The notes under the pieces were generated by a model. It saw only the letters and a program-made list of their open reading frames with translations. It did no database searches and had not been told where the DNA came from. Below, in pieces: positions 1 through 64,000 of a stretch of DNA of 64,000 nt. The first letter of the stretch is position 1, and each line of letters opens with the position of its first letter. Both the position numbers and the translations under genes were made by a program. The DNA is from Halorubrum xinjiangense (lineage in GTDB: Archaea > Halobacteriota > Halobacteria > Halobacteriales > Haloferacaceae). The stretch lies in the NCBI RefSeq assembly GCF_900102375.1, contig NZ_FNBO01000004.1, positions 1 through 64,000 of the forward strand, read 5' to 3'.

Positions 1-170
1 TTGACATCCTCCTCCGCGTGAACGCGGAGGAATCCCGACCGCGTTTGGGATATTAGGGTTTGCAGTCTACCACTTGTTCCTGCGGTTGGAATCCGCTGGA
101 CAAGTCGTATAGGTGGACTGCGGGCTGTGCCAACCAGCCGGTACTCCTATCTCCGAACGACTGTCCGGGA
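1..170 (-). ncRNA. Candidate omega (reRNA) guide scaffold at the 3' end of tnpB
   Basis: In this family the 3' end of tnpB plus the right end of the element form the scaffold of the guide RNA, and the sequence just outside the right end is the guide. The 3' part of tnpB from about 170 down to the hairpin at 9-28 is the part best kept in the deleted copy at 24952-25100, as expected for a structural RNA. The guide itself would lie before base 1, outside the window. The upstream limit is a guess. Confidence 0.5.
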
Positions 171-1375
171 GACTCGGAGTTACTTTTCTCGTTGATATTG
201 AGTCGGATGTTCTCCGCTCCGTTCACGTCCGCGTTGAACGCCGCATCGCACTCCTCACAGACATACAGGCCACGCTCGACGCGCTGGCTGTCCTCCTCTC
301 TCCCGCACATACAACACGTCTTGCTCGTGGCACTCTCGTCCACTTCCACAACTTCGATCCCCTCGACCTTCGCTTTGTATTCGAGGATGTTGGTGAAGCG
401 GTTGAATGCCCACCCGTGTAGATCGAGGTTGCCGTGCTTGCCCCAGTTTTTCGAGTTGCCGTTCTCGTCCTCACGGACGCCCTCCAAGTTACCGATATTG
501 ATACGGCCAACACCCTTCTCGATACATCGTTGAACGATGTGTTTGGCGAGACCGTGGAAGAAGTGGGTGCGGCGTTCCGACCATTTCGCATGGAGACGTG
601 TGGCTCGTTCACCACCGCTGTCGTCGCACTTGGCAATTTCCTTCGGGAAGTAGTACCCGTCCTGTTTCAGACGGGTTCCGGGGTACAGGTCGGCGTCTTC
701 GGTACTGTAGGCGACAGCGGCGAAGTTGCTGATGCCGAGGTCGATGCCCGCTGTCTCGGTACCGGGAGCGGTGGGTGTCTTGGTTTCGTCTGTACAGACG
801 AGGTGTAGTTCCCACCGCTCTTTCGCTTGGTCGTAGACGGCGCGAACCTGTTGAAGGTTCTCGACGGTGACGCCGGGACGCGTCTCGTATTCAACAAGGA
901 TGTATTCCCGCGCTCGGGGGTGTTCCTTGTGGTTCGCGCCCTTCGAGAGTCGCACTCGATTGTTCTTGGTGTCGTGGCGGATGCCGTTCTGCTTCCACGT
1001 CACCGTGCTACGCGGGTGTTCTTCGTGGACGCGGTTGCCGTCGGTGTCGTAGTAGTTGCGTTTGCGGTAGCCGGGCGGATTCGCCCTGTCGTCGGACTTC
1101 CTCTTTTCGTACCACGAGTTGAAGGCTTCAGCGAGTTCCTCCAGAACGCGCTGACTGGACTGCGAATGTAATCCCTTGTACTTGTTGTGGGTCTTCAACT
1201 CGTCTTTGAGGTCGCCGTGATCGGGAATCTCCCCGGTTTCTTCCCAGACTTCTCGGGAGTGGTAGTTGGCGACGTTCCAGAGTTTGCTGGCGCTCCACCC
1301 GTGCCGGTCGAGTATCTCAGCCACTTGATTGTGGTTAAGAATTTTGGCGCGGTGGGTGCGGTGAACCTCCAGCAT
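53..1375 (-). CDS. tnpB: RNA-guided endonuclease TnpB
   Basis: 440 aa. TnpB proteins of IS200/IS605 elements are RNA-guided nucleases that cut sites beside a short target-adjacent motif, guided by an RNA made from the element's right end. The RuvC-like nuclease motifs are visible in order: GIDLGISNFAA (catalytic Asp), NIGNLEG (Glu) and NADVNGAENI (Asp). Between the last two sits a zinc ribbon with CCMC and CEEC pairs. The N-terminal third is the usual basic helical region. The reading frame is complete, so the protein is probably active. The start ATG at 1375 is about 150 bases from the left-end hairpin, and the stop is about 20 bases from the right-end hairpin, which suits co-transcription with the guide RNA. 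Confidence 0.93.
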   Translation of the reverse strand: MLEVHRTHRAKILNHNQVAEILDRHGWSASKLWNVANYHSREVWEETGEIPDHGDLKDELKTHNKYKGLHSQSSQRVLEELAEAFNSWYEKRKSDDRANPPGYRKRNYYDTDGNRVHEEHPRSTVTWKQNGIRHDTKNNRVRLSKGANHKEHPRAREYILVEYETRPGVTVENLQQVRAVYDQAKERWELHLVCTDETKTPTAPGTETAGIDLGISNFAAVAYSTEDADLYPGTRLKQDGYYFPKEIAKCDDSGGERATRLHAKWSERRTHFFHGLAKHIVQRCIEKGVGRINIGNLEGVREDENGNSKNWGKHGNLDLHGWAFNRFTNILEYKAKVEGIEVVEVDESATSKTCCMCGREEDSQRVERGLYVCEECDAAFNADVNGAENIRLNINEKSNSESPGQSFGDRSTGWLAQPAVHLYDLSSGFQPQEQVVDCKP

Positions 1376-1676
1376 TCTGAACGCCTATATAACCTGTTAT
1401 ACGAGCTTTTCTTGTAAAGGTTCGGCTGAGAGCGTGGAATATCCGGCCTTGCTATCGGCGGTGGATTGTTGAACGGGTTGTCGGATTCATCCCGCGCCTA
1501 AAGGCGCGGGTATTCTCCTTGCGATTTATAATCTTGGAACTGTCGGACAAATATACGTCGGCGTCTTTGCGCTCAGCGGTCTGATCTGTTTTGCCGCCAT
1601 CGGTCGGGCACAGGAGTTTCAGGACCCCGACGTCCGCCGCGGACTGGTATGGTTACTCGCCACTGCCGGCGGGTGG

Positions 1677-3572
1677 GTGCTGTTTAGAGTTGCTGGGTTT
1701 TTGCTTCCCGACCCGTTTCGTGTGCCGGCGTACATCATCGGGCTCGCCGTTGGCTTCGCTACCGTGTGGGCGTGGCTCTACTTCTGTTCTGCCTACTCTG
1801 GACGACGATACCATCGAAACACGTCGTTGCGACGGGTGAGTGGGGCCATCTTCCTCGCCGTAATCGCGGTCAAAGCAACGAATCCCATCCACGGAGCGTA
1901 CTTCACAGCGACGGAAGTGTCGACGCCGTTCGTTCACCTCGCGGTGGAACACAACGTGCTCCACTGGACCGCGACGGGCCTGTCGTACGTGTTGGCGGCG
2001 GTAGGGCTGTTCATGATCTTTCAACTGTTCTTCGAATCCGGATACGACACCCGACCCCTCAGCGTGCTATCGGCCCTGATCGGCCTCCCAGTCGTGCTCG
2101 ATATCGTCGCTCAGTTCACGCCACTACTCATTAACATCATCTACGCGCCCGTCGGGGTGGCGGTGTTCGCAGTCGGTGTGCTGTTCGTCTTCGAACGCCG
2201 CTTCCTCGCGGTACAGCGAGCGTCTCTCGGCGACGACCTGTCCATCTATCTCGACGAACGGGGCCGTATCCGCGACTACTCGGCGGCCATCAGGGAGGTG
2301 CTCCCGGAACTCGACGGAGCGACGGGTGACCGGCTCTCCGAGACTGTTCCCGCAGTCGTTGCGGCGCTCGAGACCGACGATCAGATACTCGAACGCGAGC
2401 AGTCCGGCGAACAGCGGTACTACTTCGTCTCGACGAGTACCACCATGTTGGGTGAGTCTGGAGCGCAAATCCTCCTGCTATCCGACGTGACGCAGACGGA
2501 GCGCCAGCGCCGCCAACTCGCCGACCGCGAGACCGAACTCAACGAGCAGAACGAGCTGTATCGAGGCGTCATTGACGCTAGTTTCGGCGTCGTCTTCCGA
2601 ATCGACAAACAGGGCCGGTTCACCTTTGCCTCGCCGTCTGTCGAGGGGTTCCTCGGCTACTCGCCGACGGAACTCGAAGGCCAATCGATCTCGGTCACGC
2701 TACCGAACGAGTCGACGACCGAACGGGCGTGGGAGGAGATCGAGCCGATACGCAACGGCGAACGTAACGTGGTGCGGGACTTTCCACTAGAGCGGAAAGC
2801 TGGGACGACCGTGTTCACAGACGTACGCGGCGTTCCAATTTATGAGGCGAGCGTTCCCACCGCCGAGCGAACGACCGAAGATATCGTCGGCATTCAGTTG
2901 ATGGTCCGTGACGCGACGAACCGCCGCGAGCGTGAGGGCCTCATCAGCGTCATCAATCGCGTGCTACGCCACAACATGCGGAACAAGATGGGTATCATCA
3001 CCGGGTACGCGGAGATGCTCGAGAACCGACTCAGCGGCGACGACGCCAAAAAAGCGTCACAGATCAAAGACACGGCCGACCTGCTGTTCGATCTGACCGA
3101 GTCGGCCCAGCAACTCGAGGAGTTCCGGGACCTGTCACCCGATCTCGAACCGGTCGATATCACCCCGATGCTCGAGGACACCGTCTCGGAACTCCAGATG
3201 CAGTATCCCGAGGCGTCCGTGACTGTCAACGCTCCTGACACCGTCGTTGCGGATACCCACGACCGTCTCAAAACAGCGCTCTGGGAGGTCCTCGAAAACG
3301 CGGCCGAACACGGCGGCGATCCGCCGGTCATTGAGATCGACGTGACAGACACGGAGACTGGCGTGACGATCGCTGTCAGGGATACCGGACCGGGTCTTCC
3401 CGAGATAGAACAGGAGGTCCTCGAGTCGAGCAGGGAGACGCCGCTGGTTCACGGCGAGGGGCTCGGCTTGTGGCTGGTCCACTGGATCGTCACCAGCCTC
3501 GACGGCGAACTCGAAACGACGGTGGCGGATGCGGGGACGACGGTCACGATCCGCCTCCCGAAGCCCTCGTGA
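1677..3572 (+). CDS. Membrane-bound PAS sensor histidine kinase, 5' end interrupted by the tnpB element
   Basis: The reading frame is open and coding-like from 1521, directly after the IS left end, but has no ATG, GTG or TTG until the GTG at 1677; the true N-terminus has been displaced. The visible N-terminal half is strongly hydrophobic with about six membrane helices, two more being encoded in 1521-1676, which fits the haloarchaeal seven-helix kinase sensor type. A PAS domain follows at about residues 295-405. The dimerisation box has the phospho-acceptor His in LRHNMRNKMG. The ATPase domain shows ENAAEHGG (N box), DTGPGLPE (G1) and GEGLGLWLV (G2). No response regulator is adjacent. It may be silenced, shortened, or driven from the element. 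Confidence 0.82.
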   Translation: MLFRVAGFLLPDPFRVPAYIIGLAVGFATVWAWLYFCSAYSGRRYHRNTSLRRVSGAIFLAVIAVKATNPIHGAYFTATEVSTPFVHLAVEHNVLHWTATGLSYVLAAVGLFMIFQLFFESGYDTRPLSVLSALIGLPVVLDIVAQFTPLLINIIYAPVGVAVFAVGVLFVFERRFLAVQRASLGDDLSIYLDERGRIRDYSAAIREVLPELDGATGDRLSETVPAVVAALETDDQILEREQSGEQRYYFVSTSTTMLGESGAQILLLSDVTQTERQRRQLADRETELNEQNELYRGVIDASFGVVFRIDKQGRFTFASPSVEGFLGYSPTELEGQSISVTLPNESTTERAWEEIEPIRNGERNVVRDFPLERKAGTTVFTDVRGVPIYEASVPTAERTTEDIVGIQLMVRDATNRREREGLISVINRVLRHNMRNKMGIITGYAEMLENRLSGDDAKKASQIKDTADLLFDLTESAQQLEEFRDLSPDLEPVDITPMLEDTVSELQMQYPEASVTVNAPDTVVADTHDRLKTALWEVLENAAEHGGDPPVIEIDVTDTETGVTIAVRDTGPGLPEIEQEVLESSRETPLVHGEGLGLWLVHWIVTSLDGELETTVADAGTTVTIRLPKPS

Positions 3573-3690
3573 AGGGGGCGCTCTGCGGTTAGCCGTTCCC
3601 GCCTCGTTCCACTCGACGGAAAACGGCGGCGACGCAGGAGGGGCAGCGACCGCCGTCAGACCTTAGCCTGCCGCGCCCTCGTTGATTGTC

Positions 3691-5181
3691 ATGGACTCGC
3701 ACGCCGGATTTCACTCGCTTCACGGGGAGACGGCGGCGTCGGTTCCGATCAGGGGCGACCTGCCACCGTGGCTTCGGGGCAGCCTGATCCGGAACGGACC
3801 GGGGGCGTTCTCGTTTCCGAACGGCAGCGACGTGGACCACTGGTTCGACGGCCTAGCGATGCTGTACCGCTTCACCTTCGACCCGGGCGACCGCGCCGGA
3901 TCGGGTTCGGCGGGCGACGGCGACGCCGTCCACTACCGCAACCGCTTCCTCCGGACGGACGCGTACGAGGCGGCGACGAGCGGCGAGTTCGAGGGCGGGT
4001 TCGCCACCGGGGAGACTACCCTCCGCTCGCGGCTGTCAACCTTCCTCGCGGAGCCGTACGACAACGCGAACATCGTCGCCGAGCGGATCGGCGACGAGTA
4101 CGTGGCGCTGACCGAGTCGCCGAGGGGGGTCCGGTTCGACCCGAACACGCTCGCGACGACCGGCCACGTCGACCGCGAGGGAGACGCCCCGAGCGGCCAG
4201 CTCTCCTGTGCTCATTTCAAGCGCGACCCGGCGACGGGCGCGCTCGTCACCGTCGACACCGAGTTCGGTCGGACGAGCCGATACCACGTCACCGCGTGGA
4301 CCCGAGACGGGGACCGGCGCCACGTCGGCAGCGTCGACACCGATCGGCCGGCGTACATGCACAGCTTCGCGCTCACGCCCCGCTACGTCGTCCTGACGGA
4401 GTTCCCGCTCCGGCTGGACCCGCGCCGATTCCTGAAACCGGGCCGGCAGCCACCGTTCATCGAGCAGTTCGAGTGGGAGCCGGAGCGCGGGACCAGGATC
4501 GTCGTGTTGGACCGAACGACGGGCGACGTCGTCGCTGAACCCACCGCAGGCCCTCTCTTCGGCTTCCACCACGTCAACGCCTTCGAGCGGGACGGCGGGA
4601 CCGAGGTCGTCTTCGACCTCGAGACGGTCCCGGACGCGACCGCGATCGATTCGCTGTACCTGAAGAACGTCCGTGCCGGCGAGATGGGGACGATGGCGGG
4701 CCGGATCGAGCGGTTCACCGTGGACCTCGGGTCGGCGACCGGTGCGGACAGGTACGGCGGCGGCGACGCGGCTGTGACTCGAGAGTCGTTATATGACGGC
4801 GGCAGCGCGCTGCCGACCGCGTCGCCCGCGCGGTGGTGCCGCCCCCACCGCTACGTCTACGCCATGGGGATGGACACGCCGGTCACGGAGTGGGCGCGTC
4901 GGATCATAAAGGTCGACGCAGAAACCGATAACGTCGAGACCTTCGACGACGGCGGCGACTACTTCGGCGAACCCCTGTTCGTCCCGGCTCCCGACGGCGA
5001 CGCAGAGGACGACGGCGTCGTCGTGACCGTCGCGCTCAACGTCGACGCCGACCGGTCGCGGCTCCTCGTCCTCGACGGCGAGACGCTCGACGAGCGCGCC
5101 CGGGCGACGCTGCCGCACGCGCTTCCCTTCGATTTCCACGGCCGGTACTTCCCGGAGATCCGGGCGTCGGCGAGCGAGTGA
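3691..5181 (+). CDS. Carotenoid oxygenase family protein
   Basis: 496 aa from the ATG at 3691; a TTG at 3682 would add three residues. Members of the RPE65/carotenoid cleavage dioxygenase family cut carotenoid polyene chains using Fe(II) bound by four histidines. Candidate ligands are all present in order: His175 (AHFK), His224 (MHSF), His293 (GFHHVN) and His483 (DFHGRY). The N-terminal signature GSLIRNGPG and the HWFDG motif are typical, and the length is normal for the family. In a halophile a plausible product is retinal or another apocarotenoid for rhodopsins, but brp/blh enzymes also make retinal and no opsin gene lies nearby, so the substrate is open. The gene stands alone. Confidence 0.88.
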   Translation: MDSHAGFHSLHGETAASVPIRGDLPPWLRGSLIRNGPGAFSFPNGSDVDHWFDGLAMLYRFTFDPGDRAGSGSAGDGDAVHYRNRFLRTDAYEAATSGEFEGGFATGETTLRSRLSTFLAEPYDNANIVAERIGDEYVALTESPRGVRFDPNTLATTGHVDREGDAPSGQLSCAHFKRDPATGALVTVDTEFGRTSRYHVTAWTRDGDRRHVGSVDTDRPAYMHSFALTPRYVVLTEFPLRLDPRRFLKPGRQPPFIEQFEWEPERGTRIVVLDRTTGDVVAEPTAGPLFGFHHVNAFERDGGTEVVFDLETVPDATAIDSLYLKNVRAGEMGTMAGRIERFTVDLGSATGADRYGGGDAAVTRESLYDGGSALPTASPARWCRPHRYVYAMGMDTPVTEWARRIIKVDAETDNVETFDDGGDYFGEPLFVPAPDGDAEDDGVVVTVALNVDADRSRLLVLDGETLDERARATLPHALPFDFHGRYFPEIRASASE

Positions 5182-5251
5182 GAGACGACCGCGGTCGGCT
5201 TGTCACCGACGAAGGGCCCACCGTTTTCACGCGCCGGTCCGTATCACGGCT

Positions 5252-5971
5252 ATGACTCGCACGGCAGTCATCGCTGGCGTCGGTCCGGGGCTCGGAGAGT
5301 CGCTCGCGCGGACGTTCGCGGCGGAGGGGTGTCGGGTGGCACTTTTCGCCCGCTCGACGGAGTACATCGAGGAGCTCGCCGACGACCTCCCCGACCCGGG
5401 CGAGGGGCTCGCGGTCGCGACGGACCTCACCGACGTCGACGCGGTCCGGGAGTCGTTCGAGACGGTCCGCGAGGCGTTCGGGCCGGTAGACGTGCTCGTC
5501 AACCACGCGAGCGCCGCGTCCTGGACCGGGCTCATGGACACGAGCGTCGAGGCGTTCGAGGAGGCGTGGGCGGTCAACGGCCGCGGTGCATTCGTCTGCT
5601 CGCAGGAGGCGGTCGACGACATGCTCGAGACCGGCGGCGGCACGGTGATCTTCACGGGCGCGACCTCGGCGGTGCGGAGCCGCGGCGGGGCGATCGGGTT
5701 CACGGCCGCGAAGTTCGCCGCCCGCGGGATGGCGATGGACATCGCACAGGAGTTCGGCGGCGACGGCGTCCACGTCGCGCACGTCGTGATCGACGGGCAG
5801 ATCGACTCGCCCGAGGCCCGCGAGCGCCAGCCCGACCGCGGGGCCGAGACGTTCCTCGACCCCGACGAGATGGCCGAGACGTACTGGCACCTGATCGAAC
5901 GGGACGACGTCGGCACCCAGCCGTTCGAGGTCCATATCACGAACGGGCCGAACCCCTCGGAGTTCATCTAA
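5252..5971 (+). CDS. SDR-family oxidoreductase with Phe in place of the catalytic Tyr
   Basis: 239 aa with a Rossmann fold. The nucleotide-binding GxxxGxG motif is GVGPGLGE at residues 9-16, and the structural NHAS stands where NNAG is usual. The place of the YxxxK active site reads FTAAK, so the catalytic tyrosine is replaced by phenylalanine while the lysine is kept. The following segment HVAHVVIDGQID is typical of an SDR subgroup that, from memory, also carries Phe here, so this is probably family-typical and not a mutation. The substrate is unknown. The ATG lies about 70 bases after the carotenoid oxygenase stop on the same strand, so cotranscription is possible. Confidence 0.82.
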   Translation: MTRTAVIAGVGPGLGESLARTFAAEGCRVALFARSTEYIEELADDLPDPGEGLAVATDLTDVDAVRESFETVREAFGPVDVLVNHASAASWTGLMDTSVEAFEEAWAVNGRGAFVCSQEAVDDMLETGGGTVIFTGATSAVRSRGGAIGFTAAKFAARGMAMDIAQEFGGDGVHVAHVVIDGQIDSPEARERQPDRGAETFLDPDEMAETYWHLIERDDVGTQPFEVHITNGPNPSEFI

Positions 5972-6145
5972 CGGGGCGGCGGCGAGGGACGGGAAGTTCC
6001 GGACGGGCGGGCTCGACTCTTCGTCCGAGTGGACCGCCGAGAACCGCGGCGTCACCGCCGACAAATGCCCACGGCCGGAGAACGGTCGGTCGTCCGGGGC
6101 GGTCAGCTCCGACCTCCGTCAGGGCGCCAGGGGGCGCTCCGGCGC

Positions 6146-6502
6146 TCAGAACGTGATGATCTCGTAGTCGTCGTCGACGAGCGAGCGGATGCTCGGGTGG
6201 CCCTCGTACTCGTCGAGCGTGACGAGCCCGGAGTCGGCGACGGCGTCCTCAACGCCGAACGCGCCGGAGCAGAAGTCACAGACCGCCGCGTCGTCGCGGA
6301 CCGCCTGATACAGCTCGTGGTAGTCGCTCTCCTCGTCTTCCAGCTCCGGGATCCACTGCGTCCCGGCGCCGTCGAAGATCAGCTCCAGCTCGTCCCCCTC
6401 GGTCTCCGCGAACTCCTTTGCCGCTTCGAGGGCGTTCGCGAGGCGGCCGTAGTCGGCGTGCGATTCGTTGCCGGCGAGAATCACGATTGCTGCTTTTGCC
6501 AT
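6146..6502 (-). CDS. DsrE-like small protein
   Basis: 118 aa with the DsrE/DsrF-like alpha-beta fold: a first strand AAIVILAG, a helix with RLANALEAAKEF, a strand ELELIFDGAGT and a cysteine pair in VCDFCSGAFG. Relatives handle persulfide sulfur or act as small cytosolic proteins of unknown role. The two cysteines three residues apart could carry sulfur or bind metal, which is inference. The gene is monocistronic, convergent with the SDR gene. Confidence 0.72.
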   Translation of the reverse strand: MAKAAIVILAGNESHADYGRLANALEAAKEFAETEGDELELIFDGAGTQWIPELEDEESDYHELYQAVRDDAAVCDFCSGAFGVEDAVADSGLVTLDEYEGHPSIRSLVDDDYEIITF

Positions 6503-6602
6503 CGTGACTCTTTATAAACCACACTCGTACAAAACCCGTCCGCGGCTGTGTGTTCGGAGCGTCATTTCGACACTCGACGACGCGTCGGACCGCCGCCGAC
6601 TC

Positions 6603-8357
6603 TCACGACCCGCCGACGGCGCTCCGGACGACGCGCTGTGCTCGATAGAGGGTGTACGCGACGGAGAGGCCGACGAGGGCGACCACCGCCCCGACGGCAG
6701 CGAGCTCCGGACCGGACGCTGGGGGTAGCAGGTCGTCGTCGGGTCCGCAGTTCCCGCACCCGTCCTCGCCGCAGTTCCCGCACCCGGGTAGGTCCGCGTC
6801 GGCGGTCTCGTCGGCCGCCGCTCCCTCGTTTCGAGAAGCCGATGCGGTGGAATCGGTCTCGGCGCGTACGTCCGCAGCCGGGGCGTCCGACGAGTCCGTG
6901 CGCTCGGGCGTCACGGCGTCGGCACCGGCCGCCGTTGACGCCTCGTCTGTTTCGTCGGTCACACCGACCGGCTCGGGGGATGCGTCGACCGATTCGGCGG
7001 TCGAGTCGGTCGATTCGGGGGTTGCGTCGGCCGCTCCCTCGGACGCATTGGCCGCTCCCTCGGACGCGCGGGTCGCGCCGTCCGCCTCGTCGAACAGGTG
7101 CGGCGCGTGCGACCGGAGCGCGTCCAGTCCCGCCTCGATTTCCTCGCGGTCCTGGTGGCCGACCGCAAACGCGGACAGATCCTCGACCATCGAACGCGCA
7201 CGCTCGGAGCGGTCCGTCTCGACGTAACAGCGGGCGGCGTCGAACATCGCCCGGCCGAGCCAGTGCGCGAAGACCGGGTTGTCGTACCGCTCTTCGAGGG
7301 CTTCGAGCCGTTCGAGCTTCGCCTCGCCGGCTTCCACGTCACCGTCGAAGAACGACGCTCGCGCCGAGAAGAAGGTCGCGACCGCCGTCCACGTCGCGCT
7401 CGACGGCGTCGAGAGCCGCTCGTGGTGGGCGGCGGTCTCGCCGGCCCAGTGTTCGACCCGGCCGACGTCGGCCGCCTCGAAGCCGGCGCGCGCGGCGTTC
7501 GCCGTCGCGACCGGGAGCCACCGGACGATCGACTCCTCCTGTGCCGGGTACCGGTCGGCGAGCGCCTCGATCCGGCCGATTCGCTCTTCGATCGCCTCCA
7601 CGTCCGTCCGCTTGGCGTCGGCGTTCGTCCGCCCGGCGAGGACGCCGGCGAGCCCGGCGGCGACCTCCCCGTCCGGATGCGCCCGGAACAGCTCCTCCGC
7701 GCGGGCGACGCGGTCGCCGCGGGCGTCCGTTCCGGGAGGCGTGTCAGCCCCGTCGAGCGCGTCGTCGCCGCCGAGGGGGACGTCGTCAGACTCCTCGGCT
7801 CCCCCGTCCGCGCCGAGATACAGTTCCGCGTGAGCGTACGCCCGCAACAGCGAGGCGGCGACGTCCGGCTCGGCGTGCGCGTCGTACACCGTCTCGAGCC
7901 GGTCCAGCAACGGTTCGATCCGACCGCGACGGTCGCCTTTTCCGTTCGCGTGGATCGTCTCGGCGGTCGCCCGGGCCAGCGGCGCCGCGATCACCGGGTC
8001 GGGACGTCGGTCGTACAGGTCCTCGATCCGGCCCCTGTACGCCTCGATCCGGTCGGGGTCGATCGCGGTCGCGTAGAGGTCGTCGCGGTCCCGCACGCTC
8101 GTCGCGTTCGCGAGGGCGTTCGCGAGGTGGACGTCGACGTCGGCGGCGCCGCTCCGGCCGCGCAGTCGGTCCAGCCGCGCGATCATCTCGGCCTCGGCGT
8201 CGAACTCGCCGCGCTCGCCGTAGGCGTCGGCGAGCGCGACGAGGGCGTCGGTCAGCCGCGCGCGGTCGTCCGCGTCCCGCTCGGCCGGTGCCGTCGCGTC
8301 GATCGCCTCGACGCATCGCTCGAGCTCGCCGACCGACCGCGTGTCGCTAGATACCAT
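6603..8357 (-). CDS. Tail-anchored helical-repeat protein with twin CGNCG motifs, function unknown
   Basis: 584 aa from the ATG at 8357; the frame stays open further upstream, but that extension is arginine-rich and unlike the acidic body. About 370 residues of Ala/Glu/Asp/Arg-rich helices, resembling degenerate TPR-like repeats (many A-D-Y, A-R-Y and L-A-R spacings), are followed by a low-complexity Ser/Thr/Asp/Glu linker with repeated ASEGAA and STDSTAES-like units. Next comes GCGNCGEDGCGNCG, two candidate metal-binding or disulfide sites. The protein ends in a single membrane helix (AVGAVVALVGLSVAYTLY) and a short basic tail. This predicts a cytoplasmic scaffold anchored by its C-terminus. 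No family is recognised. Confidence 0.7.
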   Translation of the reverse strand: MVSSDTRSVGELERCVEAIDATAPAERDADDRARLTDALVALADAYGERGEFDAEAEMIARLDRLRGRSGAADVDVHLANALANATSVRDRDDLYATAIDPDRIEAYRGRIEDLYDRRPDPVIAAPLARATAETIHANGKGDRRGRIEPLLDRLETVYDAHAEPDVAASLLRAYAHAELYLGADGGAEESDDVPLGGDDALDGADTPPGTDARGDRVARAEELFRAHPDGEVAAGLAGVLAGRTNADAKRTDVEAIEERIGRIEALADRYPAQEESIVRWLPVATANAARAGFEAADVGRVEHWAGETAAHHERLSTPSSATWTAVATFFSARASFFDGDVEAGEAKLERLEALEERYDNPVFAHWLGRAMFDAARCYVETDRSERARSMVEDLSAFAVGHQDREEIEAGLDALRSHAPHLFDEADGATRASEGAANASEGAADATPESTDSTAESVDASPEPVGVTDETDEASTAAGADAVTPERTDSSDAPAADVRAETDSTASASRNEGAAADETADADLPGCGNCGEDGCGNCGPDDDLLPPASGPELAAVGAVVALVGLSVAYTLYRAQRVVRSAVGGS

Positions 8358-8699
8358 ATGTGTTGATTCGTGGTTGGGGCGAACCGACGTAAACGCTCGG
8401 CTTCGAGCGCGAGCGCGGTCACGACGACCGGGAAGGCGGCCCCCCGCCCCCACGCCGTACAACACGTGGGGCAGCGTCCCCTGTTTCAAGTGTGCCGCAG
8501 ACTGCTCGTCACCGACGAACGGGGCCCAGATGGCGGCCGTCGGCGGGGGAAGCCATCGTGATCTGCGACGCGCGCCGACGATCCGACAGCGGTTACGTTC
8601 TAATGACAGCGCGCGAACGGACGGGTACCGGGGTTACCGGTCGGTTGCGGTCGGGGCGGGAGGTGCGGTGTTTATACACCATCGAAGCGGGTGGACGGC
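8358..8699. other. Divergent intergenic region
   Basis: 342 bases between two divergent genes. No coding signal or repeat was seen except the TATA-like box at 8671-8677 for the rightward gene. Confidence 0.6.
8671..8677 (+). promoter_or_regulatory. TATA box of the beta-helix lipoprotein gene
   Basis: TTTATAC is centred about 26 bases before the ATG at 8700, the spacing of a leaderless archaeal transcript. This decides for the ATG at 8700 over the GTG at 8691. Confidence 0.6.
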
Positions 8700-10010
8700 A
8701 TGAACCGCTCGCAGTTACGGCGACGGGAGTTCCTCGGCGCAGTCTCGGCGGGCTGCGGAGCGGTCGCGGGGTGTACCGGTCGACATCGCGGTGCGTCGGA
8801 CGACGACGGCGTGTGGAACGTCGCGTCTCACGGAATCGAGGGAGACGGGAACACTGCCGTCGGCGAGGCCGTTCACAGCCTCCTCGATGAGGTACATGAC
8901 GCTGGCGGCGGGATCGTTTACTTTCCGCCCGGGCGGTATCTGTTCGACCGGACGCCGCTGGTAGGCGACGATACGATTCTCACCGGGGCGGGACGGGCGA
9001 CTGTCTTTGAGGGTTCTCGCCCCGGCGACATCACGGGAAAGGCGCTCCTGTCCAACAAGGGATTCGACGCGACGGGATACAACGGTGCCGCGAACTGGGG
9101 GGTTCGGAACGTCCGTATCGACGCTCCGGATTCGAACGGCATCATGCCTGCTCACGCGGAAAACGTTCGACTCGAGTCGATCTACGGCGACGCCATTCAC
9201 CACCATCATATCGACATCGTCTCGTCGAAAAACGTCGTCGTGGACGGGTACTGGGCGAGTCGAGGTGGAGCGGGCGACTCGGATGCCCCGCTACAGGTCG
9301 ACGCACAGCAGTCCGGAACCACGTCGAACGGGGTGTGGAGCGGGACCGACACCGACCTAGCCGCGGACGACGGCACGCCCACGAGACGGTGCCGGATCAC
9401 GAACTTCGAGATCGACCCCGAAAACGGTCCGCAACACGGCATCCACCTCCATCGGGGACCCCACGAGTCGATCGCCATCACTGACGGGTACATCTCCGAG
9501 TGCCGATACACCGCGATTCGCTCCGACCCCGACGAGCTGGTGACGGATCTGACGATCGACCGCGTCTCGTGTCTCGGAAACGCGCGCGGGATCACGCTGG
9601 GTCACGTCGACGGCGGACGAAGCGGATTGACCGTCAGCGACGTGACGATCGAGACCGAGGACGAGGAGACAGCCGCCGGGTCGGGACTGTACGCGGCCGG
9701 ATTCAACGAGAGCGGTCTCTCGAACGTCGTCGTGACGGGCGAGTTTACGAACTCGATCATCTTCGACGAGATGACCGATTTAAAAATGAGCAACGTAACG
9801 GCCACGGGGGCCACGGATCAGGCGTTCCGCTTTCGCGAGAACGTTGAGGCGACGCTCACGAACGCCCGTGCGGAGGACTGCGGCGGCGCAGGTATCTATT
9901 CAGGCCCCGGAAGCAGCGTCGCCTACGGCGGCGTCACGTTCGAGAACGTCGGGAGCGAGGTCGCAGCCGACGGCGAGATACGCGAGTGGGCTTCGTCGAC
10001 GAGCTCGTAG
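8700..10010 (+). CDS. Secreted right-handed beta-helix lipoprotein (pectate lyase / GH28-like fold)
   Basis: 436 aa. The N-terminus carries a Tat-like RRREFLG motif and a lipobox ending SAGCGAVAGC, so it should be exported folded and lipid-anchored outside the cell. The body is a parallel beta-helix: an N-terminal cap typical of pectate-lyase-3/GH28-like proteins (GIVYFPPGRYLF) followed by repeated short strands such as VRNVRI, VRLESI, NVVVDG, LTIDRV, LTVSDVTI and LSNVVVTG. A His-rich turn (DAIHHHHID) and HGIHLHRGPHE could sit in the active-site groove. It probably binds or cleaves an acidic polysaccharide, but the catalytic residues could not be identified. Single gene with its own TATA box. 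Confidence 0.75.
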   Translation: MNRSQLRRREFLGAVSAGCGAVAGCTGRHRGASDDDGVWNVASHGIEGDGNTAVGEAVHSLLDEVHDAGGGIVYFPPGRYLFDRTPLVGDDTILTGAGRATVFEGSRPGDITGKALLSNKGFDATGYNGAANWGVRNVRIDAPDSNGIMPAHAENVRLESIYGDAIHHHHIDIVSSKNVVVDGYWASRGGAGDSDAPLQVDAQQSGTTSNGVWSGTDTDLAADDGTPTRRCRITNFEIDPENGPQHGIHLHRGPHESIAITDGYISECRYTAIRSDPDELVTDLTIDRVSCLGNARGITLGHVDGGRSGLTVSDVTIETEDEETAAGSGLYAAGFNESGLSNVVVTGEFTNSIIFDEMTDLKMSNVTATGATDQAFRFRENVEATLTNARAEDCGGAGIYSGPGSSVAYGGVTFENVGSEVAADGEIREWASSTSS

Positions 10011-10353
10011 CGACGCTACTTTTGACGCGTCACCAGTGCCGGAGTAGTCGAACAGTCTCGGACGAGTCGCCAGCTAAGCGTTCTGTGTTTCGAACGGGTA
10101 TCAGAATGTCTCTTTCGAGTAGCCGAGACTTCTCGAGGAGAATCCGTGGGCACACGCTATCGGCCGTGTCACTCCTTGGATCTGAAACAGCGGTCCGACG
10201 AACCGGGTTTATAAGTGGCGCGACGCGGGTATGACTCTCTGCCGATTGTAAGAGAAGATCACACACGACCGCCGCCCCAATGTCGGTCCACGTGCGTCCA
10301 CTCACGTCGCACACCCAGCAGCGATTTATCAGCGAGCGCCCCGTCTCGGCTGT
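10011..10353. other. Intergenic region
   Basis: 343 bases with no convincing gene. A TTTATAAG box at 10208-10215 has no good start codon at promoter distance. A second box at 10322-10328 serves the TauE gene. Confidence 0.5.
10322..10328 (+). promoter_or_regulatory. TATA box of the TauE/SafE gene
   Basis: GATTTATC lies about 27-30 bases before the ATG at 10354, consistent with a leaderless transcript. Confidence 0.45.
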
Positions 10354-11142
10354 ATGACACTCGCGCTCTCGGCCGGACTGGTGGCGGGGATCGCCGTCGT
10401 CGTCGCGGTTGCGGGCGCCGTCAACGGGGTCGCGGGGTTCGGCTTCGCCGTCGTCGGGACGATGGTCCTCGCGACGGCGCTCGACCCCGCGACCGCCGTC
10501 GCGTTCATGATCCTCCCGATGTTCGCCGTGAACCTCGCGCTCGTGGGGGACCTCACCCGCCAGGAACTGCGCACCTGCGGCGCGCGGTTCGCGCCGCTGC
10601 TCGTGGCCGCGCTCGTCGGCACGATAGCGGGAATGGCGCTGCTCGACCGGCTCCCGGAGGCGCCGGTGCGCGTGCTGCTCGGCCTCGTCTCGCTCGGCTT
10701 CGTGGCGAGCGCACAGCGCGCGGTCCCGCTGCCGTCGCTGTCCGGCGCAAGCGACCGCGAGGCCGCCGAGTCACCGGTCACCATGGCGGTCGTCGGCGCC
10801 GTCTCCGGCGTCCTCTTCGGCGCGACGAACGTCGGCGTCCAGCTCGTCGCGTACGTCCGGCGCTTCGACCTCTCGCACGGGCTGTTCGTCGGCGTCGTCG
10901 CGCTGGTGTTCGTCGGGATCAACGGCCTGCGCGTCGCCGCCGGCGGCGCGCTGGGGCTCTATCCGGACGCGGCGTTCGCCCTCGCGTCGGCGGCGGCCGC
11001 CGTGCCCGCGGTCGCCGGCGTCGCGGTCGGGAAGCGCCTCCGAAGTCGCGTGGGCGATCGGCTCCGGCGCGGCGTCGTCCTCGGCCTGCTGACGGTCATC
11101 GGCGTCAGGCTCGTGCTCGGCGGCGCGGCGGGAATCTTCTGA
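10354..11142 (+). CDS. TauE/SafE family anion permease
   Basis: 262 aa, almost entirely hydrophobic with about eight helices. The family signature of small residues in the first helix pair is present (AGAVNGVAGFGFAVVG) and again in the second half (GAVSGVLFGATNVGVQ), reflecting the internal duplication of TauE/SafE proteins. Family members export sulfite, sulfoacetate or other organic anions; the substrate here is unknown. A short hydrophilic loop (about residues 125-140) separates the two halves. The stop at 11140-11142 falls inside the reading frame of the next, 5'-truncated gene, so the two were probably joined by a deletion. Confidence 0.83.
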   Translation: MTLALSAGLVAGIAVVVAVAGAVNGVAGFGFAVVGTMVLATALDPATAVAFMILPMFAVNLALVGDLTRQELRTCGARFAPLLVAALVGTIAGMALLDRLPEAPVRVLLGLVSLGFVASAQRAVPLPSLSGASDREAAESPVTMAVVGAVSGVLFGATNVGVQLVAYVRRFDLSHGLFVGVVALVFVGINGLRVAAGGALGLYPDAAFALASAAAAVPAVAGVAVGKRLRSRVGDRLRRGVVLGLLTVIGVRLVLGGAAGIF

Positions 11143-12104
11143 CCGCCGGCGGCGTCGCGCCGGCGCCGGAGATCCAGAACGAACACTACGTCGACGGCGA
11201 CGCGGTCGCGAACGACACGCCCGGACAGGCGACCGTCGAGATGGAGTCGACAGCGCCGTCACAGACCGTCCTCGTCGATCCCGACGTCGAGCCGCAGGGC
11301 GCGGTGCCCGCGAGCCCGCTCGCGCTGCTGGGCCTCGGGGGGTCTGAGGTCGCTGACCGCGACATCCGGCCGCTGGCGAACGCGCTTATCGAGAACGGCC
11401 ACGACGTCGGCGTCTACGTGCCGGACCCGGAACAGCAGCGGCGAAGCGTCGCTCGGGGCGGCGAGCAGGGGCCGACGCAGCTCGGCGAGCGGCTCGCTGA
11501 GGCCGACGCGTTCGTGACGTTCCGCACCGACTACGACAAGCGGGAACTCGAAGAGATTGAGTCGTTCGTCGAGTCGGGCGGCCACGTGATCGTGGCGACC
11601 GAGCCCGACGCCGCCTTCGACCAGCCGGGGGCGGCCGGCCTCGACGCGACGCTCGACGTCACGACGAAGCCGGGCTACGTGTACAACATGGCGGAAAACG
11701 ACCTCAACTACCAGCGCGTGTATGCGTCGCCGGCCGACGACGCCGACAGCGCGCTGACCGAGGGCCTCGACCGCGTCGTCCTGCCGTCGGCGACCCCGGT
11801 CGGGACGACGGCCGCCGGCAGCGACGTGCTCGCCCCGATCGACGGCAGCGAGCTGTCGACGACCCGAGCGCCCACTGAGGCGCCGCTGCTCGTTCGGAAC
11901 GACGAGGTGGTGATGGTCGGCGACAGCGACTTCCTCTCGCCCGAGAACGCCGCGCGCGCCGACACCGACGTGCTGGTCGGCAACCTCGCCGACTTCCTCG
12001 TGTCGAACGACCGGACGCCGCCGGGGACGGCCAACGGGACGCCGCCGACGGGTCCCACTCCGCCCGGGTCGGACGGTCCGACGGGTAACGAGACGGCCGG
12101 GTGA
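11142..12104 (+). pseudogene. 5'-truncated DUF4350-type gene fused to the TauE 3' end
   Basis: From about 11142 the frame encodes APAPEIQNEHYVDGDAV and continues for about 320 residues to a stop at 12104. The body resembles haloarchaeal DUF4350 proteins: a region with a glutamine amidotransferase-like alpha-beta fold (ADAFVTFRTDY, GGHVIVATEP, VMVGDSDFLSPENA) and a Pro/Gly/Thr-rich tail. Such proteins normally begin with a signal or membrane helix. Here the frame upstream is only the antisense-like shadow inside tauE, and the first in-frame ATG is at 11241, inside the domain. I infer a deletion that removed the start and first helix. Expression from the internal ATG or by reinitiation after tauE is possible. 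Confidence 0.6.
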
Positions 12105-12150
12105 TCCGGACCGACGTAATCGGCGGTCGACGGCGACCCGCAGCGACTCC

Positions 12151-12157
12151 CCTTTTT
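12151..12157 (+). terminator. Oligo-T stretch between convergent genes
   Basis: CCCCTTTTTTAG lies between the DUF4350-type gene and the convergent cinA-like gene. Archaeal RNA polymerase stops at U-rich tracts, so this is a plausible terminator; it slightly overlaps the stop of the opposite gene. Confidence 0.35.
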
Positions 12158-12900
12158 TAGTCCCAGTCCCGCGACACTGGCGTCTCGCTGGCATTGACGT
12201 GCTCCAGCAGCCACGCCGTGGCCGCGTCGAGTTCGTCGTCGTCGGTGGCGGTCACCTTCAGCCGGTTGTGGTCGGCCTCGCGGTCGGGGTAGCAGCCGAC
12301 GGCGACGTCGAACTGGTCCATCGCCTCCTCCAAGGCGGCGATGATGTTCGACTCCGGCTCGACGGTGTAGCAGAACCGCGAGCGCCGGTCGCCCGCGAAC
12401 TCGTCGGCGACGGCCTCGAACGTCGCCTTCAGCTCGTCCGGGATGCCGGGCATGACGTAGACGCCCTCGATCACGCAGCCGGGCGCGAGCCCCGCCTCGG
12501 TCACCAGCGGCCGGCTTCCCTGGGGGACCGACGCCTCGGCCTCGACGTCGACGTCGAACTCGCGGTCGGGCACCCGCTCGCGGATCGCGGCCAGTCGGCG
12601 CTCGACCGACTCGCGCGTGAGGTCGGTCGGGGCCATCTCGCGGTCGAAGGCGTCCGCGACCGCCTCCATCGTCACGTCGTCCGGGGTGCTGCCGATCCCG
12701 CCCGTGACGATCACGGCGTCGAAGTCGGCGGCGTACTCCCGGACCCGCGCCGCGATCTCGGCCCTGTCGTCCGGGATCGAGAGGATCCGCGGCACGGCGA
12801 CGCCGCGCTCGCTCAGCTCGGCGGCGAGCCAGTTGGCGTTCGTGTTCACCGTGTCGCCCGAGAGCAGTTCGTCTCCGACCGTGATCAGCGCGACCTCCAT
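12157..12900 (-). CDS. CinA/MoaB-type molybdopterin-binding domain protein
   Basis: 247 aa from the ATG at 12900. The MoaB/Mog-like fold is clear: VALITVGDELLSGDTVNTN at the N-terminus and VIVTGGIGSTPDDVTMEAV, the classic GGxGxTPxD motif. This is the N-terminal domain of competence/damage-inducible protein CinA without the C-terminal amidase. Archaeal proteins of this type are of uncertain function, either nucleotide or cofactor metabolism (pyrophosphatase-like) or molybdopterin binding. It is divergent from the penicillin acylase gene with 60 bases between. Confidence 0.85.
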   Translation of the reverse strand: MEVALITVGDELLSGDTVNTNANWLAAELSERGVAVPRILSIPDDRAEIAARVREYAADFDAVIVTGGIGSTPDDVTMEAVADAFDREMAPTDLTRESVERRLAAIRERVPDREFDVDVEAEASVPQGSRPLVTEAGLAPGCVIEGVYVMPGIPDELKATFEAVADEFAGDRRSRFCYTVEPESNIIAALEEAMDQFDVAVGCYPDREADHNRLKVTATDDDELDAATAWLLEHVNASETPVSRDWD

Positions 12901-12960
12901 CGGTCCGCCGTACGGCCGGGCGACGGATACGTCTCTCGCCGGATTCCGATCCGAATAATA

Positions 12961-15450
12961 ATGAGGGACCGCGGCGTCGGTCGGGAGGTGACACGCGACA
13001 CCACGCGGCGCGCGGTCCTCGCGAGCGTCCTCGCCGCTGGGACAGCCGGGCTGGCGGCGAGCGACGCGGCCGACCTCCTCGACTCGTTCGCCCCGCTGTC
13101 GGGCGAGGCGTGGGACGCGGCTGACCGCTCGCTCCCGGACCGCGTCGAGAGCCCGCACGGGGCGGCGACGGTCGCCCGCGACGAGTTCGGCGTGCCGCAG
13201 GTCGAGGCCGATACGGAGCCGGCGGCGTACTTCGCGGTCGGCTACTGTCAGGCGTTCGACCGGCTGTTCGCGATGGACCTCCAGCGCCGGGTGATGCGCG
13301 GCCGGCTCTCCGAGGTGATCGGCGAGGCGACGCTCGGCGGCGACGAGTTACACGTCGCGATGGGGTTCGCCGACGCCGCGGAAGCGACCTGGGACGTCGT
13401 CGCCGAGACGCGCGCCGGCCCCCTCGTCGAGGCGTTCGCCGACGGCGTCAACGCCGCGACGGAGGACCTCCCGCTCCCGCTGGAGTTCGAGCTGATCGGC
13501 TACGAGCCCGAGCCGTGGACCCCGGTCGACTCGATGCTGATGGAAAAGCAGATCTCGTGGACGCTCACGGGCAACTTCGGCGAACTGCGGCGCGCGCTCG
13601 TCGCCGACCGCCTCGGCGCGGAGCGCGCGGCGACCCTGTTCCCGACGCGGTACGACCACGAATACCCGATCCTCGACGGGACCGAGACCCGGCTTTCCGA
13701 GGCGACGGCGAACGCGCGCGATGCGGACCGGCGCGCTTCGGGCGGCCGACCGGTCGGTTCGCCGGCCCCCGTCGACCCCGCGCTGACCGACTGGCTCTCC
13801 GGCTTCGAGTCGCCGACGGGCGTCGGCTCCAACAGCTGGGTCGTCTCGGGCGATCACACCGCGAGCGGGACGCCGATCCTCGCGTACGACCCGCACCTCT
13901 CCCTCCAGGCGCCGCCGCTGTGGTACGAGCAGTCGGTCGAGACGCCGGAGCGGTCGGTCCGGGGCGCGACGTTCTCCGGCGTCCCGTTCGTCATCGCGGG
14001 CGCGAACGACCGCGGCGCGTGGTCGTTCACCAACCTCGGCGCCGACGTCCTCGACTGCTACCGGTACGAGATCGACGACGCGGGCGACCGCTACCGGTAC
14101 GACGGCGAGTGGCGCGACTTCGAGACCGACGAGCGCGAGGCGATCCCGGTCGCGGGCGGCGACGACCGGGAGCTCCGCGTCCGGCGCACCGTCCACGGCC
14201 CCCTGATCGAGCGCGAGGGACGGACGGTCGGCGTCGCGTGGACGGGCCACACCGCGACGCGCACCACGGCCGCCATCGAGGCGTACGGGCGAAGCGAGGG
14301 GATCGACGACCTGCTGGAGGCGACGCGCGACTTCGACCTGCCGACCCAGAACCTCGTGTACGCGGACGCGGACGGCCGGACGCTCTACTTCGCGACCGGC
14401 CGGCTGCCGATCCGGCGTATCGACGGCGAGGTCGTCGACGGCGACCGGATCTTCGACGGCTCCGCCGGCGAGGGGGAGTGGGCGGGGTTCGAGCCGTTCG
14501 GCGAGTCCTCGTGGGAGGGGTTCGTCCCCTTCGAGGAGAAGCCGCACGCGATCGACCCCGACGTCCTCTCGACGGCCAACCAGCGCCCGATCGACGACCC
14601 GGTCCACTACGTCGGCGTCGGCTACGCGACCCCGTACCGCGGCGCGCGGATCGCCGACCGGCTCGACGAGGGGGTCGGCGGGAGCGAGGGCGGGGACGGC
14701 GACTCCGGCGGCGAAGGACCGACCGACCCCGACTTCCACCGCGGCCTCCAGAGCGACGTGCGGGACGGGCGCGCGGCCGAACTCGTCCCCGAACTGGTCG
14801 AGGCGGTCCGCGACCGGCACGGCTTCGACCAGGACGTGATCAGAGCGGCCAACGACCTCGACGAGTGGGACTACCGAATGGAGCGCGACTCCCGCGCCGC
14901 GCTGGTCTTCGCCCGCTACCTGCCGAAGTTCCGCGAGCGCGTCTTCGGCCCGACCTTCGACGACGCCGACCTCGGCGAGGGGTACTACCCGAGCGACTGG
15001 ACGCTCGCGCGGCTCCCCGACGACGACCCGCTGTTCGACGGGCGCCCGCGGGGCGCCCTCGCGGTCGCCGCCCTCCTCGACGCGCTCGACGAGATCGAGG
15101 AGGCGGGGTGGGACCGGTACGGTGACTACAACACCACGCGGGCGATGAGCCACCCGCTCGGCGGCGAGGCGCCGTTCCTGAACTACGAGGAGCTGCCCGC
15201 TGACGGCTCGCCCGCGACCGTGAAGAACTACCGCGTCGAGTCCGCGGTCGGATCGAGCTGGCGGATGGCCGTGCGGCCGGGGACCGACGCGACCGCGGTG
15301 CTGCCGGGCGGGAACTCGGGCGACTACTTCTCCGAGCACTACGACGACCAGCTCCGGCGCTGGCTCGACAACGACCAGCGCCCGATGCCGCTCGGGGCCG
15401 GCGGCGACCCAGTGGTGCGGTTCGAGCCGTCGACGGAGGGGTCGCAGTGA
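12961..15450 (+). CDS. Penicillin acylase family protein (Ntn hydrolase)
   Basis: 829 aa from the ATG at 12961. A twin-arginine export signal is visible (TTRRAVLASVLAAGTAGLAA). The family is made as a precursor that cuts itself to free an N-terminal nucleophile serine. The site here is VG-SNSWVVSG, with Ser290 aligning with the first residue of the SNxW motif of penicillin G acylase beta chains. Further hallmarks are FGVPQVEADT, the GYCQAFDRLFAMDL helix, AYDPHL after the nucleophile and TANQRP near the C-terminus. Length fits an alpha-spacer-beta precursor. Likely substrates are acyl amides such as N-acyl homoserine lactones or peptides; not known here. It overlaps the next gene by four bases (GTGA), so the two are probably translated together. 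Confidence 0.9.
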   Translation: MRDRGVGREVTRDTTRRAVLASVLAAGTAGLAASDAADLLDSFAPLSGEAWDAADRSLPDRVESPHGAATVARDEFGVPQVEADTEPAAYFAVGYCQAFDRLFAMDLQRRVMRGRLSEVIGEATLGGDELHVAMGFADAAEATWDVVAETRAGPLVEAFADGVNAATEDLPLPLEFELIGYEPEPWTPVDSMLMEKQISWTLTGNFGELRRALVADRLGAERAATLFPTRYDHEYPILDGTETRLSEATANARDADRRASGGRPVGSPAPVDPALTDWLSGFESPTGVGSNSWVVSGDHTASGTPILAYDPHLSLQAPPLWYEQSVETPERSVRGATFSGVPFVIAGANDRGAWSFTNLGADVLDCYRYEIDDAGDRYRYDGEWRDFETDEREAIPVAGGDDRELRVRRTVHGPLIEREGRTVGVAWTGHTATRTTAAIEAYGRSEGIDDLLEATRDFDLPTQNLVYADADGRTLYFATGRLPIRRIDGEVVDGDRIFDGSAGEGEWAGFEPFGESSWEGFVPFEEKPHAIDPDVLSTANQRPIDDPVHYVGVGYATPYRGARIADRLDEGVGGSEGGDGDSGGEGPTDPDFHRGLQSDVRDGRAAELVPELVEAVRDRHGFDQDVIRAANDLDEWDYRMERDSRAALVFARYLPKFRERVFGPTFDDADLGEGYYPSDWTLARLPDDDPLFDGRPRGALAVAALLDALDEIEEAGWDRYGDYNTTRAMSHPLGGEAPFLNYEELPADGSPATVKNYRVESAVGSSWRMAVRPGTDATAVLPGGNSGDYFSEHYDDQLRRWLDNDQRPMPLGAGGDPVVRFEPSTEGSQ

Positions 15451-15860
15451 GCGACTCACCCGAGTCGGCCTCGGAATCGACCGAGCGTTCGGAGTCGGCT
15501 GCGCCCTCGGAGTCGACCGCGTCTTCAGGGTCGCCTTCGCTCCGCGACCGCGTCAGGACCGAGCCGCGCCCGCACGCGGTCGCGGTGATCGGCGCACTCG
15601 TCGCCGGCGTCGGGCTCGCATCGCTCCACTGGCTCGGGCTGATCGCAGCGGGCGCGCTCGCGTCGCTCGCGGCGCCAACGGTGCGCCGTGGGGCGGGGTA
15701 CGCGCTGGGTGCCGGCGTGGTCTGTCTCGCCGCGTTCGCGGCCTCACTCGGGCCGGCGGCCGGTGCGGCGTCGGACATGCTTCCGGTCGTCTACGTCACG
15801 GTCGGCGCGGGGCTGGGGCTGCCGCTGTTCGGGTCACTGACCCGTGCGGTCGTGCCGTGA
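15447..15860 (+). CDS. Small membrane protein of unknown function
   Basis: 137 aa starting with GTG inside the stop of the acylase gene. A Ser/Glu-rich N-terminal segment of about 35 residues with repeated SES units leads to three or four hydrophobic helices packed with Ala and Gly. No family is recognised. The overlap suggests translational coupling, perhaps as a membrane partner for the acylase. Confidence 0.65.
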   Translation: MSDSPESASESTERSESAAPSESTASSGSPSLRDRVRTEPRPHAVAVIGALVAGVGLASLHWLGLIAAGALASLAAPTVRRGAGYALGAGVVCLAAFAASLGPAAGAASDMLPVVYVTVGAGLGLPLFGSLTRAVVP

Positions 15861-15863
15861 GAG

Positions 15864-16229
15864 TCAGTCGAGGCGTTCGAGGTCGGTCACGGTCTCGTCG
15901 GTCTCGACGTCGCCCGTGTTGCGCGTCTCGCTCGGTTCGAACAGTAGGATTTCGGCCTCCGGCTCGGCGACGGGTCGGTGTTCGGTCCCGCGCGGGACGA
16001 TCGTGAATTCGCCTTCCTCCAGCACCGCGTCCGCCTCGTCGCGGAACTCGATCCGGAGCCGGCCCGCGTTGACAAGGAACAGCTCGTCGGCGTCTTCGTG
16101 GTGATGCCAGACGAACTCGCCGTCGGCCTTCGCGAGCTTGACCGCCTGCCCGTTGAGTTCGCCGGCGAGCCGCGGGGACCACGGCTCGTCGAACGAGTCG
16201 AACGCCTCCGCGAGGGACACCGTCTCCAT
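15864..16229 (-). CDS. Cupin-domain protein
   Basis: 121 aa from the ATG at 16229. A single cupin barrel with both metal motifs: WHHHEDADELFLVNAG (three His and a Glu) and PRGTEHRP. Such small cupins are enzymes or sensors with a bound divalent metal; the substrate is unknown. The acidic C-terminal tail (VETDETVTDLERLD) is an extension beyond the barrel. Its stop is three bases from the end of the convergent membrane gene. Confidence 0.82.
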   Translation of the reverse strand: METVSLAEAFDSFDEPWSPRLAGELNGQAVKLAKADGEFVWHHHEDADELFLVNAGRLRIEFRDEADAVLEEGEFTIVPRGTEHRPVAEPEAEILLFEPSETRNTGDVETDETVTDLERLD

Positions 16230-16368
16230 ATCGGCGGTGGGGGGCGGAGGGATAAAGTCGCTGTCCACCGGTGTCGAGACCGACCGGGGGCGACCGCCGA
16301 GATGCGGTAAGGGGGATATATACTGCTCCGGAGCGGTCCGGACGTCTCGGCTGGCCGCGATACCCCTC

Positions 16369-16376
16369 ATATAAGG
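16369..16376 (+). promoter_or_regulatory. TATA box
   Basis: ATATAAGG is centred about 25 bases before the GTG at 16396 and 37 before the ATG at 16408. Either a leaderless GTG start or a short leader to the ATG would fit. Confidence 0.45.
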
Positions 16377-16407
16377 GTTTACGGGGGATCTGCGTGTGCC
16401 GCGTCGT

Positions 16408-17316
16408 ATGGCAGCGACTCACGCGGACGAGGGGAGCGAGCCGATCCGGGCGGCGCGGGCCGCGCTCCGCGTCGAGCGGCGCCGCATTGTCGACGAGCGC
16501 GAGGCGTTCCAGGCGTTTCGCGGTCGGGTGTCGTCGATTCCGGACGTGAGCGGGAGCGCGGGCGCGTCGGACCCCGCCGCGGCCGACAGGTTCTCCGGTG
16601 CGGGCGGACCGGCCGGCGTCCGCGGCGCAATCGGGGGAACGACGGGGGGAACCGGCGGTGCGGCGTCGCCCGGCTCCCGGCTCGTCGCGGTGCGCGACGC
16701 CTACCGGGCGACGGTGATGTCGGTCCCGCACTACGAGGCGGAGTACGACGACACCTACGAGCGGAGCGTCGCCGAGGAGTTCGGTCCCGAGCTCGCGTAC
16801 GCGCTCACCCGCACGGACTGCTTCCACGAGGAGTACAAGCGCTCGCTGCTGAGCGCCGTCGAGACCGCGGTTCAGGAGCGCGAGGCGTTCCTCGACGCCG
16901 TGGAGTCGGAGATCGAATCGGTCGAGCGCGCGGACTCGCGGCTCGAACCGATCCGGACGGAGATCGAGGCGATCGAAGACGAAGTCGGCGGCGACGAAAG
17001 AGCAGTCGACGGCGACGGGGGCGACTCGGCGGGCGACGGTGGCGACGCGGCGGCTATCGGGTTCGGCGCGCTCGACGCCTGCCGGACCCGGACCGCGGCG
17101 CTCAGAGAGGACTGCGACCGCATCGCGGCCCGCCGTCAGCGCGTCCTCGCGGACCACGAGCGCCAGCTATCGCTTGGCGACGAGATCGACCTGCCGGGGT
17201 ACTGCTACCAGGACCTCGACGTCACGTACCCGGTTCTCGCGGCCGTCGGCGCGGTCGGCGACCGACTCGAAGGGCTCAAGGGGAGGATCGAGAAGGCGAT
17301 GGCGCGATCTCGCTGA
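16408..17316 (+). CDS. Haloarchaeal coiled-coil protein of unknown function (DUF7260-like)
   Basis: 302 aa from the ATG at 16408, or 306 from the GTG at 16396. Long charged helices dominate: residues about 10-40 (ALRVERRRIVDEREAFQAF) and about 150-265, with a Gly/Ala linker between them and a Gly/Asp-rich loop near residue 200. The C-terminal third ends with DLPGYCYQDLDVTYPVLA and a short helix. There is no signal peptide and no membrane helix. The pattern matches haloarchaeal proteins grouped, from memory, as DUF7260. Function is unknown. Confidence 0.65.
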   Translation: MAATHADEGSEPIRAARAALRVERRRIVDEREAFQAFRGRVSSIPDVSGSAGASDPAAADRFSGAGGPAGVRGAIGGTTGGTGGAASPGSRLVAVRDAYRATVMSVPHYEAEYDDTYERSVAEEFGPELAYALTRTDCFHEEYKRSLLSAVETAVQEREAFLDAVESEIESVERADSRLEPIRTEIEAIEDEVGGDERAVDGDGGDSAGDGGDAAAIGFGALDACRTRTAALREDCDRIAARRQRVLADHERQLSLGDEIDLPGYCYQDLDVTYPVLAAVGAVGDRLEGLKGRIEKAMARSR

Positions 17317-17428
17317 TCCGTCGGGCCGGCTCGATAGAGGGACTGCGATCGCAACTGTTCTACTCGAACGCGGTCGATACGGACGCGCGACGGCATTTAT
17401 ATACGGAGGCGATCCAGCGGTTAGTCCT

Positions 17429-17599
17429 CCAAAGCCCCAGCCGCTCGCTTATAAGTGACTGACTGGAGATCGGCGGAGAACACTTCCAAAGCCCCAGCCG
17501 CTCGCTTATAAGTGACTGACTGGAGATCGGCGGAGAACACTTCCAAAGCCCCAGCCGCTCGCTTATAAGTGACTGACTGGAGATCGGCGGAGAACACTT
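17429..17599 (+). repeat. Three 57-bp tandem repeats, each with a TATA-like box
   Basis: Units begin at 17429, 17486 and 17543, and a fourth partial unit at 17600 runs into the structured repeat. Each holds CCAAAGCCCCAGCCG, then TTATAAG, then CGGCGGAGAACACTT. The unit length is a multiple of three, so false reading frames cross it. From the centre of TTATAAG, a start site 25-30 bases downstream would fall in the CGGCGGAGAAC segment just before the next CCAAAGCCCC. Confidence 0.9.
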
Positions 17600-17850
17600 C
17601 CAAAGCCCCAGCCGCGAGGCCGCAGTACGCTCGTTGCGCTCCTCGCTCGCTTCGCTCGCTGCGGTGCTTACGTCGCCTACTGCGGCCTCGCGACTGCCCC
17701 TTTGAGTCCCGCCCCGCACAGCAACCGCACCTCACGCCTCCCCAACCTCGCGGCTCACGGCTCGCGGCTTCGCCGCTCGCGTTCGCCGCGTCCCTCGCGC
17801 GTGCTGCCTCGCGGCCGCCGGGGGCGGCCGCTCGCAGGCACGCGCCACTA
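17600..17850 (+). repeat. Structured dispersed repeat, copy A
   Basis: First of five copies in the window. Order of parts: box CCAAAGCCCCAGCC, stem I (GCGAGGCCGCAGTA at 17614-17627 pairing with TACTGCGGCCTCGC at 17678-17691), box TGCCCCTTTGAGTCCCGCC, box CACGCCTCCCCA, a second hairpin region, then CTCGCGCGTGC and its partner GCACGCGC near 17839-17846. TTTATAAAT follows at 17857. No protein-coding content is credible here. Confidence 0.85.
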
Positions 17851-17990
17851 CCCGTGTTTATAAATGACGTCGTCGCCGGTCACGGCCATTTATAAACCAT
17901 CTCCGACTGTCGGGTTTCGTCGACACACCTCTTACCCGGTAACACCCGTGTCCGCGCCGATTCAAGTCCCTCCGGGACGTAGCATGTAGC

Positions 17991-19007
17991 ATGACAGACG
18001 AATCAGCGAACGCCGGAGACGGCCCGACTCCGACCCCCGGAATCCACCACGTGACCTGCGTCGCGGGCGACCCGCAGCGCAACCTCGAGTTCTGGGTCGA
18101 GACGCTCGGCCTCCGACTGGTGAAGCGCTCGATCAACCAGGACGACCCCGGGACGTACCACTTCTTCTACGGCGACGCCGAGGGCACGCCCGGCACCAGC
18201 ATGACGTTCTTCCCGTGGACGGACCTGCCGGAGGGCGATGTCGGCGCCGGGCAGGTCTCTCGGACCGCGTTCCGCGTGCCCGAGGGGAGCCTCGACTACT
18301 GGGAGGCACGGTTCGACGAGCGCGGCGTCGACTACGACGCCCGCGAGGAGCGCTTCGGCGAGACGGTCCTCCCCTTCCGCGACCCAGACGGGCTCCCCGT
18401 CGAACTGGTCGCGGTCGATATTCCGGACGACGACCCGACGACCGCGTGGACCGCGTTCGTCCCCGAGTCGGCCGCGATCCGCGGCTTCCACTCCGTGACG
18501 CTGTGGCTCGACGACCCCGAGCGCACCGAGCGCCTCCTCCGGACGATGGGGCTGGAGGCGGAGGCGACCGAGGCGGACGCCGCGGCCGGAAGCGACCGAA
18601 CCCGCTTCGTTGCGGGCGGGGACGTGGGCAAGTACGTCGACGTCGTGGAGACGGACCGACAGGGGAGTTCGGGCCGCGGCACGGTCCACCACGTCGCGTT
18701 CCAGACGCCGACGGACGCCGACCAGTCCGCGATGCGCGACGCGGTCGCCTCGATGGGGCTCCGCCCGACCCAGCAGATCGACCGCCACTGGTTCCGCTCC
18801 GTCTACTTCCGGGAGTTCGCGGGCGTGCTCTTCGAGCTCGCCACCGCCGAGCCCGGGTACGCGAGCGACGAGCCGCTCGACGCGCTGGGCGAGCGACTGG
18901 TGTTGCCCGGCCAGTTCGAGGACCGCCGCGAGGCGATCGAGGCCGGGCTCGCCGACGTGACGGTGCCCCGTCCCGACACCGAGTTCGCGGCGAACCGCGC
19001 GGACTAA
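17991..19007 (+). CDS. VOC-superfamily ring-cleaving dioxygenase-like protein
   Basis: 338 aa built of two vicinal-oxygen-chelate units. The metal-binding pattern of the PcpA/MhqO type of Fe(II) dioxygenase is visible: IHHVTCVAGDPQRNLEFW near the start, HHVAFQT near residue 227 and FREFAGVLFELAT near residue 273. Length and the FPW and DPDGLPVEL motifs match ring-cleaving dioxygenases found in many haloarchaea. The likely reaction is extradiol cleavage of a hydroquinone or catechol, but quinone detoxification is also possible. It follows the structured repeat copy A by about 140 bases. Confidence 0.85.
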   Translation: MTDESANAGDGPTPTPGIHHVTCVAGDPQRNLEFWVETLGLRLVKRSINQDDPGTYHFFYGDAEGTPGTSMTFFPWTDLPEGDVGAGQVSRTAFRVPEGSLDYWEARFDERGVDYDAREERFGETVLPFRDPDGLPVELVAVDIPDDDPTTAWTAFVPESAAIRGFHSVTLWLDDPERTERLLRTMGLEAEATEADAAAGSDRTRFVAGGDVGKYVDVVETDRQGSSGRGTVHHVAFQTPTDADQSAMRDAVASMGLRPTQQIDRHWFRSVYFREFAGVLFELATAEPGYASDEPLDALGERLVLPGQFEDRREAIEAGLADVTVPRPDTEFAANRAD

Positions 19008-19088
19008 GCGGGCGCCGAGCGGTCACTCGTTCCCGAGACTGCTCTCCGAGACCGATCCTTCTAATCGCGCGCGGCCGAACGCCCTCCC

Positions 19089-19946
19089 ATGACAGAGGAC
19101 CTCGGGACGCCGGTGCTGGACAATCACCTCCACCTCGACCCCCGACACGGCCGCGGGGTCGAGGCCGTCGAGGAGTTCGCCCGGCTCGGCGGCACCCACC
19201 TGCTCGTGGTGAACAAGCCCTCGTGGCTGCTCGACGTCGAGCCGGACGAGCCGGCCGACTTCCGGGCCGTCTTCGAGGAGACGCTGGAGACCGTCGCGGC
19301 CGCGACGGAGGTTCTTCCTGGGCGCGCGTGGCCCGTCCTGGGTGTCCACCCCGGACTGATAAGCCGGCTCGTCGACGAGCGCGGCTTCTCGCCGGAGGCG
19401 GCCCGCGACCTCATGCGCGGCGGGCTGGCGGTCGCGAGCGAGTACGTCGCGGACGGCGACGCGCTCGCGTTAAAGTCCGGCCGCCCCCACTACGACGTGA
19501 GCGACGCGGTGTGGGCGGCGTCGAACGCGGTCACGCGGCGCGCGTTCGAGCTCGGCGCCGAGGTCGACTGCGCGGTCCAGCTCCACACCGAGGCCACCGA
19601 GGACCTGACCGACCTCGCGGCCGTCGCGGAGGAGGTCGGGCTCGACCCCTCGCGCGTCGTCAAACACTACGCGGCCGGCGAACTCGCGGGCGTCACGCCG
19701 AGCGTGATGAGCGACAAAGAGCGGCTGGAGCGCGCCGCGGAAGCGGGCGAGCCGTTCCTGATGGAGACCGACTTCGTTGACGACCCGGACCGCCCGGGGA
19801 TGGTGTTGGGACCGAAGACCGTCCCGCGGCGGGTGCGCTGGCTGTTGGAGGAAGGGCACGACGACGCGATCCGGCGCGCGCACGTCGAGACCCCCCGAGC
19901 CGTGTACGGAATTGACACCGAGGCGACGCTCGAACGGGAGCCCTGA
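19089..19946 (+). CDS. TatD-family metal-dependent hydrolase
   Basis: 285 aa with a TIM-barrel amidohydrolase fold. The metal-binding start VLDNHLHLDP, the central ALKSGRPHYDV segment, QLHTEA, VVKHYAAGEL and the late METDFVDDP motif mark the TatD-like group. Members are divalent-metal nucleases or hydrolases of unknown substrate. The archaeal subgroup is distant from bacterial TatD deoxyribonuclease, so nuclease activity is not certain. It lies 81 bases after the VOC gene and could be cotranscribed. Confidence 0.82.
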   Translation: MTEDLGTPVLDNHLHLDPRHGRGVEAVEEFARLGGTHLLVVNKPSWLLDVEPDEPADFRAVFEETLETVAAATEVLPGRAWPVLGVHPGLISRLVDERGFSPEAARDLMRGGLAVASEYVADGDALALKSGRPHYDVSDAVWAASNAVTRRAFELGAEVDCAVQLHTEATEDLTDLAAVAEEVGLDPSRVVKHYAAGELAGVTPSVMSDKERLERAAEAGEPFLMETDFVDDPDRPGMVLGPKTVPRRVRWLLEEGHDDAIRRAHVETPRAVYGIDTEATLEREP

Positions 19947-20030
19947 ATCCGGGATTCTCGCGGGTGAGACGCGGTCTCGGGCGGCGATCGATAGGAAAGG
20001 CATTTGAGTTGGCCGGGCGACGTACGGCAC

Positions 20031-20612
20031 ATGACCGACGACGACGCCGTTGAAACGTTCTATACCGACGAACGCTGGCAGAACTGGCTCGACAGGCTGG
20101 CCGAAGAGGAGCTCGACCCCGAGAACGAGGACTCCGCCCGGCTCCTGTTGAACCTTCAGGACGACGCCGCCATCGCCGTGGTGAAGGTGCTGGCCGCGTT
20201 CGACGAGGACCGCATCGACGAGGAGCGCGCCGTCGAGGAGGTCCGCGACATCCGCGAGATCGTCCTCGCAGACGTCGAGTTCGACGACGAGGACAAGGTG
20301 ATGCTGATCGACGGCGTCCAGACCTCGCTCGTCCCCGTCTTCTACGCGGCCGAGGAGTACGTCGTCGGCGGCGTCGTCGACGGCGACGTGAGCGAGTTCG
20401 TGCGCGCGGCCGCCGAGGCCGAGGAGGGCGACGACTTAGACGCCGCCCTCGGCTACGTCGTTCAGGCCGGCACGCGCGTCATCGACGGCGAGGCGCTCGA
20501 CATCGAACTCGTCGAGGACCTCGAGTACGGCCTCGTCTCCGAGTGGGTCAACGGCCTCGACTCCCTCCAGTCGGCCATCGAGGACCCGGAAGTCGTCGAG
20601 GAAGAGGACTAA
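20031..20612 (+). CDS. DUF2150 family protein
   Basis: 193 aa from the ATG at 20031; a TTG at 20004 would add nine residues without family support. The protein is very acidic, all-helical and soluble, with the conserved WQNWLDRLAEEELDPENEDSARLL start characteristic of the haloarchaeal DUF2150 family. Function is unknown. The C-terminus ends in an acidic tail (EDPEVVEEED). Confidence 0.8.
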   Translation: MTDDDAVETFYTDERWQNWLDRLAEEELDPENEDSARLLLNLQDDAAIAVVKVLAAFDEDRIDEERAVEEVRDIREIVLADVEFDDEDKVMLIDGVQTSLVPVFYAAEEYVVGGVVDGDVSEFVRAAAEAEEGDDLDAALGYVVQAGTRVIDGEALDIELVEDLEYGLVSEWVNGLDSLQSAIEDPEVVEEED

Positions 20613-20687
20613 GCGTAGCCCCGCCGACCCGTTCGTCCAGAGCCCCGTTCGAGACACCGTTTTGAACCCTCGCGGCGTGAATCCTCT

Positions 20688-21170
20688 ATGGCGTTTCCCG
20701 CGGCCGAACTGGCGATAGCGCTGCTCGTCGTCTGGACGGCCAGCTCGTTCGTCCCGCTCGTGCCGAGCGGCGTCCTCGCGGCGTTGACCGTCGTCGGCTA
20801 CGCGTACACCACCGGCTTCGCGGAGCCGAGCCTCGGCGTACTGCTCGCGCTCGTCCTCGTCTCGCTTCTGGCCTCGGCCGCGGAGCTCGTCTCGGGGATG
20901 GTCTCCGGGAGGCTCGGCGGCGCGTCGACGCGGACCGTCGTCGTCGGCACGCTCGCGGGAATCGCGCTCCTGTTCGTGATGGGCCCGATCGGGCTCGTCG
21001 TCGGGCTAGGCGGGGTCGTCTTCCTCGCCGCCCTCTACGAGGAGGGCGCCGAGCCGCGGGTCGCCGCCCGGCGCGCCGCCTTCGCGGTGGTCGGCGCGCT
21101 CGCCAGCGCGTTCGTTCAGGCGGTCATGCTGGGCGCCGTCGCTGTCGTCTTCGCGGTCGCGGTCCTGTGA
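20688..21170 (+). CDS. DUF456 family membrane protein
   Basis: 160 aa with about five membrane helices. The glycine-rich core (FVMGPIGLVVGLGGVVFLAALYEE) with a conserved acidic end is characteristic of DUF456. These are inner membrane proteins of unknown role found in bacteria and archaea. It is convergent with the DUF63 gene, 21 bases away. Confidence 0.8.
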   Translation: MAFPAAELAIALLVVWTASSFVPLVPSGVLAALTVVGYAYTTGFAEPSLGVLLALVLVSLLASAAELVSGMVSGRLGGASTRTVVVGTLAGIALLFVMGPIGLVVGLGGVVFLAALYEEGAEPRVAARRAAFAVVGALASAFVQAVMLGAVAVVFAVAVL

Positions 21171-21191
21171 GGCCGGACACCGGAGCCGGCC

Positions 21192-22001
21192 TCACGCCGC
21201 CACGGAGAACAGCAGCAGGTTGTGCGCCGCCGGGCCGAGCCCCATCGCCGCGACGAACCCCAAGAGGAGGTACCCCTCTCCCGGCTCCTCGCGGACGTAG
21301 GCGGCGAACAGCCACACGACTGCGGTCGCGACCGCGAGCTTCACGAGGAGGAACAGCCATCCCTCGCCGACCACCGGGAGCGAGGGGAGTCCGCCGACCT
21401 CCAGCAGGAGCCGCGAGAGCGGCGTGCGCTCGCCGAAGCCGAGCTGGGTCGTCCCGACCGCGGTCGAGACGCCGTCGAGCGCGTGGCCGAACACCGCGAG
21501 CGCGCCGACGCTGCCGGTAATCGCGGCCTCGGGCCTGACGCGCGTCAGGCCGACCCAGGCGGCGCCCGCGATCGGAACGGTGAGCGCGAGCGCGACCGCC
21601 GACCAGCGCGCGCCAGCGGGGGAGAGTCCGGTGCCGACGGCGACCGCGACGACAGGCATCAAGAGGAGCCCGCCGGCGACCGCGAGCGTCACGGCGACGC
21701 GGTCCGGACGGACGGCGTCGGCCGCGAGCCACGCCGCGCCCGCGAGCGTTCCGACGGTGAGGTAGACGGTCGGCGAGCCGGCGAACGGGGCGAGCGAGGA
21801 CGGGAGCGCGTCGACGACGTAGAGGACGTGGGCCGCGGAGCCGAGCACGATCCACGGCGCGAGCGCCAGCACGCGACGCGCGGTGACCCGCGGGCGGCGT
21901 CGGCGGAGCGCGGCGACGACCCCGCCGGCGGCGAGCAGGACGACGAGGAGGTACGGCGCGGGCGGCAGCGTCGTGCCCGCCGGGAGGAGGCCGCCGACCA
22001 T
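21192..22001 (-). CDS. DUF63 family membrane protein
   Basis: 269 aa with seven or eight membrane helices. The GHALDGVSTAVG and GEGYLLLGFVAAMGLGPAAHNLL segments are typical of archaeal DUF63. The start ATG shares one base with the stop of the upstream uspA-like gene (TGATG), so the two are translationally coupled. Function is unknown; conserved His, Asp and Asn in the membrane suggest transport or an enzymatic role. Confidence 0.83.
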   Translation of the reverse strand: MVGGLLPAGTTLPPAPYLLVVLLAAGGVVAALRRRRPRVTARRVLALAPWIVLGSAAHVLYVVDALPSSLAPFAGSPTVYLTVGTLAGAAWLAADAVRPDRVAVTLAVAGGLLLMPVVAVAVGTGLSPAGARWSAVALALTVPIAGAAWVGLTRVRPEAAITGSVGALAVFGHALDGVSTAVGTTQLGFGERTPLSRLLLEVGGLPSLPVVGEGWLFLLVKLAVATAVVWLFAAYVREEPGEGYLLLGFVAAMGLGPAAHNLLLFSVAA

Positions 22002-22450
22002 CAGACGGACAGGACGGGCTGGCTCGCGTAGAGGAGGACGTACTCCGCGGCCTTCCCCAGCACCTCGCCGGGGTCGCCGGAGACCGGCTCGCGCGGGACG
22101 ACGATGAAGTCCGATTCCAGCTCCTCGGCCGTGTCGAGGACGACGCTCCCGGGGTGGACGGTCTTCACCGAGGTGGAGAAGCCGTACGCGATGGAGTTGC
22201 TGTGAGGCACCCCGGCGGCCTCCGCGCGGCGCGCGACGGAGTCGGTGAACGCCTCGGAGTCGTCGGCCACCTCGCGCTCGTCGACAACGCCGTGGTCGAT
22301 GGCGCGGACGACCTCCTCGTCGAGGACGTACAGCGCGTGGACGCTCGCGCCGTACTCGCTCGCGACCGCGATGGCGTAATCGACCGCCTCGTGTGACTCC
22401 TCGCTGCCGTCGACCGGCACGAGGACGAGGTCGATGTCGAGATCGGTCAT
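22001..22450 (-). CDS. Universal stress protein (UspA family)
   Basis: 149 aa from the ATG at 22450. The UspA fold begins with VLVPVDGSEESHEAVDYAI and ends with VLLYASQPVLSV. The usual ATP-binding loop GxxGxxxGSV is not kept; the corresponding region reads FIVVPREPVSGDPGEVL, so nucleotide binding may be altered. It is the first gene of a two-gene unit with the DUF63 membrane protein. Confidence 0.85.
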   Translation of the reverse strand: MTDLDIDLVLVPVDGSEESHEAVDYAIAVASEYGASVHALYVLDEEVVRAIDHGVVDEREVADDSEAFTDSVARRAEAAGVPHSNSIAYGFSTSVKTVHPGSVVLDTAEELESDFIVVPREPVSGDPGEVLGKAAEYVLLYASQPVLSV

Positions 22451-22756
22451 ACCCGACCCGTCGGCGGGGGAGGTCAAAAAGCCCGCCCCAACGGAGCGGT
22501 CCGACGACCGCACGGGTCCGCGATGTTCGCGGTACCCCGGTCTGCGCGATTCCGTCGAGGCGCTCCTGTTGAATCCGTTTCTTCAGACGAATTCTCGCCT
22601 GAAACGACTGGTCGCTGAAGCGTGCGAACTGACCGACGAGAATCCTACCAGTTTCAAATCTTGGACTACAATCCCACATCGAACACCGGCGGATATGCTA
22701 ATTCTGCTGTTTCAGACTCACCGAAAGAAGTAAGTACTTAAATAGCCTTGTGCGTC
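22451..22756. other. AT-enriched intergenic junction
   Basis: Base composition shifts here from the GC-rich core to the AT-richer accessory block. The stretch 22550-22733 is open on the plus strand and could be a gene remnant, but no family is recognised. AAGTACTTAAATAG at 22731-22745 is promoter-like. Confidence 0.4.
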
Positions 22757-24001
22757 ATGGCAACCGTGCTCACACTTGCCGTATTGACTCTTGTCTGGAG
22801 TATCTTTGTTCTGTACTCGCTGTCTGTTTTGTTTTGGCTATACGAAGTCCTCGTTCTCGCTCGCAACCAGTTAGTCTCGGCTGATGAACTGGCATACGGT
22901 CACGACGACGTACAGGTGCGGATATTGACGATTGGTGCCGAATCAGTCGTTCAAGCAACAGTTAACTCGGTCCCAGATGGGGTCGATGATATTCGAGTTA
23001 TTGCGGAAGAAGATATCCAAATTAGCGGGGCAACAGTACACGTAGTCCCCGATGAATTCGGCTGTAAGGCCCGACACAAGGGACGTGCGCTCGAATGGGC
23101 CCGTCGAAACGTTCCATGCTCTCATGAGTTTATTCTGTATTTGGACGAAGATACCATCGTCCAGCAATTCCGGGGCTTGCCCGACGCGGACGTTGTCCAG
23201 ATCACCGAGATGCCACTGTACACCGGCTCGTGGATCGCGTATTTATCAGAAACATTCCGTATCGGCTATCAGTACGAGCAACGTGCCTTCGGTCGGTTCA
23301 AATATCCACTCTACGCATGGGGTGGCGGCATTGCCATTCGAAAATCGTTAGAAGATGCGATTACGTGGGATACAGAGACGATCACAGAAGACACGAATTT
23401 TATTTGGCGCGCAGCACAGGCAGGCGACCTTGATTTCCGAGTTCTGAATCTGAAGTTTCGGAATCAGGCCCCACCGTCGCTTCGAGGAATGTTTCGACAG
23501 CGGCGACGGTGGTTTGCCGGTACCCAACAGTCATCAGACTTGCTTCCACAGAAGTACCGTCTCTTTCTTGGGTTCCGGATGGTTGCGTGGTCGCTGTCTC
23601 CACTAATCCCCGTCATGTCACTGCTGCTGTTTTTATTTCCACAGTTTCTTCCACAGCCGATATATTATCAATTCGGCTCACTCGCGATGTTTCTCGTCTT
23701 ATTCGTGATCACACTCGTCGGCGTGTTCGTGTATATCCGACGAGAACGGGTTCCCCTACTGGCTATCCCGCTGACACCCCTTTTGGTCGTCTTAAACACC
23801 GTTGGCGCTCTGTGGGGATGGATCTCTCCCGTGGAGACCTTCGCTGTGACTGAAAAGGTCGCACCAATAGCTGAAAAAGTTTCACCGAAAACAATAGAGA
23901 AAAAGAATCCATGGCTTGGAGAAGGTGACTTGGAGAATCATGATGGCGAAGAGCTCCTCATCGAAGACGGCGGTTTCGAGGCGGTAGTATTAGACGATTG
24001 A
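22757..24001 (+). CDS. Family 2 processive-type glycosyltransferase (membrane)
   Basis: 414 aa from the ATG at 22757. An N-terminal membrane helix is followed by a GT-A domain with the cellulose/hyaluronan synthase-like motifs: LYLDEDT (DxD), the TEDTNF segment with the catalytic acidic pair, and QRRRWFAGT (Q-x-x-RW). Three or four further helices sit in the C-terminal third, then a charged acidic tail. Proteins of this kind polymerise sugars and push the chain through the membrane. Sugar specificity cannot be read from sequence. The gene is clearly AT-richer than the flanking core and is followed by a secreted GH16 enzyme, suggesting a transferred polysaccharide module. Confidence 0.85.
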   Translation: MATVLTLAVLTLVWSIFVLYSLSVLFWLYEVLVLARNQLVSADELAYGHDDVQVRILTIGAESVVQATVNSVPDGVDDIRVIAEEDIQISGATVHVVPDEFGCKARHKGRALEWARRNVPCSHEFILYLDEDTIVQQFRGLPDADVVQITEMPLYTGSWIAYLSETFRIGYQYEQRAFGRFKYPLYAWGGGIAIRKSLEDAITWDTETITEDTNFIWRAAQAGDLDFRVLNLKFRNQAPPSLRGMFRQRRRWFAGTQQSSDLLPQKYRLFLGFRMVAWSLSPLIPVMSLLLFLFPQFLPQPIYYQFGSLAMFLVLFVITLVGVFVYIRRERVPLLAIPLTPLLVVLNTVGALWGWISPVETFAVTEKVAPIAEKVSPKTIEKKNPWLGEGDLENHDGEELLIEDGGFEAVVLDD

Positions 24002-24044
24002 TTGGTGGTGTGGATTAATATAATTCCGGGCAAAATCACAGATA

Positions 24045-24938
24045 GTGGTTTCAGATCGCTCTCGGCGAAGGGCTTTACTTGCTACCGTCGGATCCGTGAG
24101 TCTCGCTGGCTGTCTTCGTTCTGGGTTTGACGAGATAATGTCACGTGATACACAATCCGGTAGCGGTCCAGATGGTGAGTGGCAACTCGTCGTCGACGAA
24201 CAGTGGGAGTCGTTTGATACGGATGGATGGGGAGTCGGGTTCATCGACCCCGAAGACTGGATTCCAAATGATGATGCGACAGTGCGTGCGGACAACGTGA
24301 CAGTCAACGACAGGATATGTGAACTGACAATAGAATCTGAAGGGACTGGCCCGAGTGGTTGTTATCAGGGTGTGATTAATTCAAGTACCGGGGGAGAGCC
24401 CCATCACCCGACAGCGGGTATTCCGATCGACCCGACAAGGGGGCAGTACGTTGAGGCACGGCTCAAACTTCCCGGAAGAACCGGTATCCTACCCGCCTTC
24501 TGGATGCACCCGGCAAATATGAATTGGCCACCGGAGATAGATATTATTGAACTGTTCCAACCGGGAGAGAATCCAGAATCGGAACGCCAGCAACTTCACG
24601 TGAATGTTCACTGGAGCGAGTCGGGCGAGCCAAATGACAGAGAATCCCATACCGATAACCCGTTCTCAATGGACAGTGGAACCGATCTCACGGAGAGTTT
24701 CAATACGTACGGTTGTGCGGTGTTTGAAGATCGAGTCGAGTGGTACTTCAACGGGAACCATGTCGTAACACGCTCCTCACCACCAGCGATGATCCAGTCA
24801 CTGACTGCCCCTGAAGCCCGCCCGTTCGGCCTGATCTTCTCAAACCATGTTAACCGGATTGGGCAAGCAAATCTCAATGAGCGATGGACAGAACGACTTG
24901 CCATCGATTGGGTCCGAGTCTGGGAACTGAACTCGTGA
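24045..24938 (+). CDS. Glycoside hydrolase family 16 lipoprotein
   Basis: 297 aa from a GTG start. It has a Tat-like RSRRRALLATVG signal and the lipobox SLAGC, predicting a lipid-anchored external enzyme. The GH16 active-site motif ExDxxE is intact in PEIDIIELF, and the flanking PAFWMHP and VEWYFNGN segments are typical of the family. GH16 enzymes cut or rearrange beta-1,3 or beta-1,4 linked glucans and galactans. It starts 44 bases after the glycosyltransferase on the same strand, so the pair may make and trim or anchor one exopolysaccharide. Composition is AT-rich like its neighbour. Confidence 0.87.
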   Translation: MVSDRSRRRALLATVGSVSLAGCLRSGFDEIMSRDTQSGSGPDGEWQLVVDEQWESFDTDGWGVGFIDPEDWIPNDDATVRADNVTVNDRICELTIESEGTGPSGCYQGVINSSTGGEPHHPTAGIPIDPTRGQYVEARLKLPGRTGILPAFWMHPANMNWPPEIDIIELFQPGENPESERQQLHVNVHWSESGEPNDRESHTDNPFSMDSGTDLTESFNTYGCAVFEDRVEWYFNGNHVVTRSSPPAMIQSLTAPEARPFGLIFSNHVNRIGQANLNERWTERLAIDWVRVWELNS

Positions 24939-24951
24939 TGTTGTACTGGCT

Positions 24952-25320
24952 TTGACATCCTCTCCGCCCTGAAGGGCGAAGATTCCCACGGCACTGTACC
25001 TCTGGTTTGGGATGTTCACGGTTTGTAGCCGTCTTGCTGACGGCTACTGGCGGTGCCAACCAGCCGTTACCCCTATCCCGGCATGGGATTCGGAGGTACT
25101 TCTTATTGCCTGTACCCTATTTCGGCACGGAAGAGGGTGTCTTCCGCCTGAAATTAGGGAATCCCGATATTGTCCGATTAGTGGGGCGGGTAGACCGCCT
25201 CGGTTGTGTTTATCTACAGTTCCAACTCAGTTAAAACATCCGTTCAGTGCGTCGAACGTAGTTCGTGTAGGGGTGTCGGATTCATCCCTGCCGTGAACGG
25301 CGGGGCTTTCTCCTCGCACC
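24952..25320 (-). mobile_element. Internally deleted derivative of the IS200/IS605 tnpB element
   Basis: Both ends match the element at the start of the window: TTGACATCCTC with a hairpin at one end, and TGTCGGATTCATCCC, a hairpin and TTCTCCTCGC at the other. Inside, GTGCCAACCAGCCG and neighbouring codons match the last residues of TnpB (a GWLA-like segment followed by a divergent tail), but the rest of tnpB is gone. What remains is about 370 bases: the two ends plus the guide-RNA scaffold region. It could still move if a Y1 transposase is supplied. Confidence 0.8.
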
Positions 25321-25523
25321 TCCGTAAGTGATCCAGAAGAAGTATTCATATCAATTTTCACAGATATAGCCTTTGTGCTAGGATCGGTGTCTCGTATATT
25401 TTGTGACAGTGAAGCCAAGACTGGCCACGACATATACGCTCTGTGTCGGTCAATTCGCAGGCAGTACTGAGCGATCGAGGACGAAAAATATCGAACCCCA
25501 AGCATTTCAACGAAGCCGCAGGC

Positions 25524-26444
25524 TCAGAAATCGGGCAGTTCCCGCTGCCCGGCTTCCCGGCGCTCGACGGGCGGGACGTTGGTCGCGACGATCTCGTCGA
25601 CCGCGTCGCGGTTGTCGGCGTCGCTGTTGATCGCGCGGGTCGCGTCCTCGCGGTCGACGCGGAACCCGGCCTCGGCGTACGCGTCGTACATCACGCCGCT
25701 GTTCGAGAGGACGACCCACACCCCGGCGTCGTCGAGTTCGGCGGCGACGTCGAGCAGGCGGCGCTGGTCCTCGCGGTCGAACCCCGACGCGCTGTACTCG
25801 TTGAAGTTCGCGGTCGCGCTCATCGGCTCGTAGGGCGGGTCGAAGTAGACCAGGTCGCCGGGCTCGGCGGCGTCGAGGACGTACGCGAAGTCCTCGTTGC
25901 GGATCTCGGCGTCGGCGAGCAGGTCGCTCGCGCGCCGGATCCGGTCGCGCTGGACCCAGTCGGGGTCGGCGTACCGCCCGACCGGGACGTTGAACCCGCC
26001 GTCCGCGTTCTCGCGGTAGAGGCCGTTGTAGCAGGTGCGGTTGAGGTACAAGAGGAGGGCCGCCTCCTCCAGTGGGTCGAACTCCCCCTCGTACGGCCGG
26101 CGGTTGAACCGCGCGCGCTGCTGGTAGTAGTAGGCGTCGACGTCGCGGCCGCGGGCGGTCGCCTCGGCGTACGGGTGGTCCGGGTCGGGGTCGCTCTCGG
26201 GGTCGTCGAACGACGCGAGCCGGCCGATGAGCTCGTCCGGGCGGTCGCGAACCTGCTCGTAGAAGTTCACGAGCCGCGGGTTCGCGTCGTTGACCGTCGC
26301 GCGGGGCGGCTCCAGGTCGAAGAAGACGGCGCCGCCGCCGACGAACGGCTCGTGGTACCGACCGAACTCGGCCGGGAACCGGGCGTACAGCTCGTCGAGC
26401 AGCTGCCGCTTCCCGCCGGCCCACTTCAGGATCGGCTCGGCCAT
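25524..26444 (-). CDS. Dam-type DNA adenine-N6 methyltransferase, no restriction partner nearby
   Basis: 306 aa from the ATG at 26444. The Dam/D12 class signatures are all present: LKWAGGKRQLL (SAM binding), EPFVGGGAVFF, LYLNRTCYNGLYR and the catalytic VYFDPPYEP. Length is normal for a solitary Dam methylase. No restriction endonuclease gene is adjacent, so it may regulate gene expression, help repair or protect against incoming restriction. The target is not readable from sequence; relatives often modify GATC. The upstream partner in the same direction is a small winged-helix protein 57 bases away. Confidence 0.88.
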   Translation of the reverse strand: MAEPILKWAGGKRQLLDELYARFPAEFGRYHEPFVGGGAVFFDLEPPRATVNDANPRLVNFYEQVRDRPDELIGRLASFDDPESDPDPDHPYAEATARGRDVDAYYYQQRARFNRRPYEGEFDPLEEAALLLYLNRTCYNGLYRENADGGFNVPVGRYADPDWVQRDRIRRASDLLADAEIRNEDFAYVLDAAEPGDLVYFDPPYEPMSATANFNEYSASGFDREDQRRLLDVAAELDDAGVWVVLSNSGVMYDAYAEAGFRVDREDATRAINSDADNRDAVDEIVATNVPPVERREAGQRELPDF

Positions 26445-26501
26445 CGCTGTCGGGTGTCGCCCGCGCCCGGGCATAAACGTCCCGGGCCGCGTCCGCGGCG
26501 G

Positions 26502-26801
26502 TCAGTCGTCGGAGGGCTCGACCTCCGGCAGCGGGAGGTCGTCGACGTGGCGCGCGGCCTCCTCGAAGTTCGGGCCGGGCTCGATGGTCCCGGCCTCGCG
26601 GTCCCACTCGATATAGCCGGCCTCCTCCAAGGCGGGGAGGTGCGTCTCGCGGAGCTCGGCCGCGATCTCGTCGGCCCGCCCGCGAACGCGCAGGTCCGCG
26701 ACGGTCTCGACGACGCCGTCGGCGAGGCCGGCGACCACGCGCTTGCGCTCCGACGCCGCGACGGCGGCCGCCGGATCGGATGTGGGAATGTCCGGTGTCA
26801 T
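26502..26801 (-). CDS. Small winged-helix protein (DUF7344-like)
   Basis: 99 aa from the ATG at 26801. The helices RKRVVAGLADGVVETVADL and RADEIAAELRETHLPALEEAGYIEWDRE form the pattern of the small haloarchaeal winged-helix regulators annotated as DUF7344 or ArsR-like. The acidic C-terminal tail EVEPSDD is typical of halophiles. It may control neighbouring genes, including the methylase 57 bases downstream. Confidence 0.65.
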   Translation of the reverse strand: MTPDIPTSDPAAAVAASERKRVVAGLADGVVETVADLRVRGRADEIAAELRETHLPALEEAGYIEWDREAGTIEPGPNFEEAARHVDDLPLPEVEPSDD

Positions 26802-27138
26802 CGTGTGTCTATCCGTATCTACGAAAGTCGTTGGATCGGAATAAAAGCACCGCCGAGCGCGACGCGGCTCGCTCCCCGAGAACGCCGACGAGTGCGATTC
26901 GCGCCCGGGACCGCGACCTGTCCGCGTCCGTCGAACGCCGCCCGGACCGAGTGCGACGAGCACCGTATGACGCGACACCTCACAGAAATATGAGAAGTAT
27001 ACCAACGCGTACCATGCTACTACTTACACCCCATGAACAACCGTTTCAGATGTTTTGCGTGCGTGTTCCGTGGTATCGTTTCTCAAAACCTATTTGAGAA
27101 GTGAAAGGTTTTAGTCGGCCGAGAACGTACGGTGAGAT
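26802..27138. other. Intergenic region
   Basis: 337 bases, AT-rich from about 26990. No gene was found. The AT-rich part probably holds promoters for the flanking divergent genes. Confidence 0.5.
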
Positions 27139-27426
27139 ATGTACCAAGGCTCTATCACCTCGGCGGAGGCGCACCGCTCGATCGGCTCCGAGTCGCCGCC
27201 CGCCGGTCGCTCACCGCTGGGGACGCTCGTGTACCTGGCGCTCGTCGTCGTTCCATTCGTCGCGTTCGCGTACCCCGTCGCGACCGTCGCGTTCCTGACC
27301 GGGACCGTCGCGCTCGCCGTCCTCTCGCGGTCCGTTCTGCGGACCCTCCGACGGCGTAGCGGTCGGGTCCAGACGCTCACGCTCCCCGGACTGGGCACCG
27401 TTGAGTACCGCATCACGACGAACTAA
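27139..27426 (+). CDS. Small two-helix membrane protein, unknown function
   Basis: 95 aa with two adjacent membrane helices (LVYLALVVVPFVAFAYPVA and VAFLTGTVALAVLSRSVL) followed by an RRRSGR basic patch and a short C-terminal strand region. The positive patch places the C-terminus inside the cell. No family is recognised, although the compact form is common in haloarchaea. Confidence 0.55.
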   Translation: MYQGSITSAEAHRSIGSESPPAGRSPLGTLVYLALVVVPFVAFAYPVATVAFLTGTVALAVLSRSVLRTLRRRSGRVQTLTLPGLGTVEYRITTN

Positions 27427-27526
27427 GCGCTCCGACCGCGGTTCGGACCGCTCTCGCATCGCTACTTCGGAAAAGTCGTTTCCTGGGCAGCGACGGCGCT
27501 GTCGATCGCACCGCCGTCCCTGGTTT

Positions 27527-28579
27527 TTAGATCCCGTACGCGACGCGCTCGCCGACGTCGAGCCCGTTCGCGATCGCGGCGTGGAGCCGTCCCTCGCCCG
27601 CGACCCAGTCGCCGAGGAGGTACAGCCCCGCGTCGCGCGCCGAGTCGACCGGCCCGCGGTCGACGCCGCCCTCGGGGAGCGCGTAGCGCCACCCCTGGTG
27701 GTCGGTCCACGCGGGGTCGGCCAAGCGCTCGTCGCCGACGATTTCGGCGGCGTGACCGGCGAGCGACGCGACGTTCTCGACCGGGTCGTCGTCGTAGTGC
27801 GCGTCGGACCACGCGTCGTTGGCCTGAACGACGAGCAGCGTCTCGCCGTCCGGGACGTGGCCGGCCTTACACTCCTCGCGGGAGATCCAGCCGACCGCGT
27901 GCTCCTTGTCGGTGTTGACGAGCGCGTAGTAGGGGACGTCGAGCGCGAACGGGTAGCGGAGGACCGCGGTCCAGACGCTACGGTACTCGACCGCGCCGAC
28001 CGCCTCGGCGAGCGTCTCGCGGAGCGGGTCGTCCCACTCGGCGGTCCGGAGCAGCTCGGCCGTCTGCGGCGCCGGCGGGTTCATGAGGAGCACGTCGAAC
28101 GGGCCGTGGGTCTCGCCGTCGGCGTCATCGAGTTCCCATCGGCCGTCGCCGTCCGCGCCGTCGACCCGCCGAACCGCCTCGACCCGAGTCCGTCGGTGGA
28201 CGGTCGCATCGGTGCGGCCGAAGAGGCGCTTCGCGATCTGGGTGAGCCCCTGCCGGTAGCTCCACTTGTGCCCGTCCGCGTCGCGCCCGGGCGACACCGC
28301 GCCGTCGGCCTCGAACGTGTACACCGGCTCCGTCACGTCGACGAGCCCCTCGTCGTCGAGCGTCTCGGTGATCAGTTCGACGACGCGGTCGTCGTCGCTC
28401 TTCAGATAGTTCGCCCCGTAGTCGTACGTGAGATCGCCGTGGCGACGGGTCGCCGCGCGCCCGCAGAGCCCGCCGGACTTCTCCAGCACGGTCACGTCCG
28501 CGTCGGGTACGGTGCCGTCGACCACGAACGCCGCCGCGGCCGCCCCCGCGCCCGCGCCGACGATGCCTACGTCAGTCAC
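27527..28579 (-). CDS. FAD-dependent oxidoreductase (renalase / amine-oxidase-like)
   Basis: 350 aa from the GTG at 28579; an ATG at 28603 would add eight residues before the Rossmann motif. The FAD-binding GxGxxG is GIVGAGAGAAAAA, followed by TVLEKSGGLCGRAATRR, the flavin-binding motif of renalase and phytoene-desaturase-like proteins. The C-terminal FAD motif is LYLLGDWVAGEGRLHAAIANG. Likely a soluble flavoenzyme oxidising a dihydropyridine or amine; substrate unknown. It follows the divergently placed small membrane gene tail-to-tail, and the UspA gene lies upstream in the same orientation. Confidence 0.82.
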   Translation of the reverse strand: MTDVGIVGAGAGAAAAAFVVDGTVPDADVTVLEKSGGLCGRAATRRHGDLTYDYGANYLKSDDDRVVELITETLDDEGLVDVTEPVYTFEADGAVSPGRDADGHKWSYRQGLTQIAKRLFGRTDATVHRRTRVEAVRRVDGADGDGRWELDDADGETHGPFDVLLMNPPAPQTAELLRTAEWDDPLRETLAEAVGAVEYRSVWTAVLRYPFALDVPYYALVNTDKEHAVGWISREECKAGHVPDGETLLVVQANDAWSDAHYDDDPVENVASLAGHAAEIVGDERLADPAWTDHQGWRYALPEGGVDRGPVDSARDAGLYLLGDWVAGEGRLHAAIANGLDVGERVAYGI

Positions 28580-28649
28580 ACCGACTGTTGGGGGCCGATC
28601 CACTTAACCGGTCCTCCCGCACCGCGGTCGGCGGCGCCGTACGACGCGG

Positions 28650-29210
28650 TCAGTCGTCGGCGCCGACGACCAGCACAGGCGCGGACGCGCGCCGCTGAAC
28701 CCGGGTGGGAACCGTCTCGGGGTGGGCGAGCCGGTCGAGGCCGGTGCGGCGCGCCGACCCGACCACGATCAGGTCCGCGTCGTGGGCGTCGGCGAAGTCG
28801 AGGACCTCCTCGTGGGGCGTGCCGTACCGGAACCGCTTCGCCACGTCGACGCCGACCGCCTCGCCGCGGGCCGCGGCGTCCTCGACGAGTTCCTCGCCGG
28901 CGCGCTCGCGGCGCTCGACGGCCACGTCCCAGTGTTCGGTCGTGTCGACGACGTACAGCGCGTCGACCGTCGCGCCGTGGGCGGCGGCGACGTCCAGTCC
29001 GGCGTCGACCGCGGCGCGGCCGGCCTCGTCGTCGCCGGTGACGACGAGCACGCGGTCGAAGACGGACCCGACGCGGTCGCCGTCTGCGGCGGCGCCCTCG
29101 GCGGGTTCGGCGGCTACAGTCGAGCCCTCGGACCCTGCGGTCGCGGTCGGATCGGCGGCGTCGGCGGCGTCGGTGGCGTCGGTGGCGTCGGTGTCGATTT
29201 CGGCGGACAT
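28650..29210 (-). CDS. Universal stress protein with an Ala/Thr/Asp-repeat N-terminus
   Basis: 186 aa from the ATG at 29210. The UspA domain spans about residues 50-186 with VLVVTGDDEAGRAAVDAGL and the ATP-binding-type GSARRTGLDRL segment. The first 45 residues are low complexity, with the triplet-like series TDATDATDAADAAD made by a short in-frame DNA repeat (GGC GTC GGT on the plus strand) at about 29157-29190, which can expand or contract. The final PVLVVGADD is normal for the family. Confidence 0.82.
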   Translation of the reverse strand: MSAEIDTDATDATDAADAADPTATAGSEGSTVAAEPAEGAAADGDRVGSVFDRVLVVTGDDEAGRAAVDAGLDVAAAHGATVDALYVVDTTEHWDVAVERRERAGEELVEDAAARGEAVGVDVAKRFRYGTPHEEVLDFADAHDADLIVVGSARRTGLDRLAHPETVPTRVQRRASAPVLVVGADD

Positions 29211-29597
29211 GTGTGGGAGGCTTGGCCCGTTTGCGGAGGGCCGTTTTGTTCGATTTACTCTTCGGGCAGGCGCCACTTAACGATTTTCGACAGTATAGAC
29301 GATTATCATTATTTATACAGTCGTACTCCCGCATATATTGTAGTATTCTATCAGAGATCCCCGATATTTCTTCATAAACGTCTATCCAGCCGAACGGCGA
29401 ATTCGAGAAACTATCGGACGCTTCGGCCCGAGACCGATCGAGGAGCGTGCGCCGCCGCGGCGGTGACTGCCGGCCGCTCGGTTCGGTTGACGGTGCCACT
29501 GGCTAACTGGGGGTCGTGCTCGGCTGGAGACGTTCGCGAGCACCTGGAGTGTGGCTTGGCGCAACAGTTCTTCACAGTGGGTGCCGATACACTAACC
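29211..29597. other. AT-rich divergent promoter region
   Basis: 387 bases with very AT-rich stretches at 29280-29390, including ATTATTTATAC at about 29308. No gene was found. It should hold the promoters of the divergent uspA and the small gene at 29598. Confidence 0.5.
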
Positions 29598-29894
29598 ATG
29601 ACCGACGAATTCGACGTCCCGACCGAGCCGCGGGCCGCGGTCGACGCGCTGGCGACTCACCTAACTGCGACCGCAGACCGCCCGGTACCGCCAGCGACGA
29701 ACCGGTGGCTCGGCGAGGCCGAAGCCGTCGCCCGCGATGCCACCAGTGACGATCTGGACACGCAAACCAGACGGAAACGGGTTCGCCAAGTTGCCACACT
29801 GCTCGAGTCGGCTGACGAAACGGACGACGCCGTCGCCGACCGCCATATCGAAGCGGCGATCGAGTGCTGTCGAGTCGTTCTCGCTACCGAGTGA
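29598..29894 (+). CDS. Small haloarchaeal helical protein, unknown function
   Basis: 98 aa. Acidic and mostly helical, with AVDALATHLTATADR at the start, a NRWLGEAEAVARD segment, a basic TRRKRVRQVATLLESAD helix and a C-terminal IEAAIECCRVVLA with adjacent cysteines. There is no signal peptide or membrane helix. I do not recognise the family with confidence; composition and length match conserved hypothetical proteins in haloarchaea. Confidence 0.55.
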   Translation: MTDEFDVPTEPRAAVDALATHLTATADRPVPPATNRWLGEAEAVARDATSDDLDTQTRRKRVRQVATLLESADETDDAVADRHIEAAIECCRVVLATE

Positions 29895-30068
29895 CGGCGT
29901 TCCCATTTATACGGAGTAGCCCCTCCCCCACATATTAAATTCTATTAACCAGAGAAACCAAATTAAACCTCGTAGAGTTATTCACTTTCGTTAAAGAAAC
30001 TTATATAGGTTACAAGCGTATGTTCTAGCGCATCACACTTATATTCGTAGTCTCTGAAGAATACTTTG

Positions 30069-31499
30069 ATGAGTTCAAAACAAGACGATCTCAAGGAGAC
30101 GAACACCGAGGCTCGCTTCGAGTTCAAGAAGGAGGAGAACTCCGCCTTCAAAAGCGAGAAAGGCCTCACCGAGGAGACGGTCCGCGTCATCTCGGAGGAC
30201 AAAGACGAGCCGGAGTGGATGCTGGAGCGCCGCCTGCGCGCGCTCAAGCAGTTCCAGGAGATGCCGATGCCGACCGACTGGCCCGGCCAGCCGGACCTGA
30301 GCGAGGTCGACGTCGACGAGATCGTTCCCTACATTCGGCCGGACGTCGACGTTCGTGCCGGCGTCGACGACTGGACGGAGCTCCCGGACGACATCAAGGA
30401 CACGTTCGACAAGCTGGGCATCCCGGAGGCCGAGAAGAACGCGCTCTCGGGCGTCGGCGCGCAGTACGAGTCGGAGGTCGTCTACCAGAACATGCAGGAG
30501 CGCTGGGAGGAGAAGGGCGTCATCTTCTGTAACATGGACGAGGCGGTCCAAGAGCACGAGGAGATCGTCCGCGAGCACTTCATGACGAAGTGCGTCCCCC
30601 CGAGCGACAACAAATTCGCCGCGCTTCACGGCGCCATCTGGTCCGGCGGCTCGTTCGTCTACGTCCCCGAAAACACCACGGTCGACATGCCGGTCCAGGC
30701 GTACTTCCGGATGAACTCCGAGGGGATGGGCCAGTTCGAGCACACGCTCATCATCGCCGAAGAGGGCTCCGAGGTCCACTACATCGAGGGCTGCTCGGCG
30801 CCGAAATACTCGAAGTTCAATCTTCACTGCGGCGGCGTGGAAGTGTTCGTCGACGAGGACGCCCACGTCCAGTACTCGACCGTCCAGAACTGGTCGAAGA
30901 ACACGTACAACCTGAACACCAAACGTGCCATCGCGGAGAAGGGCGGCCGCATGGAGTGGATCTCCGGATCGATGGGCTCGAAGGCGACGATGCTGTACCC
31001 CTCGACGATCCTGAAAGGCCGCGGCGCCTCCGACAACCACATCACTATCGCCTTCGCGGGCGAGGGCCAGGACATCGACACCGGCGCGAAGGTGTACCAC
31101 AACGCGCCCGACACCAAGTCCACGGTCGAGTCGAAATCTATCGCGAAAGACGGCGGCCGCACTAACTACCGCGGCCTCGTCCACATCGCCGACGGCGCCG
31201 AGAACTCCTCGACCGCCGTCGAGTGCGACGCGCTGATGTTCGACAACGAGTCCACCTCGGACACGATGCCGTACATGGAGATCAACGAGTCGAAAGTCGA
31301 CGTCGCCCACGAGGCGACCGTCGGCAAGATCGGCGACGAGGACATCTTCTACCTCCAGTCCCGCGGGCTGGACGACGACGACGCCAAACAGATGATCGTC
31401 TCGGGCTTCATCGAGCCCATCACCGAAGAGCTGCCCATCGAGTACGCCGTCGAGCTCAACCGGCTCGTCGAACTCGAAATGGAGGGCTCGCTGGGGTAA
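30069..31499 (+). CDS. sufB: Fe-S cluster assembly scaffold SufB
   Basis: 476 aa from the ATG at 30069; a TTG three bases earlier adds one residue. SufB forms the SufBCD scaffold on which Fe-S clusters are built. Signatures include CVPPSDNKFAALHGA, EGCSAPKYSKFNLHCGGVEV, the beta-helix core with VQNWSKNTYNLNTKRA, and the C-terminal GLDDDDAKQMIVSGFIEPI. Length is normal. Archaeal sufB usually sits between sufC and sufD, but neither is next to it here; the next gene is a 46-residue zinc ribbon four bases downstream. The AT-rich leader of about 170 bases upstream is a likely promoter and control region. Confidence 0.93.
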   Translation: MSSKQDDLKETNTEARFEFKKEENSAFKSEKGLTEETVRVISEDKDEPEWMLERRLRALKQFQEMPMPTDWPGQPDLSEVDVDEIVPYIRPDVDVRAGVDDWTELPDDIKDTFDKLGIPEAEKNALSGVGAQYESEVVYQNMQERWEEKGVIFCNMDEAVQEHEEIVREHFMTKCVPPSDNKFAALHGAIWSGGSFVYVPENTTVDMPVQAYFRMNSEGMGQFEHTLIIAEEGSEVHYIEGCSAPKYSKFNLHCGGVEVFVDEDAHVQYSTVQNWSKNTYNLNTKRAIAEKGGRMEWISGSMGSKATMLYPSTILKGRGASDNHITIAFAGEGQDIDTGAKVYHNAPDTKSTVESKSIAKDGGRTNYRGLVHIADGAENSSTAVECDALMFDNESTSDTMPYMEINESKVDVAHEATVGKIGDEDIFYLQSRGLDDDDAKQMIVSGFIEPITEELPIEYAVELNRLVELEMEGSLG

Positions 31500-31503
31500 T
31501 TCG

Positions 31504-31644
31504 ATGCCGGAGTGCGCCCACTGCGGAGCACACGTCTCACAACAGTTTGTGACCGTGTTCGGGTTAGACGGCGGTGACGTAGTTGCCTGTCCGGCGTGTT
31601 CCGGTCGGGCACACATCGCAGAGACGATCGTGGATCGGTACTAG
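31504..31644 (+). CDS. 46-residue zinc-ribbon protein (DUF7563-like)
   Basis: A very short gene beginning four bases after the sufB stop. It encodes MPECAHCGAHV, then a strand VTVFG, then ACPACSGRAHIAE, giving two CxxC pairs about 25 residues apart, a complete zinc ribbon. The pattern matches a family of tiny haloarchaeal proteins (DUF7563, from memory). The spacing suggests cotranscription with sufB. A related but truncated gene lies at 63364-63514. Confidence 0.7.
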   Translation: MPECAHCGAHVSQQFVTVFGLDGGDVVACPACSGRAHIAETIVDRY

Positions 31645-31651
31645 TCAGACC

Positions 31652-32017
31652 ATGGAACACTGCTTCGCGTGCGAAACCGATTACGGATACCTCGGAACGG
31701 CCCCGCACGACGGGTCCTGTCCAGCCTGCGGCTCGACGACTGTCACCCCAGCAGGCGAGCTCGGCGTCGTCGACACGACAACGTGGGAGAGCGCGAACGG
31801 GCTCTCGACGATCCACGTGACGGCGACCGACGACCGGTCACGTCTCTTCGAGTTTGTGATTGCGGCGCGGCGCGGACGAGGGAAACTCGTCTGTCTCGCG
31901 ATCGATGGAGTGACCGTACCCACCGAGACGGTGTGGTCGGTTCCATCCGCCGTCGCGACGAGAGTTACCGCGCACGGCGTCAGGATCAGCGACTCGATGT
32001 CGGCTCAGAGCCCGTGA
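31652..32017 (+). CDS. Zinc-ribbon protein of unknown function
   Basis: 121 aa starting seven bases after the small zinc-ribbon gene. The N-terminus has HCFACETDYGYLG and GSCPACGSTTV, two CxxC pairs that should bind one zinc. The rest is a beta-rich domain with IHVTATDDRSRLFEFVIAAR. No enzyme motif is seen. The run sufB, zinc ribbon, zinc ribbon reads as one operon of three genes. Confidence 0.6.
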   Translation: MEHCFACETDYGYLGTAPHDGSCPACGSTTVTPAGELGVVDTTTWESANGLSTIHVTATDDRSRLFEFVIAARRGRGKLVCLAIDGVTVPTETVWSVPSAVATRVTAHGVRISDSMSAQSP

Positions 32018-32529
32018 TGGAAAGATAGACGACACACAGTCGGCGGCGTCTATTCTGCCCCCGTCACGGGAGTGAATACGACGAGGTAACGGCTGAAGGC
32101 AATCAAGAGGCTGTTGCCGAAGTCACCGATGGAGACGTCAAATAAGAACTGAGTGACTTGCCCCCCGACCAACAGAGTGGTACGGGGTCTCTACCGCCCG
32201 AACCCCGGTGGATCCGTTATCACAGATAGAGGCGAAAAAACACGGTCACCGAGCGAGGTCGCTGCCGGCGAGGAGGGCAGCGAGCAGACCGGATCCTCCC
32301 CGACGGAGACGCACTGCGACGGACCCGGACGCGCTCTGCGCGTCGCCGGTTGTCAGAGGCGATTCGGTCGCGGGTCGACGAGGCAAGTACGTCCCCAACG
32401 ACGCGTTTTAATCGGTCAGTCCGAACAGTACCGGTACGCACCCGAGCGGCGCGACGGGGAAGCCCCGCGTCGCGACCGAGGCACACGAAATGACACCGAA
32501 CAGCACCACGCGGTCGACGGACGGCAACG
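32018..32529. other. Long intergenic region without a recognised gene
   Basis: 512 bases. Short open frames on either strand look like chance. GTTTTAATCG near 32404 is weakly promoter-like. I see no repeat, tRNA or protein match. Confidence 0.45.
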
Positions 32530-33867
32530 ATGGGTGAGGCGAACGACGAGGGAGGTCCCGCGGACGACGACGCCGGCGGGATCGATTACGCCGGGCGCGC
32601 GGCCGAGACGCTCGGCTTCTCGCGGTGGTGGCAGATCGCCGCCGCGGCCGGGATGATGGCCGCGGTGAGCCCGTACCAGTACGTCTGGTCGTCCATCTCG
32701 CCGGAGCTTTCCGAGGGGCTCGACATCGCGCTGCCGGCGCTGGGCGCCGTCTTCTCCTTTTACGTGGTGTTCCAGTCGCTCTCGCAGTTCCCCGCGGGCA
32801 AGTGGCGCGACAGCCGCGGGCCGGGGGCGCTCACGTTCCTCGCCGCGCTGCTTGCCGGTGGCGGGTACATCGGCCTCGCGTACGCGACGAGCCTCTGGCA
32901 GCTGTACCTGCTGTACTCGCTGGGGGCGGTCGGCGTCGGCATCGTCTACACCGTCGCGGTCAACACCGCGGTCAAGTGGTTCCCCGATCGCACCGGGCTG
33001 ACGACCGGAATCGGGACGATGGCGTTCGCCGCGGGGAGCGCCCTCGTCGTCCCGTACGTCCAGGCGAACGCGACCGTGGCGGCGTACAGCGACGTTCTCC
33101 GCAATATCGGGATCGGAATCTTAGTCGTCACGCTCGTCGGCTCGTTCCTCCTCCGGGACCCACCAAAAGACTGGCTGGATCGGCAAAGCGAAGACGACGA
33201 CGGCGACGACGGAAACGACGAGGGCCTCGCGGCGTCGATCCGCGGCCGAAACTACTCGACGCGCGAGATGCTCTCGACGTGGCAGTTCTGGCTGCTGTTC
33301 GCGATGTTCATCGCGATGGCGAGCGCCGACCTCCTCGTCATCGCGAACGTGGTCCAGTTCGCGGAGAACTTCGGTCTCGCGGAGCTGATCGCGACGCTCT
33401 CGGCGACGCTTTTACCCATCGCCGCCGGCGTCTCGCGGATGATCCTCGGCGAGGCGATAGACCGGTTCGACCGCAAGCGCGTGATGGCCGGGTCGTTCCT
33501 CCTCGCCGGGCTGTTCCGGGTCGGCCTCGTCGGCGCCGGAGAGGCCGGCAACGGGGCCGTGTTCGTCGCGTTCGTCCTCGGCGCGATGTTCTTCTCCTCG
33601 CCGCTGTACGTGTTCTTCCCGTCGCTTTTGGCCGACTACTACGGCGCGGCCAACTCCTCGGGCAACTACGCGGTGCTGTACACCGCGAAGGTCGGCGGCG
33701 GCGTGTTCTCCGGGGTCGCCGCCGGCTACCTCGTCGCGACGATGGGCTGGAACCCCACCTTCATCCTCGGCGGCGGGCTCGCGGTCGCCGCCGGGCTCGC
33801 GGTATTCGTCCTCCGCCCGCCGAGCGGGTCGGGACTGGAGTCGACGGAGCCGTCGGCCGCGGACTGA
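32530..33867 (+). CDS. MFS transporter, oxalate/formate antiporter (OFA) type
   Basis: 445 aa with twelve membrane helices. It starts with an acidic cytosolic segment, then FSRWWQIAAAAGMMAAVSPYQYVW. The first half carries FPAGKWRDSRGP in the place of the MFS loop 2-3 motif and VKWFPDRTGLTTGIGTMAFAAGSAL, the helix 5 signature of OFA proteins. A charged loop of about 40 residues (EDDDGDDGNDE) joins the halves. A second loop motif RMILGEAIDRFDRKRVM follows. Relatives exchange small monocarboxylates such as oxalate, formate, lactate or pyruvate; the substrate here is unknown. Confidence 0.85.
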   Translation: MGEANDEGGPADDDAGGIDYAGRAAETLGFSRWWQIAAAAGMMAAVSPYQYVWSSISPELSEGLDIALPALGAVFSFYVVFQSLSQFPAGKWRDSRGPGALTFLAALLAGGGYIGLAYATSLWQLYLLYSLGAVGVGIVYTVAVNTAVKWFPDRTGLTTGIGTMAFAAGSALVVPYVQANATVAAYSDVLRNIGIGILVVTLVGSFLLRDPPKDWLDRQSEDDDGDDGNDEGLAASIRGRNYSTREMLSTWQFWLLFAMFIAMASADLLVIANVVQFAENFGLAELIATLSATLLPIAAGVSRMILGEAIDRFDRKRVMAGSFLLAGLFRVGLVGAGEAGNGAVFVAFVLGAMFFSSPLYVFFPSLLADYYGAANSSGNYAVLYTAKVGGGVFSGVAAGYLVATMGWNPTFILGGGLAVAAGLAVFVLRPPSGSGLESTEPSAAD

Positions 33868-33900
33868 CCGGCCGACCTCATCTCCCTCCCGGCTGGGGGC

Positions 33901-34305
33901 CTACCGCGTCGCTCGACGGACGGCGAGCGACCAGAGGCCCACCGCGACGCCGGCGACCGTCAACACGCTGTTGACGCCGCGGGGTTCGAGCCCGAACGGG
34001 GTGAACGCGGGCGCCACCGCGGCGTGAACCAGGAATCCGGTCGCGACCGCGGCGGCGGCTCGGCGCGGGCGCCACACCCACGAGTCCGCGGCTCTCCCGA
34101 CGGGGGCGAAGAGTCGGTCCCCGGAGGCGACGAGGACGTGCCCGGCGCCGAACACGAGGCCCACGGCGACCGAGCCAGCGAGGTCGCCGGCGACGCTCGA
34201 CGCGAAGAGGCGGTACCAGAACGCGTGCGCGAACCGCGCGGCGGCGCCGAGCGCGACGACGAGCGAGAGGTCGAACAGCGCGACCGCCGCGCGGCGAGGG
34301 GTCAC
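33901..34305 (-). CDS. Small four-helix membrane protein, unknown function
   Basis: 134 aa from a GTG that overlaps the stop of the upstream methyltransferase by four bases (GTGA). Four hydrophobic helices rich in Ala and Val are separated by short loops. The family is not recognised. Overlap implies translational coupling with the methyltransferase. Confidence 0.6.
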   Translation of the reverse strand: MTPRRAAVALFDLSLVVALGAAARFAHAFWYRLFASSVAGDLAGSVAVGLVFGAGHVLVASGDRLFAPVGRAADSWVWRPRRAAAAVATGFLVHAAVAPAFTPFGLEPRGVNSVLTVAGVAVGLWSLAVRRATR

Positions 34306-34910
34306 GGGAGCGTCCCCACCACGGCGTAGAAGGGGTCCCCGTCCGGGCGCTCGGCGATGCGCTCGGCGACCTCGAATCCGCCCGCGGCGAGGTAGCGCTC
34401 GACGAGGTCGGCGCGCTCGTCCATCGAGGCGGCCCGCCACGCGCGGATCGCCTTCGTCGGGAACATCCGGTTCGAGAAGCTGACGACGACCGTGCCGCCG
34501 GGCGCGAGGACGCGCGCGAACTCCGCGAACGTCGGGCCGGGGTACTGGAGGTACTGGACCGAGAGCGCACAGCAGACCGCGTCGAACGAGTCGTCGGCGA
34601 ACGGGAGCGACTGCCCGTCGTTGAGGTCGCTGACGACGAACTCGTCGAGGCGGTCGTTTGCCGCCAGCTCGGCCTCGTTGAGCCCGTGACCGACGACGCG
34701 CTCGTACTCGGTGTCCGGCAGGTGCGACACCCAGCTGCTCATCGCGTCGAGGACGCGGTCGCCGGGCGCCGTCGCCGACGCGTACAGCGACGTCAGCCGG
34801 TCGAGGAACGCGTCGTCGGCGTGGGTGACAAACCGCGGGTCGGCGTAGAACGTCTCGTCCGGCCGGTCGTCGCGCTTGCGTCGGTCGCGGTCCGAGAGGA
34901 CGGTCGTCAC
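34302..34910 (-). CDS. Class I SAM-dependent methyltransferase
   Basis: 202 aa from the GTG at 34910. The Rossmann methyltransferase motifs are DRVLDAMSSWVSHLP (motif I with an unusual DAMSS in place of DxGxG), SDLNDGQSLPFADDSFDAVCCALSVQYL (motifs II-III) and FARVLAPGGTVVVSFSNRMFP (motif IV-V). The last part is typical of methyltransferase type 11 (UbiE-like). Substrate unknown. The altered glycine loop is a notable difference from most class I enzymes. Confidence 0.8.
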   Translation of the reverse strand: MTTVLSDRDRRKRDDRPDETFYADPRFVTHADDAFLDRLTSLYASATAPGDRVLDAMSSWVSHLPDTEYERVVGHGLNEAELAANDRLDEFVVSDLNDGQSLPFADDSFDAVCCALSVQYLQYPGPTFAEFARVLAPGGTVVVSFSNRMFPTKAIRAWRAASMDERADLVERYLAAGGFEVAERIAERPDGDPFYAVVGTLP

Positions 34911-35068
34911 GATACCGAAACGTGGGGTTCGGGGCAAAAGAGCGCGTCGCCGCCGCGGGACGCCGTCCAGCCTCGTTTGCCGTCGACGCCCTGATTCCCG
35001 CCCACGCCCCGATTCCCGCCCACCTGCCGCTCGTCGCCCCCACCGGACGGCTTTTGTCGACAGAGATT

Positions 35069-35082
35069 TTACCAGTTGGTAA
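35069..35082 (+). promoter_or_regulatory. Palindrome TTACCA-GT-TGGTAA overlapping the pirin start
   Basis: Two perfect 6-base arms separated by GT end on the first base of the ATG at 35082. A similar but weaker site (TTACCAGCCGGTAT) is at 40139-40152. A dimeric repressor bound here would block a leaderless transcript. The regulator is unknown. Confidence 0.45.
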
Positions 35083-35846
35083 TGGACTTTACCACCGCCG
35101 TCGACCGCGGACTCCACCCGGCGCCCCGCTCCGAGGTCTTTCAGGACCAAGGGAAGTTCCGCACTCGGTTCAACTTCCCGGGTCGAAATCTCTCGGACCA
35201 CGACGACCACGGGTACGGCCCGCTCTCGACGGTCGTCGAGTCGTTCATGGATCCCGGGACACTGATCCGGATGCACCAGCACCGCGACGAGGAGATCGTC
35301 TCGTGGGTCCCCGCGGGCGTGATGCGCCACGACGACCGCGAGGGCAACGAGCTCGTCACCGACGCCGAACACCTCCTCGTGATGAACGCCGGATCCGGGT
35401 TCTGGCACGCGGAGGAGACGCTCGCCGACGACCCGCCGCTCCGGATGCTCCAGATATTCGTCCGGCCGACGGAGCTCGGCTTGGAGCCCGGGATCCAGCA
35501 CGGGCCGCTGCCCGACCCCGAGCCGAACGAGTGGCGCCGCGTGTTCGCGCCCGCGGGCGCCGATCACCCGTTCACCGTGCGCAACGCGGTCGACTGCTAC
35601 GACGTCCGCCTCGACGCTGACGCGGGCGGGACCCTGCCCGAGATCGAGGGCCGGGACGCCTACGTGTACGTCTTCGAGGGCGCGGCCGACGTCGACGGCG
35701 TCGCCCTCGACGAGACGGAGAGCGTCCTGTGGACGGGCGACGGCGCCCCGCCGACCGTGACCGCGGGCGACGAAGGCGCAACGGCCGTCGCCTTCCTCGT
35801 CGACCCCGACGCGCCCGTGACGCGGCAGGGGACGATCGGGCGATAA
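35082..35846 (+). CDS. Pirin family protein
   Basis: 254 aa from the ATG at 35082. Bicupin fold with the pirin N-terminal metal site: FMDPGTLIRMHQHRDEEIVSWVPAG, MRHDD and NAGSGFWHAEE, giving three His and a Glu in the first barrel. The FVRPTELGLEPGIQH segment is the usual linker. Some pirins act as quercetinase or as regulatory proteins; activity cannot be told from sequence. A palindrome over the start codon suggests repressor control. Confidence 0.86.
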   Translation: MDFTTAVDRGLHPAPRSEVFQDQGKFRTRFNFPGRNLSDHDDHGYGPLSTVVESFMDPGTLIRMHQHRDEEIVSWVPAGVMRHDDREGNELVTDAEHLLVMNAGSGFWHAEETLADDPPLRMLQIFVRPTELGLEPGIQHGPLPDPEPNEWRRVFAPAGADHPFTVRNAVDCYDVRLDADAGGTLPEIEGRDAYVYVFEGAADVDGVALDETESVLWTGDGAPPTVTAGDEGATAVAFLVDPDAPVTRQGTIGR

Positions 35847-35947
35847 GGGGACGGTGAGACCGATTTCGGGCGTTTGCGAATCGGACCGCTGCGAGGAAAC
35901 TGTATTTAAATACCCCGAGCGCCGCCGACGATTACTTATAAAGAATC

Positions 35948-36190
35948 TGCGGTGGCGCGTGCCGATGAGCGCCCGAAGGGCGCGAATCGCACGCGCGAGG
36001 GAGTCGATGGTCCGGAGCGAAGCGGAGGACCATCGACGAGGCTGGGGAGGTGTGAGGTGCTTTGCGGTCGCAGTCGGGCGGGATTCAAAGAGGCAGTCGC
36101 GAGGACGCCGCAGACGACGTAAGCACCGCAGCGAGCGGCGCGAGCGAGGAGCGCAACGAGTGTGCGGCGTCCTCGCGACTGGGGCTTTGG
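35948..36190 (-). repeat. Structured dispersed repeat, copy B (minus orientation)
   Basis: Stem I arms are TCGCGAGGACGCCGCA at 36097-36112 and its exact complement at 36163-36178 (16 bp). Stem II is GTCGATGGTC at 36003-36012 with GACCATCGAC at 36028-36037 (10 bp) around the conserved TCCGCTTCGCTCCG loop. Stem III is GCGCCC/GGGCGC near 35969-35983. The 5' boundary box CCAAAGCCCC is at 36181-36190, with a TATA-like TTATAA about 40 bases before it. GTATTTAAATAC at 35902-35913 lies beyond the 3' end. Confidence 0.85.
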
Positions 36191-36334
36191 AGGGGTTCGC
36201 CGGAGAGTAATCGGCAGCGATTTATAAGCTATCGACTGCGGTTGTGGAGGTGTCTATCGCCGGTCTGCCAGTAACCATTTATAAATGCGCGTCAAGTCGG
36301 AAAGGCTCAACTCCCGGCCCGCCGAACGCGGCGT

Positions 36335-36859
36335 ATGCGCACCCCGCTCGCGGCCGCCGGGCTCGTCGCGCTCGGCGTGCTCCTGATGGCGAACCCCCTG
36401 TTCCTCCCCGTCGCGGTCGGCGAGCCGGACCCCGCCTACACGCACACCGTTCAGCCGGTGGGGGAGGGGTCGGTCGCCGGCATCGAGTCGCCCGCGAGCG
36501 ACGAAGTGGGCGAGTCCAACACCTCTGACGCCGTCGTCGCGTACGACGACCTCGACCCGGCGGCGCGCGCGGCGTTCGACCGGGCTCGCGATGCGCCCGA
36601 GGGCGGGTTCGGCGTCGAAGCGCCCGACGAGCGGGTCGACTCGCTGTCGTACCCGACGGACCCGACGCTCGGGGACGGGCTGCTGATCGTCGAGCGCGAC
36701 GGCGAGCGGTACGAGTTCTGGACCCGGACCGTCGAGCGCGAGCCGGGCGCCGTCGTCGCCCAGCGAGTCGTCCTCCAGCCGGTCGCGTTCCTCGTCGGGT
36801 TCCTCACGATCGTCGCCGGCGCCGCGGTCGGACTCCGGGGACGGCTCGGGGCCGAGTGA
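36335..36859 (+). CDS. Two-helix membrane protein, unknown function
   Basis: 174 aa. An N-terminal membrane helix (LAAAGLVALGVLLMANPLFL) and a C-terminal one (VAFLVGFLTIVAGAAVGLRG) enclose an extracytoplasmic domain of about 110 residues with VVAYDDLDPAARAAFDRARD and GLLIVERDGERYEFWTRTVE. The layout recurs in haloarchaeal conserved hypotheticals. No enzymatic motif is seen. It lies between repeat copy B and the AspA-like gene, which is convergent. Confidence 0.6.
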   Translation: MRTPLAAAGLVALGVLLMANPLFLPVAVGEPDPAYTHTVQPVGEGSVAGIESPASDEVGESNTSDAVVAYDDLDPAARAAFDRARDAPEGGFGVEAPDERVDSLSYPTDPTLGDGLLIVERDGERYEFWTRTVEREPGAVVAQRVVLQPVAFLVGFLTIVAGAAVGLRGRLGAE

Positions 36860-36881
36860 CGAGGGGGAAGGCGGTGCGGCG

Positions 36882-37925
36882 CTACTCGGAGGCCGTCGAC
36901 GCCGGCTGACCGACCGGCTTCGGCGCGTCGCCGGCCTCGATCGCCCGGCGGGTCGACTCGCCAATCTCCACGAGGTGACACAGCGGGTTGCCGGGGTAGA
37001 CGACCGGGTTCTCCAGGAGGCCGATCAGGAGGCCGGTGAAGGGGGCTTCGACCGCGACCGCGTCCTCCTTGAACGGATTGGTGATCGTCGCGATTCGCTC
37101 GCCCTCGCGGACGAGCGAGCCGCTCTCGAAGTGGGTGTCGACGATGCCGCCGGAGTCGGCGCGCAGCCACGTCTTCTCGCCCGCGCCGGCGACGATCGTG
37201 CGCCAGCCGGGCCAGCGCACCGTGTCGGTCTCCAGCAGGCCGTACTCCGCGAAGACGGAGCGGACCCCGGCGAGGGCGTCGTCGATCAGCGGGCGCTGGA
37301 ACCGGTGGGCCTCGCCCATCTCTATCGTGATCGTCGGAATTCCGTCGTCGGTCGCCTCGCCGCGGAGGGTGCCGCTCGGGCCGTCGCTGTCGATGATCAC
37401 CTTCGAGCCGAACGCCATCGCGAGCCGGTGGACCGCCTCGTCGGTCATGTCCGCGCGGACGTGGAGCATGTTCGTCCGGCCGCGCGTGGAGGTGTGGAAG
37501 TCGAGCCCGAAGTCGCAGGGCGCGATGAAGTTCTCGTAAATCTGATGTGCCATCCGCTTCGAGCTCGTCGACCCTCGTTTCCCGGGGAACGAGCGGTTCA
37601 GGTCGCGGTCGTAGACGGGGAGGTAGCGCTGCTGTGCGAGGAAGCCGGGGACGTTGAGGACGGGGAGACAAACGAGGGCGCCAGCCAGCTCCGCGAGGTC
37701 CCACTCGTGGGCGACCTCGCGGACGACCTCGATCCCGTTGAGCTCGTCGCCGTGCGCGGCGGCGGTGAGGTACGCGGTCGGCCCGTCGCGCTCGCCGTTG
37801 ACGATGGTGACCGGGATCCGCACCGGGTCGCCGAGGTACGTCTCGCTGATTCCGTAGCGGATGTTCTGGGTTTCGCCGGGCGGTACCGCCCCGCCGTTGT
37901 ACGTGAACGCCCGGTCGTCGCTCAT
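36882..37925 (-). CDS. Succinylglutamate desuccinylase/aspartoacylase family hydrolase
   Basis: 347 aa from the ATG at 37925. A zinc M14-like fold with the HxxE metal motif in AAAHGDELNGIEVV, the DLNRSFPG substrate loop, the third zinc ligand in GLDFHTS and the catalytic Glu in TITIEMGE. The C-terminal 90 residues form a separate beta domain like that of the AspA/AstE-related proteins. It is divergent, 110 bases apart, from a RimK-type ligase fused to a retropepsin-like domain, so the two may build and remove the same amino acid or peptide tag. Confidence 0.87.
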   Translation of the reverse strand: MSDDRAFTYNGGAVPPGETQNIRYGISETYLGDPVRIPVTIVNGERDGPTAYLTAAAHGDELNGIEVVREVAHEWDLAELAGALVCLPVLNVPGFLAQQRYLPVYDRDLNRSFPGKRGSTSSKRMAHQIYENFIAPCDFGLDFHTSTRGRTNMLHVRADMTDEAVHRLAMAFGSKVIIDSDGPSGTLRGEATDDGIPTITIEMGEAHRFQRPLIDDALAGVRSVFAEYGLLETDTVRWPGWRTIVAGAGEKTWLRADSGGIVDTHFESGSLVREGERIATITNPFKEDAVAVEAPFTGLLIGLLENPVVYPGNPLCHLVEIGESTRRAIEAGDAPKPVGQPASTASE

Positions 37926-38035
37926 GCTCGAGCGGAACACGGCGCTGGGTATATATATGGCGGCCCGCGGATCCGGTCTCCCGACCCGCAGGAGCGATCG
38001 GCGCGTCTTTTAGGTCGGCCCACGCAGTGACGCGT

Positions 38036-39391
38036 ATGAGTTCGGACTCGGTTCGCGTGGGTGTGTTGTCGCTGCACAACAGCAAGGAGACGAAGGCGAT
38101 CTGTAACGCGGTCGAAGACCTCGGCCACGAGCCCGTGTGGCTGCGGGAGGAGAACGCCGCGGTCAGCGTCGAGGACGGCGACGTCTCCGTCGAGCCCGCG
38201 GTCGACGTGATCGCGAACCGCCTCCTCTTGTCGAACACCGACCAGCCCGCGGAGCTACTAGGGCTGGCGGCGACGTTCGAGCGCATCCGGCCGATGTTGA
38301 ACGAGCCGAACGCGGTGCTGGCGTCGATCCACAAGTTCGCCACGGCCGCGACGCTGGCCGACTGGAACATCCGCGTGCCCGACGCGCTGCTCGCGCTGTC
38401 GAACGACCGCCTCAACGAGGGCCGCGAGCGGTTCGGCGACGTGGGCGTGTACAAGACCGCGATCGGGACCCACGGCGGCGGCACGTGGAAGGTCGACCTC
38501 ACGGAGCGCGTGAACCCGAAGGTGGGCAACCGGCAGGCGTTCCTCCAGAAGCTCATCGACCGCGACGACGAGAAGCACCGCGACCTGCGGGTGTACGTCG
38601 TCGGCGACGAGATCGTCGGCTCGATGTACCGCTACGCGCCCGAGGGCGACTGGCGGACCAACGTCGCGCTCGGCGGCGCGGTCGAGGACGCCACGGACGA
38701 CATGCCGGAGGAGGCGGCCGACACCGCCCTCTACGCGGCCGAGGTGATGGGGCTCGACTACGCCGGCGTCGACCTCGTCGAGGGGTACGACGGCTGGTAC
38801 GTCCTCGAGGTGAACCCCACCGCGGGGTTCAAGGGCCTCTTCGAGGCGACGGGCACGAGCCCCGCGCCCCACATCGCGAAGCTCGCGATCGAGACGGTGG
38901 GCGGCGAGGTGGACGACGACGCCGTCGAGCGCGTCGCCGCGACCCTCGACGACTCGCGGCCCTCCTGCGCGCCGGCGCCGAAGCCGAGTTCGACCGAGCA
39001 GCCCGACATCGGCTACATCGAGGAGGTCGTCGTCACCGGCACCTCCGGCTCCACGCAGGCGCTCGCGAAGTCGGACACGGGCGCGACCCGGACGAGCATC
39101 GACACCCAGTTAGCCGCCGAGATCGGTGCCGGCCCGATTAAGAGCATGACACGCGTCAAGTCGGGCAGCGTGAAGGGAGGGAAAGCCCGCCCCGTCGTCG
39201 ACCTCGTCATCGGTATCGGCGGGAACCAGCACACCGTCACCGCGAGCGTCGAGGACCGCGGCCACATGGAGTACCCCCTCCTCCTCGGCCGCGACATCCT
39301 CACCGACTACCGGGTCGACGTGCGCCGGCGCGCCGACACCGACGAGACCGAACGCGACGAGGCGGGCGAGATACTCGAAGAAGAGGAGTAG
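38036..39391 (+). CDS. RimK-type ATP-grasp ligase fused to a RimB-like retropepsin-fold domain
   Basis: 451 aa from the ATG at 38036. Residues about 1-290 are a RimK-like ATP-grasp ligase: VYKTAIGTHGGGTWKV (nucleotide loop), DLRVYVVGDEIVGSMYR, and GLDYAGVDLVEG with VLEVNPTAGFKG (metal-binding Asp, Glu and Asn). After a Pro-rich linker, residues about 320-440 form a retropepsin-like domain with SDTGATRTSID (Asp347-Thr-Gly-Ala) and YPLLLGRDIL, the fold of so-called ATP-dependent zinc protease (RimB). RimK enzymes add glutamate or other residues to protein or peptide ends. The fused protease could trim the product. The divergent AspA-like gene is a likely partner. Confidence 0.87.
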   Translation: MSSDSVRVGVLSLHNSKETKAICNAVEDLGHEPVWLREENAAVSVEDGDVSVEPAVDVIANRLLLSNTDQPAELLGLAATFERIRPMLNEPNAVLASIHKFATAATLADWNIRVPDALLALSNDRLNEGRERFGDVGVYKTAIGTHGGGTWKVDLTERVNPKVGNRQAFLQKLIDRDDEKHRDLRVYVVGDEIVGSMYRYAPEGDWRTNVALGGAVEDATDDMPEEAADTALYAAEVMGLDYAGVDLVEGYDGWYVLEVNPTAGFKGLFEATGTSPAPHIAKLAIETVGGEVDDDAVERVAATLDDSRPSCAPAPKPSSTEQPDIGYIEEVVVTGTSGSTQALAKSDTGATRTSIDTQLAAEIGAGPIKSMTRVKSGSVKGGKARPVVDLVIGIGGNQHTVTASVEDRGHMEYPLLLGRDILTDYRVDVRRRADTDETERDEAGEILEEEE

Positions 39392-39422
39392 CGAGGATAG
39401 AAATCGACGATTTCTGAACCCT

Positions 39423-39673
39423 TGCGGTGGCGCGTGCCGATGAGCGCCCGCAGGGCGCGAATCGCACGCGCGAGGGAGTCAGTCGCCGGAGCGGAGCGGA
39501 GGCGACTGACGAGGCTGGGGAGGTGTGAGGCGCGGTTGCGGGGCTGGGCGGGGCGGGACTCAAAGGGGCAGCCGTGAGGGCGAAGGCGCGCGACGAAAGC
39601 ACCGAGGGAGCGAACGGAGTGAGTGACCGAGGCGCGCAGCGAGCGCACCGAGCCCTCGCGGTTGGGGCTTTGG
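39423..39673 (-). repeat. Structured dispersed repeat, copy C (minus orientation)
   Basis: Stem II is GTCAGTCGCC at 39478-39487 with GGCGACTGAC at 39501-39510, perfectly complementary though different from other copies. Stem I is shorter here: CCGTGAGGGC pairs with GCCCTCGCGG with one G-T position. Boxes CCAAAGCCCC (39664-39673), CTTTGAGTCCCGCC and CCTCCCCAGCCTCG are kept. Upstream, to about 39771, lie one complete and one partial copy of the TATA-bearing unit. Confidence 0.82.
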
Positions 39674-39821
39674 AAGCGTTCTCCGCCGGCCTGTTGCCGC
39701 CTATTTATAAGCGAGCGGCTGGGGCTTTGGAAGCGTTCTCCGCCGATCTAACATCAATCACTTATAAACAAACGACTTCGTTTTGGCGGTGTTCGCCGCG
39801 GAGTCCCGGATCACGTCTCGC

Positions 39822-40103
39822 CTAAGACCTATCCTGTCGGTGCGACTCGATCTTAATGACCGGGCTGCCGTCGCGGTCGGCGATGATCGTGGCCGTCGTC
39901 GTGTCCGCCTCGAACTGGAGGGTCATCTTGAGGTTGTTCTCCTGGAACAACCCGTCGAGCGCGTCCGCGTTGATGTCTTCGCTGATGACCCACCGTTGTT
40001 CGAGCACGTCCTCGTCGTGCGCCTCCGCGACCGCCGTCACGACCTCCGTGCTCAGCTCCTCGTCCTCGTCGGGCTCGTAGTAGAACTCCCTCGAGTCTCC
40101 CAT
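39822..40103 (-). CDS. HalOD1 output-domain protein
   Basis: 93 aa from the ATG at 40103. The sequence FYYEPDEDEELSTEVVTAVAEAHDED, DINADALDGLFQ and FQFEADT-like strands match the HalOD1 domain, a haloarchaeal signalling output module usually found alone or attached to receivers. It may pair with a histidine kinase or receiver encoded elsewhere. Its mechanism is unknown. Confidence 0.8.
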   Translation of the reverse strand: MGDSREFYYEPDEDEELSTEVVTAVAEAHDEDVLEQRWVISEDINADALDGLFQENNLKMTLQFEADTTTATIIADRDGSPVIKIESHRQDRS

Positions 40104-40277
40104 ACGCACGATGCCGTCGCCGGCGGCAAGTCGGTTGTTACCAGCCGGTATCGGGGTAGTCTCGTGTCGGCCCCGACGGAGCCAGAACGCATCGCCGGCC
40201 GCGGCAAAGCGCGACCGCACCGCCGACCGCACCGGCGGCCGCGGGTCGTGCCCCCGTCACGAACCGCAGACACCCCC

Positions 40278-40874
40278 CTAGGACTCGTACTCGGCCCAGA
40301 TGTACCGCGTGCCGTAGCTCCGGTAGGGGCGCCACGCCTCGCCGATCTCGCGCATCTCCGCGCGCGACAGCGCCTCGCCGTCGTTGTAGACCTGCTCGAT
40401 CCCCTTCCGCACCGCCAGATCGCCGAGCGGGAGCACGTCTTCGCGCCCGAGCGCGAAGATGAGGTACATCCGCGCGGTCCACGCGCCGACGCCACGTATC
40501 TCGGTGAGCCGGTCCACGACCGCCTCATCGCTCACGCCGGCCAGCCCCTCTCGGGTGAAGTCGCGCTCGTCGTCGCGGAACGCGGCCGCGACGTTGCGCA
40601 GGTACTCGACCTTCGTGCCGCTGAGGCCGGCCTCGCGCAACGCGTCCTCGTCGGCGGCGAGGACGCGCTCGGGCGTCGGGTCGCCGCCGAGCACGTCCAG
40701 GAACCGCTCGCGGATCGCGTTCGCGGAGGCGGTTGAGAGCTGCTGGTTTACGATCGAGGTACAGAGCCGGGCGAACTCGTCGGCCGCGGGCGCGACGTCG
40801 AGCGGGCCGTGCCGGTCGACTAGCGCCGCCATCGTCGGGTCCTCGCGCAGCGTCGCCGCCACGTCGTCGTCCAT
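40278..40874 (-). CDS. DNA-3-methyladenine glycosylase, AlkA type
   Basis: 198 aa. A helix-hairpin-helix base-excision repair enzyme: CTSIVNQQLSTASANAIR, then the hairpin LTEIRGVGAWTARMYLIFALG and the catalytic Asp in DVLPLGDLAVRKG. It lacks the N-terminal domain of E. coli AlkA, which is normal for archaeal and yeast Mag-type proteins. It removes alkylated purines from DNA. It is a single gene, divergent from the large fatty-acid oxidation gene. Confidence 0.9.
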   Translation of the reverse strand: MDDDVAATLREDPTMAALVDRHGPLDVAPAADEFARLCTSIVNQQLSTASANAIRERFLDVLGGDPTPERVLAADEDALREAGLSGTKVEYLRNVAAAFRDDERDFTREGLAGVSDEAVVDRLTEIRGVGAWTARMYLIFALGREDVLPLGDLAVRKGIEQVYNDGEALSRAEMREIGEAWRPYRSYGTRYIWAEYES

Positions 40875-41005
40875 GTCTGGGAGATGGGGCCGCGGGCAGG
40901 AGTACAGTTCGGTTCGGCTGTTCCGCGTCGCCCGAATAAACTAACGGTGCGTTTCGCGTTTGGAAGATGAAAACGTTCAACCATGACGGTTCCGACCGTT
41001 CGAGT

Positions 41006-42994
41006 ATGCAACTCGAAGACGTCCAGCGTGTGACGGTGCTTGGCGCCGGGAACATGGGCCACGGTATCGCAGAAGTAGCCGCGCTCGCCGGCTACGACGT
41101 GTCGCTCCGCGACATCAACGACGAGCTCGTCCAGGAGGGGTACGACCAGATCGAGTGGTCGCTCGGCAAGCTCGCCGAGAAGGACCGGATCGGCGACGAC
41201 GAGGCCGACGCCGCGCTCGACCGCGTCGACGCGTTCGTCGACCTCGAGGACGCGCTCGACGGTGCCGACGTCGTTGTCGAGGTGGTCCCCGAGAAGATGG
41301 CTATCAAGAAGGACGTGTACGACGAGGTCGTCGAGTTCGCGCCCGACGAGGCCGTCTTCGTCACCAACACCTCCAGCCTCTCTATCACCGAGCTGTCGGA
41401 GGTCACCGACCGCCCCGAGCGCTTCTGCGGCATGCACTTCTTCAACCCACCGGTGCGGATGGACCTCGTCGAGGTCATCTCCGGGAAACACACCTCGGAG
41501 GACACCCTCGAACTGATCGAGGGGCTCGCGGAGTCGATGGGGAAGACCCCCGTCCGCGTCCGGAAGGACAGCCCGGGCTTCATCGTCAACCGCATCCTCG
41601 TGCCCCTGATGAACGAGGCGGCGTGGATCGTCGAGTCCGGCGACGCGACGATGGAGGCGGTCGACTCCACCACGAAGTTCGACATGGGCCTGCCGATGGG
41701 CTCGTTCGAGCTCGCCGACCAGGTCGGCATCGACGTGGGCTACCACGTGTTGGAGTACATGCACGAGGTCCTCGGTGACGCCTACCGGCCCTGCCCGCTG
41801 CTCGGCGAGAAGGTCGAAGCGGAGGACCTCGGCAAGAAGACGGGCAAGGGCTTCTACGACTACGAGGACGGCGACGGCGCCCAGATCCCGAGCGACGCGC
41901 TCGATGACGACGTCCGCCGCCGCCTGCTCGCGGTGATGGCCAACGAGACGGCCGGCCTCATCGGCAACGACGTGGCCGACGCCGACGACATCGACGAGGC
42001 CGTCAAGCTCGGCGCGGGCTTCCCCGACGGTCCGGCCAAGCTCGCGGACGAGGAGGGGCTCGACGCCTTAGTCGAGACGCTCGACGCGCTCGCCGAGGAG
42101 ACCGGCGAGGCGCGCTACGAGGCGACCGACTACCTCCGCGAGGCCGCCGAGTCCGGCGGGTTCCGCGGCGGCGCCGGAGGTGGAGACGCGGGCGACGCGG
42201 ACGGCGGCCCCGACTACGAGGTGCTGAACGTCGAGGTTGCGGACCGCGTCGGCCACGTCGAGATCGACCGCCCGCACCGGATGAACACGATAAGCGGCGA
42301 GGTGCTCGACGAGCTCGCCGACGCGATCGACCAGCTCGACGCCGACGACGACGTGCGGGCGATCCTGCTGTCCGGCGCCGGCGACCGCGCCTTCTCCGCG
42401 GGCGCGGACGTCCAGAGCATGGCCGCCGGCGGCGCCGACCCGATTCACGCGGTCGAGCTGTCGCGGCAGGGCCAGCAGACGTTCGGCAAGTTAGAGGAGT
42501 CCGACAAACCCGTGATCGCCGCCATCGACGGCTACTGTCTCGGCGGCGGGATGGAGCTCGCGACCGCGGCGGACATGCGGATCGCTTCCGAGCGCTCCGA
42601 GCTCGGCCAGCCCGAGCTCGACCTCGGCCTGCTGCCGGGGTGGGGGGGCACGCAGCGGCTCGCCCGGATCGTCGGCGAGGGCCGCGCGAAGGAGATCATC
42701 CTCACCGCCGACCGTTACGACGCCGAGACGATGGCCGACTACGACTTCGTCAACGAGGTCGTCCCCGGCGACGAGCTCGACGAGCGGGCCCAAGAGCTGG
42801 CCGAGCAGCTCGCCGGCGGCCCGCCGATCGCCCAGAAGTACACGAAGCGCGCGATCCACGCCGGGCGGACGGATAACGAAGCCGGCCTCGAAGTGGAGGC
42901 GATGGGCTTCGGCCACGTGATGAACACCGACGACCTCATCGAGGGGGTCACGGCGTTCATGGGCGACGGCGAGCCCGAGTTCGAAGGGAAATAA
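41006..42994 (+). CDS. 3-hydroxyacyl-CoA dehydrogenase / enoyl-CoA hydratase fusion
   Basis: 662 aa from the ATG at 41006; an ATG at 40967 would add 13 residues. Residues about 1-290 are the dehydrogenase half, with the NAD motif VTVLGAGNMGHGIAE, the catalytic HFFNPPVRMDLVE and the dimer domain FELADQVGIDVGYH. Residues about 290-390 are the second dehydrogenase C-terminal repeat. After a Gly-rich linker, residues about 410-662 are a crotonase domain with FSAGADVQSMA and GYCLGGGMELATAADMRI (oxyanion holes). It does two steps of beta-oxidation. The domain order is dehydrogenase first, as common in haloarchaea. Confidence 0.92.
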   Translation: MQLEDVQRVTVLGAGNMGHGIAEVAALAGYDVSLRDINDELVQEGYDQIEWSLGKLAEKDRIGDDEADAALDRVDAFVDLEDALDGADVVVEVVPEKMAIKKDVYDEVVEFAPDEAVFVTNTSSLSITELSEVTDRPERFCGMHFFNPPVRMDLVEVISGKHTSEDTLELIEGLAESMGKTPVRVRKDSPGFIVNRILVPLMNEAAWIVESGDATMEAVDSTTKFDMGLPMGSFELADQVGIDVGYHVLEYMHEVLGDAYRPCPLLGEKVEAEDLGKKTGKGFYDYEDGDGAQIPSDALDDDVRRRLLAVMANETAGLIGNDVADADDIDEAVKLGAGFPDGPAKLADEEGLDALVETLDALAEETGEARYEATDYLREAAESGGFRGGAGGGDAGDADGGPDYEVLNVEVADRVGHVEIDRPHRMNTISGEVLDELADAIDQLDADDDVRAILLSGAGDRAFSAGADVQSMAAGGADPIHAVELSRQGQQTFGKLEESDKPVIAAIDGYCLGGGMELATAADMRIASERSELGQPELDLGLLPGWGGTQRLARIVGEGRAKEIILTADRYDAETMADYDFVNEVVPGDELDERAQELAEQLAGGPPIAQKYTKRAIHAGRTDNEAGLEVEAMGFGHVMNTDDLIEGVTAFMGDGEPEFEGK

Positions 42995-43151
42995 GGCGCG
43001 AGCGGGTCGGCCGTGGTAGTGGAAACGGTCGCGTCTCCGACCGCGCATTTATAAGTGATTACTCGCGGAGTGCCAACGAACACCACTGAAGCCCTAGTCT
43101 CTCAGCCGGAAGACGATACTTGTTATAAACAACTGATCGACATGAACACCA

Positions 43152-43405
43152 CCGAAGCCCCAGCCGCGAGGCGAGCGCACACTCGTTGCGCTCCTCGCTC
43201 GTTCGCTCTGCTCACTCGCTGCGGTGCTTACGTCATCTGCGCTCGCCTCGCGGCTGCCCCTTCGAATCCCACCCCGCACAGCACCGCAACCGCGCCTCAC
43301 GCCTCCCCAGCCTCGTCGCTGGCACCCTCCGCTTCGCTCCGGGAGCCAGCGACTCCCTCGCGCGTGCGGTTCGCGGCCAGCGGCCGCTCACCGGCACGCG
43401 CCACT
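43152..43405 (+). repeat. Structured dispersed repeat, copy D
   Basis: Stem I arms CCGCGAGGCGAGCGCA at 43164-43179 and its exact complement at 43238-43253 (16 bp). Stem II: GTCGCTGGC-containing arm near 43314-43322 pairs with GCCAGCGAC near 43343-43351 around CCGCTTCGCTCCGG. CTCGCGCGTGC pairs with GGCACGCGCC at the end. TATA-like boxes occur upstream at about 43048 and 43131. TATTTAAATACAGT at 43449-43462 lies downstream, as beyond copy B. Confidence 0.85.
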
Positions 43406-43503
43406 GGGAAAAACTGACATTCCCATCTGGGGTCCGGTCGCTGCCGGCTATTTAAATACAGTCGCGGTTGCTGGGAACGACGGCGACCGACCGAATTCGA
43501 GAG

Positions 43504-44550
43504 TTAAACGTAGCCTTCCTCGACGAGCAGTTCGCCGTTGAGGAGGGAGGCGCCGGCCGCGCCGCGGATCGTGTTGTGCGCGAGGCAGTTGTACTTCGCG
43601 CCGGTGTCGGTGGTCTGAACGCCGCCGGCGACGATCCCCATCCCGTCCGCGTACGTGCGGTCGAGGCGGGGCTGCGGGCGCTCGGGCTCGTCCTCGCCGA
43701 ACACCTTGATCAGCTGGTCGGGCGAGCTCGGGAGGTCGCCGGCGCCCTCGAACGAGCGCATCGCCTCGCGGAGGTCCTCCGGCGAGGGGTCGTCAGCGAA
43801 CTCGGCGAAGACGTTCTCCAGGTGGCCGTCGAGCGTCGGGATCCGGTTACAGGAGGCGGCCACGTCGGCATCGTGGAGGCTGACCTCGGCGCCGTCGAAC
43901 TCGCCGAGCAGCTTCCGCGACTCAGTCTCCATCTTCGCCTCCTCGCCGCCGATGTGCGGGATGGCGTTGTCGATGATCTCCATCGAGGTGACGCCGGAGT
44001 AGCCGGCCCCCGAAACTGCCTGAAGCGTCGAGACGCGGACGCTTTCGAGGCCGAACTCGTCGATCGCCGCGAGCGTCGGCACCATCGTGATCGTCGAGCA
44101 GTTGGGGTTCTTCACGAGGGCGCCGTCCCAGCCGCGCTCGTCGCGCTGGACCTCGATGAGGTCGAGGTGGCCGGGGTTGATCTCGGGGATCGTGAGCGGC
44201 ACGTCCGCCGCCATGCGATCGTTCGAGGAGTTCGAGGAGACGACGTATCCCTCCTCTAAGAAGGCCGGCTCGACCTCGGCCGCGACGTCCGAGGGGAGCG
44301 AGGAGAACAGAAGGTCGACGTCGGCGTCGGCGACGCCAGCGGGCGTCGTCTCCGCGACCTCCATCTCGGCGACGGCCTCCGGGATCGGGGTGTTCACGCG
44401 CCACTTGGCCGCCTCGCGGTAGCTCTTGCCCGCGCTCTCCGAGCTCGCGGTGACCGCGGCGAGGTCGAAGGTCGGGTGGTCGTCGAGCAACTGGATGAAT
44501 CGCTGGCCCACGGCGCCCGTCGCGCCGAGGATGCCGACTCGGACTGACAT
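43504..44550 (-). CDS. asd: Aspartate-semialdehyde dehydrogenase
   Basis: 348 aa. Makes aspartate semialdehyde from aspartyl phosphate in the lysine, threonine and methionine pathway, using NADPH. The Rossmann motif [13 protein letters not shown], the catalytic cysteine in [10 protein letters not shown] and the substrate-binding [10 protein letters not shown] are clear, as is the catalytic His region [14 protein letters not shown]. Length is normal. The gene stands alone on the minus strand between repeat copy D and a NhaC remnant. Confidence 0.94.
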
Positions 44551-44714
44551 TGCGCGAGGGTCCGTGACAGGGACGTAAGTGCGTTCGGATAGCCGTCGAT
44601 ACCGCCGGTCGCGGCCGGCGTCGCATCCGCGGGTCGGCCCGATCCCGCCGCGGTCTTGCGATTAGCTCCGTTAGGGAACGCATTATCGATGGGGATGCGT
44701 GGCACTAACACGCT

Positions 44715-44959
44715 ACGTCCGAGTTCGGGGTCCGCTCGGTCGTCCCGCCGCTGCTCGCCGTCGCGCTGGCGATCGTCACCCGCGAGGCGATCCTCTCGCT
44801 GTTCCTCGGCAGCTGGTCGGGCGCCGTGGTATACACGGGCGGGCTCGGGATCGTCCAGACGTTCGACTGGATCGTCGCAGGACCGACCCCGCCTCGGTCT
44901 CGGAGCCGCAGGCGGACAACGGCGAGCGCGTGGTCGGCGCCGGGACCGAAAAGGACTGA
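44715..44959 (+). pseudogene. Remnant of a NhaC-type Na+/H+ antiporter gene
   Basis: From 44721 one frame reads EFGVRSVVPPLLAVALAIVT, then SLFLGSWSGAV and IVQTFDWIV, the N-terminal helices of a haloarchaeal NhaC antiporter. A stop at 44706 precedes it and no start codon is in frame. After about 55 codons the coding sense shifts frame and ends DPASVSEPQADNGERVVGAG, which resembles the C-terminal tail of the same family. The central 400 or so codons are missing. I read this as an internal deletion plus loss of the start. Confidence 0.6.
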
Positions 44960-45253
44960 GCGACCCGACCGTTTAACCCCACTCGCCGGCTAGCCGGACT
45001 CGCGCGCCATTAGTCCCCGCCCGAGTACTCCCCGATGGGAGCGATGACAGCGCGGAGAACCCAGGCGCGTTACACCGGTCGCACACGCGACCCGCCCGTC
45101 GCCGCGCAGGCGACCGCCCGCCACGAGGGTTTCCCGGTCGACGCGGCACGCCGCCGGAGATGAGACCGGTCGTTAGTGTCGCGGGCGACATCACAACCGA
45201 TAGACGCTTCTCCAGCGTCCGCGGTCCGAAGTCGGTATCGACTCGCTACCAAC
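44960..45253. other. Intergenic region
   Basis: 294 bases, GC-rich. No gene, repeat or clear promoter was seen. Confidence 0.45.
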
Positions 45254-45964
45254 TCAGAGGGCAGACGTCTCTTCGACGGCTTCGACGACTCGGTCCAGAA
45301 AGTCAGCCTCGTACCGCTCTCCGACGTGGTTGATATTCCAGAGGCCCGACTCGGCGATCTCGCGTCGGGGGCTCTCACGGCCGAGCCAGTCGTCGTCCCG
45401 GGGGTCGATCGACTCAGTTCCATCGTTGCTGACGAGCGCGATCGCGTTGCGCTCGACGTAGGCCCGGTCGCTCTCTGGCCCCGGTTCGTCGTCGATTTCG
45501 ACCCACAGAAACGGAAGGTCACGGACGTATCGGCTGACGCGCCGTTCGTGGTCCAGTTCGGCGAGCCGTCGCTCTCGCTTCGCGCCGGAGCCGTCGCCCC
45601 AGTGCGGGTACTCGTCGTGACGGTCGTCGCGTTCGATCATCGCCTCGCCGACGCGCTTGCGGAACACCGACCCGCGGTGGTTTCCGCCGCCCTCGTAGGT
45701 CCCGCTGTTCGCGCCGCGGTGTGTCCGGAGCCGGTCCCACAGCGACGTGCCGGAGCCGGAGGAGACGGCGTGGGTTCCAACTCGGGTGAGTCGCGGCTGG
45801 TCTGTCGACTCCCGCGTCTCGTCGGCGGCGAAAAAGAAGTAGACGCCGCGTTCGGGCCAGTCCATGTAACCGGTACAGTCTCGGAGTCGCCGCGGTCCGC
45901 CGGTTCGCTCCGCGAGATCGTCGAACAACTCATAGAGCCGATCGACGTCGGCCGCCCGTGACAT
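45254..45964 (-). CDS. GIY-YIG-like nuclease-fold protein
   Basis: 236 aa. A possible GIY-YIG core is visible: RGVYFFF (first strand), LTRVGTHAVS (second strand), then an Arg-rich helix LWDRLRTHRG, SVFRKRVGEAMI and YVERNAIALVS where the Glu stands in the position of the metal-binding residue. The overall pattern matches a family of haloarchaeal proteins of about 230 residues. The spacing between strands is longer than in UvrC or Slx1. DNA cleavage is not shown. Possible roles are repair or restriction. It stands alone. Confidence 0.55.
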   Translation of the reverse strand: MSRAADVDRLYELFDDLAERTGGPRRLRDCTGYMDWPERGVYFFFAADETRESTDQPRLTRVGTHAVSSGSGTSLWDRLRTHRGANSGTYEGGGNHRGSVFRKRVGEAMIERDDRHDEYPHWGDGSGAKRERRLAELDHERRVSRYVRDLPFLWVEIDDEPGPESDRAYVERNAIALVSNDGTESIDPRDDDWLGRESPRREIAESGLWNINHVGERYEADFLDRVVEAVEETSAL

Positions 45965-46102
45965 TAGTTGATGTTCAAATAGAGCGGATAAAACATGCGG
46001 GGTGTTCGGGGCAGTGTTCGGGAGTTACCGGGGTTGTATGCTAGTGTTCCCAGATTTCACAGATTCGCTTGGGTCAGTTTCACGCACCAGCGGCCGACCC
46101 CG

Positions 46103-47182
46103 TCACCCCGAATCGCGTAACACCAGCGGCCCGATCGCGAGCGTCCGCTTCGCGAGGGTCAGGACGCGGAGCAGGTAGGAAACGAAAAGCGAGAACGGGA
46201 GGAGCGTGACCGCGAACGCGCCCGCGACGACGAGCGTCACGTGGTCGACCCCGAGCGTCCGACCGGGGAACGTTCCGGCGTCGACGACAGAGAGGGCGAG
46301 GCCCGCGACGAGCAGCGCCGGCACCGCGGCGTAGAGGATGAGCCGCGAGAGGTCGATCAGCGCCCACTGGAAGTACAGCGTCTTGACGTGTTCGCGGGCG
46401 GGACCGAACAGCGACAGCGACTCCGTCAGCTCCCCGAGGCGGTCGCGCTCGTCGTCGGTGAGCGCCTCGTCGTGATCCGCGACGAGACGCTCGACCCCCG
46501 CCATTTTCGGGCCGTAGTCGAAGTTGAGCGCGGCGAACACGACGTCGAAGGAGCCGAACTCGGCGCCGTCGAGCTGCCCGCGCACGGCGGTAGCGTTCTC
46601 GATGACTCCTTCAGCGAGGTCGTCGACGTCCTCTCGGAGCGCGGCCCGGTCCGACCTGTCGCCCCCAGCTCCCCGGTCGTTCACCGAGTCACGGAGCTCT
46701 TCGGCGCGTTCCGCCGCAGCGCCAAGGATCGCGTCGAGGAACGCGGCCGGGTCAGTCGGGGTCGGCGCGCCGGTCAGGGCCGCGATGTCGTCCCGGACCG
46801 CGAGCGTGGCGTCCATGCGCTCCTGTTGGTCGCCGAGGGGACCGTTCTCCCCTGTGAGCACGAGCTGCCCGATGGTGACGACGAGCGTCGCCCCCGTGAC
46901 GATGGCCGTGATCATCGAGGCGAACAGCGTCTCGATCGGGTCGCTCGCGCCGACCTTCTCCGCGAGCGACGGCGAGAGCCCGACGGCGACGGCGACGAAC
47001 ACGACGAAGATCGCGAGCGTCAGGACCGCCACGACGACGAGTCGGTCCGCGCGCAACAGCAGCCAGAGCTTCGCGCGGTTCTCGCCGGCGCGCTCGCGCA
47101 TCGTGTCGGCGGTGTCGGTGTCGCTTTCGGCGGCGTCCCCGCTTGCCGACCCTCCTGGCGACCCCTCTGTGGACCCGCTCAT
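46103..47182 (-). CDS. Four-helix membrane protein with a large soluble middle domain
   Basis: 359 aa. The N-terminal 45 residues are polar (Ser/Gly/Asp), then two helices (VVVAVLTLAIFVVFVAVAVGL and FASMITAIVTGATLVVTIGQ) and a cytosolic or external segment of about 160 residues rich in Asp and Glu with coiled-coil character (DRAALREDVDDLAEGVIENAT). Two more helices close the protein (LILYAAVPALLVAGLALSV and AFAVTLLPFSLFVSYLLRV). No family is recognised, but similar proteins occur widely in haloarchaea. Confidence 0.65.
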   Translation of the reverse strand: MSGSTEGSPGGSASGDAAESDTDTADTMRERAGENRAKLWLLLRADRLVVVAVLTLAIFVVFVAVAVGLSPSLAEKVGASDPIETLFASMITAIVTGATLVVTIGQLVLTGENGPLGDQQERMDATLAVRDDIAALTGAPTPTDPAAFLDAILGAAAERAEELRDSVNDRGAGGDRSDRAALREDVDDLAEGVIENATAVRGQLDGAEFGSFDVVFAALNFDYGPKMAGVERLVADHDEALTDDERDRLGELTESLSLFGPAREHVKTLYFQWALIDLSRLILYAAVPALLVAGLALSVVDAGTFPGRTLGVDHVTLVVAGAFAVTLLPFSLFVSYLLRVLTLAKRTLAIGPLVLRDSG

Positions 47183-47565
47183 CGCGGGTCGGCGCGCACG
47201 GAGCGGTCGTCGACGTAGCGGGTCGCGTCCGCCACCCAGATCACGGCGGCGCCGACGGCACCGACCCCCGAGGGCTGCCGGAGCGTCCCGCGTCGAGTCG
47301 CCGCCGTCTCACGTCCGTCCATGACGGGAGTGACGACTCGCGAGCGGCATATAAGTACGCGGGCGCTACGGAGCCGACCGAAGGGACGAACTCGGCAGAC
47401 CGGTCTTCACACCGCCGTTCGAGAACCGAGACGCACAGCGGTCGAGAGCGTCGACTGTCCGGATTTCGGGCGTCGGGTGACGCGAGGGGCCGCCGGAGAC
47501 GCTGGCGACACCCGGGAGGGGACGGCGACACAAGCCACAACACCGCGCCCGACGAAGGAGCGGTA
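47183..47565. other. Divergent intergenic region
   Basis: 383 bases. The plus-strand frame stays open from 47143 into the MBL gene, but that extension is Arg-rich with no family features. GCATATAAG at about 47347 is promoter-like. Confidence 0.5.
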
Positions 47566-48300
47566 ATGTCGAAAGCCGCCGGCGCCGCCGTCACCCTCGT
47601 TCGCAACGCCACGGTTCTCGTGACCGTGGGCGAGACGACCTTTCTCGTCGATCCGCTGTTCGCCTCGCAGGGCGCGCTCCCGCCGATCGATAACACCCCG
47701 AACGACCGGCGGAACCCGCTCGTCCCGATGCCAGAAGTCGACCGCTCGCACGACGCGGTGGTCGTCACCCACCGCCACCCGGACCACTTCGACGACGCGG
47801 CGGCGGCGGAACTCGACGCCGACGTGCCGCTGTTCTGCCAGCCCGCCGAGGCGGACGCGTTCGCGGAGGACGGCTTCACCGACGTGCGACCCGTCGAGGG
47901 CGAGGCGTCGTTCGACGGCGTCACGCTCCACCGGACGCCCGGCCGGCACGGGCACGGGGAGCTGGCCGAGCGGATGGGGCCCGTCTCCGGGTTCGTCTTC
48001 GAGGGCGAGGAGACGCTGTACCTCGCCGGCGACACGGTCTGGTACGAACCCGTCGCGGAGACGCTCGCGCGGTTCGACCCCGACGCCGTTATTCTCAACG
48101 GCGGCGCGGCGCGGTTCACCCAAGGCGAGCCGATCACGATGGGCGTCGACGACGTCGCGGCCGTACGCGAGGCCACCGACGCCGCGGTCGCCGTAGTCCA
48201 CATGGAGGCGATCAACCACTGTCTGCTCTCGCGCGACGAGCTCAGAGCGGAGACGGAGGGCGTGTCAGTCCCCGAGGACGGAGAGCGGATTGAGTTCTAA
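47566..48300 (+). CDS. MBL-fold metal-dependent hydrolase (UlaG-like)
   Basis: 244 aa from the ATG at 47566. The metallo-beta-lactamase signature HxHxDH is THRHPDHFDD; further metal ligands are in TPGRHGHGEL and YLAGDTVWYEP. The start VTLVRNATVLVTVGETTFLVDPLF is typical of the UlaG/RbsA-type group that hydrolyses lactones or phosphodiesters. Substrate unknown. It is followed by an AT-richer accessory gene. Confidence 0.86.
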   Translation: MSKAAGAAVTLVRNATVLVTVGETTFLVDPLFASQGALPPIDNTPNDRRNPLVPMPEVDRSHDAVVVTHRHPDHFDDAAAAELDADVPLFCQPAEADAFAEDGFTDVRPVEGEASFDGVTLHRTPGRHGHGELAERMGPVSGFVFEGEETLYLAGDTVWYEPVAETLARFDPDAVILNGGAARFTQGEPITMGVDDVAAVREATDAAVAVVHMEAINHCLLSRDELRAETEGVSVPEDGERIEF

Positions 48301-48380
48301 AGAGAGCTTTCTTAGAAGGCTACCACCACTGCGCCGAAGGAAGCACTAAAAAACAGCAATTTATAAGATAGCTTGTAATT

Positions 48381-49205
48381 ATGCCGCGGCAGTCCGAATT
48401 CATTGGGAAATCACACGAGAAGCTCACACGGGATCTGCTGAACAGCGATCAGACCCAGAACGATACGGAAGAGCAGTTATCGAAACTTGATAAGACGAAT
48501 AGGGACCGGGTACGGATCGCTTCGGAAAAGAGTGCCGAGTACATTCGTCAAAAGACGGATTTTCCGATTGCCGAGGCCGAAGAAGTCGGTGACAAATTAA
48601 AAGCCGGAAGTAGCGACACGGACCTCAGAGTGTTCGGACCGAACGGACAGCGAAAACCCTTCTCGTTAAAGATCGATTCAGGAACGACAACGAACGTCCG
48701 GAACCCGACGCTTCGATCGCTATCTCGTGGCATTTTTGATCAGAAACTCAGCGAACTTCTCACAGACGAAGAGCACGATCGGCTCGGGAGGCTCACATCG
48801 CAGTACGCGACCGGAAAGATTCCTTCGACAATGAACGGGGAACTGCTCGATATTATGGAGCCAAAATTCATTGACTTCCGGAATCGCAACGAGAGCGCGC
48901 TGCGGAAAGCGCTGTTAGACGAGATGCGACTGGAAACCAACTTAGTAGCATGTAAAGTAACAGGAACAGCTAACTTTGATGGGTTTTTCTCGACGAATCA
49001 GCCGATATTTGAGCGTTTTAACTCAGGTGACGGAAAGCTGGATATATATACTAAATCCACCAATAACAGCTCGCTGTTCTTTGCGCTGGATAATGAGGAT
49101 CTCCTCCAAATAGCGATGTACGGACAGTCGCAGGGGAGTGAATCGAAACCGGGAGCCAGGGCAGTGATACGCGTCGCATTCGGGGACGCAGAAGAGCTTG
49201 AGTAG
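48381..49205 (+). CDS. Putative PD-(D/E)XK-type nuclease, AT-rich and probably acquired
   Basis: 274 aa. No known family is recognised with confidence. The segment SSDTDLRVF followed after about 13 residues by PFSLKID has the spacing of a PD-(D/E)XK nuclease core, with Asp and Lys in place and a Ser where Glu or Asp is usual. Flanking features are a helical N-terminal region (TNRDRVRIASEKSAEYIRQK), a conserved-looking SGTTTNVRNPTLRSLSRGIFDQKL and a C-terminal beta region. It may be a restriction enzyme, but no methylase is adjacent. It is clearly AT-richer than neighbours and lies beside the 3' end of tRNA-His, a common integration site. Confidence 0.5.
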   Translation: MPRQSEFIGKSHEKLTRDLLNSDQTQNDTEEQLSKLDKTNRDRVRIASEKSAEYIRQKTDFPIAEAEEVGDKLKAGSSDTDLRVFGPNGQRKPFSLKIDSGTTTNVRNPTLRSLSRGIFDQKLSELLTDEEHDRLGRLTSQYATGKIPSTMNGELLDIMEPKFIDFRNRNESALRKALLDEMRLETNLVACKVTGTANFDGFFSTNQPIFERFNSGDGKLDIYTKSTNNSSLFFALDNEDLLQIAMYGQSQGSESKPGARAVIRVAFGDAEELE

Positions 49206-49320
49206 TTGGGCAACGTTGCGTCCGGGCGAAAGAGTTCGAGAGCCCGAATCGAACGAAAATCACAATTCACTCGATTCAAAACGGGTTGCTGCGGCTCGCG
49301 GTGTTGCTCGCCGCGAGAAG

Positions 49321-49394
49321 GTCCGGGTGCGAGAATCGAACCCGCGTCTCAGCCTCCACAAGGCTGAAGGATAGTCCACTACCCTAACCCGGAC
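49321..49394 (-). tRNA. tRNA-His (GTG)
   Basis: On the minus strand the sequence folds as a cloverleaf. The acceptor has eight pairs because G-1 is encoded and pairs with C73, as expected for tRNA-His. The anticodon loop is CTTGTGG with anticodon GTG, and the T arm holds GGTTCGATTC. CCA is not encoded. Its 3' end faces the AT-rich nuclease-like gene. Confidence 0.95.
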
Positions 49395-49553
49395 ACGCGT
49401 CGAAATGTACCCCGCTTCGGTAAATAACGGTTACGACTCCCGGACGGGCGTGGCATCGAGTGGCGTCCGATGCGGAGCGCCCGGGCGGGGCGCCGCTCGC
49501 ATCTCCGATCACCGCGTCGCTTTTGAGGGCCGCGGGCGTATCGAGAGGTAACT

Positions 49554-50009
49554 GTGGCCTTTACCGACAAGATCTACGTGAAGAACCACCGGCAGCTCGC
49601 CTCTCAGCTGGAGGCGAACATCCCGAAGGGGGCGTTCGCCGGCGCCACCCTCGACCTGCTTTTCACCGGCGACGGCCTCTCGAAGCTGGACGAGACGACC
49701 CGGGACCGCGTCCTCGACTTCGCCGAGGACTTCCTCGACTGTAGCTGTGACGCGAACCCCTACTGCGGCTGTCCCGAGGAGAAGTTCATGCGCTACGTCC
49801 TCGAACTGCGCGCCGAGGGGCTCGGCCCGCAGGCCATCGTCGACGTGATGACCGACGATTACATGGTGTACGCGTACACCGGTGACGTGCTCTCCTTCCT
49901 CGACGACGCGGTGCGGAACCTGGAGGCCGTCGAGACGCTCGCCGACGTCGACGGCAACGCGGAGATGTCCGAGCGGGCGCGGACGGCGAAGCGCGATTTA
50001 TCCGGCTGA
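49554..50009 (+). CDS. DUF5814 family protein
   Basis: 151 aa from a GTG start. MAFTDKIYVKNHRQLASQLEAN is the usual beginning. A Cys-rich patch CSCDANPYCGCPEEKF could bind a metal, and the C-terminal half is helical (MRYVLELRAEGLGPQAIVDVM). The family (DUF5814, from memory) is found in haloarchaea, in some species attached to a superfamily 2 helicase. Here it is free-standing. Confidence 0.7.
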   Translation: MAFTDKIYVKNHRQLASQLEANIPKGAFAGATLDLLFTGDGLSKLDETTRDRVLDFAEDFLDCSCDANPYCGCPEEKFMRYVLELRAEGLGPQAIVDVMTDDYMVYAYTGDVLSFLDDAVRNLEAVETLADVDGNAEMSERARTAKRDLSG

Positions 50010-50078
50010 AACTGACGGTGAGCGGTTTCGGCGGCTGGTTGGGTCGATATACTATGCTGCTAGCAACGGCGAACACCG

Positions 50079-50492
50079 CCAAAGCCCCAGCCGCTCGTTT
50101 ATAAATATGTACTGACGGCGGATCGACCGTGAAGGCCTCCAAAGCCCCAGCCGGGAGGCGGGCGCACGCTCGTTGTGCTCCTCACTCGGTCGCTCACTCC
50201 GTTCGCTCCCTCGTTGCGGTGCTTACTTCGCCTGCGCCCGCCTCCCGGCTGCCCCTTTGAGTCCCACCCCGCACCGCGACCGCACCTCAGGCCTCCCCAG
50301 CCTCGTCGGCCGGCCTCCGCTTCGCTCCGGCCGCCCGACTCCCTCGCGCGTGCTGTCGCCGGCGCTTCGCGCCGGCTTCCAGAGGGACCTTCGGTCCCTC
50401 GCGGCTCGGCCGCGGGGCGGCCTCGCAGGCACGCAGGGAGGCGCGACGCGCCTCTTACAGCCGGCGGCTCTGCCGCCGGCGACGCCACCGCA
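50079..50492 (+). repeat. Structured dispersed repeat, copy E, with upstream TATA-bearing unit
   Basis: One unit with TTTATAAAT lies at 50079-50138, then the structured part from 50139. Stem I arms are CCGGGAGGCGGGCGCA at 50151-50166 and its exact complement at 50233-50248 (16 bp). Stem II is GTCGGCCGGCC with GGCCGCCCGAC, slightly imperfect. This copy is longest because the third domain holds extra hairpins (GCCGGCGC/GCGCCGGC and GAGGGACC/GGTCCCTC). It ends GCCACCGCAG followed by TTTATAAG. Confidence 0.85.
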
Positions 50493-50591
50493 GTTCATTT
50501 ATAAGTAGTTCTGTCGAATATCGACCGACTGGCTTCCCGAGCGCGGGGAGCGGCCGAACGGTCTAAGTACGCGCGCGCCCGAAATCGGCCA

Positions 50592-51488
50592 ATGAGTCTT
50601 CGGCCCGCGTGGCTAACGTTTAGGCGATACGCGGCGGCGACGACGGGGATGACGCTCGTCCTCTTCTCGCTCGGCGTCTACACCGCGGCGACCGGCTCCG
50701 GACTGGCGTGTCAGGCCCAGTGGCCGCTGTGTTCGGACCAGCTGATTCCGGCGCTCACGATCAACCCCGACTTCATCGAGTGGTTCCACCGGGCGTGGGC
50801 GATGGTCACCGGCTTCCTCATCATCGGAGTCGCCGGGTGGACCTGGCTTGGGTCCGGGTTCGAGCGCCGGACCAAGCTCGCTGCGATGCTGGCGGTCGCG
50901 ATCTTACCGCTCCAGATCACTGTCGGCGCGATCACCGTCACCCTCGGCGGGCTCGTCCCCGGCGGGTACACCGTGTCGACTCACGCCGCGCACCTGATCG
51001 TGGCGCTGACGATCTTCACGCTGCTCGGCCTGGCGACGATCTGGGGCGGCGGGCGCGGGAACGCGCGGCTGCTCCGCGCCGCCGCGGGGATCGCCGTCGC
51101 CGGGATCGTCGCCAGCGCGGTCTTCTCGCGCGCGGTGCCGTTCCTCACCTACGCGCCGCCCGCGCAGGCCGCCTTCTACGTCACCGGGCTCGCCGGGCAC
51201 CTCGGGCTCGTCGCGACGATCGCGTACGCGACGCAGGCGGCTCGGAGCCGCTACGACGGGCTCGACACCGGAACGGCGGGCACCGTCCGCGCGCTCGCCG
51301 CGGGGTCGATGGCCGCGCTCGTCGGGACGCTGCTGCTCGGCCGGGACCTCGTGTTGTACACGGCGACGTGGCAACAGATTAACCTCGTCGCGCTGGGCGT
51401 CGCGGTCGCGCTCGCCGCGGGCGCGGCATGGACCCTCCGCGGCGCCGACGAGATGCGCGACGGTACCGCGCCGATCGGCGGCGACTGA
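50592..51488 (+). CDS. ctaA: Heme A synthase (COX15/CtaA)
   Basis: 298 aa with eight membrane helices. Converts heme O to heme A for terminal oxidases. The first helix pair has GVYTAATGSGLACQAQWPLCS with conserved Cys and WFHRAWAMVTGF with a heme-ligand His. The second half repeats STHAAHLIVAL and GLAGHLGLV, giving the four His expected. It is a short archaeal form. After the last codons, three near-identical 23-base units follow and include the stop codon. Confidence 0.9.
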   Translation: MSLRPAWLTFRRYAAATTGMTLVLFSLGVYTAATGSGLACQAQWPLCSDQLIPALTINPDFIEWFHRAWAMVTGFLIIGVAGWTWLGSGFERRTKLAAMLAVAILPLQITVGAITVTLGGLVPGGYTVSTHAAHLIVALTIFTLLGLATIWGGGRGNARLLRAAAGIAVAGIVASAVFSRAVPFLTYAPPAQAAFYVTGLAGHLGLVATIAYATQAARSRYDGLDTGTAGTVRALAAGSMAALVGTLLLGRDLVLYTATWQQINLVALGVAVALAAGAAWTLRGADEMRDGTAPIGGD

Positions 51489-51538
51489 CCGCGCCGATGG
51501 GCGGCGACTGACCGCGCCGATCGGCGACAACTGACGGC
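51467..51538 (+). repeat. Three 23-bp direct repeats at the 3' end of ctaA
   Basis: Units of the form ACCGCGCCGATCGGCGGCGACTG recur three times with small changes from about 51467. The first copy contains the ctaA stop codon. Slipped-strand duplication is the simplest explanation. Confidence 0.7.
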
Positions 51539-51669
51539 GCTGTTCGGCGGCGGGTCGGTTGGCTACCACCGCGTGTGTCCGGAACGACCCTGTCAGATCC
51601 CCGGCGTGTGGCAAATATTGCTTATCTTCGGTCGAAACGTTGAAACCGTGATCAGCCGAGCAACGGTGT

Positions 51670-52494
51670 ATGGACGAACGCAGTTCCCTGAACCGGAGAC
51701 AGTACCTGACCGCTGTCGGAGCGAGCGGCCTGGCGGCCACCGCTGGCTGCATCGGCGGCGGCGGAGACGACGGCGGCGAGACGATCACCATCGGCTCGGA
51801 CATCCCGTACGCGCCCTTCGAGTACCGAAACGAGGCCGGCGATCTCATCGGGTTCGACGTCGAGATCGCCGAGGCCGTGTTCGGCGAGCAGCTCGACCTG
51901 AACTACGAGTTCCAGGAGACCTCCTTCGACGGGATCATCGCGTCGCTGAACAACGCGAACTTCCGCGTCATCATGAGCGCGATGACGATCAACGAGTCGC
52001 GCGCCGAGCGGGTCGACTTCTCCGACCCGTACTTCACCGCGTACCAGACCGTCCTCGTGTTGGAGGACGGTGATATCTCGTCCCGCGAGGACCTCCGGGG
52101 CGAGGCGGTCGGCGTCCAGCGCGGAACGACCGGAGAGGCCGCCGCCGAGGACCTCCAAGAGGAGTTCGACGGCGAACTCCAGATCGAAAGCTACGACCAG
52201 ATCAACGGCGCGTTCGACGCGCTGCTCAACAACCAGGTGTCGGCGGTCATCAACGACAACACGGTGAGCGGCGAGTTCGCCGCGGAGAACGACGGCGTCG
52301 TCTTCCTCGAAGGCGACGGGGTCGCGGCCGACCAGGAGGACGCACCGCCGTACCTCACGCTGACGATCGAGAACTACGGGATCGCGTTCCGGCAGGACGA
52401 CGACGAGTTCCGGGAGGAGGTCAACGGAGCCCTCCAAGCGATCCGCGACAACGGGACGTACGACGAGATCTACGACGAGTACTTCGAGGCCTGA
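51670..52494 (+). CDS. Polar amino acid ABC transporter, substrate-binding lipoprotein
   Basis: 274 aa. Tat-like signal NRRQYLTAVGASGLAATAGC with a lipobox, then a Gly/Asp linker. The family 3 solute-binding core starts ITIGSDIPYAPFEYRNEAGDLIGFDVEIAEAV and has the MSAMTINESRAERVDFSDPYF signature. It should bind an amino acid outside the cell and hand it to the permease 34 bases downstream. The CAAATATTGCTTAT stretch about 50 bases upstream is a likely promoter. Confidence 0.92.
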   Translation: MDERSSLNRRQYLTAVGASGLAATAGCIGGGGDDGGETITIGSDIPYAPFEYRNEAGDLIGFDVEIAEAVFGEQLDLNYEFQETSFDGIIASLNNANFRVIMSAMTINESRAERVDFSDPYFTAYQTVLVLEDGDISSREDLRGEAVGVQRGTTGEAAAEDLQEEFDGELQIESYDQINGAFDALLNNQVSAVINDNTVSGEFAAENDGVVFLEGDGVAADQEDAPPYLTLTIENYGIAFRQDDDEFREEVNGALQAIRDNGTYDEIYDEYFEA

Positions 52495-52528
52495 GCCTTC
52501 GACTCTCGTCGGTTTAATCTGATACCCA

Positions 52529-53410
52529 ATGGCAACACAGACCGAATCGGAGTCGAGCGGCGGCGTACTGATGCGCGACCGGCTAGTGAAGCGGGTCGGC
52601 GAGGTGGCCGCCGGCGGGTTCGTGCTGGCTATCGGCGGACTGCTGGTCTGGATCCTCTCGACGCAGGTCAACTACGAGCTGCTCTCCTCGCCGCTCATCG
52701 CCCGGCGGTTCGCGGAGGCGTTCTTCCTCGTCGTCCAGATCGTCGTGATTTCGAGCCTGCTTTCGGTGTCGCTCGGCGTCCTCGTGGGACTGGGGCGGAT
52801 CTCGACGTCGAACGTCACCGGACGGATCGCGAAGGGTTACGTCGAGTTCTTCCGCGGCACGCCGCTCCTCTTTCAGCTGTTCGTGATCTACTTCGGCGTG
52901 CCCCGTCTGTGGGCGACCGGGGAGTTCCCCTTCTCGGACTGGGCGATCCCGGCCGCGATCATCGGACTCACGCTGAATCACGGCGCGTACGTCGGCGAGG
53001 CCATCCGCGGGGGGATCGACGCCGTGCCGGACGGACAGATGGAGGCGGCGCGGTCGCTCGGGATGTCCCGGGTGATGGCGCTGCGGGAGGTCGTGCTCCC
53101 ACAGGCGTGGCGGAACGCGCTCGCGGCCATCGGGAACGACCAGATCATCCTCGTGAAGGACACCTCGCTGCTGACCGTCATCGCCGTCCCGGAGATCATG
53201 AGCGTGTTCCGCAACATCAACAGCAACCAACTGGACCCGTGGACCCCGCTCGTGTGGGTGTGCGTGCTCTACCTCGCGATCACGATGTCGATGAGCCAGC
53301 TCGTCAACGGACTGGAGCGCCGGTCGGACTGGGGGTCTGACAGCCGGATGTTCGGTCGGCTGTCGGGGCTCGGCTCCGGCGACGACGCGGACGGAGGTGA
53401 AAAAGCGTGA
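52529..53410 (+). CDS. Polar amino acid ABC transporter, permease
   Basis: 293 aa with five or six membrane helices. HisM-type permease features are the N-terminal FAEAFFLVVQIVVISSLLSV segment, the periplasmic EFFRGTPLLFQLF motif, and the EAA loop EAARSLGMSRVMALREVVLPQAW that docks to the ATPase. Second gene of a three-gene operon; its stop overlaps the ATPase start by four bases (GTGA). Confidence 0.92.
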   Translation: MATQTESESSGGVLMRDRLVKRVGEVAAGGFVLAIGGLLVWILSTQVNYELLSSPLIARRFAEAFFLVVQIVVISSLLSVSLGVLVGLGRISTSNVTGRIAKGYVEFFRGTPLLFQLFVIYFGVPRLWATGEFPFSDWAIPAAIIGLTLNHGAYVGEAIRGGIDAVPDGQMEAARSLGMSRVMALREVVLPQAWRNALAAIGNDQIILVKDTSLLTVIAVPEIMSVFRNINSNQLDPWTPLVWVCVLYLAITMSMSQLVNGLERRSDWGSDSRMFGRLSGLGSGDDADGGEKA

Positions 53411-54135
53411 CGGGCCCGCTCGTGGAGTTCGACGGCGTCGACAAGTCGTTCGGGGACACGCAGGTGCTGTACGACGTCGACCTCTCGGTCGACGAGGGAG
53501 AAGTCGTCGTCGTCATCGGCCCCTCCGGCTCTGGGAAGTCGACGCTGCTCCGCTGTGCGAACCGGCTGGAGGAGATACAGGGCGGCGACATCCGCCTCGA
53601 CGGGCGGTCGGTGATCGAGACGGACGTCAACGCGATCCGACAGCAGATCGGGATGGTGTTCCAGTCGTTCAACCTCTTCCCGCACAAGACCGCACTGGAG
53701 AACGTCGCGCTCGCGCCTGAAAAGGTGAAAAGCGAGACGGGGGCCGAAGCGAAGGAGGACGCAGCGGACCTCCTCGACCGGGTCGGACTCGCCGACCAAG
53801 CCGACTCGTACCCCGGCGCGCTCTCGGGCGGGCAACAGCAGCGCGTCGCCATCGCTCGCGCGCTCGCGATGGAACCGAAGGTGATGCTGTTCGACGAGGT
53901 GACGAGCGCGCTCGACCCCGAGCTGGTCGGCGAAGTGCTCGACGTGATCGAAGGACTCGCGGCCGACGGGATGACGATGGTCCTCGTCACCCACGAGATG
54001 GGGTTCGCCCGCGAGGTCGGCGACCGGATCGTCCTGATGGCCGACGGCCGGGTCGTCGAGCGGAGCGAGACGCAGTCGTTCTTCGACGAGCCGTCGACCG
54101 ATCGCGGCCGACAGTTCCTCTCCCGGCTGCTGTGA
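53407..54135 (+). CDS. Polar amino acid ABC transporter, ATP-binding protein
   Basis: 242 aa from a GTG that overlaps the permease stop. Walker A is GPSGSGKST, the Q loop is GMVFQSFNLFPH, the ABC signature is LSGGQQQRVAIARALA, Walker B is VMLFDEVTSALDPE and the switch His is in LVTHEMGFAREV. It powers the importer formed with the two genes before it. The operon is complete and contains one permease, so the transporter is probably a homodimer of permeases and ATPases. Confidence 0.94.
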   Translation: MTGPLVEFDGVDKSFGDTQVLYDVDLSVDEGEVVVVIGPSGSGKSTLLRCANRLEEIQGGDIRLDGRSVIETDVNAIRQQIGMVFQSFNLFPHKTALENVALAPEKVKSETGAEAKEDAADLLDRVGLADQADSYPGALSGGQQQRVAIARALAMEPKVMLFDEVTSALDPELVGEVLDVIEGLAADGMTMVLVTHEMGFAREVGDRIVLMADGRVVERSETQSFFDEPSTDRGRQFLSRLL

Positions 54136-54150
54136 GCGGCTACTCAGAGC

Positions 54151-55221
54151 TCAGAACTCGGTGACGACCTCGACGCCGCGCGCGTCGTACTCGTCCATCG
54201 CCGCCAGCCGGTCCGAGACCGCCGACAACGACAGTTCCCGGGAGACCAGTTCGCCGGGGTCGATCCCCGTCGCCTCGATCAGCGCGAACAGGTCCGGATA
54301 GCTCGTCGGCGGCATGCCGCGCGAGCCGAGAAAGGAGATCTCCCATCGGGTCATCCAGTCGGTCGGCAGCGACACCTCGCCGCGCTCGGCGTCCGTGGTG
54401 AGCCCGACCTGGACGTGCGTGCCCCGCGGACGCAGCGACCGGACCGAGTTCCGACAGGTCTCCGCGATCCCCAAGGCGTCGAGGGAGATGTCGGCGCCGC
54501 CGTCGGTGCGGTCGCGGATGCGCTCGGGCACCGAACTCTCTTCTGGCAGCGATTCGGGGTTCACGGTCTCGGCCGCGCCGAACTCGGTCGCGAGCGCGAG
54601 GGCCTCGTCGTCGACGTCGACCGCGATCACGCGCGCGCCGAGCGCCGCGGCGATCTGGACCGCGGAGAGCCCGACGCCCCCGCAGCCGTGGACGGCGACG
54701 GCGTCGCCGCCGCCGACGGTCGTCCGCTCGGCGAGGGCGTGGTAGGCGGTCATGTACCGACAGCCGAGCGCCGCGGCCGCGGTCGCGTCGAGCCAGTCGG
54801 GACGCTCGACGAGGTTGTAGTCGGCCGCCGGGACCGCCACGCGCTCCGCGAACGCCCCCGGGGCCGCGGCCTCGAACCCGAGCGCGCGCCCGTCCTCGCA
54901 GACGTTGCCGGCCCCGCGGCGGCAGTGCGGGCAGGTGCCGTCGCCGAGCGAGAAGGGGACGACCACGCGGTCGCCCGGGCGGAACCGGTCCACCTCGTCG
55001 CCGACCGCGGCGACCTCGCCGGCCGGCTCGTGGCCGAGGACCTGCCCGCGGGGGACGCGGTCGTCCGCCCACTCGCCGTGGCCGGCCCACGCGTGCCAGT
55101 CGCTGCGACAGACGCCGCAGGCGTCCACGCGGACGACTGCGCCGTCGGGGTCGGGCTCGGGGGCGGGGAGTTCGCGGACCGCGAGCGGCTCGCCGTACTC
55201 TCGGAGGATCGCTGCGCGCAT
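54151..55221 (-). CDS. Zinc-dependent alcohol dehydrogenase
   Basis: 356 aa from the ATG at 55221. Medium-chain dehydrogenase: catalytic zinc ligands in ACGVCRSDWHAW and GHEPAGEV, structural zinc cluster partly kept in CPHCRRGAGNVCED, and the NAD motif VHGCGGVGLSAVQIA. The cofactor-specific Asp in VIAVDVDDEAL suggests NAD. Substrate is unknown (alcohol or aldehyde). Convergent with the ABC ATPase gene. Confidence 0.9.
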   Translation of the reverse strand: MRAAILREYGEPLAVRELPAPEPDPDGAVVRVDACGVCRSDWHAWAGHGEWADDRVPRGQVLGHEPAGEVAAVGDEVDRFRPGDRVVVPFSLGDGTCPHCRRGAGNVCEDGRALGFEAAAPGAFAERVAVPAADYNLVERPDWLDATAAAALGCRYMTAYHALAERTTVGGGDAVAVHGCGGVGLSAVQIAAALGARVIAVDVDDEALALATEFGAAETVNPESLPEESSVPERIRDRTDGGADISLDALGIAETCRNSVRSLRPRGTHVQVGLTTDAERGEVSLPTDWMTRWEISFLGSRGMPPTSYPDLFALIEATGIDPGELVSRELSLSAVSDRLAAMDEYDARGVEVVTEF

Positions 55222-55367
55222 ACGGCGATCGTTCGACGGACGCGACAAAGGTCTCCCGGGGAGTCGGCCCGCCAGTACGATTATTTCGCTCGTTTTTGAC
55301 TTTATCTCAGTGTCTGACACATGATAGGCGAGTAAGGTTTATGAGTTCCGGATAGCCTCGTTGACAC

Positions 55368-56471
55368 GTGCGACAGATGGAACGGCGCCCCGGTATCGCT
55401 TACCATCGGCCGGAGGGAGACCCCTCTCGGTTCGTGATCGAGGCGGCCGGCGAGTCGCGGCTCGACGCTCCGGAACGGCCAGACGGCGGGTGGCTCGACT
55501 GCGTGGCCGGCGAGGACCGCGACCGGCTGCGCGAGGCGCTCGATGACGGTCCCGTCGACGTCGTGTATCGGGTCGCCGCCGACGGGAAGCCGCAGTGGGT
55601 CCACGAGCGCGGGCGAACGACCGACGGCGGCGACGTGGTGGGGTACCTCTTCCTCGCTGACGAGCGTGTCGAGCGGCGGAAGCGGCTGGAGCGCCAGCGC
55701 GAGCGGCTCGAGGAGTTCGCGAGCGTTGTGAGCCACGACCTCCGGAATCCGCTCTCCGTCGCGGTCGGCAACGTCGAACTGGCCGCGGAGCTGGACGGCG
55801 AAGCGTCGACCGAGCGGTTGGAGCGCACGCTCGACGCGCTCGACCGCATGGACGATCTCATCGGAGACCTCCTGACGCTGGCCCGAGAGGGGAAGACGGT
55901 CGACGCTGCCGAGCCCGCCGACCTGCGATCGGTCGTCGAGCGCGCGTGGAGAACGGCGGGCGAACCGGCCGGCGCTGCGCTCGCGATCGACGGATCCCTC
56001 GGAACGATCCGATGCGACCCCGACAGGGTTCGACAGGGGCTCGAGAACCTCTTCCGGAACGCGATCGAACACGGCGCGCCCGACGCGGACGCGCCCGATA
56101 CGGTCGCGCCGGGTTCGAGAGCGGAGCGCGACGACGCCCGGAGGGAATCCGACGACGCCGCGGTCCGCGTCCGCGTGGGGCGGACCGACGAGGGGTTCTA
56201 CGTCGCGGACGACGGGCCGGGGATCGACTCCGACCAACTGGAGGCCGTCTTCGAGCCGGGATACACGACGGCGCCGGACGGCACGGGCTTCGGGCTGGCG
56301 ATAGTCGAGCGGATCGCTGCGGCGCACGAGTGGAGCGTCTCCGTGACGGAGAGCCGCGAGGGCGGCGCCCGATTCGAGTTCCGCTGTGGAGACTCGATCG
56401 AGGCCGCCGGGGCGAGCGAGAGCGAGTCAGAGCCGAACTCGCCTCGGCTCAGCGACGGCGGGAAGCGGTGA
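55368..56471 (+). CDS. Cytoplasmic sensor histidine kinase
   Basis: 367 aa from the GTG at 55368, or 364 from the ATG at 55377. No membrane helix. A degenerate PAS-like domain occupies about residues 10-105, followed by a coiled coil (RRKRLERQRERLEEFASVVS). The phospho-acceptor His is in VSHDLRNPLSV, the N box in NLFRNAIEHG, G1 in DDGPGID and G2 in GTGFGLAIVERI. An acidic insert of about 30 residues lies inside the ATPase domain. No partner regulator is adjacent. It is typical of soluble haloarchaeal kinases. Confidence 0.87.
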   Translation: MRQMERRPGIAYHRPEGDPSRFVIEAAGESRLDAPERPDGGWLDCVAGEDRDRLREALDDGPVDVVYRVAADGKPQWVHERGRTTDGGDVVGYLFLADERVERRKRLERQRERLEEFASVVSHDLRNPLSVAVGNVELAAELDGEASTERLERTLDALDRMDDLIGDLLTLAREGKTVDAAEPADLRSVVERAWRTAGEPAGAALAIDGSLGTIRCDPDRVRQGLENLFRNAIEHGAPDADAPDTVAPGSRAERDDARRESDDAAVRVRVGRTDEGFYVADDGPGIDSDQLEAVFEPGYTTAPDGTGFGLAIVERIAAAHEWSVSVTESREGGARFEFRCGDSIEAAGASESESEPNSPRLSDGGKR

Positions 56472-56489
56472 CCGGCCGCCGAACCCGAA

Positions 56490-58004
56490 TCACATGAAGT
56501 CGGTCAGGCCAGCCTGATCGTCGTCCTCCTCCTCGTCGCTCGCTGAGTCGTCCGCCGCGGCCGAATCCCCCCCGGAGTCGCTCCGGTCGCTCCCGCCGGC
56601 GATCGCGCCGGAGTCGTCGCCGTCGCGATCCGCACTCTCGGAAGCGGCCGCGTCGGCAGCGTCGTCTCGACGGCCGGCCGCGCCGAGCGCGAAGGCGCCG
56701 TCGGCGTGCTCCTCGATCAGCTCCTCGCGGCGGGCTTGCGCGTCCTCGACGATCGAGGCGACCTTGTTCGTCGACTCGCCGGAGCCGGTGACGAAGGCGA
56801 CGCCAGCCTCCTCGAGGTCGTAGGCCGCCGCCATCGCGACGGTCAGCTCGCGGGGCTTACAGTGGTGGGTGACGGTCTCGAGGAACGGCAACACCTCGCG
56901 CCGGGCGGTCGCGACGCTACAGCCGCTCGCGGCCGCGATCTTGCCGACGACCTCGTCCGCGGTGGCGTCCGACGAGGACCAGAACTGCGGGCGGCCGTAC
57001 CGGGTCCACCCGCCCTTCTCGCCGTCGCGGGCGGCCGCAACGCCCGCGGCCGCGTTATCGGTCGCGTAGCGCCAGTAGGAGTAGTTCTGCGTGGCGCGCA
57101 CACGGCCGAGCCACACGTCCGCGTTGGCGAGGAAGTCGTACGCGCGGACCGCCTCCGTCGGCTCGTACACGTCGAGGACGTTGTTCTCGATCCACCGCAT
57201 CAGGTCGTCTGGCGTCTCGTCGACGGCGTACGCCGACTGGAGCGCCTCCTCGGCGGACTCCTCTTTGAGGACCGCGTCGAGGAACGGGAACAGCCCCAAC
57301 GCCTTGTCGCGGTCGCCGGTGACCACGTCCGCGACCGTGATCGAGTCGCGGCCCTGTGTGGCGGCCTGGAGGTCGTTGATCGCGCCCCGGAGGTCGCCGC
57401 GGTTCCCCTCCGCGATCTGCTGGAGGGCGTCCGACTCGAACTCGATTCCCTCCTTGCGGCAGACGTCGCGGAGGACGGGGACGATCGAGCGCGCGGAGAC
57501 GTCGCGGAACTCGATCTCCTGCGTGGCGTTCCGGAGCCCGCGCGACATGTCGTAGTAGTCGTTGGCGATGAGGACGATCGGCTGGCCCGACTCCTTCACC
57601 AGCTTCGTGATCGCGCTCGCGCCGCCGCGGTCGTAGTTGCCGTGGATGTTGTCGGCCTCGTCCAAGATGACGAGCTGACGCGAGGCGGTGTCGCCGCCGC
57701 CCGCGCCGCCCCCGGCCGCACTCCCGCCGAGAGTGGCGTTGCGCGCGGCCCGGCCCGCGAACCGCTCGATGACGTCGGCGGTTCGCTGGTCGGAGGCGTT
57801 GAGCTCGACGGTCTCCCAGCCCATGTCGTTCGCGAGCGCGTGCGCCGCGCTCGTTTTCCCGACGCCCGGGCTGCCGTGGAGGACGACCGCCTCGCGGTGG
57901 TCATCCCACGAGCGGGCCCACTCCGCGAACGCGTCGCGGGCCTTGTCGTTGCCGCGCACCTCCGAGAGCGTGCTCGGGCGGTACTTCTCCGTCCAGTCGG
58001 CCAT
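56490..58004 (-). CDS. rfcL: Replication factor C large subunit
   Basis: 504 aa from the ATG at 58004. Clamp loader that places PCNA on DNA. AAA+ motifs: RGNDKARDAF (N-terminal box), GSPGVGKTSAAHALA (Walker A) and VILDEADNIHG (Walker B), followed by sensor and helical domains. The last 90 residues are a disordered acidic tail (many Asp and Ser) that ends QAGLTDFM, a PCNA-interacting peptide-like motif. The tail is common in haloarchaeal RFC-L. It ends convergently with the histidine kinase, 18 bases away. Confidence 0.93.
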   Translation of the reverse strand: MADWTEKYRPSTLSEVRGNDKARDAFAEWARSWDDHREAVVLHGSPGVGKTSAAHALANDMGWETVELNASDQRTADVIERFAGRAARNATLGGSAAGGGAGGGDTASRQLVILDEADNIHGNYDRGGASAITKLVKESGQPIVLIANDYYDMSRGLRNATQEIEFRDVSARSIVPVLRDVCRKEGIEFESDALQQIAEGNRGDLRGAINDLQAATQGRDSITVADVVTGDRDKALGLFPFLDAVLKEESAEEALQSAYAVDETPDDLMRWIENNVLDVYEPTEAVRAYDFLANADVWLGRVRATQNYSYWRYATDNAAAGVAAARDGEKGGWTRYGRPQFWSSSDATADEVVGKIAAASGCSVATARREVLPFLETVTHHCKPRELTVAMAAAYDLEEAGVAFVTGSGESTNKVASIVEDAQARREELIEEHADGAFALGAAGRRDDAADAAASESADRDGDDSGAIAGGSDRSDSGGDSAAADDSASDEEEDDDQAGLTDFM

Positions 58005-58310
58005 TACCGGAGCAAGGAGCGAGCCGCGTTTAGTGGTTGCGGACGGTGTCCGGAGCGGCCCCCTCACGACCCGGACGCCCTGCGCTACCGCCTCGAATCG
58101 GTGTTCGAGTGGCGTTTTCGAGGCGAGGTCCCGAGTAAGCGAGGCTTACGCATTCAATTTTCGTCGGTGATACTCATGCCATTAAGTACATAAGCGCGGT
58201 CCGCATCTCTCCACGTAACCAGCAACCGATCGGAACGGAGCTGAGAGCCGATTCGGCCATGGCACACGAGGCTCTCACTCCCGTTCCCCGGTGAATCGCT
58301 GGGTTCAACT
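58005..58310. other. Divergent intergenic region
   Basis: 306 bases between rfcL and the pilin. CATTAAGTACATAAG at about 58179-58194 is a candidate promoter. No gene or repeat was found. Confidence 0.5.
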
Positions 58311-58727
58311 ATGAAACCACGCAACCAACCCAATTCGGACGACCGCGCGGTGAGCCCCGTTATCGGGGTCATCCTGATGGTCGCGATTACAGTCATCCTG
58401 GCGGCCGTCATCGGGACGTTCGTCCTCGGCCTCGGCGATCAGTTAGGCGACACCGCGCCGCAGGCGAGCTTTACAATCGAGAGTAACTCGACATCCGAGA
58501 TCACCGTAACCAAGACCGGCGGTCAGCCGATCGAAGGGTCTAATCTCGTGGTCTCTGTAGACGGACAGCGGGATGGAGATTTCGGAAGCGGTTCCTGGGA
58601 GAGTGGTGAACGGAGAAATGCCACTATTTCGAACATCAGTCCCGCTCCGAGCGGAGACGCTACAGTTCGGATCATCCACGACCCGAGCGGGAACGCGATC
58701 TACGAGGATACGTGGGACTTCAGCTAA
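58311..58727 (+). CDS. Archaeal type IV pilin
   Basis: 138 aa. The N-terminal [20 protein letters not shown] is the classic archaeal pilin/archaellin signal (DUF1628 type), with cleavage by the PibD peptidase before the hydrophobic segment that forms the filament core. The remainder is a beta-rich surface domain with an [13 protein letters not shown] segment and several N-glycosylation sites (Asn-x-Ser/Thr). It should form adhesion pili or a surface filament. No assembly genes are adjacent. Confidence 0.9.
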
Positions 58728-58895
58728 TCGCGTAGCTACCCAGCCGTCTCTGTCGGTTTCTATTTTTGTGCCGTCCTGCGAGAACGAACAACATCCGATA
58801 CGAGGTATTCCAAGTCGATCGATTCCGATTACTCGTCGTATCTCAAGAGACCTACAGGAGATCTTGACGGCTGGTTCGATAGCAAAAAACGTCCA

Positions 58896-59184
58896 CTCAA
58901 TGTCCCGGGATAGTTGTTCGAGGACTGCGTTCCGGGTGTAGTCCTGCCAGCAGTTTCACGTGTGCGTGTGGGACGTTGAGGACCTCGCGGCGGTGCTCGC
59001 GAACGGCGGCCCTCGCGACAGTCGTCTTCCCGGCGCCGGAGGGACCGAAGAGAAAGCAGTTCTCGGCGCGCTGGCCGTCTTCGATCGGCGCGAGGGCGTC
59101 GGTCACCTCATTCATGTGGCGGTTCCGGCCGACAATCGGATCGGGGAGGTGGTCGTCTTCGAAAACCGTTCCGTCGCTTATCAC
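58896..59184 (-). pseudogene. Fragment of an Orc1/Cdc6 replication initiator
   Basis: The N-terminal part of an Orc1/Cdc6 AAA+ protein is readable: VFEDDHLPDPIVGRNRHMNE, then FLFGPSGAGKTTVARAAVRE (Walker A) and NVPHAHV. One extra base near 58953-58957 then shifts the frame; in the new frame the sequence continues NCWQDYTRNAVLEQLSRDIE, matching the family, before similarity ends at about 58896. About three quarters of the gene is missing. The shifted frame and truncation mark it as dead. It suggests an integrated plasmid or virus. Confidence 0.75.
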
Positions 59185-59596
59185 GTCTCACTCGGAGACA
59201 GTACCGGGATATAACCGAAACCCTCGGTTTTCTGGATGGTCGAAAATTTAATCTCACAGAGGTCCGTCTGAAACCAAAATTGTAATTAGCATTAGAATCA
59301 CCATTGAAGCAGGCGGGACACGCCGGCACAACGCCGTCGCGGCCAGTTTCAGACGGACCTCTCTAGGGTTCGGGTTGACCGTTCGATCCGAACCAGTTGG
59401 GTATCCTCAAGTCTGTGAACCACTGAAGAGTCTGACGCTTGGGGATGGCGAGAAGGAGATGCTTTTCGCCCAACTGGCGAATAGACCCACTATATTACCA
59501 ATCTTAAGTTTCACTTGTGGTCACCTAGCCAATTTGGATTACGCGTTCGACAAGAATCGAATGTCTACGTTTTCGTCGATGCGATACTCTTTCAGA
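59185..59596. other. AT-rich intergenic region with inverted repeats
   Basis: 412 bases with no gene. It contains 17-bp inverted repeats at 59258-59274 and 59346-59362. Confidence 0.5.
59258..59362. repeat. 105-bp sequence bounded by perfect 17-bp inverted repeats
   Basis: AGAGGTCCGTCTGAAAC at 59258-59274 and its exact complement at 59346-59362 enclose about 71 bases. This is the form of a miniature inverted-repeat element or a large operator or terminator. No clear target duplication was seen. Confidence 0.65.
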
Positions 59597-61696
59597 TCAA
59601 TCAGGAGTTAACATTCGGATTTTGCCAGATTCGGTCCCAACAATCACGGACTCATCATAACTATTGAGCGTCACGACTTCATCATCGATCTCCACTCTGT
59701 GTGTCACTGCTCCATCTGATTTTTGACAGCCAGTCAGTCCACCATTGGAGTCGTAAAATAGTGTATCTCGCAGCCATACTGGTTTTGTAAACCTCGCTTC
59801 ATAATCTCCGTGCGTCCATATTTGCTCTCCAGAGAAATCACCATACCAGATGCCGCCTGTAGTATAAATAAAGACGCCCGAATTAATCGTCGGACCACTA
59901 ACTGAAGGACTGACCGCCACATCTTCTGAGTTGATCCCACTTGCGACGGTCTCTCTCCAGACTACTTCTTCACGTTCAATTTCGACCGCGTGGAGCTCAA
60001 TAGATTCGCTCCCAGAATAAGCTCCCCCGCGTTCACCCCCACCAGTAATGTAGTACGCTAATGATTCTCCCATTGCGAGACCGCCTGAATACGAACCAGT
60101 CTCAGGGATAGTTACCGGTGATTTCTCGCCAGATTGCTCTGGTTCTTCTATGTATGCTAGATCGTATCTACTATAGAATAGCGAGCCATTAAGAAAGACT
60201 GGATCAGAAGATGGTTCATCTGTTACTTCCCAAATTGTGTCCCCAGTACTTGTTGAGAATGCTTGAAGAAAGTCCTCTTGACCATTGGAGGCCAGCACGA
60301 TGACATCGTCGTTGTTAGCAGCACTAGGATTCGATTCATTGCTAGTCGCATTGTGGCTGACACTCCACCGCGTTTCACCTGAATCCTTTCTGAGAGCGGT
60401 TATGAGACTAGTAGTGACCAGAATTAGAGTATCACTAGTTGTACCGAGGTGAACCATTTGCCCATCAAAGTCCTGTGTCCAATTTTCATCTCCTTCTGGA
60501 GAAAGGCTCCGTACAAGTGACGAATCGGTGCCCGCATAGATGGCAGAGTCGTCCTTTTCGAGAGTGGTAATCGTTTCATAAGTGTCGATAGCATCTGTCC
60601 ATTCTTCTGTGAATCCTTTTACCGGGGTGTCATTCGAAGTTGGAGAATCACTCTGTGTTGTGTCAGGTCCGTCTCCACCCGGCACATCGTTTCCCGATAC
60701 AGAACTATGCTGGTTGCTGTCACCGCTGAAAAAGTATCCCGCAATTCCGCCTACCCCAACGAGTCCGAGGGTTTTCAGGATAGGGCGGCGGGATTCGTCT
60801 TCACCTCCTTCTGGTGTCGCACTATCAGTACTCGGGGTCGCACCTGTCGCTCCAGCCTGATCACTGGTTTCTAGTGTAATTTCCTGGTAGTCGTCGTCCT
60901 CACCGACGTCGAAAGAGCTGGTGGTTTGATTAAATCCATCTTTCGTAATACCCAGTTCTACCGATGTCCCAGACGGGATCGAGAATTCTACTTCTCCGTG
61001 TTTGTCGGTTCGAGAGCTCATTTTGGTACCACTCGTCGGGAACGCAACCTCGACTAAACTGTCGCGTAGCGGCGAGTGCTCGCTATTGACAGTGCGAATG
61101 GTCAGAGCGGTGGAGTTTGCGAGCCCCATATCTTCGAGAAGCTGGTCGAATTCATCTCGCATCCGTAAAGCATCACCTGGGCTGACCGGAATCGTTACAG
61201 CAGAGTTCGCAAATTCGTTTTCGCCGACCGGGCTCTTATCCGCGATTAGTGAGATTTCAGGCTGGAACTCCTGTTTTTCTCCGTCGGTCACAGGTCTCCG
61301 AACTGTCGCCATTCGAGGATCCGCATCGGGGTGCGGGAAGATCGGCGCATCTCTCCACTCACCATCGAGGTTCTCTACATCTGGGTGGATGAGCTTATGA
61401 CAGTCAGCGCAGAGATTAACCAGATTGCTGAGGCTGTGTTGTCCATTTTTGCTAACTGGCCGGTAGTGATGACAATTAAAATAATCTTCATCAGATAGTG
61501 AAATATGGCAACGGGCACATCGACCATTCTGGTGTTCAAGGACAGCTTCGCGGCGATCAGTCCAGTCCGGGGGGTAATCACCGTTTCCGAAGTACGAGTT
61601 CTCTTCTGATACGTTAGAAGGATGGTCGTACTTTCGGTCAATTCCGTATTTCTCGTATAGCTCTCGGATGGTAGAGTTGGTTTTGTCTGAGGACAT
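59597..61696 (-). CDS. HNH nuclease - internal Tat-like anchor - beta-propeller protein
   Basis: 699 aa. Residues about 45-105 are an HNH domain: GRCARC (Cys60, Cys63), NCHHY (His76-His77), NLVNLCADCHKLIH (Asn91, Cys96, Cys99, His104), complete for zinc and catalysis. Residues about 195-290 form an Ig-like, carboxypeptidase-regulatory type domain. SRRPILK at 302-308 followed by a helix (LGLVGVGGIAGYFF) resembles a Tat signal-anchor placed inside the chain. The rest, about 350-699, is a PQQ-type beta-propeller (repeated GDTIWEVTD-like blades). Predicted layout: nuclease inside, propeller outside. No full-length known family is recognised. It is AT-rich and divergent from a protease lipoprotein. 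Confidence 0.72.
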   Translation of the reverse strand: MSSDKTNSTIRELYEKYGIDRKYDHPSNVSEENSYFGNGDYPPDWTDRREAVLEHQNGRCARCHISLSDEDYFNCHHYRPVSKNGQHSLSNLVNLCADCHKLIHPDVENLDGEWRDAPIFPHPDADPRMATVRRPVTDGEKQEFQPEISLIADKSPVGENEFANSAVTIPVSPGDALRMRDEFDQLLEDMGLANSTALTIRTVNSEHSPLRDSLVEVAFPTSGTKMSSRTDKHGEVEFSIPSGTSVELGITKDGFNQTTSSFDVGEDDDYQEITLETSDQAGATGATPSTDSATPEGGEDESRRPILKTLGLVGVGGIAGYFFSGDSNQHSSVSGNDVPGGDGPDTTQSDSPTSNDTPVKGFTEEWTDAIDTYETITTLEKDDSAIYAGTDSSLVRSLSPEGDENWTQDFDGQMVHLGTTSDTLILVTTSLITALRKDSGETRWSVSHNATSNESNPSAANNDDVIVLASNGQEDFLQAFSTSTGDTIWEVTDEPSSDPVFLNGSLFYSRYDLAYIEEPEQSGEKSPVTIPETGSYSGGLAMGESLAYYITGGGERGGAYSGSESIELHAVEIEREEVVWRETVASGINSEDVAVSPSVSGPTINSGVFIYTTGGIWYGDFSGEQIWTHGDYEARFTKPVWLRDTLFYDSNGGLTGCQKSDGAVTHRVEIDDEVVTLNSYDESVIVGTESGKIRMLTPD

Positions 61697-61973
61697 TACA
61701 GAATGAACACTAATCCTATCTTATTGTATGTGTTTCTAGTCTGATATAGATGTATGTATCTCAATCATATTTGGGTATGTCAATAGAACTACTCCATCTT
61801 GAGTCGTTTGAGAACGAGCCAAGTGTGAGCAGTTCTACTGAGACCAATAGCGTCTACGTGTCCGACAACTGGTGAAGGGCTGGACAAGACTCGCGCATCA
61901 AGCCGTTGGTCATCTCGGTCACCAAAATCTCAGGAATAAATATCTATATACATGTTGGTTACAGAACAAATAC
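61697..61973. promoter_or_regulatory. Divergent AT-rich promoter region of the island pair
   Basis: 277 bases shared by the HNH-propeller gene and the protease gene, very AT-rich near 61697-61780 and 61930-61955. AATATCTATATACAT at about 61939-61953 is a TATA candidate for the rightward gene. A shared control region suggests co-regulation. Confidence 0.45.
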
Positions 61974-62990
61974 ATGGATTCAATCTCTCGCCGGCGTCTC
62001 CTAGAACTTGCGTCGGTTGGGATCGTTACAGGGACAGCTGGATGTTCTAATATCCTAGGTAGTTCGGGGTCAACAACGGCACCGTCATCCAATACTTCAG
62101 GAGAATCCAGAGCAGAACTTCAGAATCGTATTGCGGAGTTACAGAGCAGGGTTGAGTCGCTTCAGGGAGAGGTCTCATCAAAGGACGAGGAGATCGTGTC
62201 GCTAAATCAGGATATGGAGGAACTTCAAGAGAGGTCCAACGAGAAGAATCAAACTATCGAGTCTCTAAGATCCGATCTTAACGATGCTGAGGTCCGAATT
62301 GACGAACTGGAAGCACAGTCTGTAGAGTATCAGTACAGTGCTGAAGTGAGACAATCTGCGACTGACGCTGGCCGGAAGCTTCGAGAAGCTGTCGTCGCAT
62401 TCGACTTTGAGTACGACGGCAATTTTAGTTCAGGTGGAACAGGGTGGTTCATCGACCAGAACCACATCATTACGAATAGGCACGTTGTTCAGGACTTGGT
62501 AGACGGCAATGTTACTTCGAAGACTGGATATCTCCTTGACGGCACAGAATTTGATTTTTCGGTTAGTCACACAGCGGAAGATGATGATATAGCACTGGTT
62601 GAGACCGACGTGACAGCCCCCTATATCCCACCACTCGGGACTGCGTCTTCACTGACTGCTGGTCAACCACTTGTCCAAGTCGGGCATCCAGCAATGATTG
62701 GGAAATGGGTCATCAGTCTCGGTGAATTCATACAAGATCAGGAATTCGGAAATGGACTACATACAGAGATACCGTCTACATCTGGAAATAGTGGGTCACC
62801 ACTCATTACACTTGACGGGACCGTTGTGGGGCTCACATACGCGAGTACCAAGCGTGACTTCGACCGTGGACCACCGACACCGAGTGAAGAGGGAGCAGTT
62901 GAAGAGTACCCGTATCAGGAGGTACAGTACGCCATACACGAACGCATAGACACCGTACTGGATTACTACGAGCAATGGACTGGGAAATAG
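61974..62990 (+). CDS. Trypsin-like serine protease lipoprotein with coiled coil
   Basis: 338 aa from the ATG at 61974; the frame is open upstream but lacks a signal there. Tat signal SRRRLLELASVGIVTG with a lipobox at TAGC (Cys24). Residues about 45-118 are a coiled coil (RIAELQSRVESLQGEVSSKD). The protease domain has the triad His170 (TNRHVV), Asp205 (DDIALVE) and Ser273 (GNSGSPL), as in HtrA/S1 enzymes. No PDZ domain follows. It should be anchored outside the cell, facing the propeller of the divergent gene product. Composition is AT-rich like its neighbour. Confidence 0.84.
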   Translation: MDSISRRRLLELASVGIVTGTAGCSNILGSSGSTTAPSSNTSGESRAELQNRIAELQSRVESLQGEVSSKDEEIVSLNQDMEELQERSNEKNQTIESLRSDLNDAEVRIDELEAQSVEYQYSAEVRQSATDAGRKLREAVVAFDFEYDGNFSSGGTGWFIDQNHIITNRHVVQDLVDGNVTSKTGYLLDGTEFDFSVSHTAEDDDIALVETDVTAPYIPPLGTASSLTAGQPLVQVGHPAMIGKWVISLGEFIQDQEFGNGLHTEIPSTSGNSGSPLITLDGTVVGLTYASTKRDFDRGPPTPSEEGAVEEYPYQEVQYAIHERIDTVLDYYEQWTGK

Positions 62991-63200
62991 CGACATGAGA
63001 ACCAGGATCGGTCGATAGTGCTACTAGGAGTGTGTTTCTAATGCTGGTGTACTTCGGGTAGAGAGTCGGGCAATCCACTCAAATTGTTGTCCGAGAATCG
63101 GTGGAGAGTCGGACACGATCGGCCTCGAACCCCACCCGATCACGCCGGGAACCCCACCCAACCCGTACCTTTTTGTCCGGTTGACGCGCCAGCCGGACGC

Positions 63201-63360
63201 ATGAATCTACAGCCCCACGACGAAGAGGACGGGAAGAAGCTCTGACTCCCCGAGACCGAGGTCGAGAAGCTCGAAGTGATCGACGACGACACCGAGCAGA
63301 CGATCGCCTTCTCGCTCGGCGCGCGCTCTGGGCTTCGTTCGGGTGGATCTTCGACGTTGA
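63201..63360 (+). pseudogene. Decayed tyrosine recombinase (integrase) fragment
   Basis: Translation from the ATG at 63201 reads MNLQPHDEEDGKKL, a stop (TGA), then LPETEVEKLEVIDDDTEQ and IAFSLGARSGLRSG. This follows the N-terminal part of haloarchaeal phage-type integrases, in which a Trp stands at the stop position (TGG to TGA). After GLRSG the reading shifts frame and is soon lost. The gene is dead. It points toward the tRNA-Pro 250 bases away. Confidence 0.6.
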
Positions 63361-63363
63361 CGC

Positions 63364-63514
63364 CGACAGCGCTGCCACAGCTGATTCGACGGAAGCAGTC
63401 GCACCCTAAGCAGCGGTGTGCGACGTCGTTCTCATCACCGAAGACAGCCCGGAACCTATCAGAAACGTGACCGTCACAGTACCGGCACTGCGCGGTTTCG
63501 TCAGAGCCGCCCAT
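63364..63514 (-). pseudogene. Truncated zinc-ribbon (DUF7563-like) gene
   Basis: From the ATG at 63514 the sequence reads TAQCRYCDGHVSDRFRAVFG and then HRCLGCDCFRRIS. This matches the small zinc ribbon at 31504 in layout, with two Cys pairs. After about 50 residues the frame runs on through the antisense of the integrase fragment to a stop at 63140, giving a Ser-rich nonsense tail. The native C-terminus is probably lost. Confidence 0.5.
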
Positions 63515-63605
63515 TTTGGCGGTTCATAGCGCACCCCCTGAATGCGGTTTTCGGGTGTTAGAAGGTGCTAAGGATACTGATAATGAGAACCTATAAAGAA
63601 TATGA

Positions 63606-63676
63606 TGGGACCGCTGAGAGTCGAACTCAGGTCATACGGACCCCATCCGCATAGGATACCACTACCCCACGGTCCC
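63606..63676 (-). tRNA. tRNA-Pro (GGG)
   Basis: On the minus strand the cloverleaf folds with acceptor GGGACCG/CGGTCCC, the anticodon loop ATGGGGT (anticodon GGG) and the T arm GAGTTCGACTC. The discriminator is A and no CCA is encoded. Its 3' end faces the integrase fragment and the island. Confidence 0.95.
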
Positions 63677-63722
63677 TGACTACACGCAGAAAAACGACGG
63701 TCCGGTAATTAAGGACTTCGCT

Positions 63723-64000
63723 TCACTCCTCGTCGGCGTCCCGCGGGACCACGAGGTCGCCGTCGTCCCGGACCGCGAGGCTCCCGATCGGGTCGCCCTC
63801 GTAGACGGCCAGCCCCTCGCAGCGACCGAGGACGTAGCCGTCGTTGTCGGCGGTGACCGTCACGCGCTCCTCGCCCGCGGCGTCGACCACGCGAGCGAGG
63901 ACGTCGCCCTCGGCGAACGCGTCGCCGGCCGCGACGCGGTGCCGGATGATGCCTGACTCGTCCGTCGTCGGCCCGCGGAAGCGGCGCACGGGGAACTCGC
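63723..64000 (-). CDS. Succinylglutamate desuccinylase/aspartoacylase-like protein, C-terminal part only
   Basis: The frame continues off the window edge, so only the last 90 or so residues are seen. They read RRFRGPTTDESGIIRHRVAA, GDVLARVVD, DGYVLGRCEGLAVYEGDPIG, which resembles the lipoyl-like C-terminal beta domain of AspA/AstE-related proteins such as the one at 36882-37925. The zinc domain would lie beyond the window. Confidence 0.6.
   Translation of the reverse strand, partial: EFPVRRFRGPTTDESGIIRHRVAAGDAFAEGDVLARVVDAAGEERVTVTADNDGYVLGRCEGLAVYEGDPIGSLAVRDDGDLVVPRDADEE

What the first reader, a model, noticed from the sequence alone, without database searches (positions are those of the whole stretch)
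59597..62990. Divergent HNH-propeller and protease lipoprotein: candidate transmembrane sensor-effector system
The HNH protein has a full nuclease domain at its N-terminus, an internal SRRPILK Tat-like motif plus helix, and a large propeller predicted outside the cell. The divergent gene encodes a trypsin-like protease with an intact triad and lipid anchor, also outside. A shared 277-base promoter region, AT-rich composition and location in a decayed integrative element suggest an accessory module. One model: the propeller senses an external cue or virus, the protease cuts or monitors it, and the signal frees the inner nuclease. I know of no described system of this architecture.
Basis: inference. 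Interest (0 to 1): 0.78.

Follow-up and report, generated by a model that had tools for sequence, protein, structure and literature searches.

The report
Membrane-tethered HNH nuclease with external propeller
A salt-loving archaeon carries, on the stump of a mobile element, a protein that appears to hold a DNA-cutting domain on the inner face of the cell membrane and a propeller-shaped binding domain outside; the architecture is rare and under selection, but the protease gene beside it is not shown to be its partner and what the protein does is untested.

Summary
The 699-aa protein (59597-61696, -) has an N-terminal HNH domain with its metal and catalytic residues conserved among relatives, a middle domain, an internal twin-arginine plus hydrophobic segment, and a PQQ/BamB-like propeller. 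The divergent 338-aa gene (start better placed at 61974) is a Tat lipoprotein with a trypsin-like domain and intact triad. Both sit in a 4.9-kb island (58731-63605) inserted exactly at the 3' end of tRNA-Pro and absent from two sister species. Halorubrum sodomense has the same pair in the same interval on a larger element, next to a type IIG restriction enzyme and a GmrSD enzyme. Every part is under purifying selection; the internal Tat/TM segment has 0 amino-acid changes against 8 silent ones. However, the full architecture occurs in only 2 of 391 haloarchaeal genomes, and homologues of each gene elsewhere occur without the other. HNH relatives are mostly membrane-anchored too, by C-terminal helices. 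Best reading: a membrane-tethered HNH nuclease, probably accessory defence cargo acting on DNA at the membrane; the protease link rests on one ancestral arrangement. Nuclease activity, topology and defence are untested.

The parts
58731..63605 (.). low-GC island (4,875 bp), remnant of an integrative element at tRNA-Pro
   Evidence: sister species G110 (L154) and G027 (L155) lack it; homology ends at 58730 and resumes at 63606
58902..59240 (-). remnant of the element's orc1/cdc6 gene (5' part)
   Evidence: 89% DNA identity to the start of an intact 343-aa Cdc6 in H. sodomense
59597..61696 (-). HNH - middle domain - internal RR/TM - PQQ-like propeller protein, 699 aa
   Evidence: dN/dS 0.26 overall against H. 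sodomense
61385..61519 (-). HNH nuclease domain, residues 60-104 (C60,C63,H76,H77,N91,C96,C99,H100,H104)
   Evidence: PF01844; residues invariant or nearly so in 7-9 aligned relatives (H100 is lost only in L068); structure-model match to McrA, PtuB, IscB, T4 EndoVII HNH folds, Z 5-6
60842..61291 (-). middle region, residues 136-285: helices then a beta-rich part (sub-threshold CarboxypepD_reg match at 203-269)
   Evidence: partly shared with HNH-TM relatives; dN/dS 0.15
60722..60796 (-). internal twin-arginine motif and hydrophobic segment, residues 301-325
   Evidence: 0 nonsynonymous against 8 synonymous differences
59600..60610 (-). PQQ/BamB-like beta-propeller, residues 363-699
   Evidence: PF13360 E=1.2e-12; best outside homologues are N-terminal-Tat PQQ proteins; dN/dS 0.32
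61697..61973 (.). divergent intergenic region, 277 bp, conserved AT-rich blocks at both ends
   Evidence: 77% identity to H. sodomense
61974..62990 (+). Tat lipoprotein with coiled coil and trypsin-like domain, 338 aa
61974..62045 (+). Tat signal and lipobox, residues 1-24 (TAGC)
   Evidence: sequence; 16 residues between R7 and C24, inside the 12-21 range reported for haloarchaeal Tat lipoboxes (PMC2945643)
62436..62834 (+). trypsin-like domain, residues 155-287, triad H170/D205/S273
   Evidence: PF13365 E=4e-18; HhoA alignment
63606..63676 (-). tRNA-Pro (GGG), integration target

Best explanation
The 699-aa protein is a membrane-tethered HNH nuclease. An internal twin-arginine signal carries the C-terminal propeller out of the cell and stays as a single membrane anchor, so the HNH domain remains on the cytoplasmic face. 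Carried as cargo on an element integrated at tRNA-Pro, it most likely cuts or nicks DNA at the membrane (incoming virus or plasmid DNA, or host DNA upon infection), with the propeller binding something at the cell surface. The neighbouring lipoprotein protease may act on the propeller or may be an independent envelope protease. Shown by computation: domains, residue conservation, purifying selection, element location. Inferred: topology, nuclease activity, defence role, propeller ligand, any role of the protease.
For: HNH domain with conserved residues and an HNH fold in the model. RR-TM with zero amino-acid change against 8 silent changes. Of the propeller homologues listed most are N-terminal Tat substrates, so the internal signal looks like a former N-terminal one placed behind an HNH region. 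Two other haloarchaeal proteins put a J-domain-like N-terminus before the same kind of internal RR-TM and an exported repeat domain. An internal Tat signal exporting a C-terminal domain is established for Streptomyces Rieske protein (PMC13186574). Most haloarchaeal relatives of this HNH domain end in predicted TM helices. In H. sodomense the pair lies about 2.4 kb from a type IIG restriction-methylase and near a GmrSD enzyme on an integrase-bearing element.
Against: The hydrophobic segment is weak for a membrane helix (1.45). Only two orthologous copies exist, so there is one independent instance. Defence role rests on neighbourhood in one species. Some membrane-anchored HNH relatives sit beside phosphate-uptake genes, so tethering alone does not imply defence. 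No trigger or ligand is identified.
Confidence: 0.42

Rival explanations
1. Two-component transmembrane alarm: the external lipoprotein protease cleaves or senses the propeller, and that event switches on the inner nuclease.
For: Genes adjacent and divergent in both carriers, kept together in a 4.9-kb remnant that lost nearly everything else; both predicted outside; both under purifying selection.
Against: One independent instance only. Strong protease homologues occur in 26 genomes without the long HNH family, in housekeeping or unrelated settings, and the HNH family occurs in 5 genomes without it. Each gene has its own conserved promoter-end sequence.
Confidence: 0.15
2. Entry exclusion or element competition: the nuclease serves the element itself by cutting rival or sibling element DNA as it is transferred into the cell.
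For: Located on an element with integrase and Cdc6; the RFC to tRNA-Pro interval is a variable integration site in the genus.
Against: No conjugation genes were looked for systematically; the copy in the window survives on a remnant that can no longer move.
Confidence: 0.15
3. The HNH fold is structural or regulatory rather than a nuclease, as in DotN of Legionella, and the protein is an envelope scaffold or sensor.
For: DotN is among the structure matches (Z 5.2); related tail-anchored HNH proteins lie beside pstB/phoU in Natrialbaceae.
Against: Catalytic H/N/H and both CxxC metal pairs are conserved in essentially all relatives.
Confidence: 0.15
4. No membrane crossing: the internal segment is a relic of fusion and HNH and propeller are both cytosolic.
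For: Modest hydrophobicity; topology not measured.
Against: RR motif and hydrophobic core unchanged in amino acids between species while the propeller has changed freely; propeller homologues are Tat-exported.
Confidence: 0.1

Closest known systems
ZorE, HNH nickase effector of type II Zorya
   Same: HNH domain of a defence nuclease that works at a membrane site (PADLOC E=2.5e-7 over residues 36-101; ZorE is recruited by ZorAB and nicks DNA, PMC11890865)
   Different: ZorE is soluble and needs ZorA/ZorB; no MotA/ExbB homologue exists in the window genome or H. sodomense; full-length ZorE model score is 21.2 against a cut-off of 600
McrA-type and PtuB/retron HNH nucleases
   Same: HNH fold, McrA and PtuB at Z about 6
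   Different: those proteins are not membrane-tethered and carry other partner domains (own knowledge); PtuB model score 11.5 against a cut-off of 150
Haloarchaeal HNH proteins with C-terminal TM helices (Natrarchaeobius, Haloparvum, Salinibaculum, Halorubrum sp. CSM-61 and others)
   Same: same N-terminal 130-200 residues at 36-42% identity, same conserved residues, predicted membrane anchoring
   Different: TM hairpin or tail helices instead of internal RR-TM plus propeller; no protease neighbour
Haloarchaeal Tat-exported PQQ propeller proteins
   Same: propeller and Tat-type signal
   Different: signal is N-terminal; no nuclease domain
Streptomyces Rieske protein with internal Tat signal
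   Same: internal RR-TM exports a C-terminal domain (PMC13186574)
   Different: polytopic respiratory protein, unrelated domains
Haloarchaeal lipoprotein serine proteases, HtrA-like
   Same: Tat lipobox, trypsin-like domain; closest full-length homologues also have a coiled-coil-like stretch
   Different: 38-44% identity; found alone

Membership tests
HNH endonuclease superfamily (PF01844) | profile match and conserved metal/catalytic residues | tested here: met
   37.7 bits against cut-off 21.4; C60, C63, H76, H77, N91, C96, C99, H104 invariant in nine aligned sequences
HNH endonuclease superfamily (PF01844) | metal-dependent DNA cleavage | not testable with these tools
   needs biochemistry
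Zorya type II | ZorA (MotA/ExbB family) present | tested here: not met
   PF01618 absent from G000 and G011, and from 8 other carriers/related genomes; control genomes ring
Zorya type II | full-length ZorE equivalog | tested here: not met
   NF041791 21.2 bits against 600
IscB RNA-guided nuclease | IscB equivalog (RuvC plus HNH) | tested here: not met
   NF040563 35.3 bits against 175, only HNH region matched
Septu/retron PtuB | PtuB equivalog | tested here: not met
   NF041761 11.5 bits against 150
PQQ-like propeller (PF13360) | profile match | tested here: met
   48.5 bits against 27.6
BamB outer-membrane assembly factor | BamB equivalog | tested here: not met
   TIGR03300 51.5 bits against 285.2
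Trypsin-like peptidase (PF13365) | profile match and H/D/S triad | tested here: met
   67 bits against 27.6; H170/D205/S273
Do/HtrA family protease | Do-family model score (protease plus PDZ) | tested here: not met
   TIGR02037 42 bits against 416.2, match ends at residue 287
Haloarchaeal Tat lipoprotein | RR motif 12-21 residues before lipobox cysteine | tested here: met
   16 residues between R7 and C24; range from PMC2945643
Internal-Tat-signal membrane protein | RR motif directly before an internal hydrophobic segment, N-in | tested here: met
   sequence and charge features only, constrained
Internal-Tat-signal membrane protein | Tat-dependent export of the C-terminal domain | not testable with these tools
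   needs topology mapping in a tat-sensitive background

The most novel reading that the evidence does not exclude
A single-protein transmembrane sensor-nuclease: an external propeller recognises a virus or mating partner and, aided by a surface lipoprotein protease that cleaves the propeller or linker, unleashes the HNH nuclease on the other side of the membrane; one of a wider haloarchaeal design in which an internal Tat signal couples a cytoplasmic effector domain to an exported sensor domain.
Probability: 0.12. Interest if true: 0.85.

Novelty: new variant of a known kind. Interest (0 to 1): 0.48.

Why it matters
If the topology is right, an internal Tat signal couples a cytoplasmic nuclease to an external binding domain in one chain, which would let a cell act on DNA at the point of entry. 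It would also give a function to a larger group of haloarchaeal HNH proteins, most of which appear membrane-anchored and for which no description turned up in the papers searched. The genus Halorubrum is culturable, and the Haloferax model system makes the claim directly testable.

Tried and rejected
Zorya membership: rejected. IscB, PtuB, BamB, Do/HtrA equivalogs: rejected on score. Viral or phage origin: no relative in phages; viral contigs gave only weak HNH-region matches for the HNH query (E 7e-7 or weaker, at most 72 residues) and nothing for the protease. Plasmids: only HNH-domain matches for the nuclease; the protease has solitary homologues. Full-length AlphaFold2 model was too poor to use (mean pLDDT 36.6), so the propeller fold rests on profile matches; the N-terminal model was usable only for residues about 10-103, and no PDB match reached Foldseek E <= 0.001. 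Bacterial promoter scan found nothing above chance and does not cover archaeal promoters. A recurrent partner gene for the HNH-TM relatives was sought by all-against-all comparison of neighbourhoods; none was shared widely. Literature searches for membrane-anchored HNH nucleases, HNH plus propeller in haloarchaea, and trypsin plus HNH defence returned nothing describing this architecture; only open-licence papers are covered. Several apparent internal RR-TM hits are mis-started N-terminal signals or polytopic proteins and were discarded by inspection.

Full report
What is there. The window lies in a Halorubrum genome (3.26 Mb, 25 contigs; its genus mates include H. sodomense RD 26). Two divergent ORFs occupy 59597-61696 (-) and 61974-62990 (+). 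The first encodes 699 aa: HNH domain at residues 60-104 (PF01844, 2.3e-9), a PQQ-type propeller (PF13360, 1.2e-12), a sub-threshold CarboxypepD_reg match at 203-269, and between them SRRPILK followed by the protein's most hydrophobic window. The second encodes a Tat lipoprotein: signal with lipobox, coiled-coil-like stretch, and a trypsin-like domain (PF13365, 4e-18) aligned to HhoA with H, D and S in place. The coding start chosen by the ORF list (GTG 61872) is upstream of the signal; ATG 61974 fits the Tat signal.

The island. GC falls to about 0.49 from about 0.70. In two sister species (G110, G027) the RFC-pilin side and the tRNA-Pro side lie only about 180 bp apart; the window's homology to them stops at 58730 and resumes exactly at 63606, the 3' end of tRNA-Pro. 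The interval between RFC and tRNA-Pro is of very different length in other Halorubrum, so it is an integration hotspot. A Cdc6 5' remnant remains at 58902-59240. In H. sodomense RD 26 the same pair lies on the contig that also holds RFC (C6:3160-6541 against RFC at C6:80680), flanked by an intact Cdc6, a type IIG restriction-methylase, a GmrSD enzyme and a D12 methylase. An integrase lies next to a second partial copy of the tRNA-Pro end (C6:21521-21663), and tRNA-Pro itself is about 19 kb from the end of another contig, C9. That C9 and C6 join, giving an element of about 41 kb or more, is my inference. The window copy is thus a remnant in which the pair is the only intact cargo.

Selection. 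Window against H. sodomense: dN/dS 0.21 for residues 1-135, 0.15 for 136-285, 0.32 for the propeller, 0.42 for the protease domain (bootstrap 0.21-0.79), with nothing above 1. The 25 residues of the RR-TM have 8 silent and 0 replacement differences. The protein is therefore maintained as one chain, with the internal signal part of what is maintained. The intergenic region is 77% identical, best at its two ends, consistent with two separate promoters.

Relatives of the HNH part. In 391 genomes of the class, the full protein occurs only in the window genome and H. sodomense (87% identity); five others have the N-terminal part at E<1e-25. In all 52 Halorubrum genomes only the same two have it, plus one distant HNH-TM protein. 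A scan of GTDB species genomes added Salinibaculum, a Haloarcula MAG, a Salinarchaeum MAG and others. These relatives are 158-433 aa, share the YPPDW..RR..V motif and HNH residues, and end in predicted TM helices rather than a propeller. Among the wider set of haloarchaeal HNH proteins hit, most also carry C-terminal TM helices. So membrane attachment, not the propeller, is the common property.

Relatives of the propeller. Its best homologues outside the pair are mostly ordinary Tat-exported PQQ proteins with the RR signal at the N-terminus. Two proteins share the unusual internal position: a 639-aa protein in G385 with a J-domain-like N-terminus (by eye; no Pfam match) and a PQQ-like propeller, and a 645-aa Natrarchaeobius protein with a DnaJ match just under the Pfam cut-off (26.3 against 27.8 bits) and a beta-helix. 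The latter is next to an Hsp70 and an HNH-TM gene. Among 681 ORFs examined these were the only convincing internal RR-TM cases besides the pair (judged by inspection). A C-terminal domain exported through an internal Tat signal is known for Streptomyces Rieske protein (PMC13186574).

Is it a two-gene system? Strong protease homologues (E<=1e-20) are in 28 of 391 genomes, the long HNH family in 7; both together only in the two Halorubrum. No protease homologue lies in any HNH-TM neighbourhood held, and no HNH-propeller homologue in any of the 17 protease neighbourhoods checked. Protease homologues sit among housekeeping genes or on plasmids. The link therefore rests on one ancestral arrangement that was kept when the rest of the element was lost. 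That is suggestive, not proof.

Mechanism. I commit to a membrane-tethered HNH nuclease with an external propeller, most likely accessory defence cargo (about 0.4). Tethering would concentrate the nuclease where foreign DNA arrives; the propeller would bind a surface or viral component. Steps shown by computation: domains, conservation, selection, mobile-element origin, restriction-enzyme neighbours in one species. Steps inferred: N-in/C-out topology, DNA cleavage, defence, ligand. Alternatives are a protease-triggered alarm, element-versus-element exclusion, a non-catalytic HNH fold, or a cytosolic protein.

Comparison with known systems. The HNH domain scores weakly to ZorE, IscB, DpdF, PtuB and retron HNH proteins, all through the HNH region only and far below equivalog cut-offs. 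ZorA is absent from the genomes. The structure model of residues 10-103 resembles McrA, PtuB, IscB, T4 EndoVII and also DotN (Z 5-6, which shows fold, not function). I found no paper describing this architecture in the open-licence library. I file it as a new variant of a known kind: known domains, in an unreported and rare combination.

Limits. Genome searches score only a few candidates per genome and cover half the species held. The full-length structure model failed. TM calls are Kyte-Doolittle windows, not a trained predictor. The gene calls used for neighbourhoods are from my own simple picker and include spurious ORFs.

Noticed in passing
L008-L030 and L061-L068 (HNH ORFs listed): Most haloarchaeal relatives of this HNH domain end in one to three predicted TM helices; a broad membrane-anchored HNH group that I could not find described.
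   Followed up: partly
L009, L022, L023, L027, L030: A roughly 245-aa HNH protein with a C-terminal tail helix (308 aa in L023) lies beside phosphate-uptake genes that look like pstB or phoU, judged from sequence, in several haloarchaeal genomes (family f4).
   Followed up: no
L088:9281-11200 and L062:9125-11062: J-domain-like N-termini followed by an internal twin-arginine TM segment and an exported propeller or beta-helix; the second lies beside an Hsp70 and an HNH-TM gene.
   Followed up: partly
L065:3309-5682: An HNH-TM gene directly downstream of a volactin gene (PF25216).
   Followed up: no
L148:8966-14622 (H. sodomense C6): Type IIG restriction-methylase followed by a GmrSD enzyme on the same element as the pair.
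   Followed up: partly
L060:1501-1674 (G343): A 58-aa stretch in a 69-aa open frame, 59% identical to the protease, the nearest homologue outside the pair; probably a decayed copy, without an HNH-propeller gene.
   Followed up: no
window 58731-63605 and L154-L158: The RFC to tRNA-Pro interval is an integration hotspot in Halorubrum, from about 0.18 kb to tens of kb.
   Followed up: partly
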